NCBI GenBank assembly: GCA_020438865.1
Contig: JAGQTU010000024.1
Coordinates: 1-47,858 of the forward strand
From: Mycobacterium sp.
Lineage (GTDB): Bacteria > Actinomycetota > Actinomycetes > Mycobacteriales > Mycobacteriaceae
Length of the DNA stretch: 47,858 nt
Direction: 5' to 3'
The position numbers were made by a program, and so were the translations under genes. Positions 1-47,858 of the stretch are shown piece after piece. The notes under the pieces were generated by a model that saw only the letters and a list, made by a program, of their open reading frames with translations, was not told the origin of the DNA and searched no databases. Numbering within the stretch: the stretch's first letter is position 1; every line of letters begins with the position of its first letter.

Positions 1-1331
1 ACGCCGTGCTCGAGCACCTCGCGGTCGCTGCGCTGCAGGGCCACCGCCCAGCGGTAGGCGATGAAGTAGACCAGCGGGGGCAGCACCAGCATGCCGATGC
101 GGCCGATCCAGGTCGTCGCGTTCAGCGAGATGTGGAACTTGTAGGCGATGATGTCGTTCATCGCGCTGTAGGTCAGCACCATGTAGAACGCGATCGCCAT
201 CGCGCCGATGCCGGTGCGCACCGGAACGTCACGCGGGCGCTGCAGCAGGTTGTGGTGCGCGTCATCGCCGGTGAACCGCTTCTCGATCCACGGATACACC
301 AGTAACAGCAGGAAGATCACACCCATGATGACGGCGACGGCCACCGCGGCGGGAACCGTGTAGCGGCCGATGTAGAGCTCCCATGCCGGCCACAACCGGA
401 TCAGCCCGTCGGTCCACATCAGATAGAAGTCCGGCTGGCTGCCCGCCGACACCTGCGACGGCTTGTAGGGGCCGAGTTGCCAGATCGGGTTGATCTGCAG
501 CAGGCCGCCCATCAGGCCGAGGATGCCGACCACCATCGCGAAGAAGGCGCCGGACTTGATCGCGAACACCGGCATGACCCGTACGCCGACGACGTTGCGC
601 TCCGTCGCACCGGGGCCGGGGAACTGGGTGTGCTTCTGGAACCACACCATCGCCAGGTGAATGCCGATGAGTGCCAGCATGATTCCCGGGAAGATCAGGA
701 TGTGCACCGCGTACAGCCGCGGGATCAGGATCGTCCCCGGGAAGTCGCCGCCGAACAGCGCCCAGTGCAGCCACGTTCCGATGACCGGCAGGCCCAGCGT
801 GATCGAGGACAGCGCGGCCCGGATCCCGGTGCCCGACAACAGGTCGTCGGGCAGCGAGTAGCCGAAGAAGCCTTCGAACATGGCCAGGATCAGCAGCAGC
901 ACGCCGATCACCCAGTTGGCCTCGCGGGGCCGCCGGAAGGCGCCGGTGAAGAACACCCGGGCGAGGTGCACCATGATCGCGGCGGCGAACAGCAGGGCCG
1001 CCCAGTGGTGCACCTGGCGCACGAACATGCCGCCACGCACCTCGAAGCTGATGTCCAGCGCGGAGGCGTACGCCCGCGACATCTCGACGCCGCGCAGCGG
1101 CTGGTAGACGCCGTTGTAGGTGACCTCAGCCATCGACGGGTCGAAGAACAGGGTGAGATACACGCCGGTCAGCAGCAGCACGATGAAGCTGTACAGCGCG
1201 ACCTCGCCGAGCAGGAACGACCAGTGGGTCGGGAACACCTTGTTGAGTTGTCGCCGCAGCGCGGCCGACGGGTGGTATCGGGAATCGATGGCATCGCCCT
1301 GTGCGGCGCCGATCGCGGACAGTGTCTTCAT
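1..1331 (-). CDS. qcrB: Cytochrome bc1 complex cytochrome b subunit (solitary QcrB copy), 3' end outside window
   Basis: Membrane subunit that would oxidise menaquinol and pass electrons to the Rieske protein and cytochrome cc. I translated 443 codons from the ATG at 1331 to the window edge; the M. tuberculosis protein is about 549 residues, so roughly the last 100 are missing. Heme-ligand histidines are present (H108/H109 with H122, and H210 with H225), as is the PDFY segment at 300-303. From [14 protein letters not shown] onward it aligns with M. tuberculosis QcrB at an offset of 6, so T307 matches T313 and D308 matches E314 of the Q203 (telacebec) site. The N-terminus is shorter and different. 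Oddly, no qcrC or qcrA lies upstream: the next gene is a CitE-like lyase. This suggests a second, stand-alone copy rather than the qcrCAB operon gene. What follows qcrB is not visible. Confidence 0.93.
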
Positions 1332-1456
1332 GCGCTGGCTCCAGAAGCTACGCGGGACAGGTCAGTGGTGCACCCGTACTTCGGAGCGGCGCGGCCGGCG
1401 GATGGCTGAGGTGTCGGCCGGTCACATTTGCGTAAGGGATGAAATCAGCAGATGGA

Positions 1457-2374
1457 TCAATAGTGATAGGTGTCCGACGGCGCGGGCACGTGCACGGCCT
1501 GGTCGTCGTCGAACGCCGACACCTCGATGCCGTAGGCCCGGGCGAGGTCGAGGATCTTGTTGGCCCGCGCGATCCGCGGCAGATCGGAGCCGTTGCGGAT
1601 CTCGCCGCCGTCGCGCTCGAACTCGGCGAAGAACTCCTTGGCCCAGGCGATCTCGTCCTGCGACGGGGAGAGCCCCTCGTTCACCGGCGCGCACTGGTCC
1701 GGGGTCAGGCAGATCTTGCCGGTCATCCCGAACTCGGCCGACACCGCCGTGGCCTCGCTGAGCTTCAGCGCGCTGGAACCCACCGTGGGACCGTCGATGG
1801 GGCCGGGGAGGTGAGCGGCCTTCGCGGCGATGGTGAAGCGGGCGCGGGTGTATGCCAGGGTGGCGGGGTTCTCCCCGAAGCCGGTGTCGCGGCGGAAGTC
1901 GCCGATGCCGAACGCCAACCGGAAGGTGCCCTTGGTGGCGGCGATCTCGGTGATGCGCTCGAGTCCGCGGGCGGTCTCCACAAGGGCGACGATCGGAACG
2001 TTGGGCAGCCGCTTGGCCGTCTCGGTGACGTGGTCGACGGACTCGACCATCGCCAGCATCACTCCCCCGACGGACAGGTTGGCCAGCATCGCGAGATCGT
2101 CGGCCCACCAGGGCGTCCCGAAACCGTTGATCCGCACCCAGTCGGTGTTGCCCGCGGTCAGCCAGCGCACCACGTTGTCGCGGGCCGCCGCCTTGTCCTT
2201 CGGCGCGACGGCGTCCTCGATGTCGAGCACCACGATGTCGGCGCGGGAGCGGGCCGCGGCGGCGAACCGGTCGTACTGGGCGCCGTTGACCAGCAGCCAA
2301 CTCCGCGCCAGTACCGGGTCGATGCGGTACCCGGCGTCGTCGTGGGATTCCCAGCCGCTGGTCTGGTCGTACAT
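1457..2374 (-). CDS. CitE-like HpcH/HpaI-family lyase
   Basis: A 305-residue TIM-barrel protein of the CitE (citrate lyase beta-like, malyl/citramalyl-CoA lyase) group. The acyl-CoA lyase signature is visible: RSWLLVNG near the N-terminus, VVLDIEDAVAPKDK carrying the acidic and Lys residues, a VRING arginine, an ALVETARG strand with the metal-binding Glu, and LAFGIGDF further on. In mycobacteria such proteins are usually stand-alone and not part of a citrate lyase complex; a role in cleaving (S)-citramalyl-CoA or malyl-CoA is family knowledge, not shown here. I chose the ATG at 2374 over an upstream TTG at 2404 because the alignable sequence starts with YDQTSGWES. It lies 125 nt upstream of the qcrB copy on the same strand, which is too far to prove an operon. 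Confidence 0.8.
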   Translation of the reverse strand: MYDQTSGWESHDDAGYRIDPVLARSWLLVNGAQYDRFAAAARSRADIVVLDIEDAVAPKDKAAARDNVVRWLTAGNTDWVRINGFGTPWWADDLAMLANLSVGGVMLAMVESVDHVTETAKRLPNVPIVALVETARGLERITEIAATKGTFRLAFGIGDFRRDTGFGENPATLAYTRARFTIAAKAAHLPGPIDGPTVGSSALKLSEATAVSAEFGMTGKICLTPDQCAPVNEGLSPSQDEIAWAKEFFAEFERDGGEIRNGSDLPRIARANKILDLARAYGIEVSAFDDDQAVHVPAPSDTYHY

Positions 2375-2518
2375 CGTGTCGCCCCGGTGCCTTCCGTACC
2401 GCAAATGTGCAGCTACATAGTGGCAGCACCGGCCGTCGACACCGAAATCAGGCTGGTCATCGGCGCAAAGGGCAGGGGCGAGCTACGTTGATCTGCGGCC
2501 CGAGGACGAGGAGTAGCT

Positions 2519-3532
2519 GTGGACGGCGTGGGTATGACGGAGGCGCAACCGGAGCCATCCCGATTCTCGATGCGGCGCATCCCGCTGGAGGTCCGCAAGG
2601 CGGCCGCCGTGGTGGGAATCGCAGTGCTGATGGCGTCGTCCTTCGTGGCCGCCTACACGACCGCGCTCGGGCAACCCCTCCCGCGGGACATGCCGGTCGG
2701 GGTGGCCGGCGCGGCGGCCGACACCGCGCCACTGGTCGCCGCGCTGCACCGCAGGCCGAGTGAGTTCGACGTGCACGAGTATCCGACCCGGGACGCAGCG
2801 ATCGCCGCGATCAACGACCAGCGCATCACCGCCGCCATCGACGCGACCGCGAGTCCGCCCCAGTTGCTGCTCGCCAGCGCCAGCGACCCATCCGGCACCC
2901 GCGTGCTCACCCAGATGGACCAGACCCAGCCGGGCCAGTTCAAGCTGCCCATCGTCGACCTCTATCCGCTGCCGCCATCGGATCCGGCCGGCCTGGCCAC
3001 GTTCTATCTCGTCATCGCCGCCACCCTCCTGGGTTTCACCACGATGTTTCAGCTGCGCGCCAACGTCAAGACGCTCTCGCTGCCCCGCTGGCTGGGCTGC
3101 GTGGCGGTGCTGGCCGTAATCGGCGGTGCCGCATTGGCTTTCGTGATCGGTCCGGCGCTGCACGCCCTGACCGCACCGTTTCCCGAGCTGTGGTTGCTGG
3201 TCTCGCTGCAGATCGGGATCGCCGCGACGTTCAACTCGGCCATGCTGGTGCTGATGCACCGGTGGGCGATCATTCCCACCTGGATCGTGTTCATCCTGCT
3301 CGGCAACACCTCCTCGGGTGGGGCGGTGTCGGCCTCCCTGCTGCCGCAGCCGTTCGCCTTCCTCAACCACGCGCTGCCCAGCGGCTCGACCGTGTCGGCG
3401 ATCCACACCGCGGCCTACTTCCCGCACAACCAGCGTGCGCTGCCCTTCATCGTGCTCGGCCTCTGGCTGGTCGCGACGCTGACGGCCTTGATCGTTTCCG
3501 CGCGCAAACTCGGTCGCTCGCCCGCGGCGTGA
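2519..3532 (+). CDS. ABC-2/YhgE-like integral membrane protein
   Basis: A 337-residue membrane protein with an N-terminal transmembrane helix (AAAVVGIAVLMASSFVAAY), an extracytoplasmic domain of about 110 residues, and then five or so hydrophobic segments (for example FYLVIAATLLGFTTMF and WLGCVAVLAVIGGAALAFV). This plan matches ABC-2-type or DUF3533/SNG1-like permease proteins that carry a large loop after the first helix. No ATPase gene lies beside it, so the transported substrate and any partner are unknown. The GTG at 2519 has an AGGAG five nucleotides upstream; an ATG at 2534 is the alternative start. It is divergent from the CitE-like gene, with the promoters presumably in 2375-2518. Confidence 0.7.
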   Translation: MDGVGMTEAQPEPSRFSMRRIPLEVRKAAAVVGIAVLMASSFVAAYTTALGQPLPRDMPVGVAGAAADTAPLVAALHRRPSEFDVHEYPTRDAAIAAINDQRITAAIDATASPPQLLLASASDPSGTRVLTQMDQTQPGQFKLPIVDLYPLPPSDPAGLATFYLVIAATLLGFTTMFQLRANVKTLSLPRWLGCVAVLAVIGGAALAFVIGPALHALTAPFPELWLLVSLQIGIAATFNSAMLVLMHRWAIIPTWIVFILLGNTSSGGAVSASLLPQPFAFLNHALPSGSTVSAIHTAAYFPHNQRALPFIVLGLWLVATLTALIVSARKLGRSPAA

Positions 3533-3549
3533 CGTCATAGGCTGGCGGC

Positions 3550-4515
3550 ATGATCGAAGCCGGCCGCATCGTGTCGGTCTGGCGGTATCCGGTGAAGTCG
3601 ATGGCGGGTGAGCGGGTGGCGTCCGCCGACCTCACGAGCCTCGGCGTGCACGCGGACCGGACCTGGGCCGTGCGCGACGTCGAACACGCCACGACGACCG
3701 GCGCCAAGAAACTGCCCGGGCTGCTGTGGTGTACCGCGCGCTACCCGCACACCCCGCCCGCCGATGCCGGCCCCGGACATGCGCCCGAAGTGATCATCGG
3801 CTTCCCGGACGGCCGGGAGATCTCCAGCTCCGATCCCGGCGTGCACCGCGCGCTGTCGGAGTACGTCGGCCGGGAGGTTGAACTTCGGGCGCTGCCGCCG
3901 ATGACCGACCGCCGCCAGTACCGCACCCCGATGGCCACCAAGGCCGACCTGCGCACCATCTTCGGCCTGGAGCCGGACGAGGCGCTGCCGGACCTGTCGA
4001 TGTTCCCGGTGCGCAAGTTCGCCGAGATCACCCGCTACGCCACCCCGATCGGCAGCTATGTCGACGCGTATCCGGTGCACATCCTGACCACCCAGAGCCT
4101 GGCCACCATGGCCGCCCTGGCGCCGGGCTCCGAGTTCGACGTGCGCCGGTTCCGGCCGACGATCCTCATCGACGCCGACGGCGGCTCCGAGCACCCGGAG
4201 TGGGACTGGTGCGGCGGCGTGCTGCACGGCCCGCACGCCGCGCTGCAACCGCTGATCCCCACCATCCGCTGTGTGATGCCGTCCCACGAGCAGCCCGAGC
4301 TCAAGCGGGATCGTGAGATCACCCGCACCATCGCAGCCCACTCGCGGCGCTGCCTCGGTGCCTACGGCAACGTGGTCACGCCCGGCCGGATCGCCGAGGG
4401 TGAGGTCCTTCGGCTCGAAGCACCGGCCCGGCCGGCCGGTGGCTCGGCGACCGACAAGGTCAAGCGGTCGCTGATGCGTGCGGTGGCCGCGGTCATCCCC
4501 AACGGAAGGAACTGA
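3550..4515 (+). CDS. MOSC domain protein (YcbX/molybdenum cofactor sulfurase C-terminal-like)
   Basis: A 321-residue protein with an N-terminal MOSC_N beta-barrel (starts IVSVWRYPVKSMAGE, the usual RYPVKS motif) and a C-terminal MOSC domain. The conserved MOSC cysteine is C268, in RRCLGAYGNVVTPGRI. Family members bind the molybdenum cofactor or transfer sulfur to it, and some reduce N-hydroxylated substrates (YcbX, mARC). No electron-transfer domain is fused here. It lies 17 nt after the preceding membrane protein gene and 3 nt before the next small gene, so the three may be cotranscribed. Confidence 0.88.
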   Translation: MIEAGRIVSVWRYPVKSMAGERVASADLTSLGVHADRTWAVRDVEHATTTGAKKLPGLLWCTARYPHTPPADAGPGHAPEVIIGFPDGREISSSDPGVHRALSEYVGREVELRALPPMTDRRQYRTPMATKADLRTIFGLEPDEALPDLSMFPVRKFAEITRYATPIGSYVDAYPVHILTTQSLATMAALAPGSEFDVRRFRPTILIDADGGSEHPEWDWCGGVLHGPHAALQPLIPTIRCVMPSHEQPELKRDREITRTIAAHSRRCLGAYGNVVTPGRIAEGEVLRLEAPARPAGGSATDKVKRSLMRAVAAVIPNGRN

Positions 4516-4518
4516 GGA

Positions 4519-4701
4519 ATGCGCACCGCACTCGGCATCGCCGGCGTCATCGTGGCGCTGTTCGGCCTGCTGTTCACCCTGCAGGGCTTCGGCGCCGTGC
4601 AAGGCAGCCCGATGAGCAACACCACGACGTGGTCGGTGCTCGGCCCGATCATCGCGCTCATCGGGGTCGGGGTGGCGATCACCGCCTGGCTGCGCCGCTG
4701 A
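4519..4701 (+). CDS. Small two-helix membrane protein
   Basis: A 60-residue protein of two hydrophobic segments (residues 5-26 and 38-57) joined by a short polar loop, ending WLRR. The start lies 3 nt after the MOSC stop codon, with a GAGGA just before the ATG, so it is very likely translationally coupled to the MOSC gene. I do not recognise a family. It converges with a second small membrane protein gene that ends at 4707. Confidence 0.7.
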   Translation: MRTALGIAGVIVALFGLLFTLQGFGAVQGSPMSNTTTWSVLGPIIALIGVGVAITAWLRR

Positions 4702-4706
4702 ACCGG

Positions 4707-4853
4707 CTAGACCGAATAGATCCAGTAGAAGGTCAGGATCACCGCTGCGATGACGTAGACCGACCACAACACGATGATGGTCGTCCTGCGCGACTCGAAC
4801 GGCGACATCGACTCCGGCTGCACCTGGGCGTCAACTGCTGGTTCGGAAGTCAT
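4707..4853 (-). CDS. Small single-pass membrane protein
   Basis: A 48-residue protein: a polar, Glu/Pro-rich N-terminal half (MTSEPAVDAQVQPES), an Arg-Arg pair, and one C-terminal transmembrane helix (TTIIVLWSVYVIAAVILTFY). The ATG at 4853 is the natural start, although the frame is open well upstream. It lies 38 nt downstream of the MenC-like gene on the same strand. Function unknown. Confidence 0.6.
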   Translation of the reverse strand: MTSEPAVDAQVQPESMSPFESRRTTIIVLWSVYVIAAVILTFYWIYSV

Positions 4854-4891
4854 CGGCGCGCTTGTACCCACCGGGGATGCCGCGCAAACGC

Positions 4892-5869
4892 TCAAATCAG
4901 ATCCTGAACGGACCGGAGCCGCTCGCGCCACCGGCCGACCCGCGCGTCGTCGCGCACCGCGAAAGCGGCGAGCTGATCGCGGTCCGGCCCGGGCGGCATC
5001 GGGGCGACCGGCAGGTGCCCGTCGACCGGGATCAACGACCGCCACGGCGACACCAGGTCGCCGACGAGGACCGCGGCGGTGCCGAGCCCGCACGCCCCGG
5101 CGAGTTCGGGCAGCGCGCCCGCCAGCGCCAGCCCGCCGGCAAGCCCGACGCTGCTGTCCGGCTCCGCGGAGACCACGCATGGCAGGCCGCAGTTCTCGGC
5201 CATCCGCAGCGCGCGGCGCACCCCGCCGAGCGCGTTGACAGTCAGCACGGCGATGTCGGCCGCCTTGGCCAGGGCCAGGCCGAATGGGTCGGGCGCGTCC
5301 CGGATCGACTCGTCGACGGCGATCCGCACGTTCACCCGGCGGCGGACCTCGGCCAGCTCGGGGAGGGTGGCGCAGGGCTGCTCGACGAAATCCAGTCCGG
5401 CGGCGGCTCGGTCCAAGGCGGCGATCGCCGCGACGGCGGTGTCGACGTCCCACGCTCCCCCGGCGTCGCACCGGATGACGGCGTCCGGGCCCAGTGCCGC
5501 GCGGACCGCCGCGACCCGCGCGATGTCGTCCTCGAGGGAGCCTGGGCCGCTGGCGACGCGCACGTCGGCGGTGTCGCAGCCACCGGTGACGGCGATGGCC
5601 GCGGCCGGCTCGGGCTCGACCGCGGGCACTGCGACGGCCACCGGTACCCGCCCGCGCACCGGGTCCGGCCATCCCACGGTGCCGGCCTCGATGGCGGCGG
5701 TGAGGTAGCGCGCGGCCCGCACACCGGCGACCGCCGTCGGTGGGCTGAACTCACCCCAGCCCTGCGGGCCCTCCAGCAGCATCCCCTCACAACCGGTGAA
5801 ACCGTGCCAGCCGTCCCGGGCCGGGATCGCGAAGACCGGCCCGTTGTCGAAGTCGATGTAGGCGTGCAC
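4892..5869 (-). CDS. MenC-like (o-succinylbenzoate synthase-like) enolase-superfamily protein lacking the catalytic lysines
   Basis: A 325-residue enolase-superfamily protein that aligns closely with mycobacterial MenC, for example EGPQGWGEF, VEQPCATLPELAEVRRRV, VDESIR, VVSAEPDSSVG and GACGLGT. The three metal ligands are kept: D135, E163 and D186. The two lysines that act as acid and base in o-succinylbenzoate synthase are not. The KxK motif reads D102-V-R104, and the second lysine (the ADIAVLK strand) is T210. Normal MenC activity in menaquinone synthesis is therefore doubtful; it may be a diverged paralogue or have another chemistry. The GTG at 5869 lies 9 nt after the stop of the upstream MTHFR-like gene and in the same frame. 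A true menC would be expected elsewhere in the genome. Confidence 0.8.
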   Translation of the reverse strand: MHAYIDFDNGPVFAIPARDGWHGFTGCEGMLLEGPQGWGEFSPPTAVAGVRAARYLTAAIEAGTVGWPDPVRGRVPVAVAVPAVEPEPAAAIAVTGGCDTADVRVASGPGSLEDDIARVAAVRAALGPDAVIRCDAGGAWDVDTAVAAIAALDRAAAGLDFVEQPCATLPELAEVRRRVNVRIAVDESIRDAPDPFGLALAKAADIAVLTVNALGGVRRALRMAENCGLPCVVSAEPDSSVGLAGGLALAGALPELAGACGLGTAAVLVGDLVSPWRSLIPVDGHLPVAPMPPGPDRDQLAAFAVRDDARVGRWRERLRSVQDLI

Positions 5870-5878
5870 GGCGCGCCG

Positions 5879-6832
5879 TCAGGAGCCTGCGCCCGGCGGT
5901 GTCGAATTGCCGGGGTCGCCCGGCGGTGTCGAATTGCCGGGGTCGCCCGGCGGTGACCAGTAGGCCAGCATCGCGGCGAACGTCTCGAACGCCGCCGCGG
6001 ACACCCCGTAGGTGGCCTCGAAGTGGATGCTCAGCGGGAAGCCCAGCTCGGCGACGCCGTCGATCACCCGCTTGTACAGGTCGACCATCAGCATCCGCTT
6101 GCGGGCCGGGTCACTGGCCGCGAGCTGGGCGACCAGGGCCTGCTCCTCGGCGACGGCGGCGTTGCCCGGGTCCTGGATCAGCCAGTTGATCAGGCCCACG
6201 CGGCCCTCGACCTTCGGCACGAAACCGAAGGACAGCAGGATCTCGGGCCGGTGCTCGTTGTTCCGGGCGAACGCGGCGAGGAAGTCGACGATGGCGTCGG
6301 AGTACAGCAGTTGCGTCATGCCGTACGTCGCACCCCGGTTGCACTTGAAGGCGAACCGGTCGGCCTCGGCATCCCGGGTCGGGATCAGGATCACCCCGCG
6401 ATTGGGCACCAGGTCCTGATAGATCGCCAGGGCGTCGGTCGGGGCGACTCCCGACCCCTCGCCGTCGCTCATGGTTCGCGGCACGCCGACGAAGACGATG
6501 CCCTCCATACCGGCGGCGAGCAGATCCCGCAGCCGCGCCCGCAGGGCGGGCTCGTCGGAGAACGCGGTGACCTGGGTGCACAACCCCTTCATGCCGGGCA
6601 GTTCCGGTGCGATCAGCGACCAGTAGTCCAGGACGTCGAGCTTCGGCTTCATCTCGACCGGCCGATCGTCGTCCTCGGCGATCATGCCGGGGATCATCAC
6701 GTGCCGGATCCGGCCCCCGATACCGGTCTGCGCCCCGAGTTCGCGGACCTTGTGGGCTTCGTCGAGCAGTTGCTCGGGACTGCGCTCCCGGTTGGGCGGC
6801 ACGAGTTCGAGCGCAATGGTGTTGAGGGGCAC
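5879..6832 (-). CDS. Non-canonical methylenetetrahydrofolate reductase (Rv2172c type)
   Basis: A 317-residue protein that closely matches the mycobacterial Rv2172c / M. smegmatis MSMEG_6596-type protein, described as an unusual MTHFR without the usual FAD site. Recognised segments are LNTIALELVPPN at the start, RIRHVMIPGMIAEDDDRPVE, GLCTQVTAF, GVPRTMSDGEGSGVAPTDAL, KCNRGATYGMTQLLYSDAIV and a C-terminal EATYGVSAAAFETFA. It would reduce 5,10-methylene-THF to 5-methyl-THF for methionine synthesis. The GTG at 6832 was chosen because it begins the family match and has AGGAG about seven nt upstream; the frame is open back to 7039. The C-terminus carries a duplicated PPGDPGNST unit encoded by a DNA tandem repeat, which I do not recall in homologues. 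Confidence 0.82.
   Translation of the reverse strand: MPLNTIALELVPPNRERSPEQLLDEAHKVRELGAQTGIGGRIRHVMIPGMIAEDDDRPVEMKPKLDVLDYWSLIAPELPGMKGLCTQVTAFSDEPALRARLRDLLAAGMEGIVFVGVPRTMSDGEGSGVAPTDALAIYQDLVPNRGVILIPTRDAEADRFAFKCNRGATYGMTQLLYSDAIVDFLAAFARNNEHRPEILLSFGFVPKVEGRVGLINWLIQDPGNAAVAEEQALVAQLAASDPARKRMLMVDLYKRVIDGVAELGFPLSIHFEATYGVSAAAFETFAAMLAYWSPPGDPGNSTPPGDPGNSTPPGAGS
5891..5955. repeat. 27-nt tandem repeat in the 3' end of the MTHFR-like gene
   Basis: Two identical 27-nt units (5891-5917 and 5918-5944) followed by 11 nt of a third. On the minus strand they encode two copies of PPGDPGNST and the start of a third, giving a Pro/Gly-rich tail. The perfect identity of the copies points to a recent slippage duplication. 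Confidence 0.95.
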
Positions 6833-7014
6833 GAAACTGCTCCTGATGGGACGGGCGGCTGGCTCGCCGGTGCCGGGCCGGGCTGGCCGTGAGGGCGCGA
6901 GCCGCAAGAGCATCACCATACCGATGGCACACCGATGGCCGGGCCCGGACCATTGCGGCGGGCGCGCCGCCCGGAGTAGCTTGACCTGTCCGGTCCACTG
7001 GCACGGGAGGCTAG

Positions 7015-7275
7015 ATGAATCCTCGGCTTCGACGGCCACGTCGGCCCCGCCGGGCGGTGGCGGGTGCCGCCGCCGTGCTGGGAGTCGTGCTGCTGAGTGC
7101 CTGCGGGGGTGCCGGGGACAGCGAGAAATCGCCGCCCACGACGCCGGGTAGCTCCGCGGTGCCCACCCCCACCAACAAGGGCAAGCCGGGTGGTCCGAAC
7201 AACTTCAGCCCGACCCCGATCGCGCCGTTGACTCCGACGGGTGGCCAGGCGCCGAACGGGACCGCCCAGCACTAG
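7015..7275 (+). CDS. Small Pro/Thr-rich lipoprotein
   Basis: An 86-residue predicted lipoprotein: Arg-rich n-region (residues 1-13), hydrophobic h-region, and lipobox LLSAC with the lipidated cysteine at C30. The mature part is short, Pro/Thr/Gly-rich and probably disordered (PTPTNKGKPGG, SPTPIAPLTPTGG). Found in the cell envelope by prediction; function unknown. It is divergent from the MTHFR-like gene and precedes furA by about 70 nt. Confidence 0.75.
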   Translation: MNPRLRRPRRPRRAVAGAAAVLGVVLLSACGGAGDSEKSPPTTPGSSAVPTPTNKGKPGGPNNFSPTPIAPLTPTGGQAPNGTAQH

Positions 7276-7311
7276 TGAACCCGCTGGTTCGGCGCGTCCG
7301 GCGAAGAACTC

Positions 7312-7340
7312 TTGACTGATTCCAGAAAAGGGACGACTAT
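7312..7340 (+). promoter_or_regulatory. furA promoter with overlapping FurA operator
   Basis: A TTGACT -35 box (7312-7317), a 17-nt spacer and a GACTAT -10 box (7335-7340). The A-rich stretch after the -35 (GATTCCAGAAAAGGGA) matches what I recall of the M. tuberculosis furA promoter, where FurA binds and represses its own transcription with katG. The -10 lies 7 nt before the GTG at 7348, which fits a leaderless furA transcript. Confidence 0.8.
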
Positions 7341-7347
7341 CTCACCC

Positions 7348-7803
7348 GTGGGCTCGATGGCGGACTACCCGGAACGGCTGCGGATGGCCGACATGCGCGT
7401 CACCCGGCCCCGCGTCGCGGTCCTCGAGGCGGTGCACGCCAATCCGCACGCCGACACCGACACCATCTTCGGCGCGGTGCGCGATTCCCTGCCCGAGGTA
7501 TCCCGGCAGGCCGTCTACGACGTGCTGGCCGCCCTGACCGCCGCCGGCCTGGTGCGGCGCATCCAGCCCTCCGGGCTGGTCGCCCGCTACGAGTCGCGGG
7601 TGGGCGACAACCACCACCACGTCGTCTGCCGCGTCTGCGGGGTGATCGGCGACGTCGACTGCGCCGCGGGCGAGGTGCCCTGCCTGACCCCCGCCGATGA
7701 CGGCGGCTCGCTGGACGGCTTCGCCGTCGACGAGGCCGAGGTCATCTACTGGGGCCTGTGCCCCGAGTGCTCGGCCCCCCAAGCTTCGGGATCACAACCG
7801 TGA
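7348..7803 (+). CDS. furA: Ferric-uptake-family repressor FurA
   Basis: A 151-residue Fur-family regulator that controls katG and its own promoter in mycobacteria. The winged helix is at about residues 15-75 (RVTRPRVAVLEAV, EVSRQAVYDVLAALTAAGLV), and the metal-binding dimerisation domain carries H89-H91 and two CxxC pairs (C94/C97 and C138/C141). The GTG at 7348 was chosen because VGSMADYPERLR aligns exactly with the M. tuberculosis FurA start and lies just after the -10 box. katG follows after 44 nt. Metal identity (iron or zinc) cannot be settled from sequence. Confidence 0.93.
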   Translation: MGSMADYPERLRMADMRVTRPRVAVLEAVHANPHADTDTIFGAVRDSLPEVSRQAVYDVLAALTAAGLVRRIQPSGLVARYESRVGDNHHHVVCRVCGVIGDVDCAAGEVPCLTPADDGGSLDGFAVDEAEVIYWGLCPECSAPQASGSQP

Positions 7804-7847
7804 TCCCGGTTGGATTCACCCAGATCCACACCCGGAAGGAATGAAGC

Positions 7848-10040
7848 GTGGCTCAAGAACACCCCCCCATCGGCGAGGCGCAGACAGAACCCGCCGAGAG
7901 CGGCTGTCCGATGCGGATCAGGCCCCCGGTCGAGGGCGGTAGCAACCGCGACTGGTGGCCGAACGCCGTCAATCTCAAGATTCTGCAGAAGAATCCACCC
8001 GCCATCGACCCGACCGACCAGGGCTACGACTACCGAGAGGCCGTCAAGACCCTCGACTTCGAGGCGTTCGAGCGTGATTTCGACGCCCTGCTGACCGATT
8101 CGCAGGACTGGTGGCCGGCCGACTTCGGGCATTACGGCCCGCTGTTCGTCCGGATGGCGTGGCACGCTGCCGGCACCTACCGGGTGCAGGATGGCCGTGG
8201 TGGCGGCGGGCGCGGAATGCAGCGTTTCGCGCCCCTGAACAGCTGGCCGGACAATGTCAGCCTGGACAAGGCCCGTCGCCTGCTCTGGCCGCTGAAGAAG
8301 AAGTACGGCAAGAACATCTCGTGGTCCGACCTCATCGTCTATGCGGGTAACCGCGCGATGGAGCACATGGGCTTCACGACCGCGGGCTTCGCCTTCGGCC
8401 GCCCGGACTTCTGGGAGCCCGAGGAGGACATCTACTGGGGCGCCGAGGCCGAGTGGCTGGGCTCGCAGGACCGTTACGCCGGCAGTGACCGGACCAAGCT
8501 GGAGAACCCGCTGGCCGCCAGCCACATGGGTCTGATCTATGTCAACCCCGAAGGCCCCGAAGGGGTTCCGGACCCGGTCGCTGCGGCGATCGACATCCGC
8601 GAGACGTTCGGCCGGATGGCGATGAACGATGTGGAGACCGCCGCACTGATCGTCGGCGGCCACACCTTCGGCAAGGCCCACGGCGCCACCGACATCGTCA
8701 ACGGCGTCGAGCCCGAGGCCGCCCCGCTGGAGGAGATGGGCTTCGGCTGGGCCAACCCGGGCGTCGGCAATGACACCGTCAGCAGCGGTCTCGAGGTGAC
8801 CTGGACCCACACGCCGACCAAGTGGGACAACTCGTTCCTGGAGATCCTCTACGGCAACGAGTGGGAGCTCACCAAGAGCCCCCAGGGTGCCAACCAGTGG
8901 AAGCCCAAGGACAACGGCTGGGCCAACTCGGTGCCGATGGCTCAGGGCAGCGGCAAGACCCACCCCTCGATGTTGACCACCGACCTGTCCATGCGGATGG
9001 ACCCGATCTACGGCAAGATCACCCGCCGCTGGCTGGACCATCCGGAGGAACTTGCCGAGGAGTACGCCAAGGCGTGGTTCAAGCTGCTGCACCGCGACAT
9101 GGGTCCGGTGGTGCGGTACCTCGGCCCGCTGGTGCCCAAGCAGACCTGGCTGTGGCAGGACGTCGTTCCCGCGGGCAAGAGCCTGTCGGCCGATCAGGTC
9201 GCCACGCTCAAGGGTGCGATCGCCGACTCGGGTCTTACTGTGCCGCAGCTGGTTTCGACGGCGTGGAAGGCCGCCTCCTCATACCGCAGCAGCGATATGC
9301 GTGGTGGCGCAAACGGCGGCCGCATCCGGTTGCAGCCGCAGCTGGGCTGGGAGGTCAACGAACCCGACGAGCTGGCCCAGGTGATCCGCACCCTGGAGGG
9401 TATCCAGAGTGCCGCCGGGTTCGACGTGTCGTTCGCCGACCTGGTGGTCCTGGCCGGCAACGTGGGTGTCGAAAAGGCCGCCAAGGCGGCGGGGTTCGAT
9501 GTCGAGGTGCCGTTCACCTCGGGCCGTGGCGATGCCACCCAGGAGCAGACCGACGTCGAGTCGTTCGCCTACCTGGAGCCCAAGGCAGACGGTTTCCGCA
9601 ACTACGCGGGCAAGGGCTTGTCCCTGCCCGCCGAGTACCAGCTGATCGACCGGGCCAACCTGCTGGGTCTGTCCGGTCCCGAGATGACGGTGCTCGTTGG
9701 TGGTTTGCGGGTGCTGGACACCAACTTCGGCGGGACCAAACTCGGTGTGCTCACCGGCAATCCGGGTGCGCTGACGACGGACTTCTTCGTCAACCTGCTC
9801 GACATGGGCACGAAGTGGGCGCCTTCCCCCGCCGACGACGGCAGCTACGTCGGTAAGGACCGCACCACCGGCGCGGACAAGTACACCGCCAGCAGGGTCG
9901 ATCTGCTGTTCGGCTCGAACTCGCAACTGCGCGCTCTGGCCGAGGTCTACGCCGAGGACGACGCCAAGGAGAAGTTCGTCAAGGACTTCGTCGCGGCCTG
10001 GGTCAAGGTGATGAACAACGACCGGTTCGATCTGGACTGA
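7848..10040 (+). CDS. katG: Catalase-peroxidase KatG
   Basis: A 730-residue bifunctional heme enzyme that removes hydrogen peroxide and activates isoniazid in mycobacteria. The distal heme residues R102, W105 and H106 lie in [12 protein letters not shown], the proximal histidine is H272 in GGHTFGK, and the Met-Tyr-Trp adduct residues are W105, Y231 and M257. S313 in VSSGLEV corresponds to M. tuberculosis S315 and is wild type. The C-terminal half repeats the peroxidase fold without a heme site, as in all KatG. The GTG at 7848 follows GGAAGGA by seven nt. Cotranscribed with furA, and ended by a strong hairpin at 10051-10095. Confidence 0.97.
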
Positions 10041-10050
10041 CCGGACCGGA

Positions 10051-10095
10051 GACGAACAACGCCCCGCGGGCTCGGCCCGCGGGGCGTTGTTCGTC
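10051..10095. terminator. Perfect 20-bp hairpin terminator after katG
   Basis: Inverted repeat with a perfect 20-bp stem (10051-10070 and 10076-10095) and a CTCGG loop. It lies 10 nt after the katG stop and 6 nt before the stop of the convergent secreted-protein gene, so it can serve both strands. There is no long T-tract, which is usual for mycobacterial terminators. Confidence 0.9.
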
Positions 10096-10101
10096 AGGGG
10101 C

Positions 10102-10395
10102 CTAGCTGCAGGTGTTGGCGCTGACCCAACGGCCGTTCCAGCCGACGCAGCCGCTGACTCCCGGGTTGTTGAAGTCCTCGGGCATCGGCGCGTAGTAGCC
10201 CGGCGGCGGCACGTAGGGCGCCATCACGTCGCCGAGGTTGGCGCAGCCGCTCACCGAGATGCGGCGGCCGGCGCTGGCACACACGTCCGCGCTTGCGGTC
10301 CCGCTGGGCGCGATCGTGGCGATCGCGGCGGGGATGCCGCTGAGGGCCAGAACCGCCGCGGCGGCGCCGCCCACGGTACGTAGCGAATACTTCAT
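10102..10395 (-). CDS. Small secreted protein with four cysteines
   Basis: A 97-residue protein with a classical signal peptide (MKYSLRT then AAAAVLALSGIPAAIATIA), cleaved probably after ASA at residue 36. The mature 61 residues contain four cysteines (C39, C51, C83, C96) that could form two disulfides, a Pro/Tyr-rich middle (APYVPPPGYYAPMP) and end in NTCS. AAGGAG lies about nine nt upstream of the ATG. It shares an intergenic region with no divergent gene; the -10 box is at 10445-10450. Family not recognised, but small secreted proteins of this design are common in mycobacteria. It converges on katG. Confidence 0.8.
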   Translation of the reverse strand: MKYSLRTVGGAAAAVLALSGIPAAIATIAPSGTASADVCASAGRRISVSGCANLGDVMAPYVPPPGYYAPMPEDFNNPGVSGCVGWNGRWVSANTCS

Positions 10396-10444
10396 CGTCG
10401 TCCAATCTCCTTGTCGGCGGGGCCGGTTCGAAGGCGTGCTGCGG

Positions 10445-10450
10445 AGTATA
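10445..10450 (-). promoter_or_regulatory. -10 box of the small secreted protein gene
   Basis: TATACT on the minus strand, a near-perfect SigA -10, about 50 nt upstream of the ATG at 10395. No convincing -35 was seen. Confidence 0.5.
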
Positions 10451-10506
10451 TAGGCGGTTGCTACCGAGTCTGGGTATCCTGACGTTTTCCCAGGTGTAGC
10501 GCTTGT

Positions 10507-11370
10507 TCACGGCGGCACGGTTCGTCGCCGTCGGCGCACCCACAGGGCAGCGCCCAGCACCGTGAGCAGGCCGGCGGCCAGCAGCCAGGGCCACGCGCCG
10601 TGCTGATACACCCAGCCCGCAAGCGCCCGCTGCATGCGGCCGGCGCCGCCGATCACCGGGTCCTGCGCGCTGCCGCCGCCGTTGAACAGCCGGATCTCGT
10701 AGAGGCCGTAGTAGCCGACGTACAGGCCGACCACGATCAGCACAGCCCCGCTGATCCGGTTGAGGTACGGCAGCACCCTGCGGATCCGGTCGATCAGCGC
10801 GGAGTTGGCGAGTGCGACCGCCACCGCCAGCAGCCCCACCACCATGGTGATACCGGCCGCGTAGGCCACGTAGACCAGCACGCCGTCCAGCAGCGAACCG
10901 GTACGCAGGCTGCTGCCAGTGACAGCCAGAAACGGGCCGACGGTGCACGACAGCGAGGCGATCGCATAGCCGACGCCGTAGCCGAACATCGATCCCAGCC
11001 GCGCCGTGGGTGTCCACCGGCTGCCCAGCCGGGCCGAGTTCCAGCTCAGCGCGGTCAGCTCCCGACCGGACAGCAGCCAAAGGCCAAGGGCGACAAGAAC
11101 AACGCCGACGACCACCGTCAGGTACGGCGCGTACTGCTGCACCGTCGAGGCGACCGACACGGTCAGCAGCCCGAACAACCCGAACACGGTCAGGAAGCCC
11201 ACCGCCATGGCGGCGGTGGCGGTCAGCGCCCGGCCCACCGCCCGGTGGCGGCTGGTCTGTTCGCCGTTGACGACCAGCGCCAGATAGGCGGGCAGCATCG
11301 CGAAGCCGCACGGGTTGAGCGCGGCGATCATCCCGGCGGCGAACGCCAGGCCGGCGAGGCCCTGATCCAC
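10507..11370 (-). CDS. CcdA/DsbD-family thiol-disulfide membrane transporter
   Basis: A 287-residue integral membrane protein with six to seven hydrophobic helices. The redox pair of the CcdA family is visible: C21 in AALNPCGFAMLPAYL and C142 in IASLSCTVGPFLA. It would carry reducing equivalents from cytoplasmic thioredoxin across the membrane to an extracytoplasmic thioredoxin-like partner. That partner is very likely the Mpt53-like protein encoded 7 nt upstream on the same strand. The arrangement matches M. tuberculosis Rv2878c (mpt53) - Rv2877c. The C-terminus adds an extra helix and an Arg-rich tail. Confidence 0.88.
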   Translation of the reverse strand: MDQGLAGLAFAAGMIAALNPCGFAMLPAYLALVVNGEQTSRHRAVGRALTATAAMAVGFLTVFGLFGLLTVSVASTVQQYAPYLTVVVGVVLVALGLWLLSGRELTALSWNSARLGSRWTPTARLGSMFGYGVGYAIASLSCTVGPFLAVTGSSLRTGSLLDGVLVYVAYAAGITMVVGLLAVAVALANSALIDRIRRVLPYLNRISGAVLIVVGLYVGYYGLYEIRLFNGGGSAQDPVIGGAGRMQRALAGWVYQHGAWPWLLAAGLLTVLGAALWVRRRRRTVPP

Positions 11371-11377
11371 GGGCGGC

Positions 11378-11881
11378 TCAGGAGGTCAGGGCGCGAACCC
11401 GGTCGCTGAGTTCCTGCTGCGACATCGCCGAGGTCGGGTTGTTGACGAAGGTCGACGTCCCGTCCGGCCGCAGGAACACATACGCGGGCTGCCACGGCAC
11501 GTTGAACTTCGCCCAGATCGAGCCGTCGGCGTCGTTGAGGTTGGTGAAGTTCAGGTTGTACTTCGACACGAAGCTCTGCATCTGGGCGACATCGGAGCGC
11601 GCCGCGACACCGACGAAGGTGACCTTCGGGTTGGCGGCGGCCACCGCGCTGACGTTCGGCGCCTCTTGGTTGCAGAACGGGCACCACGGCGTCCAGAACC
11701 ACAGCACCGCCGGCTTGCCCTGCAGGCTGGCACCGTTGAAGCTCGCCCCGCTCAGGGTGGTCCCGGTGAAGTTGAGGTCGTCGGCCCGCGCGGCCGGCGT
11801 CGTGCTGAGTCCCGCGGTCAGGGCCGCGGCCGCCAGCACCAGGGCCAGTGACCTGATCATGCTGTGCATCCGAATCTTCAT
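11378..11881 (-). CDS. Secreted thioredoxin-like protein, Mpt53/DsbE type
   Basis: A 167-residue exported thioredoxin-fold protein. A signal peptide (residues 1-33, ending AARA-D) precedes a thioredoxin domain with active-site W-C67-PF-C70 and a cis-proline loop (VPWQPAYVFL). M. tuberculosis Mpt53 oxidises exported proteins outside the membrane; a similar role is likely here with the adjacent CcdA-like protein as its redox partner. GGAGGT lies five nt upstream of the ATG at 11881; a second ATG at residue 5 is possible. The promoter region is shared with the divergent TetR gene. Confidence 0.88.
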   Translation of the reverse strand: MKIRMHSMIRSLALVLAAAALTAGLSTTPAARADDLNFTGTTLSGASFNGASLQGKPAVLWFWTPWCPFCNQEAPNVSAVAAANPKVTFVGVAARSDVAQMQSFVSKYNLNFTNLNDADGSIWAKFNVPWQPAYVFLRPDGTSTFVNNPTSAMSQQELSDRVRALTS

Positions 11882-12015
11882 GGGTGACCTCCAACTCGAC
11901 GGCCCGTAGTGGCACGGTGTTGACCGTTGTCTGGTTCACGTTATGGGCCCGGCGAAAACCCGGCCACGTCCCGACGCCAGCGGTCAGACTTGCGTCATCG
12001 GACGCCGGCGGGTCA

Positions 12016-12056
12016 TTGACAAATTACGTGACACTATGGAACATAATTACCGTGAC
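12016..12056 (+). promoter_or_regulatory. TetR-gene promoter with direct-repeat candidate operator
   Basis: TTGACA at 12016-12021 and CATAAT at 12042-12047, which ends four nt before the GTG at 12052, so the transcript is probably leaderless. The spacer of 20 nt is long, so the -35 assignment is unsure. AATTACGTGAC (12022-12032) and AATTACCGTGAC (12045-12056) are near-identical direct repeats flanking the -10 and could be the regulator's binding sites. Confidence 0.55.
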
Positions 12057-12672
12057 TGCAGCGGCGCCCGACGGCTCGGGGCAGGCGCGCGGCCGTCCGC
12101 GTGATCCGCGCACCGATGCCGCGATCATGGCCGCGGCCCGCCGGCTGCTCATCGAGGTCGGCTACGACCAGGTGTCGATGGAGTCGATCGCGCGCGCGGC
12201 GGGCGTCAGCCGCCCCACTGTCTACCGGCGGTGGCCGTCCAAGGCGCATGTGGTGTTCGAGGCGGCATTCGGCACCGCGGGCAGTACCGCGCTGGCGGCG
12301 TCGACCGGCGACTTCGAGGCGGACCTGCGGAAGTTCGCCCGCGGGGCGGTGCAGTTCTGGCGCGAGCCGGTGGTGGCGGCCGCTGCGATGGGCATTCTCG
12401 CCGAGCGCCGCCGCGACCCCGCGCTGCAGATCCGCACCCAGCAGCTGCTCGATGACAAGATCCGCGCCGAGTTGGCCGCGTTGATTCGCGCGGGGGTTGC
12501 CCTCGGTGTGGTGCGCCCCGACATCGACACCGACCTGCTGTTCGACACGCTGGTCGGCACCGCGTTCTACGGCGCGCTGGTGGACGGGCGCAACGCCGAC
12601 CAAATCGCCGACAAACTCTGCTCCCTGGTGCTCCAGGGAGTCCGCTCACGACAAGACAGGGAGCCACGATGA
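12052..12672 (+). CDS. TetR/AcrR-family transcriptional regulator
   Basis: A 206-residue TetR-family repressor. The N-terminal DNA-binding helix-turn-helix is clear (TDAAIMAAARRLLIEVGYDQ, then MESIARAAGVSRPTVYRRWP and SKAHVVFEAAF). The rest is an all-helical ligand domain of the TetR_C_11/16 kind (GDFEADLRKFARGAVQFW, then FYGALVDGRNADQIAD). The GTG at 12052 was chosen because upstream sequence is not TetR-like and the -10 box lies just before it. Its stop codon overlaps the next gene start (ATGA at 12669-12672), so it probably controls its own operon with the DUF1214 and sulfotransferase genes. Confidence 0.88.
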   Translation: MTAAAPDGSGQARGRPRDPRTDAAIMAAARRLLIEVGYDQVSMESIARAAGVSRPTVYRRWPSKAHVVFEAAFGTAGSTALAASTGDFEADLRKFARGAVQFWREPVVAAAAMGILAERRRDPALQIRTQQLLDDKIRAELAALIRAGVALGVVRPDIDTDLLFDTLVGTAFYGALVDGRNADQIADKLCSLVLQGVRSRQDREPR

Positions 12673-13748
12673 GCCAGCAGGAATCGGACGAACTCTCGGC
12701 GGCCTTTCATGACCTGCTCGACGAGGTCGCGGGCATCGAGCGCAAGATCCTCGGCGCCGATCCCCCACTCGACGAACCCGATGTCATCGACGGGTATCGG
12801 TTGACGTTCAGCCTGCTGCGGGTCGCCGTGGACGCCTACGTGTGGGGTGACAGGGACAACCCGCGCTTCGTCGACGTCATCGGCCCGTATCAGCGCTGGG
12901 GCGGGGACAACTCCGACGCCTACTACCAACTCGCGCCGGTCGACCCCAACCGCACCTACCGGGTCACCGGCAACCGTGGCGACTCGGTGTACCTGTCGAT
13001 CACCGTCTACGGCGGTCCCGACGACGGGCACTACAGCAACCGGATCGTCGGCACCCTGAACGACCGGTCGTTGGAGTTCGACACCGACGGCAACTTCGAA
13101 TTCACCATCAGCCCCGACCCCCAGCCGGGCGCGTGGCTGAAACTCGAACCGGATGCGGTGGTCGCGCTGACCAGGGATTACCTGGAGAACCCGGAGACCG
13201 ACCGCCGGGTGCAGTGGAAGATCCAGGCCGTCGACCGCCCGGCGCGCCACGTCGAGACCCGCGCCGACCTGACCCGCCGGATGCGGGCCGCGAAAAACTT
13301 TCTGGCCGATCAGGTCTCGTTCATCCCTACCAAGGTCGAACCGCCCAACGAGATCGCCGAACCGTACCCGGTGCCGGAGCAGACTTTCGGGTGGGCGGCC
13401 GGTGACGCCGCCTACGCGATGGGTGCCTACGAACTGCGACCCGATCAGGCGCTCATCATCGAGGGCACCTCACCGCCGTGCGTGTTCTGGAACCTGTGCT
13501 TGTGGAACCCGTGGCTGCACACCTACGACTACACCTACGAAGGGGTCACCATCAACGGGGCGCACATCACCTACGAGCCCGACGGGTCCTGGCGGATCGT
13601 GGTCAGCGACACCGACCCCGGCCACCCCAACTGGGTGTCCACCGCGGGACGGCGCAAGGGGCTGATCTGGCTGCGCTGGTTCCTGCCCGAACACACCCCG
13701 AAGCGACCGGCCTGCCGGGTGGTCGACATCAACGAGGTATCGGCATGA
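12669..13748 (+). CDS. DUF1214-family protein
   Basis: A 359-residue cytoplasmic protein of the DUF1214 family, as judged by the C-terminal region (WNLCLWNPWLHTYDY, GSWRIVVSDTDPGHPNW, GLIWLRWFLPE). The middle carries a beta-rich stretch (YRVTGNRGDSVYLSITVYGG). Biochemical role unknown. In M. tuberculosis the similar Rv3531c lies next to the sulfotransferase Rv3529c, and the same pairing is seen here, which suggests a shared substrate, perhaps a sterol or lipid. It overlaps the TetR gene and the sulfotransferase gene by 4 nt each. Confidence 0.8.
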   Translation: MSQQESDELSAAFHDLLDEVAGIERKILGADPPLDEPDVIDGYRLTFSLLRVAVDAYVWGDRDNPRFVDVIGPYQRWGGDNSDAYYQLAPVDPNRTYRVTGNRGDSVYLSITVYGGPDDGHYSNRIVGTLNDRSLEFDTDGNFEFTISPDPQPGAWLKLEPDAVVALTRDYLENPETDRRVQWKIQAVDRPARHVETRADLTRRMRAAKNFLADQVSFIPTKVEPPNEIAEPYPVPEQTFGWAAGDAAYAMGAYELRPDQALIIEGTSPPCVFWNLCLWNPWLHTYDYTYEGVTINGAHITYEPDGSWRIVVSDTDPGHPNWVSTAGRRKGLIWLRWFLPEHTPKRPACRVVDINEVSA

Positions 13749-15001
13749 CCACCGGCGTGCGACGGCCCGAGCCGATCCGGTTCACCGATCTCGCCGACCC
13801 GGTCTTCCCGGCGGCGGCGAGGCCGATCCGGGAAGGGCTGGCCGGCTACGGCGCCACGCTCGAATTGACCCCGCAGGCAATGCTTTCCGCCGCCGCCGAG
13901 CGCACCGGTCTCGACGACTTCGGCGATCCCGCGTTCCGCGAGCGTCTCGACGTGCTGTGCACCTCGCTGTGCGAGGAGGCCGGGCTGTCCGACGCCGGTG
14001 TCGCGGTGGCCTTCGAGCAACTGGTCGGCAACCTGGTCAATCGCCTGCGGCTCGAGGCGCTGATCGCCCGGCACCCGGAGATCGAGGACGTCGCGATCGA
14101 GCGGCCGATCATCATCTGCGGCCTGCCCCGCACCGGCACCACCCACCTGCACAACCTGATGGCCGCCGACCCCAACCTGCGGCACCTGCCGTACTGGGAG
14201 AGCCTCGAGCCCTTCCCGGCGCCCGAGGAGGCGGCCGACGAGACGCCGCGGCGGGACCGATGTGCGGCCGGCGTGGATCTGATCAACACGGTGATGCCGG
14301 AGTTCAAGCGCATGCACGACATGACCGTGGAGCATGCGCACGAAGAGATCCAGCTGCTGGCCAACGACTTCTCCACCATGCTCTTCGAGACCACGTACTA
14401 CCTGCCGTCGTTCGCCGCCTACTACAAGTCGCACGACCAGGGCCCGTCCTACGCCTATCTCAAGCGCAGCCTGCAGGCCCTGCAGTTCCTGCGCGGTCCG
14501 GACCGGTGGGTGCTGAAGTCGCCCCAGCACCTCGAGCAGTTCGGAACCCTGTACGCCACCTTCCCCGACGCGACATTCGTTGTCACCCATCGTGATCCGG
14601 TCGACGTGACCCGGTCGATGGCCACCATGGTGGCCTACGCGTCCCGGATGGGTGCGGCCCATCCCGATCCGGTGCGGACCGGCCGGTACTGGTTGGACCG
14701 GGCCGAGGACCTGTTCACCGGTTGCGTGCGGGACCGCGACGTGCTGCCCGCGGCGCAGTCGATCGACGTGCGGTTCGCCGATTTCATGGCCGACGAGGAG
14801 GGCACGCTGGCAACGGTTTACGAGCTGGCCGACCAACCCTACGATGACACCGTCCGGGCGGCCATGCGACGGTTCATCGCCGATCACCCCCGCGGGCGGC
14901 ACGGCGAGGTGAGCTACGACCTGGCCGACGTGGGCCTCGACGCCGACGAGGTGGCGCGGCGGCTGCGGCCGTACCGCGATCGGTTCCTGGGCGGGTCCTA
15001 G
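13745..15001 (+). CDS. PAPS-dependent sulfotransferase
   Basis: A 418-residue sulfotransferase-3 family protein. The 5'-phosphosulfate loop is GLPRTGTT at residues 126-133, and the 3'-phosphate site is in VVTHRDPVDVTRSMATM. It would move sulfate from PAPS to a hydroxyl on an unknown acceptor; mycobacterial relatives include Rv3529c and enzymes that sulfate lipids. The ATG at 13745 overlaps the DUF1214 stop (ATGA); the frame runs open for about 265 nt upstream inside the previous gene, but this is not coding. Last gene of the TetR operon; it converges with the Mrr-like gene. Confidence 0.9.
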   Translation: MTTGVRRPEPIRFTDLADPVFPAAARPIREGLAGYGATLELTPQAMLSAAAERTGLDDFGDPAFRERLDVLCTSLCEEAGLSDAGVAVAFEQLVGNLVNRLRLEALIARHPEIEDVAIERPIIICGLPRTGTTHLHNLMAADPNLRHLPYWESLEPFPAPEEAADETPRRDRCAAGVDLINTVMPEFKRMHDMTVEHAHEEIQLLANDFSTMLFETTYYLPSFAAYYKSHDQGPSYAYLKRSLQALQFLRGPDRWVLKSPQHLEQFGTLYATFPDATFVVTHRDPVDVTRSMATMVAYASRMGAAHPDPVRTGRYWLDRAEDLFTGCVRDRDVLPAAQSIDVRFADFMADEEGTLATVYELADQPYDDTVRAAMRRFIADHPRGRHGEVSYDLADVGLDADEVARRLRPYRDRFLGGS

Positions 15002-15032
15002 CCCCCCGAACACCTGACGGGCACCGGCCCGG

Positions 15033-15602
15033 CTAGCGTCCGGCGCGGGCCAACCGGGCCAACCTGGTGCGGTCGACGAGCACGCAGTCGTGCACCTCGG
15101 CCAGTTGTCCGGCCGCGCGGGTGTAGCGGTGGTTCGACACCACCATGGTCATGCTGCAGTCGTGCACGGCGGCGCCGGCCACAACCTGCTGGATGGCGGC
15201 ACCGTTGACGGCGCGGGCGGCCCGCTTGCACTGTACCGCGGTGCGCACGCCGTCCCGGGTCGCGATCAGGTCGACGCCGAAATCTCCGGTGGCCCTAGTG
15301 AATTCGATGGCATACCCGCGCCCGCGCAGCACCGCCGCGACATAGTGTTCGAACTCGACACCGCCCATCGCATCGACGGCGGCCTGTCCGCTGGCCCGGT
15401 AAAGCGCGTCGAGGCGGGCATCCCGGCGCTGGTCCAGCCAGGCCAGCCAGGTCCGCCAGGCGCACACCAGTGACGCCGCCGCGCACGCCGCGGCCAACAC
15501 CCACACCGCGCGGTTGAGCAGGCCCGCCAACGTCAGCAACACGGTCGCGGCCGCCCACACGCCGAGCCACTGCAGCGCCGTCGACACCCCGGTCGTTCGC
15601 AC
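15033..15602 (-). CDS. Membrane-anchored Mrr-like restriction endonuclease-fold protein
   Basis: A 189-residue protein. Two hydrophobic helices (about residues 11-29 and 32-49) are followed by a restriction-endonuclease-like (Mrr_cat) domain. Its nuclease motif is complete: E84 in GVEFEHYVAAVL, D111 in TGDFGVDLIA, and Q124-x-K126 in TAVQCKR. Mrr proteins cut DNA, often methylated DNA. No methyltransferase or specificity subunit is adjacent. The GTG at 15602 starts a sensible membrane-anchored protein; the upstream open frame to 15713 is Arg-rich and overlaps the divergent gene. Similar TM-plus-Mrr proteins occur in actinobacteria, function unproven. Confidence 0.8.
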   Translation of the reverse strand: MRTTGVSTALQWLGVWAAATVLLTLAGLLNRAVWVLAAACAAASLVCAWRTWLAWLDQRRDARLDALYRASGQAAVDAMGGVEFEHYVAAVLRGRGYAIEFTRATGDFGVDLIATRDGVRTAVQCKRAARAVNGAAIQQVVAGAAVHDCSMTMVVSNHRYTRAAGQLAEVHDCVLVDRTRLARLARAGR

Positions 15603-15721
15603 CGCGCCACCGTAGCGGCGTCCCCCGACAATCCGGTGTCCGACGAGCCGAGCCGTGCCGAATCGTGACAACCGGTGCGTCGTCTTCCGGCGGCGCCGCC
15701 GGGCTGGCAGCATCGGTGGCC

Positions 15722-16687
15722 GTGGCGCTCGCTGTGCTCCGGTTCAACTTCGCCTCCCCCGGCGGCGATCCCCGCCGGCAGGGCGCCCTGCTCTCGGCGG
15801 CGCTGGAACTGGCGCAGTGGGGCGACGCCCACGGGGTGGCGGCGGTCAGCGTCGACGAACACCACGTCACCGGCCACGGCTGGAGTTGCAACCCGATCAT
15901 GGTCGCCGGGATGTTCCTGGCCCGCACCGCCACGATGTTCGCCAGCGTGGACTGCGCGCTCGGACCGCTGTGGAACCCGGTGCGCCTGGCCGAGGACATC
16001 GCCATGGTCGACGCGATGAGCAAGGGCCGGTTGCACACCACGGTGGGGCTGGGCTACCGGGAAGTCGAATACCGGGCCCTCGGCGTGGACTTCGGTCGAC
16101 GCGGCGAACTGATGGATCAGGCGCTGGCCGCGATGATCGAGGCCTGGTCGGGTGAATCCGGGGTGGTGTCGGGCACCCGGACCAAGCCGCACCCGCCGCT
16201 GTACGTCGGCGGCGGGGTGCGGGCCACCGCGCGCCGGGCGGTGCGGTTCCGGCTTCCGCTGAGCCTGCCCGACCACCGCCCCGACCTCGCCGAGTACTAC
16301 ACCGACCTTTGCCTGGCCGCCGACCTGCAGCCGTTCGTGCTGATGCCGCCGGCCGTGAACCGCGGCATGATCTACCTGCACGAGGACCCGGAACGGGGCT
16401 GGGCCGAACTCGGCGAGTACATCCTCTGGGAGGCGGTCACCTACGGTCGGTGGTCCGACGACCCGTCCCGGTCATCCATGCATCTTCCCGGTGTGCAGAC
16501 CCTTGAGCAGGTCAGGGAGTCGGGCCGGTACCGATTCCTGACCCCCGATGAGTTGGTCGACGAGGTCCGCGGCTGCCCGGACTACGGCCCGATCGTGTTG
16601 CATCCGCTTGTCGGCGGGTTGCCCGTCGAGGAGGCGTGGAAGTCGGTGCGGCTGTTGACCGACGCGGTTCTGCCCGCCCTCGGCTAG
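15722..16687 (+). CDS. LLM-class flavin-dependent oxidoreductase (luciferase-like)
   Basis: A TIM-barrel flavoprotein of the bacterial-luciferase-like (LLM) family, 321 residues from this start. Visible family segments are VAAVSVDEHHVTGHGWSCNP, NPVRLAEDIAMVDAMSKGR and VGLGYREVEYRALGVDFGRR, followed by LYVGGGVRATARRA. It would use FMN or F420; mycobacteria have both types and I cannot decide. Start uncertain: GTG codons at 15716 and 15722 both precede LAVLRFNFASPGG, and 15665 would add a low-complexity leader. Divergent from the Mrr-like gene. Confidence 0.8.
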   Translation: MALAVLRFNFASPGGDPRRQGALLSAALELAQWGDAHGVAAVSVDEHHVTGHGWSCNPIMVAGMFLARTATMFASVDCALGPLWNPVRLAEDIAMVDAMSKGRLHTTVGLGYREVEYRALGVDFGRRGELMDQALAAMIEAWSGESGVVSGTRTKPHPPLYVGGGVRATARRAVRFRLPLSLPDHRPDLAEYYTDLCLAADLQPFVLMPPAVNRGMIYLHEDPERGWAELGEYILWEAVTYGRWSDDPSRSSMHLPGVQTLEQVRESGRYRFLTPDELVDEVRGCPDYGPIVLHPLVGGLPVEEAWKSVRLLTDAVLPALG

Positions 16688-16837
16688 TGTTTGCTGGCCC
16701 CGAAAACGCGAAAGTTGGTTCTTAGCAGAGATTTAGGTGCCGCTGCCGGTGACCTTAGATTTCGCTCATAGCGTTCTAGTCAAGATCAGTTGGCCGTCAG
16801 GCGAACACACACCGAGGACCGGAACGAGGCCGCGCCC

Positions 16838-17272
16838 ATGACGAGTTTCATCTCGCGCTACGGCAACCCCGCCGTCGACTACGACGACGCTCACGTCCGG
16901 CCCCACTTCCGCCACGGCGCCACGGTGGTATCGGTCAGTGGCCGCATCGACGCGTCGAACGTCGACCGGGTCAGCGACCACGCCAAGCGCTTCGTGATGG
17001 CCGACAAGCCGTTCGTGCTCGACCTCAGTGGCGTGACCTCCTTTTCCCCCCAGGCCTTCCGGCTGCTGTCGGCCGTCGACGACGAGTGCCTGGCCGTGGG
17101 GGTCGAGTGGGCGATGGTCGCCGGTGACGCGGTCACCCGCCAGTTGCGCGCGCGCAGCGACGAGGCGCTCTTCCCCGTCGTCGGCTCGGTGGCCGAGGCG
17201 GAGCGCGAGTTCGACGGTGCCATCATGCGCCGCCGCCGCATGGTGCTGCCACTGCTGGGCAACACCGCCTGA
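16838..17272 (+). CDS. STAS-domain anti-anti-sigma-like protein
   Basis: A 144-residue single-domain STAS protein. It shows the usual beta strand (ATVVSVSGRIDASN), helix, and FVLDLSGVTSFSPQAF strand and helix. In classical anti-sigma antagonists (SpoIIAA, RsfA/B) the last segment reads DSSGL and holds the phosphorylated serine; here it reads SPQAF, so regulation by phosphorylation is doubtful. The ATG at 16838 was chosen with GAGG about nine nt before; a longer form from 16790 is possible. No anti-sigma kinase is nearby. Confidence 0.8.
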   Translation: MTSFISRYGNPAVDYDDAHVRPHFRHGATVVSVSGRIDASNVDRVSDHAKRFVMADKPFVLDLSGVTSFSPQAFRLLSAVDDECLAVGVEWAMVAGDAVTRQLRARSDEALFPVVGSVAEAEREFDGAIMRRRRMVLPLLGNTA

Positions 17273-17280
17273 GCTTCCCA

Positions 17281-17449
17281 CGCTTCAGCGGGGGTACCGC
17301 GTGGCGCTCGCGCAGATCGGCCATCATTCGGGCGAACACCTCAGGCGGTCGGCCTCCGGATGGTTCAGCCGGGTCTCGATCCCGCCGCCGGCGAGCACCG
17401 GGCCGCCGGCCGCAACGGCCCCGAGGAGATCTGAGACGCCATCCGGCAT
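17281..17449 (-). pseudogene. Possible remnant of a homocysteine S-methyltransferase-like gene
   Basis: Reading the minus strand from an ATG at 17449 gives a 41-residue peptide containing LAGGGIETRLNH, close to the N-terminal DGGIETRL motif of homocysteine S-methyltransferase-family proteins. It stops at 17324. In another frame, just downstream, FARMMADLRERH resembles the segment before the C-terminal zinc-cysteine motif of the same family. I infer a remnant with most of the gene deleted and a frameshift. The match is short and unsearched. The rest of 17273-17557 shows nothing else. Confidence 0.3.
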
Positions 17450-17544
17450 GCTTCGACGCGAGTCGCCGGCCGGCGGCCCCGGGGGTATCGGTTGCTGGGC
17501 CCATCGAGATCACCCGGTCCGGCGGTCGAACTCGCCGGACCGCG

Positions 17545-17550
17545 TACGCT
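17545..17550 (+). promoter_or_regulatory. -10 box of the exported Pro/Gly-rich protein gene
   Basis: TACGCT seven nt upstream of the GTG at 17558, which suggests a leaderless transcript and supports that start. Confidence 0.45.
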
Positions 17551-17557
17551 TGTCCTC

Positions 17558-18121
17558 GTGAATCGGAACTCGACCGTGCTCGCCGCCGCGGCGCTGGCCC
17601 TCTCGGCCGGCTTGCTGGGCGTCGACCGTGCCGCCGCCGATCCGGCCACTCCGGCCCCCACCCCGGCCAACGAGGCAGCCGGGCCCACCGGGACCGGGCC
17701 CGCGCCCGGACCCACCGGAACCGGGCCCGCGCCAGGGCCCAGCCCGACTCCGCTGACGGTGCCGGCCAACGGGCCACTGACCGCCATCGACAAGGACGGC
17801 CTGTACGCGGTCGGCTCCGGGGTCGTGCCCGGTACCTACGCCTCGGCCGGGCCGGTCGAGGGCACCAAGTGCTACTGGAAGCGCACCGGCGCCGACGGCG
17901 CCATCATCGACAACGCCCTGAGCGGCAAGCCGCAGGTGGTGACGATCGAGGCGACCGACGCCACCTTCAAGACCAGCGGCTGCCAGCCCTGGCAGCTGAC
18001 CGACCAGGCGCCGCCGCCCGAGAACTCACCGCAGATGTCGCAGTGGCAGCTGCGGCAGTACCTGAACAATCTCAACAGCCTGGCCGGTCAGTCCGGCAAC
18101 GGCCAGCTCCCCCCGTTCTGA
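17558..18121 (+). CDS. Exported protein with Pro/Gly/Thr repeat linker
   Basis: A 187-residue exported protein. A signal peptide (residues 1-27, AAAALALSAGLL, ending AAA-D) is followed by a linker with a duplicated PTGTGPAPG unit and a folded domain (DKDGLYAVGSGVVPGTYASA, then two cysteines in TKCYWKR and SGCQPWQ) that is common in actinobacterial envelope proteins. The C-terminal tail is Gln/Asn-rich. Function unknown. The two repeat units differ by a few synonymous bases, so the duplication is older than the perfect one at 5891. The GTG at 17558 was preferred to upstream starts because it directly begins the signal peptide. Confidence 0.72.
   Translation: MNRNSTVLAAAALALSAGLLGVDRAAADPATPAPTPANEAAGPTGTGPAPGPTGTGPAPGPSPTPLTVPANGPLTAIDKDGLYAVGSGVVPGTYASAGPVEGTKCYWKRTGADGAIIDNALSGKPQVVTIEATDATFKTSGCQPWQLTDQAPPPENSPQMSQWQLRQYLNNLNSLAGQSGNGQLPPF
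17684..17737. repeat. 27-nt tandem repeat encoding PTGTGPAPG twice
   Basis: Units 17684-17710 and 17711-17737 encode identical 9-residue peptides but differ at a few third or last codon positions, which suggests selection on the protein repeat. Confidence 0.85.
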
Positions 18122-18137
18122 TCCGCGTCGCGACCCT

Positions 18138-18950
18138 TCACTTCGCCGTCGACGGCGTCGGCGGGAGCGGCGCCGGGCACGACTCGTGATCCTGGAGTGC
18201 CTCGCCGCCCGCGAAATCGCCGGTTTCACCGTCGGCGCGGTCGGCCAGCACGATGAATCCCGGTCCGCCCCGCACCTCGGTCGCACCCACGACCACCAAA
18301 GTGTTGATCCCCATGTCCGCGCGGGCACCCGGCATGCCGTCGGCGAGCAGGACGAACGGGTTGACGGCGAGGTCCTCGCCCGCGACGGCGATCGCGGCGT
18401 AGGTGTGACCGGCCAGCGGCGCCGGGAACGGCGCCCAGGTGTCACCGACCGCCGCGGCGTACCGGCTCAGCGCCTCGTGCACGTCGGTGCTCAGGCAGTC
18501 GATGTGGATGTGCAACTGGTTCTGTGAGCGCGAGACGGCGGAGTTGACCGCCAGGCTGATCCAGTCCCGCGGCAGTGTCCCGCCCGCCCTCGCCTCGCTG
18601 AAGGAGCGGGCCCGCCAGGCCGCCGCGAAGTAGTTCGTCGCGCCGGGTGCCAGCAGCGCCGGGCTCTCGATTCCGGTGATCCGGGCGGTGGGCATCAGCA
18701 GGTACTGCCGCGCCCCGGTGATGTCCTTGTAGACGACGTAACCGTTGTCCTGACCCGCGTCGAGGTCGACCACCGAGCACGGCGCGGGGTCGCGGTTGCG
18801 CAGCTGGTCGGGCACGCACTGCTCACTCACGATCCGCCACAACGCATCCGGGTCGGCTGCCGCGGGCCCGGCGCCGCAGAAACCGGAAAGCACGACGAGC
18901 GCCGCCGCGGCGCAGCGCGCCGCGAAGTGCCCGACCCGACCCGGTCTCAC
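18138..18950 (-). CDS. cdh: CDP-diacylglycerol pyrophosphatase
   Basis: A 270-residue exported or membrane-tethered protein that hydrolyses CDP-diacylglycerol to CMP and phosphatidate. It has an N-terminal signal or anchor (residues 8-33), then the Cdh domain with DPDALWRIVSEQCVPD, KDITGARQYLLMPT, and the HIT-like catalytic motif QLHIHIDCL with H147 and H149. M. tuberculosis Rv2289 is of the same length and family. Start codon at 18950 gives a full signal sequence. It is divergent from the phosphodiesterase gene with 43 nt between start codons, and converges with the exported protein gene. Confidence 0.88.
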   Translation of the reverse strand: MRPGRVGHFAARCAAAALVVLSGFCGAGPAAADPDALWRIVSEQCVPDQLRNRDPAPCSVVDLDAGQDNGYVVYKDITGARQYLLMPTARITGIESPALLAPGATNYFAAAWRARSFSEARAGGTLPRDWISLAVNSAVSRSQNQLHIHIDCLSTDVHEALSRYAAAVGDTWAPFPAPLAGHTYAAIAVAGEDLAVNPFVLLADGMPGARADMGINTLVVVGATEVRGGPGFIVLADRADGETGDFAGGEALQDHESCPAPLPPTPSTAK

Positions 18951-18993
18951 CGCAACACCCTACGGCCGCCGGCGAGCGTGGCAGGCTCATCGG

Positions 18994-20130
18994 GTGGACG
19001 TGCCGCAGCCGGATCCGCAGAGCCCGCACCTGGCCGACGTGGTGCCCTCGGTGCTCGCGGCGATGGGGGTGGCCGGCTTCACCGGACCCATCCCGCTGCC
19101 CGAACCCATCTGCGGCGCCTGCGTCCTGCTCGTCGACGGGCTCGGCGCGGAGTTGCTCGACACCTACGCCGGCGACGCGCCGGTGCTGGCCGGGCTGCGC
19201 GGACCAACCCTGGACGTCGGCTTCCCGTCGACCACGGCGGCCGGCCTGGCCGCGGTGGGCACCGGCAGCAGGTCCGGGTGCCACGGCCTGGTCGGCATGT
19301 CGTTTCGGCTGCCCGGCGCCGGCGTCGTCAACGCGCTGCGCTGGCGGCCACACCCGTGGGGTGAGGACCTGCGGGACAGCGTGGTGCCGGAGGAGGTTCA
19401 GCCGATGCCGACCACCTTCGAGCGGGCGGCCGCGGCGGGGATGGCGGTCAGCGTGGTCTCGGCGGCGATGTTCACCGGTTCCGGGCTGACCCGGGCGGTG
19501 CTGCGGGGTGGCCGCTACATCGGCGTGCACGCCCTGGGCGATCTCGCCGCGGCGGTCACCTCGGCCGTTGCCGACGGCGGCTTCTGCTACGGCTACCACG
19601 CCGACCTCGACCTGCTCGGTCACCTGCACGGGCCGGGGTCGGCGCCGTGGCGCATGCAGCTGCGGCAGGTCGACCGGCTGGTGGAGTCCGTCGTCGACGT
19701 CCTGCCCGCCGGTGGGCTGCTGGCGGTGGTCGCCGACCACGGCATGATCGCGGTGCGCGACGCCGACGTGTTGGACATCGATGCCCGGCCGGAGCTGCTG
19801 ACCGGTGTGGCGGCGGTCGGGGGTGAGGCCCGGGCCCGGCACGTGTACGCGGTTCCCGGTGCGGTGGACGACGTGCTGGCCGGCTGGCGCGACACCCTCG
19901 GCGCGCTGGCCTGGGTGGTCCCCCGTGAGGAGGCGATCGCGTCGGGCTGGTTCGGCGAGGTGGTGACCGACGCGGTCCGGCCGCGGATCGGTGACGTCGT
20001 GGCGGCCGCCCGCGGCCGCGCCGCCATGGTGCGGCGCACGATCGAACCCGGCGAGTCCGCTCTGATCGGCCAGCATGGCTCGCTGACCGACGCGGAGCGG
20101 CGGGTGCCGCTGCTACTGGTCCACGGGTGA
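18994..20130 (+). CDS. Alkaline phosphatase-superfamily nucleotide pyrophosphatase/phosphodiesterase
   Basis: A 378-residue metal-dependent phosphodiesterase. Alkaline-phosphatase-superfamily motifs are visible in order: CVLLVDGLGAELL (first metal Asp), GFPSTTAAGLAAVGTG with the nucleophile Thr, SGCHGLVG, then GYHADLDLLGH and VVADHGM (second metal Asp and His). No signal peptide, so probably cytoplasmic. The substrate is not known. The GTG at 18994 was chosen; upstream open frame lies over the divergent cdh gene. Its 3' end overlaps the convergent nitroreductase gene by 18 nt. Confidence 0.82.
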   Translation: MDVPQPDPQSPHLADVVPSVLAAMGVAGFTGPIPLPEPICGACVLLVDGLGAELLDTYAGDAPVLAGLRGPTLDVGFPSTTAAGLAAVGTGSRSGCHGLVGMSFRLPGAGVVNALRWRPHPWGEDLRDSVVPEEVQPMPTTFERAAAAGMAVSVVSAAMFTGSGLTRAVLRGGRYIGVHALGDLAAAVTSAVADGGFCYGYHADLDLLGHLHGPGSAPWRMQLRQVDRLVESVVDVLPAGGLLAVVADHGMIAVRDADVLDIDARPELLTGVAAVGGEARARHVYAVPGAVDDVLAGWRDTLGALAWVVPREEAIASGWFGEVVTDAVRPRIGDVVAAARGRAAMVRRTIEPGESALIGQHGSLTDAERRVPLLLVHG

Positions 20131-20784
20131 GTCGGGCAGCGCCGCCAGCAGCTCGTCGGCCGAGGCGTCCCAGTGGTTCAGGTTCACCGCCGTCGTGAGC
20201 GGACGTCGCCGCACTGGACCGTGGCGGCCCTTCGGCCAGCCGACGACGACATGCCCGGCGATCAGCCAGTCCGCCGGCACCCCGACCGCATCCCGCAGCA
20301 GCTGTTCGCCGCCATAGGAGGCCCAGCCGGTCGGGCACGCGCCGAGTCCCTGAGCTCGCGCGGCCAACAGGAAGTTCTGCATCGCCGGGAAGATCGAGCC
20401 GCCGAGCAGCAGTTCCGATGCTGTCGGATAGTGCTTCTGCGCGAACAGCACCGAGGTGAATTCCCCCGCGCGGTCGTGCAATTCGTAGGTGGCCCGGTTG
20501 TTGCGGGCCTGCCTGCCGACGTCGTCGGCGGCCGGGCGCGCCATTCCGTAGACCGGTTCGATGACGGCCAGCGCGCGGGCCGCGGCCTCGGCGACGACGG
20601 CCCGCTGTTCGGGTGAGCGCAGCACGATGAACCGCCACCCCTGTGCGTTGGCGCCGGACGGCGCCCAGGCCGCGGCCTGCAGACACCGGCTCAGCGTCAG
20701 GTCGTCGACCGGTTCGTCGGTGAAGCGCCGAATGGTGCGGGCGGTGGACAGCACGTCCCAGAGGTCGTTGCTCGGTGCCCTCAT
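20113..20784 (-). CDS. Nitroreductase-family flavoprotein
   Basis: A 223-residue FMN-binding nitroreductase. The phosphate-binding start (TARTIRRFTDEPVDD), the SGANAQGWRFIVLRS motif (typical PSxxNxQxW) and a C-terminal QNFLLAARAQGLGACPTG / VVVGWPKGR segment are present. It would reduce nitro compounds, quinones or flavins with NAD(P)H; the true substrate is unknown. Its start overlaps the diguanylate cyclase stop by ATGA, so the two are translationally coupled. Confidence 0.88.
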   Translation of the reverse strand: MRAPSNDLWDVLSTARTIRRFTDEPVDDLTLSRCLQAAAWAPSGANAQGWRFIVLRSPEQRAVVAEAAARALAVIEPVYGMARPAADDVGRQARNNRATYELHDRAGEFTSVLFAQKHYPTASELLLGGSIFPAMQNFLLAARAQGLGACPTGWASYGGEQLLRDAVGVPADWLIAGHVVVGWPKGRHGPVRRRPLTTAVNLNHWDASADELLAALPDSPVDQ

Positions 20785-22052
20785 CCGACCGGTGTATCAG
20801 ACCCATCGACATCGGTGCGCAACCGGGCCTTGTGGCGGTACATGTTCGCATCGGCCCGGCGTACCAGCTCGTCGACGTCGTCGCGCCCACAGGTCCAGCC
20901 CACCGACGCGGTCAGCCGAACCGGTGCGCCGCCGGCGTCGTAGTCGCCGGTCAGTCCGGTGCAGATATCGTGCGCCACGCCCTCGACGTGGGACTCCTGT
21001 GCGTCTGGCACCAGTATCACGAATTCGTCGCCGCCCAATCGGTACACCGAGTTCGGTTCGGCCACAGCGCTTTTCAGGCGGCCGGCGACCTGGGTCAGCA
21101 CCGCGTCGCCGACGGCGTGCCCGTGGGCGTCGTTGACCTGCTTGAACCCGTCCATGTCCAAGAAGACCACCCCGACCGGGGCGCCGGCCCGGGTGGCGCG
21201 ATGTGCCTCGATGCGGGTGATCAGCTCGTTGCGGTTGTTCAGACCGGTCAGCGGATCGGTGACCGCGCGGCGCGCGAGTTCGGCCTCGGCCTTGCGGCGC
21301 GCGGTCACGTCCTGGAACTGGGCGACCACCATGTCCTCGGTGTCGTGGGTCCCGCGGACCAGCACCGCGCTGATCTGCATCCAGATCGTCGACCCGTCCC
21401 GGCGGAGGTAGCGCCGCTCGGCGCAGAACTGCGGGACCCTGCCCTCCACCAGCGCGCGGTAGTCGACCGCGCTGGCGCCGAGGTCGTCGGGATGCAGGTG
21501 GTCGCGGTAGTTGACGCCGCTGAGCTCTTCCTGGGTGTAGCCGATCAGTTCGCACAGCGCCGGGTTGACGTACAGGGCGCGGCCCGCCGGGGTCAGGGTC
21601 GCCATCCCGAACGGGGCGTTGGCCATGCTGATCTCGAACAGCCGCACCGCCTCGTCGCGGGCCCGCTCGGCCTGGACTCGCCCGGTCACATCGGTGACCT
21701 GGACGTAGAAGCCCCGAACGCGTCCGTCGACGATGTCGGGAACATAGGACGTCTGGGTGAATCGGGTGCGGCCGTGGACGTCGACGAGGGTGCGTTCGAA
21801 CAACTGCTCCTCGCCGGCCAGGGCGCCTTCGACGTAGGGCCGGGTCAGTTCGTATGACTCGGCCCCCAGCAGGTCGCGCAGGTGCCGGCCGCGGATCTCG
21901 GCCGGGCCGAGCCCGAAGTACTCCCGGTGGGCCTCGTTGGCGATGACGTTGTGCAGATCGGCGTCCCAGTAGGCGATCAGCGCGGGCAGCCGGTCGATGA
22001 GCAGGCGCAGCCGGCGAGTCTCCTCACCGTCGTCGGGTCTCTCGTCGAGCAC
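20781..22052 (-). CDS. PAS-PAS-GGDEF diguanylate cyclase
   Basis: A 423-residue cytoplasmic sensor protein: two PAS domains (about residues 15-125 and 135-255) followed by a GGDEF domain that makes cyclic di-GMP. The first PAS holds IDRLPALIAYWDADLHNVIAN; the second ends with a PAC segment (AQFQDVTARRKAEAEL). The active-site motif RLGGDEF is intact at about residues 338-344, and the DPLTGLNNRNEL start is typical. The product-inhibition RxxD site five residues before GGDEF is absent (AEPN in place of RxxD). The GTG at 22052 has GGGGGA seven nt upstream; a TTG at 22094 is an alternative. It lies upstream of the coupled nitroreductase. Confidence 0.9.
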   Translation of the reverse strand: MLDERPDDGEETRRLRLLIDRLPALIAYWDADLHNVIANEAHREYFGLGPAEIRGRHLRDLLGAESYELTRPYVEGALAGEEQLFERTLVDVHGRTRFTQTSYVPDIVDGRVRGFYVQVTDVTGRVQAERARDEAVRLFEISMANAPFGMATLTPAGRALYVNPALCELIGYTQEELSGVNYRDHLHPDDLGASAVDYRALVEGRVPQFCAERRYLRRDGSTIWMQISAVLVRGTHDTEDMVVAQFQDVTARRKAEAELARRAVTDPLTGLNNRNELITRIEAHRATRAGAPVGVVFLDMDGFKQVNDAHGHAVGDAVLTQVAGRLKSAVAEPNSVYRLGGDEFVILVPDAQESHVEGVAHDICTGLTGDYDAGGAPVRLTASVGWTCGRDDVDELVRRADANMYRHKARLRTDVDGSDTPVG

Positions 22053-22128
22053 TGTCGAATCCCCCGGATCGCCGAAGTGATCACCGCGGCTCAATTTAAC
22101 ACCGCGGTCAGTACCGGGGCGGAGCGGC

Positions 22129-22134
22129 TAGATT
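22129..22134 (+). promoter_or_regulatory. -10 box of the yaaA gene
   Basis: TAGATT, six nt before the GTG at 22141, consistent with a leaderless transcript. Confidence 0.5.
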
Positions 22135-22140
22135 CTCGTC

Positions 22141-22887
22141 GTGATCGTGCTGCTTCCACCGTCGGAGACCAAACGCCCCGGCGGCGACGGGCCGCCCCTG
22201 CGGCTGGCCGACCTGTCCACGCCGGCCCTGCGGCCGCTGCGCGCCGAGCTCGTCGACGAACTCGTCGCGCTGGCCGCTGACCGCGAGGCCAGCAGGCGGG
22301 CCCTGGGTCTCTCACCGTCGCAGGACGCCGAGATCGAACGCAACGCCGCGCTGTGCAGCGCCCCCACCCTGCCCGCGCTGCACCGCTACACCGGGGTGCT
22401 GTTCGACGCCCTGGACGCGGGCTCGCTGCGCGGCACCGCGGCCGCCCGTGCCCGGGCTCGGCTGGCCATCGGGTCGGCGCTGTTCGGCCTGCTGCGCGCC
22501 GACGACCCGGTGCCGGCCTACCGGCTCTCGGCGACGTCGAAACTTCCCGGCCGCCCCACGCTGGCCAGCCGGTGGCGGCCGCTGCTGGAACCCGTGCTCG
22601 CCGAGTTGGCGGCGGCCGAACTCGTCGTCGACCTGCGGTCGGGATCGTATGCGGCGCTGGGCCGGGTTCCCGGCGCGGTCGGGGTCGACGTGATCGCGGA
22701 ACGCCCCGACGGACGGCGCAGCGTGGTCACCCACTTCAACAAGGCGCACAAGGGCCGGCTGGCCCGGGCGCTGGCAAGCACCCGATCCGAACCCGGCGAC
22801 GCGGCCGCGGTGGCGGCGGTGGCCCGCCGGGCCGGGATGCGGGTGGAGCGCGACGGCGACGAGCTGACCGTCATCGTCACCGGGTGA
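22141..22887 (+). CDS. yaaA: Peroxide stress protein YaaA/DUF328 family
   Basis: A 248-residue YaaA-family protein. The family start (MIVLLPPSETKRPGG) and a core of YTGVLFDALD, RLSATSKLP, VVDLRSGSYAAL and VVTHFNKAHKGRLARAL are clear. E. coli YaaA lowers free iron during peroxide stress and binds DNA; the same role here is inferred. It has no visible link to its neighbours apart from the shared upstream region with the diguanylate cyclase gene. Confidence 0.85.
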   Translation: MIVLLPPSETKRPGGDGPPLRLADLSTPALRPLRAELVDELVALAADREASRRALGLSPSQDAEIERNAALCSAPTLPALHRYTGVLFDALDAGSLRGTAAARARARLAIGSALFGLLRADDPVPAYRLSATSKLPGRPTLASRWRPLLEPVLAELAAAELVVDLRSGSYAALGRVPGAVGVDVIAERPDGRRSVVTHFNKAHKGRLARALASTRSEPGDAAAVAAVARRAGMRVERDGDELTVIVTG

Positions 22888-22939
22888 CGACGTGATGCTC
22901 GTCGTGCCGGCGTGCGGCGGCTTTGACAGGATGGTCCGC

Positions 22940-23530
22940 GTGACCAACCGCTGGCAGCGTTCCGACGCGCCGCGCGGCGACGACTACGACGCGCGGTGGC
23001 GGTCACTGGCGGCCGCCGGTCAGAACGTCCACGGCGAGGCCGATCTGGTCGAGGCGCTGCTGCGCGAGTCCGGCGGCGCCTCGGTGCTCGACGCCGGCTG
23101 TGGAACCGGCCGGGTGGCAATCGAACTGGCCGACCGCGGGTTGGCCGTCACGGGTGTGGACGCCGACCTGGGGATGCTGGGTGCGGCGCGCGCGAAGGCG
23201 CCCCGGCTCCGCTGGATCGAAGCCGACCTCGCCGACCTCGGGGCGACGCTGCCCCAGCGTTTCGACCTGATCCTGTTGGCCGGCAACGTGATGATCTTCC
23301 TCGAACCGGGATCCGAGGCGCGGGTGCTCAGCGCGCTCGCCGGCCGGCTGACCCCGGACGGGCTGCTGGTCGCCGGTTTCGCCATCCGGACCCGCCGGCT
23401 GTCCCTGGAGCGGTACGACGAACTGGCCGCCGGGGCCGGTCTGGCGCCGGTCGCGCGGTGGGCGACCTGGGACCGCGAGCCCTTCGCCGGCGGCGACTAC
23501 GCGGTCTCGGTGCACCGCCTGGCCCGGTGA
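22940..23530 (+). CDS. Class I SAM-dependent methyltransferase
   Basis: A 196-residue Rossmann-fold methyltransferase. Motif I is VLDAGCGTGRVAIELADRG, the acidic residue ending strand 2 is in VTGVDADLGML, and motif IV is FDLILLAGNVMIFL. Substrate unknown. The GTG at 22940 was chosen because it starts the conserved TNRWQRSDAPRGDDYDARW region, with a CAGGAT -10-like hexamer about nine nt upstream; a start at 22892 would be longer. It follows yaaA by 52 nt on the same strand. Confidence 0.8.
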   Translation: MTNRWQRSDAPRGDDYDARWRSLAAAGQNVHGEADLVEALLRESGGASVLDAGCGTGRVAIELADRGLAVTGVDADLGMLGAARAKAPRLRWIEADLADLGATLPQRFDLILLAGNVMIFLEPGSEARVLSALAGRLTPDGLLVAGFAIRTRRLSLERYDELAAGAGLAPVARWATWDREPFAGGDYAVSVHRLAR

Positions 23531-23632
23531 CGAAAATGACGTGGCCGCAATTTTCTGTCCGGGGGGCGCTGGTGGGGGGCGTAGCCGTTCGCTAGGCTCG
23601 TTACCCAGGCGCAACGCTGAGGGGAATCGTCG

Positions 23633-24763
23633 ATGAGGGTGCGTTCGGGAGGCCGTCGCCCCGACCAGTACTACGCGCTGACCTCGTTGCTCACCGCCCG
23701 CGACGGACAGGCGTTCGCCTCCCGCGTCATCGCCGCGGTGATCTTCTTTCTCGGCCTGGCCCCCGTGCTGGCGATCAGGGCCGTCGCCCCGCGGTGGGCG
23801 GGCGCCCAGTACGTGTTCGCCGGCGCGTTCGCCTGCTGCGCCGTGATGGCGCTGCTCTGGTTCCGGCATCGGTGGCCGACCAGAACCGAGTCGGCCGTCC
23901 TGGTCGGCGTCGGCACGCTCGCGATCGCCGCGTGCAGTGTGGTGCCGGCCAACCCCGTCTTCGGCGTGCTCGGCGCGATGACGTTCAGCCTGATCACCGG
24001 CTACACCGCGATGTTCCACACCCTGCGACTGCTGGCGCTGACGTCGACCGTGGTCGCCGCGACGACGGCGTACCTCGCGGTCCGCGTGGCCGCCCAGAGT
24101 GTCGGCCTGGCGTTGGCCGTCGTCATCCTGATCACCCTGGTCAACATCTTCGCCGCATTCACCGCCCGGCTGGTGGTCCTGCTCAGTGGCTCGCAGGACG
24201 GCGCGGGGGCGGTGGAACCGCTGACCGGCCTGCTCAACCGGGAGGCGTTCTACGACCAGACGGCGACACTGCTCGCCTCGCGCAGCCGTGAAGACGACCG
24301 CTATCTCGTCATCGTGGTGGTGAGCATCGACAGCTTCGCCGCGATGGTCAGCATGGTCGGCGCCAAGGGTGGCGCCCGTGCCAAGTTGGCCGCCGGCCGG
24401 GCCCTGCGGGAGACGGTGCGCCGCGACGCGGTCGTCGGGCACATCGGCGAGGCGGAGTACGTGATCGCCGACTCGTTCACGACGGCGGACGCATCCCCGC
24501 TGGTCGAGCGGGTGCGCGGCGCGATCGCGGCGGCCCCGGCCGGGATGACGGCGAGCATCGGTGTGGTGAGCACCCCGCTGAGTCCGCTGGTCGCCCGGCC
24601 GCCCCAGGATCTGCTGGACAAGATCGTCGGGATCGCGACCGCGGCGATGCGGGAGGCCCGCCTCGCGGGCGGCAATCAGGCCAGGTATGTCCGCGACCTC
24701 GATCTCCAGCTCGCCGACGAGCCCGACCCGAACGCCGACCCCGAACCCGACTCGGCGATTTGA
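23633..24763 (+). CDS. Membrane protein with degenerate GGDEF domain
   Basis: A 376-residue protein: about six hydrophobic helices (residues 31-185), then a GGDEF-like domain from EPLTGLLNREAFYDQ to MREARLAGGNQARYV. The catalytic GGDEF motif is replaced by GEAEY (residues 272-276), and the metal/base Asp region reads VVSIDSFA, so cyclic di-GMP synthesis is unlikely. Such degenerate domains can act as nucleotide sensors or partners. The tail is acidic (DEPDPNADPEPDS). GAGGGGAA lies eight nt before the ATG. An intact PAS-GGDEF enzyme is encoded 1.6 kb upstream. Confidence 0.82.
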   Translation: MRVRSGGRRPDQYYALTSLLTARDGQAFASRVIAAVIFFLGLAPVLAIRAVAPRWAGAQYVFAGAFACCAVMALLWFRHRWPTRTESAVLVGVGTLAIAACSVVPANPVFGVLGAMTFSLITGYTAMFHTLRLLALTSTVVAATTAYLAVRVAAQSVGLALAVVILITLVNIFAAFTARLVVLLSGSQDGAGAVEPLTGLLNREAFYDQTATLLASRSREDDRYLVIVVVSIDSFAAMVSMVGAKGGARAKLAAGRALRETVRRDAVVGHIGEAEYVIADSFTTADASPLVERVRGAIAAAPAGMTASIGVVSTPLSPLVARPPQDLLDKIVGIATAAMREARLAGGNQARYVRDLDLQLADEPDPNADPEPDSAI

Positions 24764-24769
24764 GCGGTC

Positions 24770-25168
24770 TCAGGCCCCGCGTCGGCCGGCGTCTGGGGGT
24801 GCGCCCGCCGACTCCGGATCGACCTCGATGCCGTATGAGGTGATCGAGGCGATCGCCGAGCCGGCGAACTCGAGGATGTGGCAGCTGGCGACGGCGGTGA
24901 CACCGTCGGGCCCGGTGTAGCGGCCCAGCACCTCGACCACCACGGTGTCGCCCTGGCTCACCGTGCGGCAGTGCTCCCAATGCGCCGTGGTACCGGCCAG
25001 GCTGCCCGCGGTGTCACGGCAGGTGCGTGCGACCGCGTCGTCGCCCTCGAGCACCAGGTATCCCAGAATCGTCCACCGCACATCCCGCGCCAGGTGCGGA
25101 ATCGCCTGGTCAAAGCGGTGCTGAGCGAACGCGCGCGCCACCTCGGTCCGGTCGGCGGGAGCGCTCAC
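24770..25168 (-). CDS. SnoaL/NTF2-like protein
   Basis: A 132-residue protein of the SnoaL-like NTF2 superfamily: VARAFAQHRFDQAIPHLARDVRWTI, then EGDDAVARTCRDTAGSLAG, a beta sheet (TVVVEVLGRYTGPDG), and VASCHILEFAGSAIASITSYG. These folds bind small hydrophobic ligands or act as isomerases or dehydratases. Start is a GTG at 25168. It converges with the GGDEF-like gene and is followed by no clear partner; function unknown. Confidence 0.75.
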   Translation of the reverse strand: MSAPADRTEVARAFAQHRFDQAIPHLARDVRWTILGYLVLEGDDAVARTCRDTAGSLAGTTAHWEHCRTVSQGDTVVVEVLGRYTGPDGVTAVASCHILEFAGSAIASITSYGIEVDPESAGAPPDAGRRGA

Positions 25169-25201
25169 CGTGCCACTCTAACGGTGGGTCGGCGCGCGGA
25201 G

Positions 25202-25531
25202 TCAGGAAGCGCAGCTGACCTTCACCGACAGATGCTGGCCGATCGCGTACGCGGTGGGCCAGTCGCCGGCATCCACGGCGCGCTCGAGCTGTTCGACCAG
25301 GGGGCTGTGTACCCCCAGCTCGGCCAGCCACCCGGCCACGGTGCTGGCAATCTCGCGGGCCGGCACGTTGACCGCCCGGCCGTCATGCAGGACGTCGGTC
25401 ACCCGGTACAGCGGAAGGGCCGCCGCGGGGCGCCCCGACCTGGCCGCCCGGGTCACCCCGAAAAGTTTGCGGGAGAAACTGATTGGCTGCACCGCGGGCA
25501 AGGCGCCGGCCTCTGCGCGTCTGAAGAACAT
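25202..25531 (-). CDS. Hypothetical protein
   Basis: A 109-residue soluble protein with no recognised domain. It begins MFFRRAEAGALPAVQP, has a basic segment (SFSRKLFGVTRAARSGR) and a C-terminal half predicted as helical (EIASTVAGWLAELGVHSPLVEQLERAVDAGDWPTAYAIGQHL). The ATG at 25531 fits the GGGGAGAGG upstream better than the GTG at 25540. Codon use looks like that of the neighbours, so I take it as real. Confidence 0.55.
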   Translation of the reverse strand: MFFRRAEAGALPAVQPISFSRKLFGVTRAARSGRPAAALPLYRVTDVLHDGRAVNVPAREIASTVAGWLAELGVHSPLVEQLERAVDAGDWPTAYAIGQHLSVKVSCAS

Positions 25532-25677
25532 GCGGCTCACCTCTCCCCGGTCCCCGCCCGATTTACAGGTGCGTTAGTACACTATTGCACCATCCCAGCA
25601 AATTAGCCAAGGGTAATAGGTCACACTTTCGGCAGGGCCAAACGGCACCCCTCCACTCGACGGCCCAGTTGACGGTG

Positions 25678-25951
25678 AAGGGTGCCGACCAGCGCACTCG
25701 GGCTCCGATCCCCGGGATGGCCGAGATGTCGCACCGACCGCCGACCGCTACGGCGCGGTTCGGCATGTTTGCCAGTCCGCTACGCCGCCGGTCGTCAACG
25801 GGTGTGCAGTCCCGTCATCGGTGATCTCCACCAGCAGTTCGTCGCCGGCGCCGACCTCGATGGTCAGCGTTCGCGCCCCGGAGTGTTGCGCGGTGTTGCT
25901 GATGGCTCCGGTGATGGCCGTCTGCGGTCCCACGAACGCCGATTTGCGCAC
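25678..25951 (-). pseudogene. Frameshifted C-terminal fragment of a DevS/DosT-like histidine kinase
   Basis: Minus-strand translation gives the ATP-binding N-box of an NarL-partner kinase (AISNTAQHSGARTLTIEV, then LVEITDDGT). The frame is then lost at about 25801-25808, and the next frame continues with the G-box end of the same domain: VDDRRRSGLANMPNRAVAVGG, then RVRWSAPF. Together they are about 90 codons of a HATPase domain. No dimerisation, sensor or response-regulator part is present, so it cannot function as a kinase. The rest of 25563-26043 holds no gene that I can support. Confidence 0.75.
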
Positions 25952-26043
25952 CGGCCATGCGCGCGCGTGGGCCGGTGTGGAAGGCGCTGGCCGGCAGCCC
26001 GTCCTGCCCTCGCCGGCCGGTGCGCGCCGGTAGTGTCTGCCGG

Positions 26044-27096
26044 ATGAGTTCCGGCCACGAGCACAAGCCCGACCGTGATCTGCCGCCCGGCATGGCCGAG
26101 CAGCTCGATCTGCCCTACGCGGGCGTCGCCTCGTTCGGTCACCGGCCGTTTCTGACCGAGCCCGAGCAGCTCGACGCGTGGCGGCCGGACGTCGCGATCG
26201 TCGGTGCGCCGTTCGACGTCGGCACCACCAACCGGCCCGGTGCGCGGTTCGGTCCGCGGGCGATCCGGGCGACGGCCTATGAACCGGGTACCTACCACAT
26301 GGATTTGGGCCTGGAGATCTTCGACTGGCTGGAGGTCGTCGACTTCGGTGACGCGTACTGCCCGCACGGTCAGACCGAGGTGTCCCACGCCAACATCAAG
26401 GAGCGAGTGCACACGATCGCCAGCCGCGGCATCGTGCCGGTGATCCTGGGCGGCGACCACTCCATCACCTGGCCGGCCGCCACCGCGGTCGCCGACTTCC
26501 ACGGCTACGGGAACGTCGGCATCGTGCACTTCGACGCCCACGCCGACACCGCGGACGAGATCGAGGGCAATCTGGCCAGCCACGGCACCCCGATGCGCAG
26601 GCTGATCGAATCCGGGGCCGTGCCGGGCAGCCACTTCGTGCAGGTCGGGTTGCGCGGATACTGGCCACCCCAGGACACCTTCGAGTGGATGCTCGAGCAG
26701 AAGATGACCTGGCACACCATGCAGGAGATCTGGGAGCGCGGCTTCAAGGCGGTGATGGACCAGGCCGTCAGTGAGGCGCTGGCCAAGGCCGACAAGCTCT
26801 ACGTCTCGGTGGACATCGACGTGCTGGACCCCGCGCACGCGCCCGGCACCGGCACGCCCGAGCCGGGCGGCATCACCAGCGCCGACCTGCTCCGGATGGT
26901 CCGCCAGCTGTGCTACGAGCACGACGTCGCCGGGGTGGACGTCGTCGAGGTGGCGCCGGCCTACGACCACGCCGAACTCACCGTCAACGCCGCGCACCGG
27001 GTGGTGTTCGAGGCGCTGGCCGGGATGGCGGCACGCCGCCGCGACGCGGCAGATGCCGAGCCGGGACCGCCGTCGCCGCTGCATCGGCGTCGGTAG
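26044..27096 (+). CDS. Agmatinase/ureohydrolase-family enzyme
   Basis: A 350-residue manganese-dependent ureohydrolase. All metal-site residues are present: H139 (GGDHS), D164, H166 and D168 (DAHADT), and D257 and D259 (DIDVLDPAHAPGTGTPEPGG). It would remove urea from agmatine or a related guanidino compound; specificity among agmatine, guanidinobutyrate and guanidinopropionate cannot be read from the sequence. TAGTGT at 26031-26036 lies seven nt before the ATG, so the transcript is probably leaderless. The C-terminus has a short basic, Pro-rich tail. It converges on the 377-residue unknown gene. Confidence 0.85.
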   Translation: MSSGHEHKPDRDLPPGMAEQLDLPYAGVASFGHRPFLTEPEQLDAWRPDVAIVGAPFDVGTTNRPGARFGPRAIRATAYEPGTYHMDLGLEIFDWLEVVDFGDAYCPHGQTEVSHANIKERVHTIASRGIVPVILGGDHSITWPAATAVADFHGYGNVGIVHFDAHADTADEIEGNLASHGTPMRRLIESGAVPGSHFVQVGLRGYWPPQDTFEWMLEQKMTWHTMQEIWERGFKAVMDQAVSEALAKADKLYVSVDIDVLDPAHAPGTGTPEPGGITSADLLRMVRQLCYEHDVAGVDVVEVAPAYDHAELTVNAAHRVVFEALAGMAARRRDAADAEPGPPSPLHRRR

Positions 27097-27099
27097 CCG

Positions 27100-28233
27100 T
27101 CAGTAGTCGGACTCTGCGGCCAGGATTTCGGCGAGGAAGGCGTCCGGATGCGGGTCGGCCAGTCGCCGCCGCGCGAACCGCCGCACCCGGTCGCGGGCTT
27201 CGGGACCCTCGTCGACCTGCGCGCCCACCGTCACGGTGGCGTTCGACCAGTCGGTGTCCCACACGACCCGCGCCGCGGCGGGCTGGTCGTCCGCGCCCAG
27301 GATCGCCAGCGTGGCGCGACCGGATCCATCCAGGATGCCGGCTGCCCGAAATGCGTTGTGCTGCAGCGTTACCGGAATGCCGATCGGTGATCCGGGGCCG
27401 ACGACGTCAGCGCGAACGAGGGCTACCGGGGCGCTGTCGGCCACGGCGATGATCCAGTCGACGGTGTTCTCGGCGGCGTCGAACACCGCGCCGGGCACCG
27501 CGCCCCAGGCCATCGAGGTCGCGCCGCGCTCGATGACCGCGGCGGGCTCCGGTCCCCCGCCCCGGCCGGCCGCCAGCGCGTAGTCGTCGCAGCTCGCGGC
27601 CGCCGGGGTGACCGCTGTGCCGGCCCCCGTGTCGGCCAGGGCGTCGGCCAGCTCCGCCCAGCCCGGGCCCTCGACACCGAACTCGTCGGCCAACTCGGCG
27701 CACCGGCGCACCAGTTCGGCCACCCGCGGGTCGCCCAGCAGCAGCTGGGTCCGCAACTCCCCGGCATGCGGGGCCAGCAACGCCGCGATGTCGGAGTCCA
27801 GGGTGTCGTCGCCGAAGAACTCATCGGCGCCGGCCGTCGCCACCGCGATCTCGGCGTCCAGCACCGCCGGGTTGAGTCCGGCGACGCCGTCCCGGATGCT
27901 GGCCGGCCACCACCGGCGCAACCAGTGCCCGAGCGCCAGCCTGCGCAGCGGAACCAGCGACCCGGTGCGCAGTTCGACTCCGGATAGCTCGACCTCCCCC
28001 TCCGCTGCGGCGGTGGTGGCCGCGGCCAGCACTCGATGGCCGTCCTCGCCGACCACGCGCCACAGCCAGTCCGCGCGCGCCGGGTCGGTGAAGGTGATCT
28101 GCGGGGGTGCGTCCGCGGCCTCGTCGACCGTCCAGGCCAGCACCGCGCCGTCCAGCTCGAGGGCCGCGGCCAGCGGGATCGGCGCGACGCTCGGCCCGGT
28201 CAGCCACAGGCCGGATTCGCTGACCAGTCTCAT
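27100..28233 (-). CDS. Unrecognised protein, second gene of a coupled pair near the CHAT locus
   Basis: A 377-residue, acidic, soluble protein with no family I recognise and no signal peptide or membrane segment. The N-terminal third is beta-rich (WLTGPSVAPIPLAAALELDG, LWRVVGEDGHRVLAAATT); the middle is helical (LAPHAGELRTQLLLGDPRVAELVRRCAELADEFGV), and the C-terminal part again beta-rich (TVDWIIAVADSAPVALVRAD, ATVTVGAQV) before a final helix rich in Arg. The ATG at 28233 overlaps the stop of the upstream 429-residue gene (ATGA), so the two are coupled and probably act together. Possible link to the TPR-CHAT genes 2 kb upstream is discussed under findings. Confidence 0.72.
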   Translation of the reverse strand: MRLVSESGLWLTGPSVAPIPLAAALELDGAVLAWTVDEAADAPPQITFTDPARADWLWRVVGEDGHRVLAAATTAAAEGEVELSGVELRTGSLVPLRRLALGHWLRRWWPASIRDGVAGLNPAVLDAEIAVATAGADEFFGDDTLDSDIAALLAPHAGELRTQLLLGDPRVAELVRRCAELADEFGVEGPGWAELADALADTGAGTAVTPAAASCDDYALAAGRGGGPEPAAVIERGATSMAWGAVPGAVFDAAENTVDWIIAVADSAPVALVRADVVGPGSPIGIPVTLQHNAFRAAGILDGSGRATLAILGADDQPAAARVVWDTDWSNATVTVGAQVDEGPEARDRVRRFARRRLADPHPDAFLAEILAAESDY

Positions 28234-29519
28234 TGCGCCACCTGCACTTCCAGCATTGCCTTGATCCGCTGCCGATGGTCCAGGCTCACCGAGCGCGCCA
28301 CCCCCTCCAGCAGGGCCCGCACGTCGTCGACGTCGGAGCAGGGCTCCTGCCACACGTCGCGGCCGTGCAGCCGGGCCCACAGCCGGCTCAGGTACGGCCG
28401 GGCGAACGCGGCGAGGTCCTGCACTACCTGCTGCTGACGGGGGTGGATCGGCTCGGCACCGGCCAGCGCGCGGCGGGCGTGCAGCACGTAGGCCTCCTTG
28501 CGCAGCCGCGCCTGGATGATGCCGGCCAGTTGATACCGGGCGACGGCGCGCTCGTCGAGGGGCGCCAATTCCCGGGCCACCTCGATGCCCGCCAGCAGCG
28601 TGGCCTGTTTGTCCTCGCCGAGGAAACCCCATGGCGCGCTGGCCCGGTCGACCTCCTCGGCGCACAGCAGTGGTACGTCGGGCAACTCGTCGCGGTCCAG
28701 GGCACGGCGCAGCGTGGCCCGAACCCGTTCGACGACGCTGCGATCCAGCGGCCGGTCGCCGCCGGCCGCACCTGAGACCGGCGGCGGCCGCAGCGGAAGG
28801 GTGTCGGCCAGCCCCAGGTCGACCACCGACCAGGGCAGCGGCGGGCCGCCGGCCGTCCGGGCCAGCGCGCCGAGGTTGTACGGGGCGGCGTCGGCGACGA
28901 GCGCGGTCCAGACCCGCTGGCGGGCAACGCTTTCCCGGTGGCCGTCAGCCGGGCCGAGCACCGTTGTCAGACCGGCGAAGAACGGGCCGGTGATCTCCGT
29001 GCCCGCTCGCACGTCGGCCCAGCTGCCCTGCAGCTGGCGCGACAGCCTGGCCAGCACCTGCGGGTCGGCCAGGTAGTGGTTGAGCGCCTCGATGGTGGTG
29101 CGGCCACGATCGTGGTGCACGTCGTGCAGCACGGCGGCCGCTGTCGCAGGACCACCCTGATCGGGAGCGCCCTTGGTGACGGCCAGTTCGAAACACACCG
29201 GGAAGTAGAGGTCCTGGGCGTTACCGGTGGTGACGCGCTGCCTGCGCCGTTCCAGCTTCATGAGCCCGAACCACGCTGCAGTGCAACGCAATTGCTCGGC
29301 ACTGTCCACGATCACCCCGAACATCTCAGTGGCGACCTCGGCGCTGACGAACGGCGCGGAGTAGGCGGGGTTGGCCCGCAACCGCAGCACCAACGGGTCG
29401 ATGATCCGCTTCACCGTCCGGCGCAGCGGTCCGCCGTCGTCACCGCTGAGCACCTCCACGCCGGGACCGATGGCCCGCCAGGCGCGGTCGATCACCGCCC
29501 GACGGGGTTGGCCGCTCAT
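28230..29519 (-). CDS. Unrecognised mostly helical protein, first gene of the coupled pair
   Basis: A 429-residue soluble protein without a family I recognise. It is largely alpha-helical. Visible regions: a basic N-terminus (RRAVIDRAWRAIGPGVEV), a middle with VLHDVHHDRGRTTIEALNHY that carries several histidines but not a clear HD or zinc motif, and a helical C-terminus (AVARYQLAGIIQARLRKEAY, QQQVVQDLAAFARPYLSRLW). The ATG at 29519 lies six nt after a TATCCT -10 box, so it is probably leaderless. It is coupled to the 377-residue gene by ATGA, and divergent from the 217-residue membrane protein gene (81 nt apart). Confidence 0.72.
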   Translation of the reverse strand: MSGQPRRAVIDRAWRAIGPGVEVLSGDDGGPLRRTVKRIIDPLVLRLRANPAYSAPFVSAEVATEMFGVIVDSAEQLRCTAAWFGLMKLERRRQRVTTGNAQDLYFPVCFELAVTKGAPDQGGPATAAAVLHDVHHDRGRTTIEALNHYLADPQVLARLSRQLQGSWADVRAGTEITGPFFAGLTTVLGPADGHRESVARQRVWTALVADAAPYNLGALARTAGGPPLPWSVVDLGLADTLPLRPPPVSGAAGGDRPLDRSVVERVRATLRRALDRDELPDVPLLCAEEVDRASAPWGFLGEDKQATLLAGIEVARELAPLDERAVARYQLAGIIQARLRKEAYVLHARRALAGAEPIHPRQQQVVQDLAAFARPYLSRLWARLHGRDVWQEPCSDVDDVRALLEGVARSVSLDHRQRIKAMLEVQVAQ

Positions 29520-29525
29520 CCGGAC

Positions 29526-29531
29526 AGGATA
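29526..29531 (-). promoter_or_regulatory. -10 box of the unrecognised gene pair
   Basis: TATCCT on the minus strand six nt before the ATG at 29519; indicates a leaderless operon start and supports that start codon. Confidence 0.5.
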
Positions 29532-29600
29532 AGCGGGCGCCGACCGCGGGAGCGGCGAAGTTGGGTTCGGTAGCGCCGGGCGCGGCGCAGGCTGCCCGTC

Positions 29601-30254
29601 ATGTCTGATGTCTACCTGGGCGCCATCGCCGCCGTCTCCGTCCTCGCCCTCGCCGCGATCGTCGTCGCAGCCGGCCTTGGCGGCCAACCCGCACACCGGC
29701 GCCGGGGACCGTCGGCCTGCCGGTCGGTGGCGGTCGGCACCGTTCAGGCGGTCGCCGACTCGGAGAACCCGCTGGTGGTGGTCGAGGTGGAAAGCGTCGA
29801 CGGCCAGCGGTTCACCGGGCGGTTGTGCCATCGCATGGGCGACCCGGCGGTGACGGCGCTGCGGCCCGGGCTGATCCTGCTGGTCTCGTTCGACCCGCAG
29901 GACCGCGACCGGCTTTCGCTGGCCGACGATGTGGTGGCCGTCCGCGCGGCCGTCGGGCAGACCCTGGTCCGCCAGGGCGTGCTGACCGATGCGGAACTGG
30001 ACCTGGTCCGGCACGGTACCCGCTCTTCGGGGGTGGTCACCGGCATGCGGGCGGGCGGCTACGCGGGTGCGGACCTGCGCGAGGTCGAACTCGACGTGAT
30101 GGTCAGCAGGCGCGGCGGCGGTCAGTTCCCGGCCCATCAGACCACGGTGGTCCCGGTCGCCGAACTGCCGCGGATGGCGCCCGGCAGTGTCATCGACGCC
30201 TACTACCGCCCGGATGACGAGTCGACGGTCGCGGTGTGTGTACCGCCGGCATGA
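29601..30254 (+). CDS. Membrane-anchored protein with two beta-barrel repeats
   Basis: A 217-residue protein with one N-terminal transmembrane helix (YLGAIAAVSVLALAAIVVAA) and two similar beta-rich domains. The first starts SVAVGTVQAVADSENPLVVV and the second GTRSSGVVTGMRAGGYAGAD. The second ends in the pattern VVPVAELPRMAPGSVIDAYY-RPDDESTVAV, a layout (conversion of a gene product by a 'GxxxxGxV' barrel and a 'L-x-PG-x-V-x-D-P' end) seen in many actinobacterial proteins, of unknown role. It lies between the CHAT gene (convergent) and the 429-residue gene (divergent), inside the CHAT block. Confidence 0.7.
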   Translation: MSDVYLGAIAAVSVLALAAIVVAAGLGGQPAHRRRGPSACRSVAVGTVQAVADSENPLVVVEVESVDGQRFTGRLCHRMGDPAVTALRPGLILLVSFDPQDRDRLSLADDVVAVRAAVGQTLVRQGVLTDAELDLVRHGTRSSGVVTGMRAGGYAGADLREVELDVMVSRRGGGQFPAHQTTVVPVAELPRMAPGSVIDAYYRPDDESTVAVCVPPA

Positions 30255-30259
30255 TGCGT

Positions 30260-31612
30260 TCACCGGGCACCGTCCACGCTGAACGTCGCCAGCGCCGCCC
30301 AGTACAGCGGGCTGGCGCCGGTGTCGCCGGCCCGCCAGCGGCGCATCTGGGCGCGCTGCCACCGGTTGACCGCGAGCGCGGCGTCGTCGGCCTGGTGCGC
30401 GTCGTCGACGGCGATGACCACATCTGCCATCGGGTCGCCGATCGATGAGGTGAACCGGCGATACCCGGCCGTGGTGGGCAGCGGCCACAGCGTCGCGGTG
30501 ACCAGTTGGCTGCCGCACAGCACCATCGCCGCCACCAGACCGGTGGCCTCGTCGAACTGGTAGTCACCGCCCGAGCCGCACGCGAGCAGCGCGACCCGCG
30601 GCGGCATCGGCAGCTGCGCGGACATCAGGTCGGCGGCCAGCAGCGGCCGATGATCGCCAACCGGCTCGGCGCCGCCGGGCAGCGCGGAGGTGCAGGCGAG
30701 GTGGATCGCGGCCCGGTCGGCGTAACCGTGGGCACGGTCGGCGGCGCTGGCGTGCCCGACGTAGAGCAGCCGGCTCGGGGCCCGCTTCAGGAGGGCGGCC
30801 AGCCAGGTGCGGTCGGCATCGGCGCGCCGGAACAGGTCCACCGCCGAGTCGACCTCCGGCAGCACCGGGTGCCGTGCCAGCACCGTGGCGAAGTGCCCGG
30901 ACAGCCGGGTCTCGGCCGACGGGCGGCCCAGCACCGAACCCAGCGGCGAATCCGGGCGTTGCCCGGGAACCCTCGGGTCGAGCACCAGAAGCGGTGCGGC
31001 ACTTCGCCGCTCGGACCAAACGGCCGGATCCCTCGGGGCATGCGCGATGTTGGGTGGCACCGCCATCAGCACGTCGGCCAACTCCATCAGCCGGTGGCCC
31101 TCGGTCAGGGCGGCGATGTCGGCGAGCTGCCACGGGATCCGGGCGGCCGTGGTGCCCCTGGTGGTGATCGCCGCCGCCCGGGCGGCGATCAACTCCTCGC
31201 GGCTGGGGCCGGCCAGGGGCACCGCCAGCAGGCCCCATGGGATGCGGGCCAGCCGGGCGCTCGGCGAGATGTACAGCAGCGGGCGGGGATCGGAGACACA
31301 CTCGCCCAGCAGTTGCCAGGCGGGCGCGGAGATCAGCAGCACCCCGAGGATGTAGGCCAGCGTCAACTCGCGTTCGGGGGTGGCGAACGGCCCGGTGGTC
31401 AGCGCCCGGTTCAGCGCGTCGGCCAGTGTCTCGGTGCCCTCGGGGTCGGGCAGCGCGCCCTGCAGTTCTTCGATGGCGGCCAGCAGGATCGGCTCCTCGA
31501 CCACCCAGGTGACCGTGCGGGCGGGTTCGCCGACCACCCGCAGGCTGCCGTAGGTCGCGACGCCGAGGTCGGCGAACCGCAGCACCAGCGTGGTGGACGA
31601 CGGTGCGGTCAT
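30260..31612 (-). CDS. CHAT-domain (caspase-like) protease
   Basis: A 450-residue protein whose second half is a CHAT domain, the clan-CD caspase/separase-related cysteine protease fold. Core motifs in order: LLYISPSARLARIPWGLLAVPLAG (108-134), the catalytic-His strand LLYVGHASA with H287, the catalytic-Cys strand VALLACGSG with C345, and EATGLVAAMVLCGSQLVTATLWPLP followed by SPLYWAALATFSVDG. The His/Cys dyad is intact. The N-terminal 100 residues are not recognised. The ATG at 31612 overlaps the TPR-like gene stop by ATGA, so both are made together. CHAT proteases in bacteria can act in conflict or immune systems (for example TPR-CHAT with gasdermin or with type III CRISPR), but no such partner was recognised here. 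Confidence 0.88.
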   Translation of the reverse strand: MTAPSSTTLVLRFADLGVATYGSLRVVGEPARTVTWVVEEPILLAAIEELQGALPDPEGTETLADALNRALTTGPFATPERELTLAYILGVLLISAPAWQLLGECVSDPRPLLYISPSARLARIPWGLLAVPLAGPSREELIAARAAAITTRGTTAARIPWQLADIAALTEGHRLMELADVLMAVPPNIAHAPRDPAVWSERRSAAPLLVLDPRVPGQRPDSPLGSVLGRPSAETRLSGHFATVLARHPVLPEVDSAVDLFRRADADRTWLAALLKRAPSRLLYVGHASAADRAHGYADRAAIHLACTSALPGGAEPVGDHRPLLAADLMSAQLPMPPRVALLACGSGGDYQFDEATGLVAAMVLCGSQLVTATLWPLPTTAGYRRFTSSIGDPMADVVIAVDDAHQADDAALAVNRWQRAQMRRWRAGDTGASPLYWAALATFSVDGAR

Positions 31613-33297
31613 GGCCATGTCGACCAGGCCGGGTCGTCGGAGGTCACGGCCTGGCCGTAGCGGCTCTGCGCGAGCCGGCGGTAGTGCTCGAGGATCGGCG
31701 CGCGGGTCGGGTCCATCTGCAACGGCGGAAGTGGGCCCAGGGTGGTCAGGGTGAGACCGTCCACCGACTCCCCGCCTGCCGCGAGCGCCTCCTCGGCCAC
31801 CGTGTCGGCCACCACCGTGGTGCCGACTCCCCCATCCCAGGTCGACGCCTCGTCGAGCGGTTCATGGGCGAAAGTGCCTCGGGCGCTGTGATATTCGATG
31901 AGCTCGCTGAGTAGCTCGGTGTTCTCCCACTCCCAGGCCACCGAGAAGGCGCCGGCCAGCATCCGGCCCGACACGTGCGCGGCCCACCGCCAGCGGGAGT
32001 CGGCGTCGAGCATCGAGTAGCGGACCGAGTCGATGGCCAGGGCGGCCGGGATCTTCAGCTCTGCGGCCCGCTCCAGCTTCGCCATCGCGCTGCGGTGTTG
32101 CTCGCTGCCGGGTTCGACATGCATCACACCCAGCGCTGCCGCCTGCCGGGCCTCGGTGGCCTGGAAGTCGTCGGTCGGTTCGCTGATCCCGTCGAAACCC
32201 ATGTCCGCCAGGGCGTCTGCGCGCCAGACGTTGCCGAGGTGATCGTCGAGCCGGGCATATTGCAGCCAGCTCGAGCGCGGCCACTGGTCCAACAGTTCGC
32301 GGGCCTGGGCCACCTGCTCGACCGCCTCGGCGAAGCGGCCGCGGAACACCGATATCCAGCTGCGCTGCAGCAGGATCCGATGAATGTGCAGCGGCTTGCC
32401 CAGCTCACGCCAGTGTCGTTCGGCATGCGACCAGGATTCGTCGGCGGCCTCGAGCATGCCGACGCCCAGCCGGGTGAGCCCGAAGTAGAGCCAGGAGCGC
32501 GAGACGTCATGGGCGCGGTTGCCCTCCGCGATCACCGGGTACGCGCCGCCGACGAGTCGTTCGGTGGTCTGGTGGTCGCCCCGGATCCAGCTCGCCGCCG
32601 CGGTCTCGAGTTCGGCTCGCGCACAATACAGTTTCCAGTCGCGGCGCTGCGCCCGCGCGGCCGCGCGCTGCAGCCACTGCTCCCCCTCGGCCAGCCGGCC
32701 GGTCTCGACACAGAACCGGCCATAGGCCAACCCGCCTGCGACCAGCAACTGGTCGGTGGAATCCGAGGTGTCGGTCAGGTGATCGATGACCGGAATGATG
32801 GTGCGCCACAGCGCCGCCGCGCGGGCGTGCAGATCGTCGTCGCACAGCGCCGTCGCGCACAGCACACCGGCCAGCGCCGCAAGATGCTGTTGGTCGGCAA
32901 CGAGATCTGGAAATCGCCGGGCGGATTCGTCGTCCTGCAGGTCGGCCAGCTCGGCCGCGGCCGCTTCGTGCTCGCCCCGCGCCGCGGCCAGGCCGACCCG
33001 CAGGAACCGGGCCCGCAGCCGGTACCGGGACGTCATGTGGTCGGCCTCGGATCCGGGCAGGGCGTCCGCGTACGCGGCGAGGCAATCGTCGATGCGGCGC
33101 ACGCACTCCTCGGTGCCGTCGTAGGCGGTGCGGTTGAGGTAGAGCTCACCGAGCAGGGCGAAGACCTCCAGGGCGAGATCGTCCCGGTCCTCCCGTTCGA
33201 CCTCGGGCAGGACGGACAACAGGATGTCCTTGGCCGCCTCTTCCTTGGCGGCCAGGATGAGCTGGCGAGCGCGCTCCAACTCGCCGGGGATCGACAC
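31609..33297 (-). CDS. TPR-like helical-repeat protein coupled to the CHAT protease
   Basis: A 562-residue, nearly all-helical protein with repeated helix pairs of the TPR/TPR-like kind, for example LALEVFALLGELYLNRTAYD, LLVAGGLAYGRFCVETGRLA, LQRAAARAQRRDWKLYCARA and EQVAQARELLDQWPRSSW. The repeats occupy about residues 5-440. The final 120 residues are less regular and end with LEHYRRLAQSRYGQAVTSDD. It is likely a scaffold or sensor for the CHAT protease, whose start overlaps its stop by 4 nt. The GTG at 33297 was chosen because TATGAT lies six nt upstream, pointing to a leaderless transcript; codons upstream are low-complexity. Confidence 0.8.
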   Translation of the reverse strand: MSIPGELERARQLILAAKEEAAKDILLSVLPEVEREDRDDLALEVFALLGELYLNRTAYDGTEECVRRIDDCLAAYADALPGSEADHMTSRYRLRARFLRVGLAAARGEHEAAAAELADLQDDESARRFPDLVADQQHLAALAGVLCATALCDDDLHARAAALWRTIIPVIDHLTDTSDSTDQLLVAGGLAYGRFCVETGRLAEGEQWLQRAAARAQRRDWKLYCARAELETAAASWIRGDHQTTERLVGGAYPVIAEGNRAHDVSRSWLYFGLTRLGVGMLEAADESWSHAERHWRELGKPLHIHRILLQRSWISVFRGRFAEAVEQVAQARELLDQWPRSSWLQYARLDDHLGNVWRADALADMGFDGISEPTDDFQATEARQAAALGVMHVEPGSEQHRSAMAKLERAAELKIPAALAIDSVRYSMLDADSRWRWAAHVSGRMLAGAFSVAWEWENTELLSELIEYHSARGTFAHEPLDEASTWDGGVGTTVVADTVAEEALAAGGESVDGLTLTTLGPLPPLQMDPTRAPILEHYRRLAQSRYGQAVTSDDPAWSTWP

Positions 33298-33303
33298 GGC
33301 TGA

Positions 33304-33309
33304 ATCATA
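33304..33309 (-). promoter_or_regulatory. -10 box of the TPR-CHAT operon
   Basis: TATGAT on the minus strand six nt before the GTG at 33297, the same spacing as in the 429-residue gene promoter. Confidence 0.5.
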
Positions 33310-33342
33310 AGGCGGGCACCTCGGCGGTCTTCGGAACCGGTG

Positions 33343-33375
33343 GGACGGCGGACGTGTTCGACACGTCCGCCGTCC
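33343..33375. terminator. Hairpin terminator after the LpqH-like gene
   Basis: Perfect 15-bp stem (33343-33357 and 33361-33375) with a TCG loop, 20 nt downstream of the lipoprotein gene stop on the minus strand. It would stop read-through into the TPR-CHAT operon. Confidence 0.8.
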
Positions 33376-33394
33376 GTCACCCATGTCGGTCAAT

Positions 33395-33892
33395 TCACTT
33401 GCAGGTGACCGTGATCTCGAACTTCTTCGTGATCATCCCGGCCATCGGGTTCTTCAGGTCCGCGCCGGCCGCCTCGCCGGTGATGGTGTACGTACTACCG
33501 TCCACCTTCACGTCGGCAGATCCGGTCTTCATTCCCATGCTGTCGCTCACCGCCAGTGCGTTGCCATCCACGACCATGGCCAGGGAGGTCACCTTCGGCG
33601 TCGACTCGTCGGTCATGACCACACCGAGGCCCTGCTGACCACCGATCGCCCCACTGGCGATGTTGATGTTGCCGCCCTGCTTCACGCACGTCACCGTGCT
33701 GGTGTCCAGGCCGGGCAGGTCGTTTCCCTCGACCTTCACCGAGGTCGTTCCCCCGCTTGCCACCGTGGCACTGGCGGACGAGGATCCGGTCGCCGATGCG
33801 GCGCCCTTGCCGCTGCTGTTGTTGTCGGAACAGCCCATCAGCAGCATGCTGCAGCCGACCACGCCGACACCGACCGCGAGAACTCGCTTCAC
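33395..33892 (-). CDS. LpqH-like (19 kDa antigen family) lipoprotein
   Basis: A 165-residue predicted lipoprotein of the mycobacterial LpqH family. Signal peptide with lipobox LLMGC (C21), a Ser/Ala/Gly/Thr-rich linker (residues 22-48), and the compact folded domain with paired cysteines (VTCVKQGG and the C-terminal ITVTCK) and GSTYTITGEAAG. M. tuberculosis LpqH is a surface lipoprotein that signals through TLR2; the exact role of this paralogue is unknown. The GTG at 33892 has AAGGGA seven nt upstream. Single gene, followed by a hairpin terminator. Confidence 0.87.
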   Translation of the reverse strand: MKRVLAVGVGVVGCSMLLMGCSDNNSSGKGAASATGSSSASATVASGGTTSVKVEGNDLPGLDTSTVTCVKQGGNINIASGAIGGQQGLGVVMTDESTPKVTSLAMVVDGNALAVSDSMGMKTGSADVKVDGSTYTITGEAAGADLKNPMAGMITKKFEITVTCK

Positions 33893-34006
33893 CTGTATTC
33901 CCTTCGCTGTAGTCCGTCGCCTTGTGGCGCCGTCGCAGCCAAGTACAGGCGGTGCCGCCGGCTACCGATCCCAACTTCCGGGGTGGCGCGCGACTCGACT
34001 TCGGCA

Positions 34007-34700
34007 ATGTTCGCGGAGACGCGGTACGCGCGAAACGGTGAGTTGTACGTCGCCTATCGAAACGTCCGCCGAAGGTTCTTGCGACATCGTGGTCGTCCCC
34101 AATTGGTTCACCTGCTGCGAGGTGCTTCCGGAGCCGCCGTCCCTGCGGGCGTGGGTCGAGGCCATGACCTCACTGGGTCGACTCATCTTCTTCGACCAGC
34201 CGGGCACCGGGGCCTCAGATCCCGTCTCGCCGGGCGCACTGCCGACCTTGGAACAGTGGACCGACAGCATCGCTGCCGTGCTCGATGATCTCGGGACGCG
34301 CGACGCGGTTCTCCCGGGCTCTGGAGAACTCCAACATGTCTCTGGAGAACTCCAACATGTGGTGAATCCCGACATGCCCTGGAACGAAGAGATCCGGGCG
34401 ACTTGGGCGTGCATGGAGCGTCTGGCGGCAAGCCCGAGGGCTGTCGCTCTTTTGACACGCGCCGGGCGGCTGAGGTGGCGACCGTGACCGGCGTGCCTTG
34501 CTCGATACGCACGATGCCGTCGTTCGCTCGCAGCTCGCCCGGTTTCGCGGCCGCGAGTGCGAGATACGCGGGGATGACATCGCGGGGCTCGCCGTGCACA
34601 TCGGCGCGCGCGTGAGCGCCCGGGCGGGGCCCAACGACGCGGCGCGCACCAACTCAAGGGCGTGCCGGGTGAGTGGCGTCTATTCGCCGTCGCCTCTTAG
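34007..34700 (+). pseudogene. Decayed alpha/beta-hydrolase-adenylate cyclase fusion (Rv1900c-like) with several deletions
   Basis: Pieces of one gene in the correct order but different frames. The ATG at 34007 starts ETRYARNGELYVAYRNV, the N-terminus of an Rv1900c (LipJ)-like hydrolase. After a frameshift near 34060 comes CDIVVVPNWFTC and GRLIFFDQPGTGASD. A 21-bp tandem duplication follows at 34319-34360, then WNEEIRATWACMERLAASP. The catalytic serine region is missing. Near 34490 the class III cyclase part begins (LLDTHDAVVRSQLARFRGRE); its catalytic centre is deleted, and GDDIAGLAVHIGARV follows. After another deletion, QLKGVPGEWRLFAVAS ends at the TAG at 34698-34700. It cannot make an active enzyme. 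An intact gene of this type is about 1.4 kb. Confidence 0.85.
34319..34360. repeat. 21-bp perfect tandem duplication within the hydrolase-cyclase pseudogene
   Basis: Units 34319-34339 and 34340-34360 are identical and encode SGELQHV twice. It sits next to a point where the family sequence has been deleted, so it may mark a repair event. Confidence 0.9.
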
Positions 34701-36181
34701 AAGGGTGGTGGGTCGGCGTCGTTGTCTGGTGGTGGCGGAGCGGGGCCGACGAGGTTGTAGGCGTGGGTGATCGGGCGTAGGGCTCGGTTGTGGGCGCGTT
34801 CGGCGGTGATCCGGGCAGCCCGGTTCTGTTCGCGGGTGCGTCTGCGGGTGGGCATCATCGCGGTGCGCTCCCCGCGGTGGTCGTCCGCTGGGGTCGGCCG
34901 TCCCGCGATCTCACCGGTGGGTAGGCAGAGTCGGGGAAACAACAGCGCGCTGCCCGGCGTGGTGACATGACGATGTCCGCCGGGCAATGTCCAGATCACC
35001 GTCCCGTTCGGCATTTGCGTGTCCCGCCAGCCCCAGAACGTCTTCAACAAATGGTGGACGCGGCACAGGGCTTTGATGTTGGAGGCATGCGTGGGCCCGG
35101 CGGGCCACGGAATCGTATGGTCGAGATCGCAGTGGGTGGCCGGCCGATCACACCCGGGCGCCCGGCACGTCAGGTCCCGGGCCCGCACGAATTCGGCCAG
35201 CGCCGTCGAGGGCCGATACCCCGACTCGGGGCACGCCTGGGCGGGGTTCATCAGCGGGCGTACCCGCGCGCCCTTGGCCAACTCGGCGACCAACTCCGCG
35301 GAGACCAAGGTGTTGGGTCCCAGCAGGTAGGCCGGCGCCTCGGAGCGGCCCGCCACGCTGGACTGTTCGGCCACCAGGTGGATGACCACCCCCGGGCTCG
35401 CCGGGCGCTGCCCGGCTGGGCACTGCGTGCTGTCACAGCGGCACGCCAACCGGTCCATCCCGACTGCCAGCGCTCCGAGCGCATCGGCGCGACGCTGCTC
35501 GAGGGTGCGCGGGTCATCCGGGCACACCGTCGCAGCCAGGGCGTCCAGTCTGGCGTCGAGTGCGGCGGCGTCGGTGCTCATGACCAACCCGGCCAGCTCG
35601 GTGGTGCCGTTGCCCTGATCCCACAAGCTCACCCGGCGATCCAGGGTCTTCTCCTTCGCCTGGCGCACGGCATCGCGGTCGTGGCGGGCGACGAGCTCAT
35701 CGATCTTGGTGGCCAGCCGGCCCCGCGTCATCGACGGCCAGTGGCCCACCCGCTCTGCGAGCTCGTGATCCACCGTGGCCATGACCTCGGCGTCGGTGAT
35801 CAACTCGGTGCGGTAGTAGATCGTCTGGAACACACCCATGTCGATATCGCCGGCCAAGAACACCGCGGCCACGGCCGGCCGGGTCAGCATCGCCAGCGCG
35901 TAGGTCAGGTAGCTGCCGGCCTTGGCCAGGCTGATCTGCAACGCCGCGGCGACCTCGGCACCGACCGCGGCCCAGGTATCCACCGCCCAGTCCGCACGCT
36001 CGCCACGCTCACCGCGCCGCAACTCGAACAACTCGCCGATCACCTTCAGCCGAAGTGCGGCCGCCCTATTCTCCGCCCGCGACGCCAAACCCAGCTGCCC
36101 GATCAGACCACGGGACTGCGCCGTGTCCGACGGCAGGAAATAGTCGTGATACGGACTCCGTGCGAACATGTGTTCGATCAT
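34697..36181 (-). CDS. DUF222/HNH endonuclease-like protein, REP13E12 family
   Basis: A 494-residue member of the mycobacterial 13E12 repeat family. An N-terminal DUF222 domain covers most of the protein (LLGLASRAENRAAALRLKV-type start, WAVDTWAAVGAEVAAALQIS, VMSTDAAALDARLDALA). The C-terminal HNH site is intact: C339 and C344 (CRAPGCDRP), D354-H355 (CDLDHTIPW), N368 and H376-H377 (CRVHHLLKTF). These genes occur in several copies per genome, and in M. tuberculosis they contain the attachment site used by the phiRv1 prophage. The ATG at 36181 was chosen over a TTG 18 nt upstream. The tail is Arg-rich and ends in Pro-rich DADPPPF. Its 3' end abuts the end of the hydrolase-cyclase pseudogene. Confidence 0.88.
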   Translation of the reverse strand: MIEHMFARSPYHDYFLPSDTAQSRGLIGQLGLASRAENRAAALRLKVIGELFELRRGERGERADWAVDTWAAVGAEVAAALQISLAKAGSYLTYALAMLTRPAVAAVFLAGDIDMGVFQTIYYRTELITDAEVMATVDHELAERVGHWPSMTRGRLATKIDELVARHDRDAVRQAKEKTLDRRVSLWDQGNGTTELAGLVMSTDAAALDARLDALAATVCPDDPRTLEQRRADALGALAVGMDRLACRCDSTQCPAGQRPASPGVVIHLVAEQSSVAGRSEAPAYLLGPNTLVSAELVAELAKGARVRPLMNPAQACPESGYRPSTALAEFVRARDLTCRAPGCDRPATHCDLDHTIPWPAGPTHASNIKALCRVHHLLKTFWGWRDTQMPNGTVIWTLPGGHRHVTTPGSALLFPRLCLPTGEIAGRPTPADDHRGERTAMMPTRRRTREQNRAARITAERAHNRALRPITHAYNLVGPAPPPPDNDADPPPF

Positions 36182-36202
36182 GCCAGAGCACCCCGACAAT
36201 GC

Positions 36203-36982
36203 TCACCGCAGGACCGCGCCGCCGTCGATGTTGATCACCTGACCGTTGACCCAGGCGCCGTCGTCGGACATCAGGAACGTGACCAGTGCGGCGATGTCGG
36301 CGGGGTGGCCGACCCGGGTCGAGCGCGTGCCCTGTAGTGCGGCCGCCTCCAGGTCCGGCCACTGCGGCGCGGCGCGCATCAGGTCCGTGCCGGTGAAGCC
36401 CGGGGCCACCGCGTTGCAGCGGATTCCCTCCCGGCCCCAGCGCGAGGCGACGTGCCGGGTCAGCGCCCCGATGCCCGCCTTCGCCGTCGCGTAGGCCGGC
36501 CGGGTGGGCTCGCCGATGAAGGCCGCCGCGGACGACATGTTCACGATGGCACCGCCGCCGCGGGAAAGCATCAGCGGCAGGGCGTATTTCATGCTGGCCA
36601 GGTAGCCGCGCAGGGTCACCGTCATGGTGCGGTCCCAGACGTCGAATTCGATCTCCATCACATCGGTGTCGGAGCGCAGCAGGCTCATGTCCGAGCCGAC
36701 GTTGAACAACAGATCCACCGCGCCGAAGCCGGCCACCGCGGAATCGATCAGGGCCCGAACGGATTCCGGGTCGGCCAGGTCGAATGCATGCGCGATCGCG
36801 GTGCCACCGGCAGCGCGAATGGCTTCAGCGGTTGCCTCCGCCGCATCTTCGGCGATGTCGCCGACCACGACCCGGGCGCCCTCGCTGCCAAGCCGCGCCG
36901 CCGTCGCCGCACCAATCCCCGTGGCTCCCCCGGCGATGACCGCGACCTTGCCGGCCAGCCCCCGCGGATCGCGCGAAGTCAC
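36203..36982 (-). CDS. SDR-family oxidoreductase
   Basis: A 259-residue classical short-chain dehydrogenase. NAD(P)-binding motif GGATGIGAATAARL, the NVG region (NNAG equivalent reads FNVGS), catalytic Ser in VNMSSAAAF, YATAK with the catalytic Tyr and Lys, and a C-terminal INIDGGAVLR. VVGDI after strand 2 favours NAD(H). The NNAG motif is changed to FNVG, which is unusual. The GTG at 36982 overlaps the amidohydrolase stop by GTGA, so both are in one operon and may work on the same compound. Confidence 0.88.
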   Translation of the reverse strand: MTSRDPRGLAGKVAVIAGGATGIGAATAARLGSEGARVVVGDIAEDAAEATAEAIRAAGGTAIAHAFDLADPESVRALIDSAVAGFGAVDLLFNVGSDMSLLRSDTDVMEIEFDVWDRTMTVTLRGYLASMKYALPLMLSRGGGAIVNMSSAAAFIGEPTRPAYATAKAGIGALTRHVASRWGREGIRCNAVAPGFTGTDLMRAAPQWPDLEAAALQGTRSTRVGHPADIAALVTFLMSDDGAWVNGQVINIDGGAVLR

Positions 36983-38241
36983 GCCTTGGCCAGCTGCTTC
37001 TCCGCGTACCGCGCCGCCCACTCCTTGCGCGAGCGGATCGAGACGTCGACGTCGGTGGCCTTGGCGCGCAAGGCGCCGACGTTGGCCTGTGCCCTGGGGG
37101 TGCGCGCGAACGGATCCCAGCTGAAGAACCGGCAGGCGTTGGCCCAGGTGATCTTGTCGATGTCGCTGTCGTCGGCCCCGGCGGCGTCGAGTTCGGCGAG
37201 TACCTTCTCGGGCGCGTCGGGCCAGAAGCAGTCCGAGTGCGGGTAGTCGCACTCCCAGGCGATGATGTCGATCCCGATCTCGTGGCGCAGTTTCAGCGAT
37301 GTCTTATCGGTGACGTAGCAGGCCAGGGAGTGCTCACGGAAGACCTCGCTGGGCAGTTTGCCGCCGAAGTCCCGGCGCAGCCACTTCTGGTTGGTGTAGT
37401 GCCGGTCGCAGCGGTCGAGGTAGAACGGGATCCAGCCGATGCCGCCCTCGGAGAACGCGAACTTCAGGTTCGGATAGGTCCGCATCGCCGGGCCCCACAA
37501 CAGATCCTGGGCGCACATCGCCGAGATCTGGGTGGCCAGCACGATCAGATTGTCGATCGGTGCGTCCGGCGCCATGCTGATCGCCCCGAAGCCGGTTCCG
37601 ATGTGCAGACACATCACCACGTCCTCGTCGGAGAGCGTCTGGAACACCGGGCCCCAGTAGTCCAGATCGTGGTAGCTGGGCAGCCCCTCCAGGTGCGGCA
37701 GCTCGGGCATGGTGACCGCGCGGCAGCCCTTGGCCGCGACGCGCCGGATCTCGGCACACATGCCCTCGGGTGTCCAGGTCGGCAGGATCGCGATCGGGAT
37801 GAACCGGTCCGGGTAGGCACCCGCCCACTCATCGATGTGCCAGTCGTTGTAGGCCGACACCATCACCAGGGTGACGTCCTCGCGGGTCATGTTCAGGTGC
37901 CGGGCGGAGAAACCCGTGAAGGTCGGGAAGCACATCGAGGCGAGGATGCCGTTGCGGTTCATGTCCCGCACCCGTTCGTGCACGTCGTAGACACCCGGCC
38001 GCATCTCGGCGAAGCCTGCCGGGTCGCGCCCCCACTCCTCGGCCGGCCACGACACCACCGCATTGAGCCCGCTGACCCCCTGCGGCCTGCCCTGATACAT
38101 CCACTGGTCGACACCCTTGTCGTCGGTGACGACGACCGGCGCCTGGTCGCGGTACTTGGCCGGCACGTGCCGCAGGAACATGTCGGGCGGCTCGACGACG
38201 TGGTCGTCGATGCTCACCAGGATCAGGTCGTCGACATTCAT
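36979..38241 (-). CDS. Amidohydrolase-family (ACMSD-like) metal-dependent hydrolase
   Basis: A 420-residue amidohydrolase_2 protein. The metal-binding start ISIDDHV-type motif is VSIDDHVVEPPDMF, then a VMCLHIGTGFG strand carrying the next His, FAFSEGGIGWIP, and a C-terminal WECDYPHSDCFWPD holding the final Asp. Family members decarboxylate or hydrolyse aromatic and related acids; many copies are found in mycobacteria with sterol or aromatic catabolism. First gene of a two-gene operon with the SDR, and divergent from the AraC regulator with only 24 nt between start codons. Confidence 0.85.
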   Translation of the reverse strand: MNVDDLILVSIDDHVVEPPDMFLRHVPAKYRDQAPVVVTDDKGVDQWMYQGRPQGVSGLNAVVSWPAEEWGRDPAGFAEMRPGVYDVHERVRDMNRNGILASMCFPTFTGFSARHLNMTREDVTLVMVSAYNDWHIDEWAGAYPDRFIPIAILPTWTPEGMCAEIRRVAAKGCRAVTMPELPHLEGLPSYHDLDYWGPVFQTLSDEDVVMCLHIGTGFGAISMAPDAPIDNLIVLATQISAMCAQDLLWGPAMRTYPNLKFAFSEGGIGWIPFYLDRCDRHYTNQKWLRRDFGGKLPSEVFREHSLACYVTDKTSLKLRHEIGIDIIAWECDYPHSDCFWPDAPEKVLAELDAAGADDSDIDKITWANACRFFSWDPFARTPRAQANVGALRAKATDVDVSIRSRKEWAARYAEKQLAKA

Positions 38242-38265
38242 GGCTCAGTTGTACCCTGCATACTC
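38242..38265. promoter_or_regulatory. Compact divergent promoter between amidohydrolase and AraC genes
   Basis: The whole spacer between two ATGs is 24 nt. For the plus strand, TACCCT (38252-38257) lies eight nt before the AraC ATG; for the minus strand TACAAC lies about six nt before the amidohydrolase ATG. Both transcripts would be leaderless, and the two -10 boxes overlap. Any -35 or operator would lie inside the opposite coding region. Confidence 0.5.
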
Positions 38266-39129
38266 ATGACCGTCTCCGCGCATTCGGCCAGAGATTTGGC
38301 CGAAACGGCCAAAAGCTGGCCGGGCGCCGAAACGGCCAACGTGATCCGGGAGATCGACCTGCGCCGGGGCGGGACGGTGCTGGCCGGCAGCTACCTCTAC
38401 GAGGGCGACCGGTTGGTCACCGGCTGGCACTACCACGACGTGCACCAGATCGAGTACGCGATCGGTGGCGTGGTCGACGTGGAGACCGCCTCGGCGCACT
38501 ACCTGTTGCCGCCGCAGCAGGCGGCGTGGATCCCGGTCGGACTGCACCACCAGGCGACGATGAATCCCGCGGTCAAGACGCTGGCGGTGATGTTCCATCC
38601 AGACCTCATCCCCGACGGCGGCGACCGCGCCCGGATCCTGGCCGTGTCACCGGTGATCCGCGAGATGATGCTGTACGCGTTGCGCTGGCCCATCGGCAGG
38701 GCACAGAGCGACCCGGTCGCGGACAGATTCTTCCGCACTCTGGCCGACCTGGTGATCGATGCGCTGGATCATGAAGCGCCCCTTAGTCTTCCGACCTCCG
38801 AGGACCCGGTGGTCGCCGCCGCCATGGCCTACACCAAGGAGCACCTGCAGTCGGTGAGCCTCGAGGAGGTCTGCGCGGCGGTGGCGGTCTCCGAACGCAC
38901 GCTGCGGCGGTTGTTCCAGAGCGAGGCCGGCCTGTCGTGGCGTACCTATCTGTTGCACGCCCGGATGCTGCGCGCGATGGCCCTGCTGGCCGCGCCCGCG
39001 CAGACGGTGCAGAAGACGGCCACCGCAGTGGGTTTCGACAGTGTGGGCTCGTTCACCCGGGCGTTCGCGCAATTCTGCGGCGAGACGCCGTCAACCTACC
39101 GTCGTCGGGTCAACGCGACGACCGGCTGA
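38266..39129 (+). CDS. AraC-family transcriptional regulator with cupin sensor
   Basis: A 287-residue regulator. The N-terminal cupin-like domain (residues 35-120) contains GWHYHDVHQIEYAIGGVVDV and PPQQAAWIPVGLHHQATM, typical of AraC sensor folds. The C-terminal two helix-turn-helix units are SLEEVCAAVAVSERTLRRLF and QKTATAVGFDSVGSFTRAFA-QFCGETPSTYRR. The ATG at 38266 was chosen because the sequence before it overlaps the divergent amidohydrolase gene. It probably controls the amidohydrolase-SDR operon. Confidence 0.88.
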   Translation: MTVSAHSARDLAETAKSWPGAETANVIREIDLRRGGTVLAGSYLYEGDRLVTGWHYHDVHQIEYAIGGVVDVETASAHYLLPPQQAAWIPVGLHHQATMNPAVKTLAVMFHPDLIPDGGDRARILAVSPVIREMMLYALRWPIGRAQSDPVADRFFRTLADLVIDALDHEAPLSLPTSEDPVVAAAMAYTKEHLQSVSLEEVCAAVAVSERTLRRLFQSEAGLSWRTYLLHARMLRAMALLAAPAQTVQKTATAVGFDSVGSFTRAFAQFCGETPSTYRRRVNATTG

Positions 39130-39376
39130 GCGCTCCCGCCGGCGGTCATGCCAGCGCAGGCGGAGCAGCAACAGCCCACGATGGGCCTCGAATGACAGCG
39201 ACAGCGGGTCACGCCACGAACGTGATCCGGCCGGCCTGGTTGATGCCATGTCTCCACTGTGCCAGCCGCGGGCCCTCGCGAGCCCGCACCCGCCGCCCGG
39301 TGTGCTGATCGTCACTTGCTGTTCGGCTGCCAGCAAGCATCGAGGTTGCGCCCAGGGAATCTTTAGACCGGCGCTC

Positions 39377-39382
39377 TAACCT
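39377..39382 (+). promoter_or_regulatory. -10 box of the small secreted protein gene
   Basis: TAACCT followed by a leader with GGAGG (39400-39404) and the GTG at 39416. The rest of 39130-39415 shows no gene I can support. Confidence 0.5.
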
Positions 39383-39415
39383 GTGGATTCGCGCAGCGTG
39401 GGAGGACGATCGCAA

Positions 39416-39829
39416 GTGACGAAGCGCATCCGCTCAGCAGCGGGCGTTACCGGGCTCGCCGCCATGTTCCTGGCGTTTTTCGGCAGCGGAATCGCCGCCG
39501 CCGACGACTACGCGGGACAGACCTACTCCGACGCGTCCGGGGCGATCGGCAAGGCCGGCCAGACGGCGGTCATCGCGGGGACCGTGGGCGGCCTGCTCTC
39601 GCAGGGCGACTGCATCGTGACGCGGTCGCAGCAGGCGGACTGGCTGAAGGGCAACAACTTCTCGCCGGTCACCGACACCGTGCTCCTCTGGCTCAACTGC
39701 AACGCCAAATTGGCCACGGCGGGCACCCCGGGCAACTCGCTGGCCAGTCCGGAGGGCCGCGCGGAGAAGGCCGCCGAGGATCAGAAGGCGGCCCGGGCCG
39801 CCCAGCAGTCGACCGCGCCCAGCGGCTAG
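39416..39829 (+). CDS. Small secreted protein with two cysteines
   Basis: A 137-residue exported protein. Signal peptide residues 1-29 (KRIRSAAGVTGLAAMFLAFFGSG, ending AAA-D). The mature part has an ASGAIGKAGQTAVIAGTVGG segment, a likely disulfide between C66 (QGDCIVTRSQQ) and C95 (LWLNCNAKL), and an Ala/Lys/Glu-rich helical tail. I recall similar short secreted proteins in mycobacteria but no function. The GTG at 39416 was preferred because GGAGG lies about ten nt upstream; a GTG at 39383 is possible. Confidence 0.75.
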   Translation: MTKRIRSAAGVTGLAAMFLAFFGSGIAAADDYAGQTYSDASGAIGKAGQTAVIAGTVGGLLSQGDCIVTRSQQADWLKGNNFSPVTDTVLLWLNCNAKLATAGTPGNSLASPEGRAEKAAEDQKAARAAQQSTAPSG

Positions 39830-39868
39830 CGCGTCTGACCGCCGCCTACCGCGTGCGAGACTGTACCG

Positions 39869-40783
39869 ATGGTTGTCCCCATCGCACGCCCCAAGCTGGA
39901 GGGCAACATCGCCGTCGGTGAGGGCCGGCAGCTCGGTTTCGCCGAGTTCGGCGACCCGCAGGGCCGAGCCGTGTTCTGGCTGCACGGCACCCCGGGCGCC
40001 CGTCGGCAGATCCCGGTGGAAGCCCGGGTGTTCGCCGAGCAGCAGGGCATCCGGCTGATCGGCGTGGACCGGCCGGGCATCGGATCCTCCACCCCCTACC
40101 AGTACGAGAACGTGCTTGCGTTCGCCGCCGACCTGCAGACCATGGCCGACGTCCTGGGCGTCGGCAAGATGGCCGTCGTGGGGTTGTCCGGCGGCGGTCC
40201 CTACGCGCTGGCGTGCGCGGCCGCGATGCCGGACCGCGTGATCGCCGCCGGTGTGCTCGGCGGGGTGGCACCGACCGTCGGACCCGATGCGATCGGCGGT
40301 GGGCTGGTCGCGCTCGGTGCGATGGCCGCGCCGTTCATCCAGATCGCCGGGGCGCCACTGCAACTGGCGGCGGTCACCCTGGTCCGGATGATCAAACCGG
40401 TCGCCGACTCCGCGGTCTACCTGTATGCCCGGGTGTCCCCGGCCGGCGACCGCGAGCTGCTGCTGCGGCCCGAGTTCAAGGCGATGTTCCTCGACGACCT
40501 CATCAACGGCAGCCGCAAGCAGATGTCCGCGCCGTTCGCCGACATCGTGACGTTCTCCCGGGACTGGGGCTTCCGCCTCGACGAGGTGAAGGTGCCGGTG
40601 CGCTGGTGGCACGGCGACCGCGACCACATCGTGCCGTTCGCCCACGGCCGCCACGTGGTGGCGGCCCTGCCCGACGCCGAGCTCTACCAGCTGCCGGGCG
40701 AAAGCCACCTGGCCGGCCTCGGCCGCGCCGAGGAGATTCTGCGCGGCATGCTCGAGCTCTGGCAGCGTGACGGCAATCAGTAA
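39869..40783 (+). CDS. Alpha/beta-hydrolase
   Basis: A 304-residue alpha/beta-hydrolase fold protein. Oxyanion region VFWLHGTPGARRQ, nucleophile elbow GLSGGGPYALA, acid strand VRWWHGDRDHIVPF, and catalytic His in GESHLAG. Probably cytoplasmic, acting on an ester, lactone or epoxide; substrate unknown. The next gene, encoding a VanX-like dipeptidase, starts inside its last 17 nt, so the two are probably cotranscribed. Confidence 0.87.
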   Translation: MVVPIARPKLEGNIAVGEGRQLGFAEFGDPQGRAVFWLHGTPGARRQIPVEARVFAEQQGIRLIGVDRPGIGSSTPYQYENVLAFAADLQTMADVLGVGKMAVVGLSGGGPYALACAAAMPDRVIAAGVLGGVAPTVGPDAIGGGLVALGAMAAPFIQIAGAPLQLAAVTLVRMIKPVADSAVYLYARVSPAGDRELLLRPEFKAMFLDDLINGSRKQMSAPFADIVTFSRDWGFRLDEVKVPVRWWHGDRDHIVPFAHGRHVVAALPDAELYQLPGESHLAGLGRAEEILRGMLELWQRDGNQ

Positions 40784-41588
40784 CTGGTTGGCCCGGTTCG
40801 CCCGGCTGGGCGGCACCCTGGCCATCCTGACCGCGGCGGCAATGGCCGCCAGCGGGCCGGTCGCCGCCGGACCCGACCCGGTGGCCCCGGCCGACTTCGT
40901 GGCGCTGAGCGAGGTCGACCCGACGATCCTGCAGGAGATGCGGTATTTCACCGCGCACAACTTCACCGGGGATCCGGTCGACGGCTACCTCACCCCGACC
41001 TGCATCCTCACCCGCGCCGCCGCCGAGGGCCTCAAGCGCGCCCAAGAGCGGTTCGGCGAGCGCGGCTACACGCTCAAGGTGTACGACTGCTACCGCCCGC
41101 AACGCGCCGTCGACGACTTCGTCGGTTGGGCCGAGGATATCCCCGACCAGCGGATGAAGGCGGAGTTCTATCCCCGGGTCGACAAGTCGGTGCTGTTCGC
41201 CGACGGCTACATCGCCGAGCGGTCCGGGCACAGCCGCGGCAGCACCATGGACCTGACCCTGGTGCGCACGCCCGCCGCGGCCACCCCGCCCTACGTCATG
41301 GGCCAGCCGCTGGTCGACTGCACCGCACCGCAGGATCGGCGGTTCGCGGACAACTCGATCGACATGGGCACCGGGTTCGATTGCTTCGACACCCTGGCCC
41401 ACACCCTGGACCCGCGCATTCAGGGCACCGAGTTGAAGAACCGGTTGCTCCTCAAGGAGGGCTTGGAGGCCCAGGGTTTCGTGAACTACGACAAGGAATG
41501 GTGGCATTTCACCTATCAGCCGGAGCCCTACCCGGACACCTACTTCGATTTCCCCGTGAACCCCGCCGTTCTGACGGCCCCGAAATAA
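40767..41588 (+). CDS. Exported VanX-like D-alanyl-D-alanine dipeptidase (M15D)
   Basis: A 273-residue zinc dipeptidase of the VanX/DdpX family. Signal peptide residues 1-34 (ILTAAAMAASGPVAAG), then DYRP-type CYRPQRAV with R110, zinc ligands H155 and D162 in SGHSRGSTMDL, and EWWHF with E244 and H247. It would cleave D-Ala-D-Ala outside the membrane, more likely for murein recycling than resistance as no VanA or VanH gene is present. The start is a GTG inside the preceding hydrolase gene (17-nt overlap). Confidence 0.9.
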   Translation: MTAISNWLARFARLGGTLAILTAAAMAASGPVAAGPDPVAPADFVALSEVDPTILQEMRYFTAHNFTGDPVDGYLTPTCILTRAAAEGLKRAQERFGERGYTLKVYDCYRPQRAVDDFVGWAEDIPDQRMKAEFYPRVDKSVLFADGYIAERSGHSRGSTMDLTLVRTPAAATPPYVMGQPLVDCTAPQDRRFADNSIDMGTGFDCFDTLAHTLDPRIQGTELKNRLLLKEGLEAQGFVNYDKEWWHFTYQPEPYPDTYFDFPVNPAVLTAPK

Positions 41589-41854
41589 CTTCCGGCCGCA
41601 TTCTCGGCAATTCTCGCGTACCCAGCGACAGGCGCCGCACCTGCGAAAACCCCATTTTTCGGACCAAATGCCCAATTCGTGTCTGCGTCAAATAATAGGC
41701 ATCGGCGTCAAAAAGCGAACAAAAGTCCAATGTCCTCGCCAGAGGGTGCCACAAGTCCCTGTCGCAGCGGGACCGCCCGGGGGTAAACCTGGTGTGCTGT
41801 CTGCAATGAACCGTTGACCTCAACGCCGCATCGCCAACAGGAAAGGCCGTCCAT

Positions 41855-42103
41855 ATGAGCAACTTCCTCGACGAGCGGCGCTACGCCTGGCGGATGATCC
41901 GCGCGGCGCGGCAGGTCCAGGCCACCGCGACGAGCATCGACGGCATCGCGACGAGCCGCGAGGAGATCATCGCCCTGCTCGACGAGGCCCTCGACGCCGG
42001 CCTGGACCGCTCCGAGTTGATCGTCGAGCTGGCGAACCTGGGGGCCCGCTTCTTCACGATCTGCGATCCCGACACCGCCACGAAATACGAACTGACCGCC
42101 TGA
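41855..42103 (+). CDS. Small helical protein
   Basis: An 82-residue soluble helical protein (ERRYAWRMIRAARQVQATAT, REEIIALLDEALDAGLDRSE, LANLGARFFTIC). No family recognised. AGGAAAGG lies six to eight nt upstream of the ATG. The 266 nt before it (41589-41854) are AT-richer than the rest and hold no gene that I can support, though there may be a promoter. It converges with cinA; a weak 7-bp hairpin (42102-42108 with 42129-42135) lies between them. Confidence 0.6.
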   Translation: MSNFLDERRYAWRMIRAARQVQATATSIDGIATSREEIIALLDEALDAGLDRSELIVELANLGARFFTICDPDTATKYELTA

Positions 42104-42138
42104 GCGGCACCATGTCCGCCCGACTAAAGCCGCTCGGA

Positions 42139-43422
42139 TCAGGTTGTGAGGGAGCCGAATTCGTCCAGCAGGGTGCGCCGTAACAGGTGCATGGCCACGG
42201 TCGTGGACCGCTCCCGGACGTCTGGGCGCGCGCCGGGCAACTGCAGCGAGCGGATCACCGTGACGCCCTCGGCCAGCCGCACGCAGAACCAGACGGTGCC
42301 AACCGGTTTTTCGGCCGTCCCGCCGTCGGGGCCCGCCACCCCGGTGATCGCCACCGCGGTGTCGGTTCCGAACCGCTCGATCGCGCCGAGCGCCATCGCC
42401 TCGGCGACCTCCTGCGACACCGCGCCGTGCGCCGCGATGAGGGCCGGATCGACGCCGAGTAGGTCGATCTTGGCCTGGTTCGCATAGGCGACCACTCCAC
42501 CGGCCACGTACGCCGACGACCCCGGCCGATCGGTGAGCCGCGCCGCGAGCAGGCCGGCGGTGCAGGACTCCGCCGTCGCGATCCGCCGGCCCTCGAGCAG
42601 CCGGGCCACCTGATCGTCGACCAGCGAGCCGTCCTCGGAGAAGATCATCGACCCGTGTCGCTCACGCATCAGGTCCATCAGCCGCCGGTAAGCCTCCGCG
42701 CTGTGCGGCTCGTAGCGGGTCACCATCTCCACCTCGCCGCGGCGCAGGCAGGTGGTGATCTCCAGATCGGCGAAGCCCGCAACGACGCTCTCGGCCTCGC
42801 GCAGCGTCTCGGCCAGGCCCGACTCGGGCAGGCCGAAGATCCGCACCGTCTCCTGGTGATAGACCGTGCGCCCGGCGATCGCGTGCTGTACCACGGCACT
42901 GGCCATCGCGGCCGGCCACATGGCCTGCAACTCCCGCGGCGGCCCGGGCAGCACCAGCACCGTCGGCGTGCCGGGCACCACCACCCCGGGCGCGGTGCCG
43001 ACCGGGTCCAGCACGTCGGCGCCGAGGGGAACCATCGCCTGCTTGCGGTTGGCGGCCAGCACCGCCTCGAAGTCCACCCCGGTGAACCGGGCCATCAACG
43101 ACTTGAGGATGGCCGCGATCCTGGCCTCCAGGTCCGCGTCGAGCACCAGCTCCCGACCGGCGAAGTCGGCCACCGTCTGCACCGTCATGTCGTCGGCCGT
43201 CGGCCCCAGCCCCCCGGTGGTGACGATGAGCTCGACGCCCTCGGCGGCCAGGAAGCGCAGCTGGGCTTCGATGTCGGCGGCCCGGTCACCGCAGATGGTG
43301 ATGTGGGCCAGTTCCACGCCGAGTTCCAGCAGCCGGTCGGCCACCCACGGTCCGTTGAGGTCCGCGACCCGCCCGGTCAGCACCTCGGTACCGGTGACCA
43401 CGATCCCCGCCCGCACGCTCAT
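42139..43422 (-). CDS. cinA: CinA-like protein (nicotinamide-nucleotide amidase/ADP-ribose pyrophosphatase type)
   Basis: A 427-residue two-domain protein. The N-terminal MoCF-like domain (residues 5-170) holds [27 protein letters not shown] and [18 protein letters not shown]; the C-terminal CinA/PncC domain holds [20 protein letters not shown]-like, [17 protein letters not shown] and [20 protein letters not shown]. PncC-type domains deamidate NMN for NAD salvage. The M. smegmatis homologue has been linked to drug tolerance by cleaving NAD-drug adducts, which I quote from memory. The ATG at 43422 overlaps the upstream stop by ATGA. Confidence 0.93.
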
Positions 43423-43874
43423 GCGGTCGCCGATCCGGTGGCCTGCCCGAGCGCGGCCAGCCACGGGTCCAAGTCGGGGACGAAGAAGCCGATGTCACCG
43501 GTGGCGGTGCGCACCACCAGATGCGTCCAGCCGCCGACGACTCCGCCCTTGAACACCTTCGCCTGCCCGAGGCCGGTGATGTGCTCCAGCGGGATGGTGA
43601 TCGTTGTGCCGGTGAGCGTGACGAAGACCAGGCGCCGCCGGGTCAGGGCGATCCGACCGTTGTTGCGCACGGCCGGGTAGCCCGGTGCGGTCGCGCCCCG
43701 GTACACACCCTTCTCCCACGGGCGCAGCACCGACTCGGCCTCGATCTCGGCGGACAGCGTCTCCATGGCGGCGCGATACCGGCGGCGATACACCCCGAAG
43801 ACCACCAGGCCGAGCAGCGCCAGCACCGCGAGGATCGCCACGACGAGGACGACCACGAAGGACACGACGCTCAC
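43419..43874 (-). CDS. Membrane-anchored protein with PH/GRAM-like domain (DUF2550-like)
   Basis: A 151-residue protein with one N-terminal transmembrane helix ([19 protein letters not shown]) and a soluble beta-rich domain with a PH- or GRAM-like pattern ([51 protein letters not shown]). Start is a GTG at 43874. Its stop overlaps the cinA start by ATGA. Function unknown. Confidence 0.72.
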
Positions 43875-43890
43875 CTCGCGCCGCCCGGGA

Positions 43891-44550
43891 TCAACGGGCG
43901 CCGGGGGCGCGGACCACCAGCGGTACGGCGGGGAAGCAGGCCGCCATCTCCGAGCGCGACTTGCGCAACGCGGAGGTGCCGTAGCCCTTCTTGCGATGCT
44001 CGGGGTGAATCCAGATGCGGAGGTTCACCTCGCCGTTGATCAGCTCACCGAACACCATGCCGACCTTCTCGTCGCCATCGATGGCCACGAACCAGGCAGC
44101 CTCCTCGGCGCGCAATCGCTCGCGGGCGGAACGGATCTCGTCGTCGAGTTCGCCGGCCGGCGACCCCGAGCCGTCGCCCGCGGCGCCGATCTCCTCGGTG
44201 CGGGTGGCGAAGATGTCGCGGTCCGCCTCGTGCGAGAACGGGCGCAGCTGCAGGCTCTCGTCGGAGCTGGCCGGCCGCTCCTTGAGGGTGAAGCTCAGCT
44301 GGCTGTTCAGATCGTCGAGTTCCTTGGCGATGCGGCGGCGCGAGTCCTTGGTCAGCCGGTCGAACGACATGCCCATCACGGCCTCGCTGCCGATGCTGGA
44401 GGTGCCGAGCAACTCGGTGATGGCGTCGACGGCCGACTGCCGGTCGGCGGACTCAACGATTACATCGAGCACTTCGTGGCGGCGTTCCAGCGCGGTCAGC
44501 AGGGCGTCGGCGATCTCACGGCGGGCGGCGGCACGGTCTTGGTCGGTCAT
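43891..44550 (-). CDS. GNAT acetyltransferase with N-terminal helical domain
   Basis: A 219-residue protein. The N-terminal half (about residues 1-95) is helical and resembles the coil/helical segment of DNA gyrase or topoisomerase IV A subunits (SAVDAITELLGTSSIGSEAV, MGMSFDRLTKDSRRRIAKEL). The C-terminal half is a GNAT acetyltransferase (AAWFVAIDGDEKVGMVFGEL, NLRIWIHPEHRKKGYGTSAL) with the RKKGYG acetyl-CoA loop. The fusion is known in mycobacteria and corynebacteria; substrate unknown. TACTCT precedes the ATG at 44550, suggesting a short or absent leader. It is divergent from the GH2 gene. Confidence 0.82.
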   Translation of the reverse strand: MTDQDRAAARREIADALLTALERRHEVLDVIVESADRQSAVDAITELLGTSSIGSEAVMGMSFDRLTKDSRRRIAKELDDLNSQLSFTLKERPASSDESLQLRPFSHEADRDIFATRTEEIGAAGDGSGSPAGELDDEIRSARERLRAEEAAWFVAIDGDEKVGMVFGELINGEVNLRIWIHPEHRKKGYGTSALRKSRSEMAACFPAVPLVVRAPGAR

Positions 44551-44710
44551 GGCGTAAAGAGTAGAACGGCTCGCTGTGCCCAGCGGCGTTGCCGCCAACT
44601 CCGGCCAAACCCGTTCCGCGACCGGCGCCGGCGACGGCCCTGCGGCGACTGGTGCGAAGATGATCCCGCAGCCCGGCGGGCCGCGCTCACCGTGAGGAGT
44701 CCTGGGTACC

Positions 44711-47467
44711 GTGGCGAAGACCCTGCTGAAGATCTTCAGCGTGGTGCTGCTGCTGGTATGCGCCGCTGACCTGCGGGTGGTGCTCAACCCCGCCCCGGCC
44801 ACCGCCGGGGACATCGAGCTGGCCGACGGTTGGAGACTCGCCTCGGCCACCGGCCTGGCCGCCGACGGCAAGGTGCTGTCCACCCCGGGTTTCGACGACT
44901 CCACCTGGCACCCGGTGCGCCGGATGCCGGCCACCGTGCTGCAGATCCTGCAGGACGATGGTGTCTACCCGAACCTCTACTACGGCAAGAACCTGCTCAC
45001 CGAGGTGCCGCAGGACCTCTACAAGCAGGACTGGTGGTACCGCACCACGTTCGCCGCGCCTCCCGACCGGCAGACCTACCGGCTGGACTTCCCCGGCATC
45101 AACTACCGCGCCGACATCTGGCTGAACGGCCACCGTGTCGCCGACGACCGACAGATCGTCGGCATGTACAACGGCCACGACCTCGACGTCAGCCGGTGGA
45201 TCCAGCCCGGCAGGCCCAACACCCTGGCGGTGAAGGTCATCCCGGAGCGGGCCATCCAGGACGTCGACGGCGTCGAGTTGGCGGACAGCTGGTACGACTG
45301 GATCAACTGGCGTTACCTGGGCTACCAGGGCCCCAACAAGAACCCGGCCAACGGCAACTCGTTCGTGCCCGACCGCAACGCCGGCATCTGGAAGCCGGTG
45401 TACCTCAAGACATCCGGTGTGGTGTCGATCGGCGCGGCCACGGTCAACTCCGAGCTGCCGCTGCCTGAAACCGACAGCGCCCGGCTGACCGTCTACGCCA
45501 CGCTGCACAACCATTCCCCCGTCCGGGTGCGCGGTGTGCTGCGGGCGACGATCACCCGCGACGGTACGACGCCCATCCACGTCGACGAGCCGGTCGCGCT
45601 GGCGCCCGGCGAGGACCGTGAACTGAGCCTGGGCCCCGACGAGTTCGCCCAGCTGCGGGTCGGCCACCCGGACCTGTGGTGGCCCTACACCATGGGCCGC
45701 CCCGACCTGTACGACCTGCACCTGGAGTTCGTGCAGAACGGCGCGGTCACCGCGGCCGACTCGTTGCGCTTCGGCATCCGCTCGATCACCCAGGGCCGCG
45801 ACGGCGAGGACACCATGGCCGGCCCGGACGCCGGCGGCAGCTTCTATTTGAAAGTCAACGGCAAGGACTTCCTGGTGCGCGGGGCCACCTACACCCCGGA
45901 CCTGCTCTACAAATACGACCCGGACCGCGACGCGGCGATCCTGCGCTACGCCAAAGACCTCGGTGTGAACATGCTGCGGCTGGAGTCGAAGATCTCCTCC
46001 GCACGGTTCGTCGAAATGGCCGACGAGATGGGCATCCCGCTGATGTACGGCTGGATGTGCTGCAACCAGTGGGAGAAATGGCAGCAGTGGGATGACGAGG
46101 ACCGCCGGGTGGCCCAGGAGAGCATGCGGTCCCAGATCGCCATGCTGCGCTCGCACGCCTCGGTGTTCGTCTGGGCCAACGGCAGCGACGGCAGGCCGCC
46201 CGCCGAGGTGCTGGCGAACTATCACCGCATCCTGGCCGACCTGCACTGGCAGAACGCCACCGTGGACACCGTGTCGTCGCTGAACCGGGACGCCACCGGC
46301 AGGCCGCTGTGGGACGGCATCCAGATGGCGGGTCCGTACAGCTGGCGGCCGCCGTCTTACTGGTTCTCCAACCAATACTCGGCGGCGCGCGGCTCCTCGG
46401 CCGAGCAGGGCGACAACGAACACATCCCGCCGTACGCCAGCCTGCGCCGGTTCATCCCGCCCGACCGGCTCTGGCCGATCAACGACACCTGGTTCTTCCA
46501 CGCCGGCTCGGGCCCGCAGAACTCGCAGCTGGTCAACGTGCGACGGGTCATCGACCGGCGCTACGGCCCGTCGGTGAACGCCGAGATGTTCGCCGACAAG
46601 GCCCAACTCGCCCACTACGAGGCCACCCGCGCCCAGTTCGAGTCGTTCGCCGCCAACGGCTGGGACGGCCACAAGATGACGATCTACTGGATGCTCAACA
46701 GCCACTGGCCGTCGTTCTTCGGCAACATCTTCGACTACTACCTGCGCCCCGGCGGTGCCTACTACGGCGCCAAGAAGGGTCTGCGGCCGCTGTCGGTGGT
46801 GTTCGACTCCTACGCCACCGGCAATCACCGGCAGGGCAAGGTCAGCGTCGTCAACCAGTCGCCCGATGAACACCACGGCCTGCGGGTTCGGGTTCGCACC
46901 TACGACCTGCGCGGCCGGGTGCGCGACGACCGCGCCGCCGACGACATCGCGGTGGACTCCGGCGCCGCGGTGCAGGCGATGACGCTTCCCCCCGGACCAC
47001 CCGATTCCCCGGTGTTCTTCGTGCGCTGCGAACTTCTCGACGCCGACGGCCACGTCGTCACCGACAACCTCTACTGGCAGTCCCAGCGGGCCGACGACGT
47101 CGGGCCGCCCACCAACGACGCGGCCTTCGACTCCAAACAGGTCAGCTGGGCGGACATGACCGCGCTGAACTACCTGCCCAAGACGGCGCTGGACATCACC
47201 GCCCGGTACGACGCCGGCGCCACCGACAAGGTCACGATCCGCCTGCACAACCCGAACCGCGGGATCGCCTTCTTCGAACGGGCCGAGCTGCTGGCCAGCC
47301 CACTCGCCGACGAGATCCTGCCCATCGAGTACGACGACAACTACGTGACGGTGTTCCCCGGTGAGACCGTCGAGATCCACGGCCACGTGCCCACCGCCGG
47401 AACAACCCCGCGCTGGGTGCGGGTGAGCGGGTACAACAGCGTGCCGACGGTCGTCGCGGTGCACTGA
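44711..47467 (+). CDS. Exported glycoside hydrolase family 2, exo-beta-glucosaminidase (CsxA)-like
   Basis: A 918-residue enzyme with an N-terminal signal or anchor (residues 1-32). Domain order follows CsxA-type GH2 enzymes: sugar-binding domain (residues 40-235, WYRTTFAAPPDRQTYRLDF, WLNGHRVADD), immunoglobulin-like domain, TIM barrel (about 360-700), and C-terminal beta domains. The likely acid/base is D493 in VWANGSDGRPP (exo-glucosaminidases use Asp here rather than Glu), and the likely nucleophile is E565 in GSSAEQGDNEHIPP, with PPDRLWPINDTWFFHAG after it. It would release glucosamine or mannose-like residues from the non-reducing end of an exported polymer. Start is a GTG at 44711; single gene. 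Confidence 0.87.
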   Translation: MAKTLLKIFSVVLLLVCAADLRVVLNPAPATAGDIELADGWRLASATGLAADGKVLSTPGFDDSTWHPVRRMPATVLQILQDDGVYPNLYYGKNLLTEVPQDLYKQDWWYRTTFAAPPDRQTYRLDFPGINYRADIWLNGHRVADDRQIVGMYNGHDLDVSRWIQPGRPNTLAVKVIPERAIQDVDGVELADSWYDWINWRYLGYQGPNKNPANGNSFVPDRNAGIWKPVYLKTSGVVSIGAATVNSELPLPETDSARLTVYATLHNHSPVRVRGVLRATITRDGTTPIHVDEPVALAPGEDRELSLGPDEFAQLRVGHPDLWWPYTMGRPDLYDLHLEFVQNGAVTAADSLRFGIRSITQGRDGEDTMAGPDAGGSFYLKVNGKDFLVRGATYTPDLLYKYDPDRDAAILRYAKDLGVNMLRLESKISSARFVEMADEMGIPLMYGWMCCNQWEKWQQWDDEDRRVAQESMRSQIAMLRSHASVFVWANGSDGRPPAEVLANYHRILADLHWQNATVDTVSSLNRDATGRPLWDGIQMAGPYSWRPPSYWFSNQYSAARGSSAEQGDNEHIPPYASLRRFIPPDRLWPINDTWFFHAGSGPQNSQLVNVRRVIDRRYGPSVNAEMFADKAQLAHYEATRAQFESFAANGWDGHKMTIYWMLNSHWPSFFGNIFDYYLRPGGAYYGAKKGLRPLSVVFDSYATGNHRQGKVSVVNQSPDEHHGLRVRVRTYDLRGRVRDDRAADDIAVDSGAAVQAMTLPPGPPDSPVFFVRCELLDADGHVVTDNLYWQSQRADDVGPPTNDAAFDSKQVSWADMTALNYLPKTALDITARYDAGATDKVTIRLHNPNRGIAFFERAELLASPLADEILPIEYDDNYVTVFPGETVEIHGHVPTAGTTPRWVRVSGYNSVPTVVAVH

Positions 47468-47533
47468 GGCCCGTACATTCGGAACTGCGGTCACATCGCG
47501 GTCAACCAGTCGGCCGGATCGGAAGGACGGACA

Positions 47534-47858
47534 TTGCTCGAGCACGCCCTGGTCGTGGCCGCTGCTCTGGCCGGCGCCGTGTTCACCGCCATCGGCATCG
47601 TGGTGCGCCAGCGCGCCACCATGGACGTCCCCCACGACCAGGGCGTCAGCACCGTCATGGTGGCCACGCTGCTGCGCCGCCGGCTGTGGTGGGTGGGCAC
47701 CGGTGCCGCCGTCACCGGCTACGCGTTCCAGGCGGTGGCCCTGGCGTACGGCTCGCTGATCCTGGTCGCCCCGCTGCTGGTGTCGGCGCTGCTGTTCGCC
47801 CTGCCGCTGAGCGCCCGGCTGGCGCAGCGGCGCGTCACCCGCGCCGAGTGGGGCTTGG
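47534..47858 (+). CDS. DMT-superfamily-like membrane transporter, truncated by window end
   Basis: The first 108 codons of a membrane protein. The TTG at 47534 has GGAAGGA six nt upstream. The visible part has three hydrophobic helices (LVVAAALAGAVFTAIGIVV, WWVGTGAAVTGYAFQAVALAYG and LILVAPLLVSALLFALPLSA), the pattern of a drug/metabolite-type transporter (EamA or SMR-like). The C-terminal part lies outside the window, so the family is tentative. Confidence 0.6.
   Translation, partial: MLEHALVVAAALAGAVFTAIGIVVRQRATMDVPHDQGVSTVMVATLLRRRLWWVGTGAAVTGYAFQAVALAYGSLILVAPLLVSALLFALPLSARLAQRRVTRAEWGL

Follow-up and report, generated by a model that had tools for sequence, protein, structure and literature searches.

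A conserved actinobacterial gene set comprising a TPR-like protein, a CHAT protease and two partner families: a putative regulated-proteolysis module

A gene for a putative CHAT protease, coupled to one for a TPR-like helical protein and standing near two genes of families without a known model, raises the question whether these neighbours form one system and, if so, on which protein the protease acts. The genes lie in a stretch of 47,858 nt, here called the window, of a Mycobacterium assembly of 4.96 Mb in 366 contigs. The five ORFs proposed in an initial annotation of this DNA were all confirmed. Operon 1, on the minus strand, starts with the TPR-like protein (31609..33297, GTG start) and continues with the CHAT protease (30260..31618). 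Operon 2, on the same strand, consists of u429 (28230..29519, 429 aa) and u377 (27100..28233, 377 aa), which overlap by ATGA. Between both operons a putative membrane-anchored protein is encoded on the plus strand (29601..30254). The TPR stop and the CHAT start also overlap by ATGA, as had been claimed, if the second ATG (31612) is taken as the CHAT start. The closest named CHAT locus was that of a Mycobacterium sp. MAG (97%).

Among the five proteins, CHAT alone passed a Pfam cut-off. It belongs to PF12770 with 37.7 bits against a cut-off of 24 (E = 2.1e-9). The dyad H287/C345, annotated as intact, was found intact in this numbering from the ATG at 31612; counted from the first ATG (31618) the residues are H289 and C347. 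Both were invariant in sequence alignments of 24 CHAT proteins and of 16 more diverse ones, and both dyad motifs were present in 109 of 109 CHAT ORFs. The protein is a putative cysteine protease with an intact dyad. The window TPR protein remained below the Pfam TPR cut-off (best E 0.56), and the TPR-like label is retained because relatives in two other loci, L158 and L204, pass that cut-off. A single ORF of 978 residues fuses TPR with CHAT in L158 (Streptomyces sp. NBC_01237). The Pfam CHAT model did not report this fusion at E up to 0.01, and a CHAT-family profile built without L158 recovered it at 3.1e-144. The CHAT and TPR profiles gave no related entry among PDB sequences. For the membrane protein, a sub-threshold DUF3592 match was the only one obtained with Pfam, and neither NCBIfam nor PADLOC (at E up to 1) matched any of the five proteins.

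The initial annotation had placed a -10 box exactly 6 nt before the first codon of each minus-strand operon, and this spacing was confirmed. TATGAT (33304..33309, minus strand) precedes the TPR GTG and TATCCT (29526..29531, minus strand) the u429 ATG. In named mycobacterial loci, 76 of 78 called TPR starts had TANNNT exactly 6 nt upstream. For u429 it fitted only 8 of 77 called starts, because the script mis-called most of them. An in-frame scan of the named loci was therefore made, with starts taken within 90 nt and TANNNT sought 5-8 nt upstream: the box was detected in 76 of 77 u429 loci (at 6 nt in 74) and in 77 of 78 TPR loci (at 6 nt in 76, as TATGAT in 71). The same scan gave none for u377 (0/74), CHAT (0/80), the lpp lipoprotein gene (0/74) or the membrane gene (0/23), and for an arginase-family gene a box in 9 of 11 loci, never at 6 nt. 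In leaderless mycobacterial genes, some 6-7 nt separate the -10 box from the start codon. The box spacing, read against this background, suggests that the TPR and u429 mRNAs are leaderless. They would be of the usual mycobacterial kind, the spacing being kept here across named loci and in both operons.

In order to evaluate conservation within Mycobacterium, 110 CHAT loci were compared (the window locus, 80 named and 29 further loci of the genus, some species possibly entering twice); 30 of them had only about 1.5 kb of flank, and one named MAG is labelled Actinomycetota only. TPR neighboured CHAT in 110 of 110 loci and u429 did so in 108, the two misses being L015, at a contig edge, and the decayed L080. 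The gene for u377 was seen in 78 of the 80 named loci; the other two (L015 and L027) end at a contig edge. Mean column identity in the genus was 68% for CHAT, 68% for TPR, 75% for u429 and 63% for u377. The block occupied one chromosomal place, in about two thirds of the Mycobacterium genomes sampled. A gene of the 19-kDa-lipoprotein-antigen family (window 33395-33892) lies directly upstream of TPR, and a gene of this type was seen in 75 CHAT loci out of 110, at least 30 of these 110 being too short to show it. In L080, from Mycobacterium lepraemurium, the block looks decayed, with a partial CHAT match and no match for u429.

The joint presence of the two operons was assessed in 148 Mycobacterium genomes. 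CHAT was found in 96 and u429 in 99, with agreement in 143 (both in 95, neither in 48, u429 only in 4 and CHAT only in 1). The CHAT-only genome, G003, gave a match of 1.5e-5 that a diverse CHAT profile did not recover, and this profile found no CHAT in the u429-only genomes G005, G104, G105 and G129. G104 still has most of u377 together with the end of u429; G129 has pieces of these two genes, and G105 pieces of both and of TPR. G005, which is 84% complete, carries u429 and most of u377 up to a contig end, and CHAT is absent from the 2.2 kb that precede u429. Almost without exception, genomes thus retain or lose the block as a whole; for G005, which departs from this pattern, incompleteness may be the reason but need not be.

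Outside Mycobacterium, 34 u429 loci were examined (L150-L158, L180-L199 and L204-L208). All four genes were present in 30 of them, u429 being interrupted in L187 and L206. The remaining four comprise L155, L182 and L196, cut by contig ends, and L197, with a C14 caspase gene. In 25 of the 30 complete loci, from Nocardia (L157 is Nocardia farcinica), Streptomyces and other actinobacteria, the genes follow in the unsplit order u429-u377-TPR-CHAT, and they overlap or sit close in the seven loci with listed starts. Two more Streptomyces loci, L207 and L208, encode TPR and CHAT separately. A split as in Mycobacterium, in which a gene related to the membrane gene separates the pairs, was observed in genus g333 (L180, L181, L183 and L206). 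In g351 the CHAT end stands immediately before u429 at a contig edge, leaving no room for a membrane gene. L196 was at one point taken as a CHAT-less locus, which was rejected when the CHAT end was found at the contig edge.

Matches to u429 were obtained in 41 of 221 genomes of the family (14 of the own genus; 7 of 31 genera), in 20 of 246 of the class (11 of the own genus, two of the matches weak) and in 11 of 396 of the phylum (10 of the own genus). Inspection covered 23 of the 27 family genomes with u429 outside the genus, 7 of the 9 such class genomes (the weak G175 and G267 were left out) and 4 of the 6 plasmid-collection records with u429; of the 9 such records with CHAT, 4 were examined as CHAT matches.

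The shared gene content and order, the coupling, the fusion and the joint presence and loss mark TPR, CHAT, u429 and u377 as a single system, a gene set conserved in actinobacteria. The membrane gene is not core to it: between the pairs it occurs only in Mycobacterium and the sister genus g333, and it is absent there in the unsplit loci. The initial proposal of a five-gene system with a conserved neighbourhood in relatives thus stood for four genes and failed for the fifth. No description of the four-gene module was found in the open-licence papers searched.

The two partner proteins represent new families, matched by no Pfam, NCBIfam or PADLOC model. The AF2 model of u429 is helical and of low confidence (pLDDT 50.9), too poor to search, and a fold assignment was dropped. 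For u377, a model built from 26 closely related sequences reached a mean pLDDT of 76.1. It predicts short N-terminal strands, a helical bundle, a low-confidence linker, strands at 258-310 that may form part of an Ig-like sandwich, and C-terminal helices, with pLDDT below 50 at 205-226 and 240-256. Fold matches (VIA list) were weak with middling Z, the Ig-like rows covering about 248-340 and the helical ones about 88-209.

The motif DYALAAG (residues 217-223; codons at 27565..27585, minus strand) falls inside the first low-pLDDT stretch, and is predicted to sit in a disordered linker. Its mean majority fraction, taken over 13 diverse sequences, was 0.90; the remainder of 205-256 reached 0.49, the overall value was 0.51, and YALAAG tied with RWWPAS as the best-conserved hexamer of u377. 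Mycobacterial u377 ORFs carry DYALAAG in 69 of 74 cases; the five others comprise two with DYALAAA, L021 with DYSLAAG in the alignment, L030 without ALAA and the mis-called ORF of L050. Elsewhere, [YFL]ALAAG occurred in 27 of 29 non-mycobacterial loci (Y in 22, F in 1, L in 4) and was absent from L196 and L197. The L196 protein reads YAAVAG although its genome has CHAT, which counts against exactness of the motif.

Taken together, the balance tips slightly towards a four-gene regulated-proteolysis module, with a TPR-controlled CHAT protease, a cognate u429-u377 partner and u377 as the most likely substrate. The TPR protein would hold and control the cysteine protease, and the translationally coupled u429 and u377 would form its cognate partner complex. 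The probable role of u377 as substrate is suggested by its predicted architecture, in which a low-confidence linker containing YALAAG connects two folded parts. On a signal sensed by TPR, CHAT would cut this linker and split u377, which may alter the activity of u429 and u377.

The choice of u377 as substrate and of its linker as cut site follows an analogy with Craspase (the TPR-CHAT protein Csx29 with Cas7-11 and Csx30), in which, according to excerpts of PMC11106740, CHAT is attached to a TPR region and cleaves a partner. The likeness lies in the TPR region with CHAT and in a partner that is here a putative substrate. In the same excerpts one TPR-CHAT ortholog cuts Csx30 at AIAA/SSEK (the slash marks the cut), single changes around this site hardly mattered, and two other orthologs cut L/D and M/K. 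The AIAA/S cut resembles the YALAA/G cut proposed for u377. Unlike in Craspase, two genes encode TPR and CHAT in the window; the fused form was seen in L158. Cas7-11/gRAMP was not found by a Pfam scan among 14 window proteins, and Csx30 was not seen in the neighbourhood.

A resemblance to the tmRNA tag was also observed: DYALAAG of u377 matches the end of the host-type tag (RDYALAA). The own-genome tag reads ADSNQRDYALA and then runs into N, and the tags of five other Mycobacterium genomes, all full, end in QRDYALAA (5/5). Over 30 genomes analysed with ARAGORN, 29 tags end in ALAA. In Mycobacterium the motif equals the tag end in sequence, as a cryptic ssrA-like degron would; the tag match is less exact in other genera. 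The residue before ALAA is not always that of the host tag: it is F in both in G329, Y in u377 (L151) and F in the tag in G369, and L in u377 and F in the tag in genus g40.

The frequency of the DYALAA pattern was determined after the motif had been seen, so that the genome comparison is post hoc and has no clean p-value. In the own genome there was one match, in u377 (27569-27585), and none in the reversed control. The mean was 1.97 matches (control 0.44) in 95 genomes with the system, of which 3 had zero and 19 had one, and 1.35 (control 0.54) in 48 genomes without it. In five genomes (G004, G011, G029, G049 and G098), whose coordinates were compared by hand, the 12 matches fell in tmRNA (5), in u377 (5) and elsewhere (2), the u377 match of G098 being assigned by its position just beyond u429.

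In RseA, LexA and RsiW, proteolysis exposes a cryptic ssrA-like degron, an Ala-Ala C-terminus recognised by ClpXP. It is conceivable, though clearly unlikely, that a CHAT cut after YALAA likewise exposes a C-terminal tmRNA-like tag, and that ClpXP then destroys the N-terminal half of u377, freeing or disarming u429. With these proteins u377 would share the principle that cleavage generates an Ala-Ala end; for u377 it is a resemblance in sequence only. Such a degron would explain why a CHAT site should be conserved at all. If true, caspase-like proteases and ClpXP would be connected, and a caspase-like enzyme would hand a selected protein over to the degradation route of ribosome rescue. The regulated-proteolysis reading itself adds a conserved TPR-CHAT module that is chromosomally stable in Mycobacterium and brings two protein families lacking Pfam, NCBIfam and PADLOC models. 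It also supplies a named candidate substrate, u377, and a candidate cut site, which an in-vitro cleavage assay can test.

Some related loci depart from the common arrangement. The u429-u377 pair of genome G935 (L197) is divergent and is overlapped by a C14 caspase gene, an arrangement that favours the regulated-proteolysis reading. The compound locus (L197, L249) holds this caspase gene, the u429-like and u377-like genes, two further genes and an E1-JAB gene; about 12 kb on follow a second Y-like gene, a CHAT gene and a TPR gene. On two Rhodococcus plasmids (L159, L160) a related CHAT gene is preceded by two genes, X and Y, of 473-539 aa; TPR genes lie nearby, as do genes with weak, below-cut-off NYN-domain matches. 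Rhodococcus Y gave a weak co-linear profile match with u377 (hhalign E 1.7e-4, probability 49%) and nothing with another u377 alignment, and X gave no profile match to u429. The weak Y-u377 relation is a lead only.

The main rival to regulated proteolysis is a function in anti-phage defence or abortive infection, in which TPR would sense invasion and u429/u377 would be a toxic effector switched on by CHAT. Craspase immunity offers a known case of CHAT with TPR (excerpts of PMC9729208 and PMC10028731), u429 is patchily distributed outside Mycobacterium, copies lie on large Streptomyces replicons, and the Rhodococcus plasmids with weak NYN-domain genes and the variant close to an E1-JAB gene would fit as well. 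Against the conflict role suggested by the initial annotation, PADLOC matched 0 of 5 proteins, and in Mycobacterium the highly conserved block keeps its single chromosomal place beside the 19-kDa-lipoprotein-type gene in about two thirds of genomes. Furthermore, a Pfam scan of nine further window proteins found no defence family, eight of them matching some Pfam model. This reading retains some weight as a minority possibility. Conflict systems of the VMAP, iSTAND and EACC1-caspase types, described in excerpts of PMC7159879 as prokaryotic, in many cases actinobacterial, and using caspase-superfamily peptidases under regulated assembly, share with the present set the actinobacterial host and the peptidase superfamily. 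MoxR, vWA and VMAP had no Pfam match among the 14 window proteins, so that the set does not belong to the VMAP ternary systems; the main text of PMC7159879 nowhere contains the term CHAT.

That CHAT is idle and the four proteins build a structural or signalling complex is very unlikely. The system is known here from gene association alone, which leaves room for such a complex, but the invariant His and Cys and the presence of both motifs in every CHAT ORF examined are unlike an idle enzyme. It is scarcely credible that the operons are unrelated and neighbours by chance in Mycobacterium. There they appear to be separate transcription units, each with its own promoter-like box; the chance reading is contradicted by the contiguous operon of other genera and by the joint presence and absence of the genes.

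Several neighbours were recorded in addition to the regulated-proteolysis genes. In L204 (G374), CHAT, u429-like and u377-like genes stand in line, with a protein kinase-TPR gene on the opposite strand and an FHA-FtsK/SpoIIIE gene as neighbour; a 381-aa gene there was considered as an NYN nuclease and dropped for want of Pfam support. In two of the three g345 loci (L188 and L189, not L187), genes that by eye resemble ahpC and ahpF lie between TPR and CHAT. Near the block in the window, two GGDEF proteins and a YaaA-type peroxide-stress gene are encoded (20781-24763).
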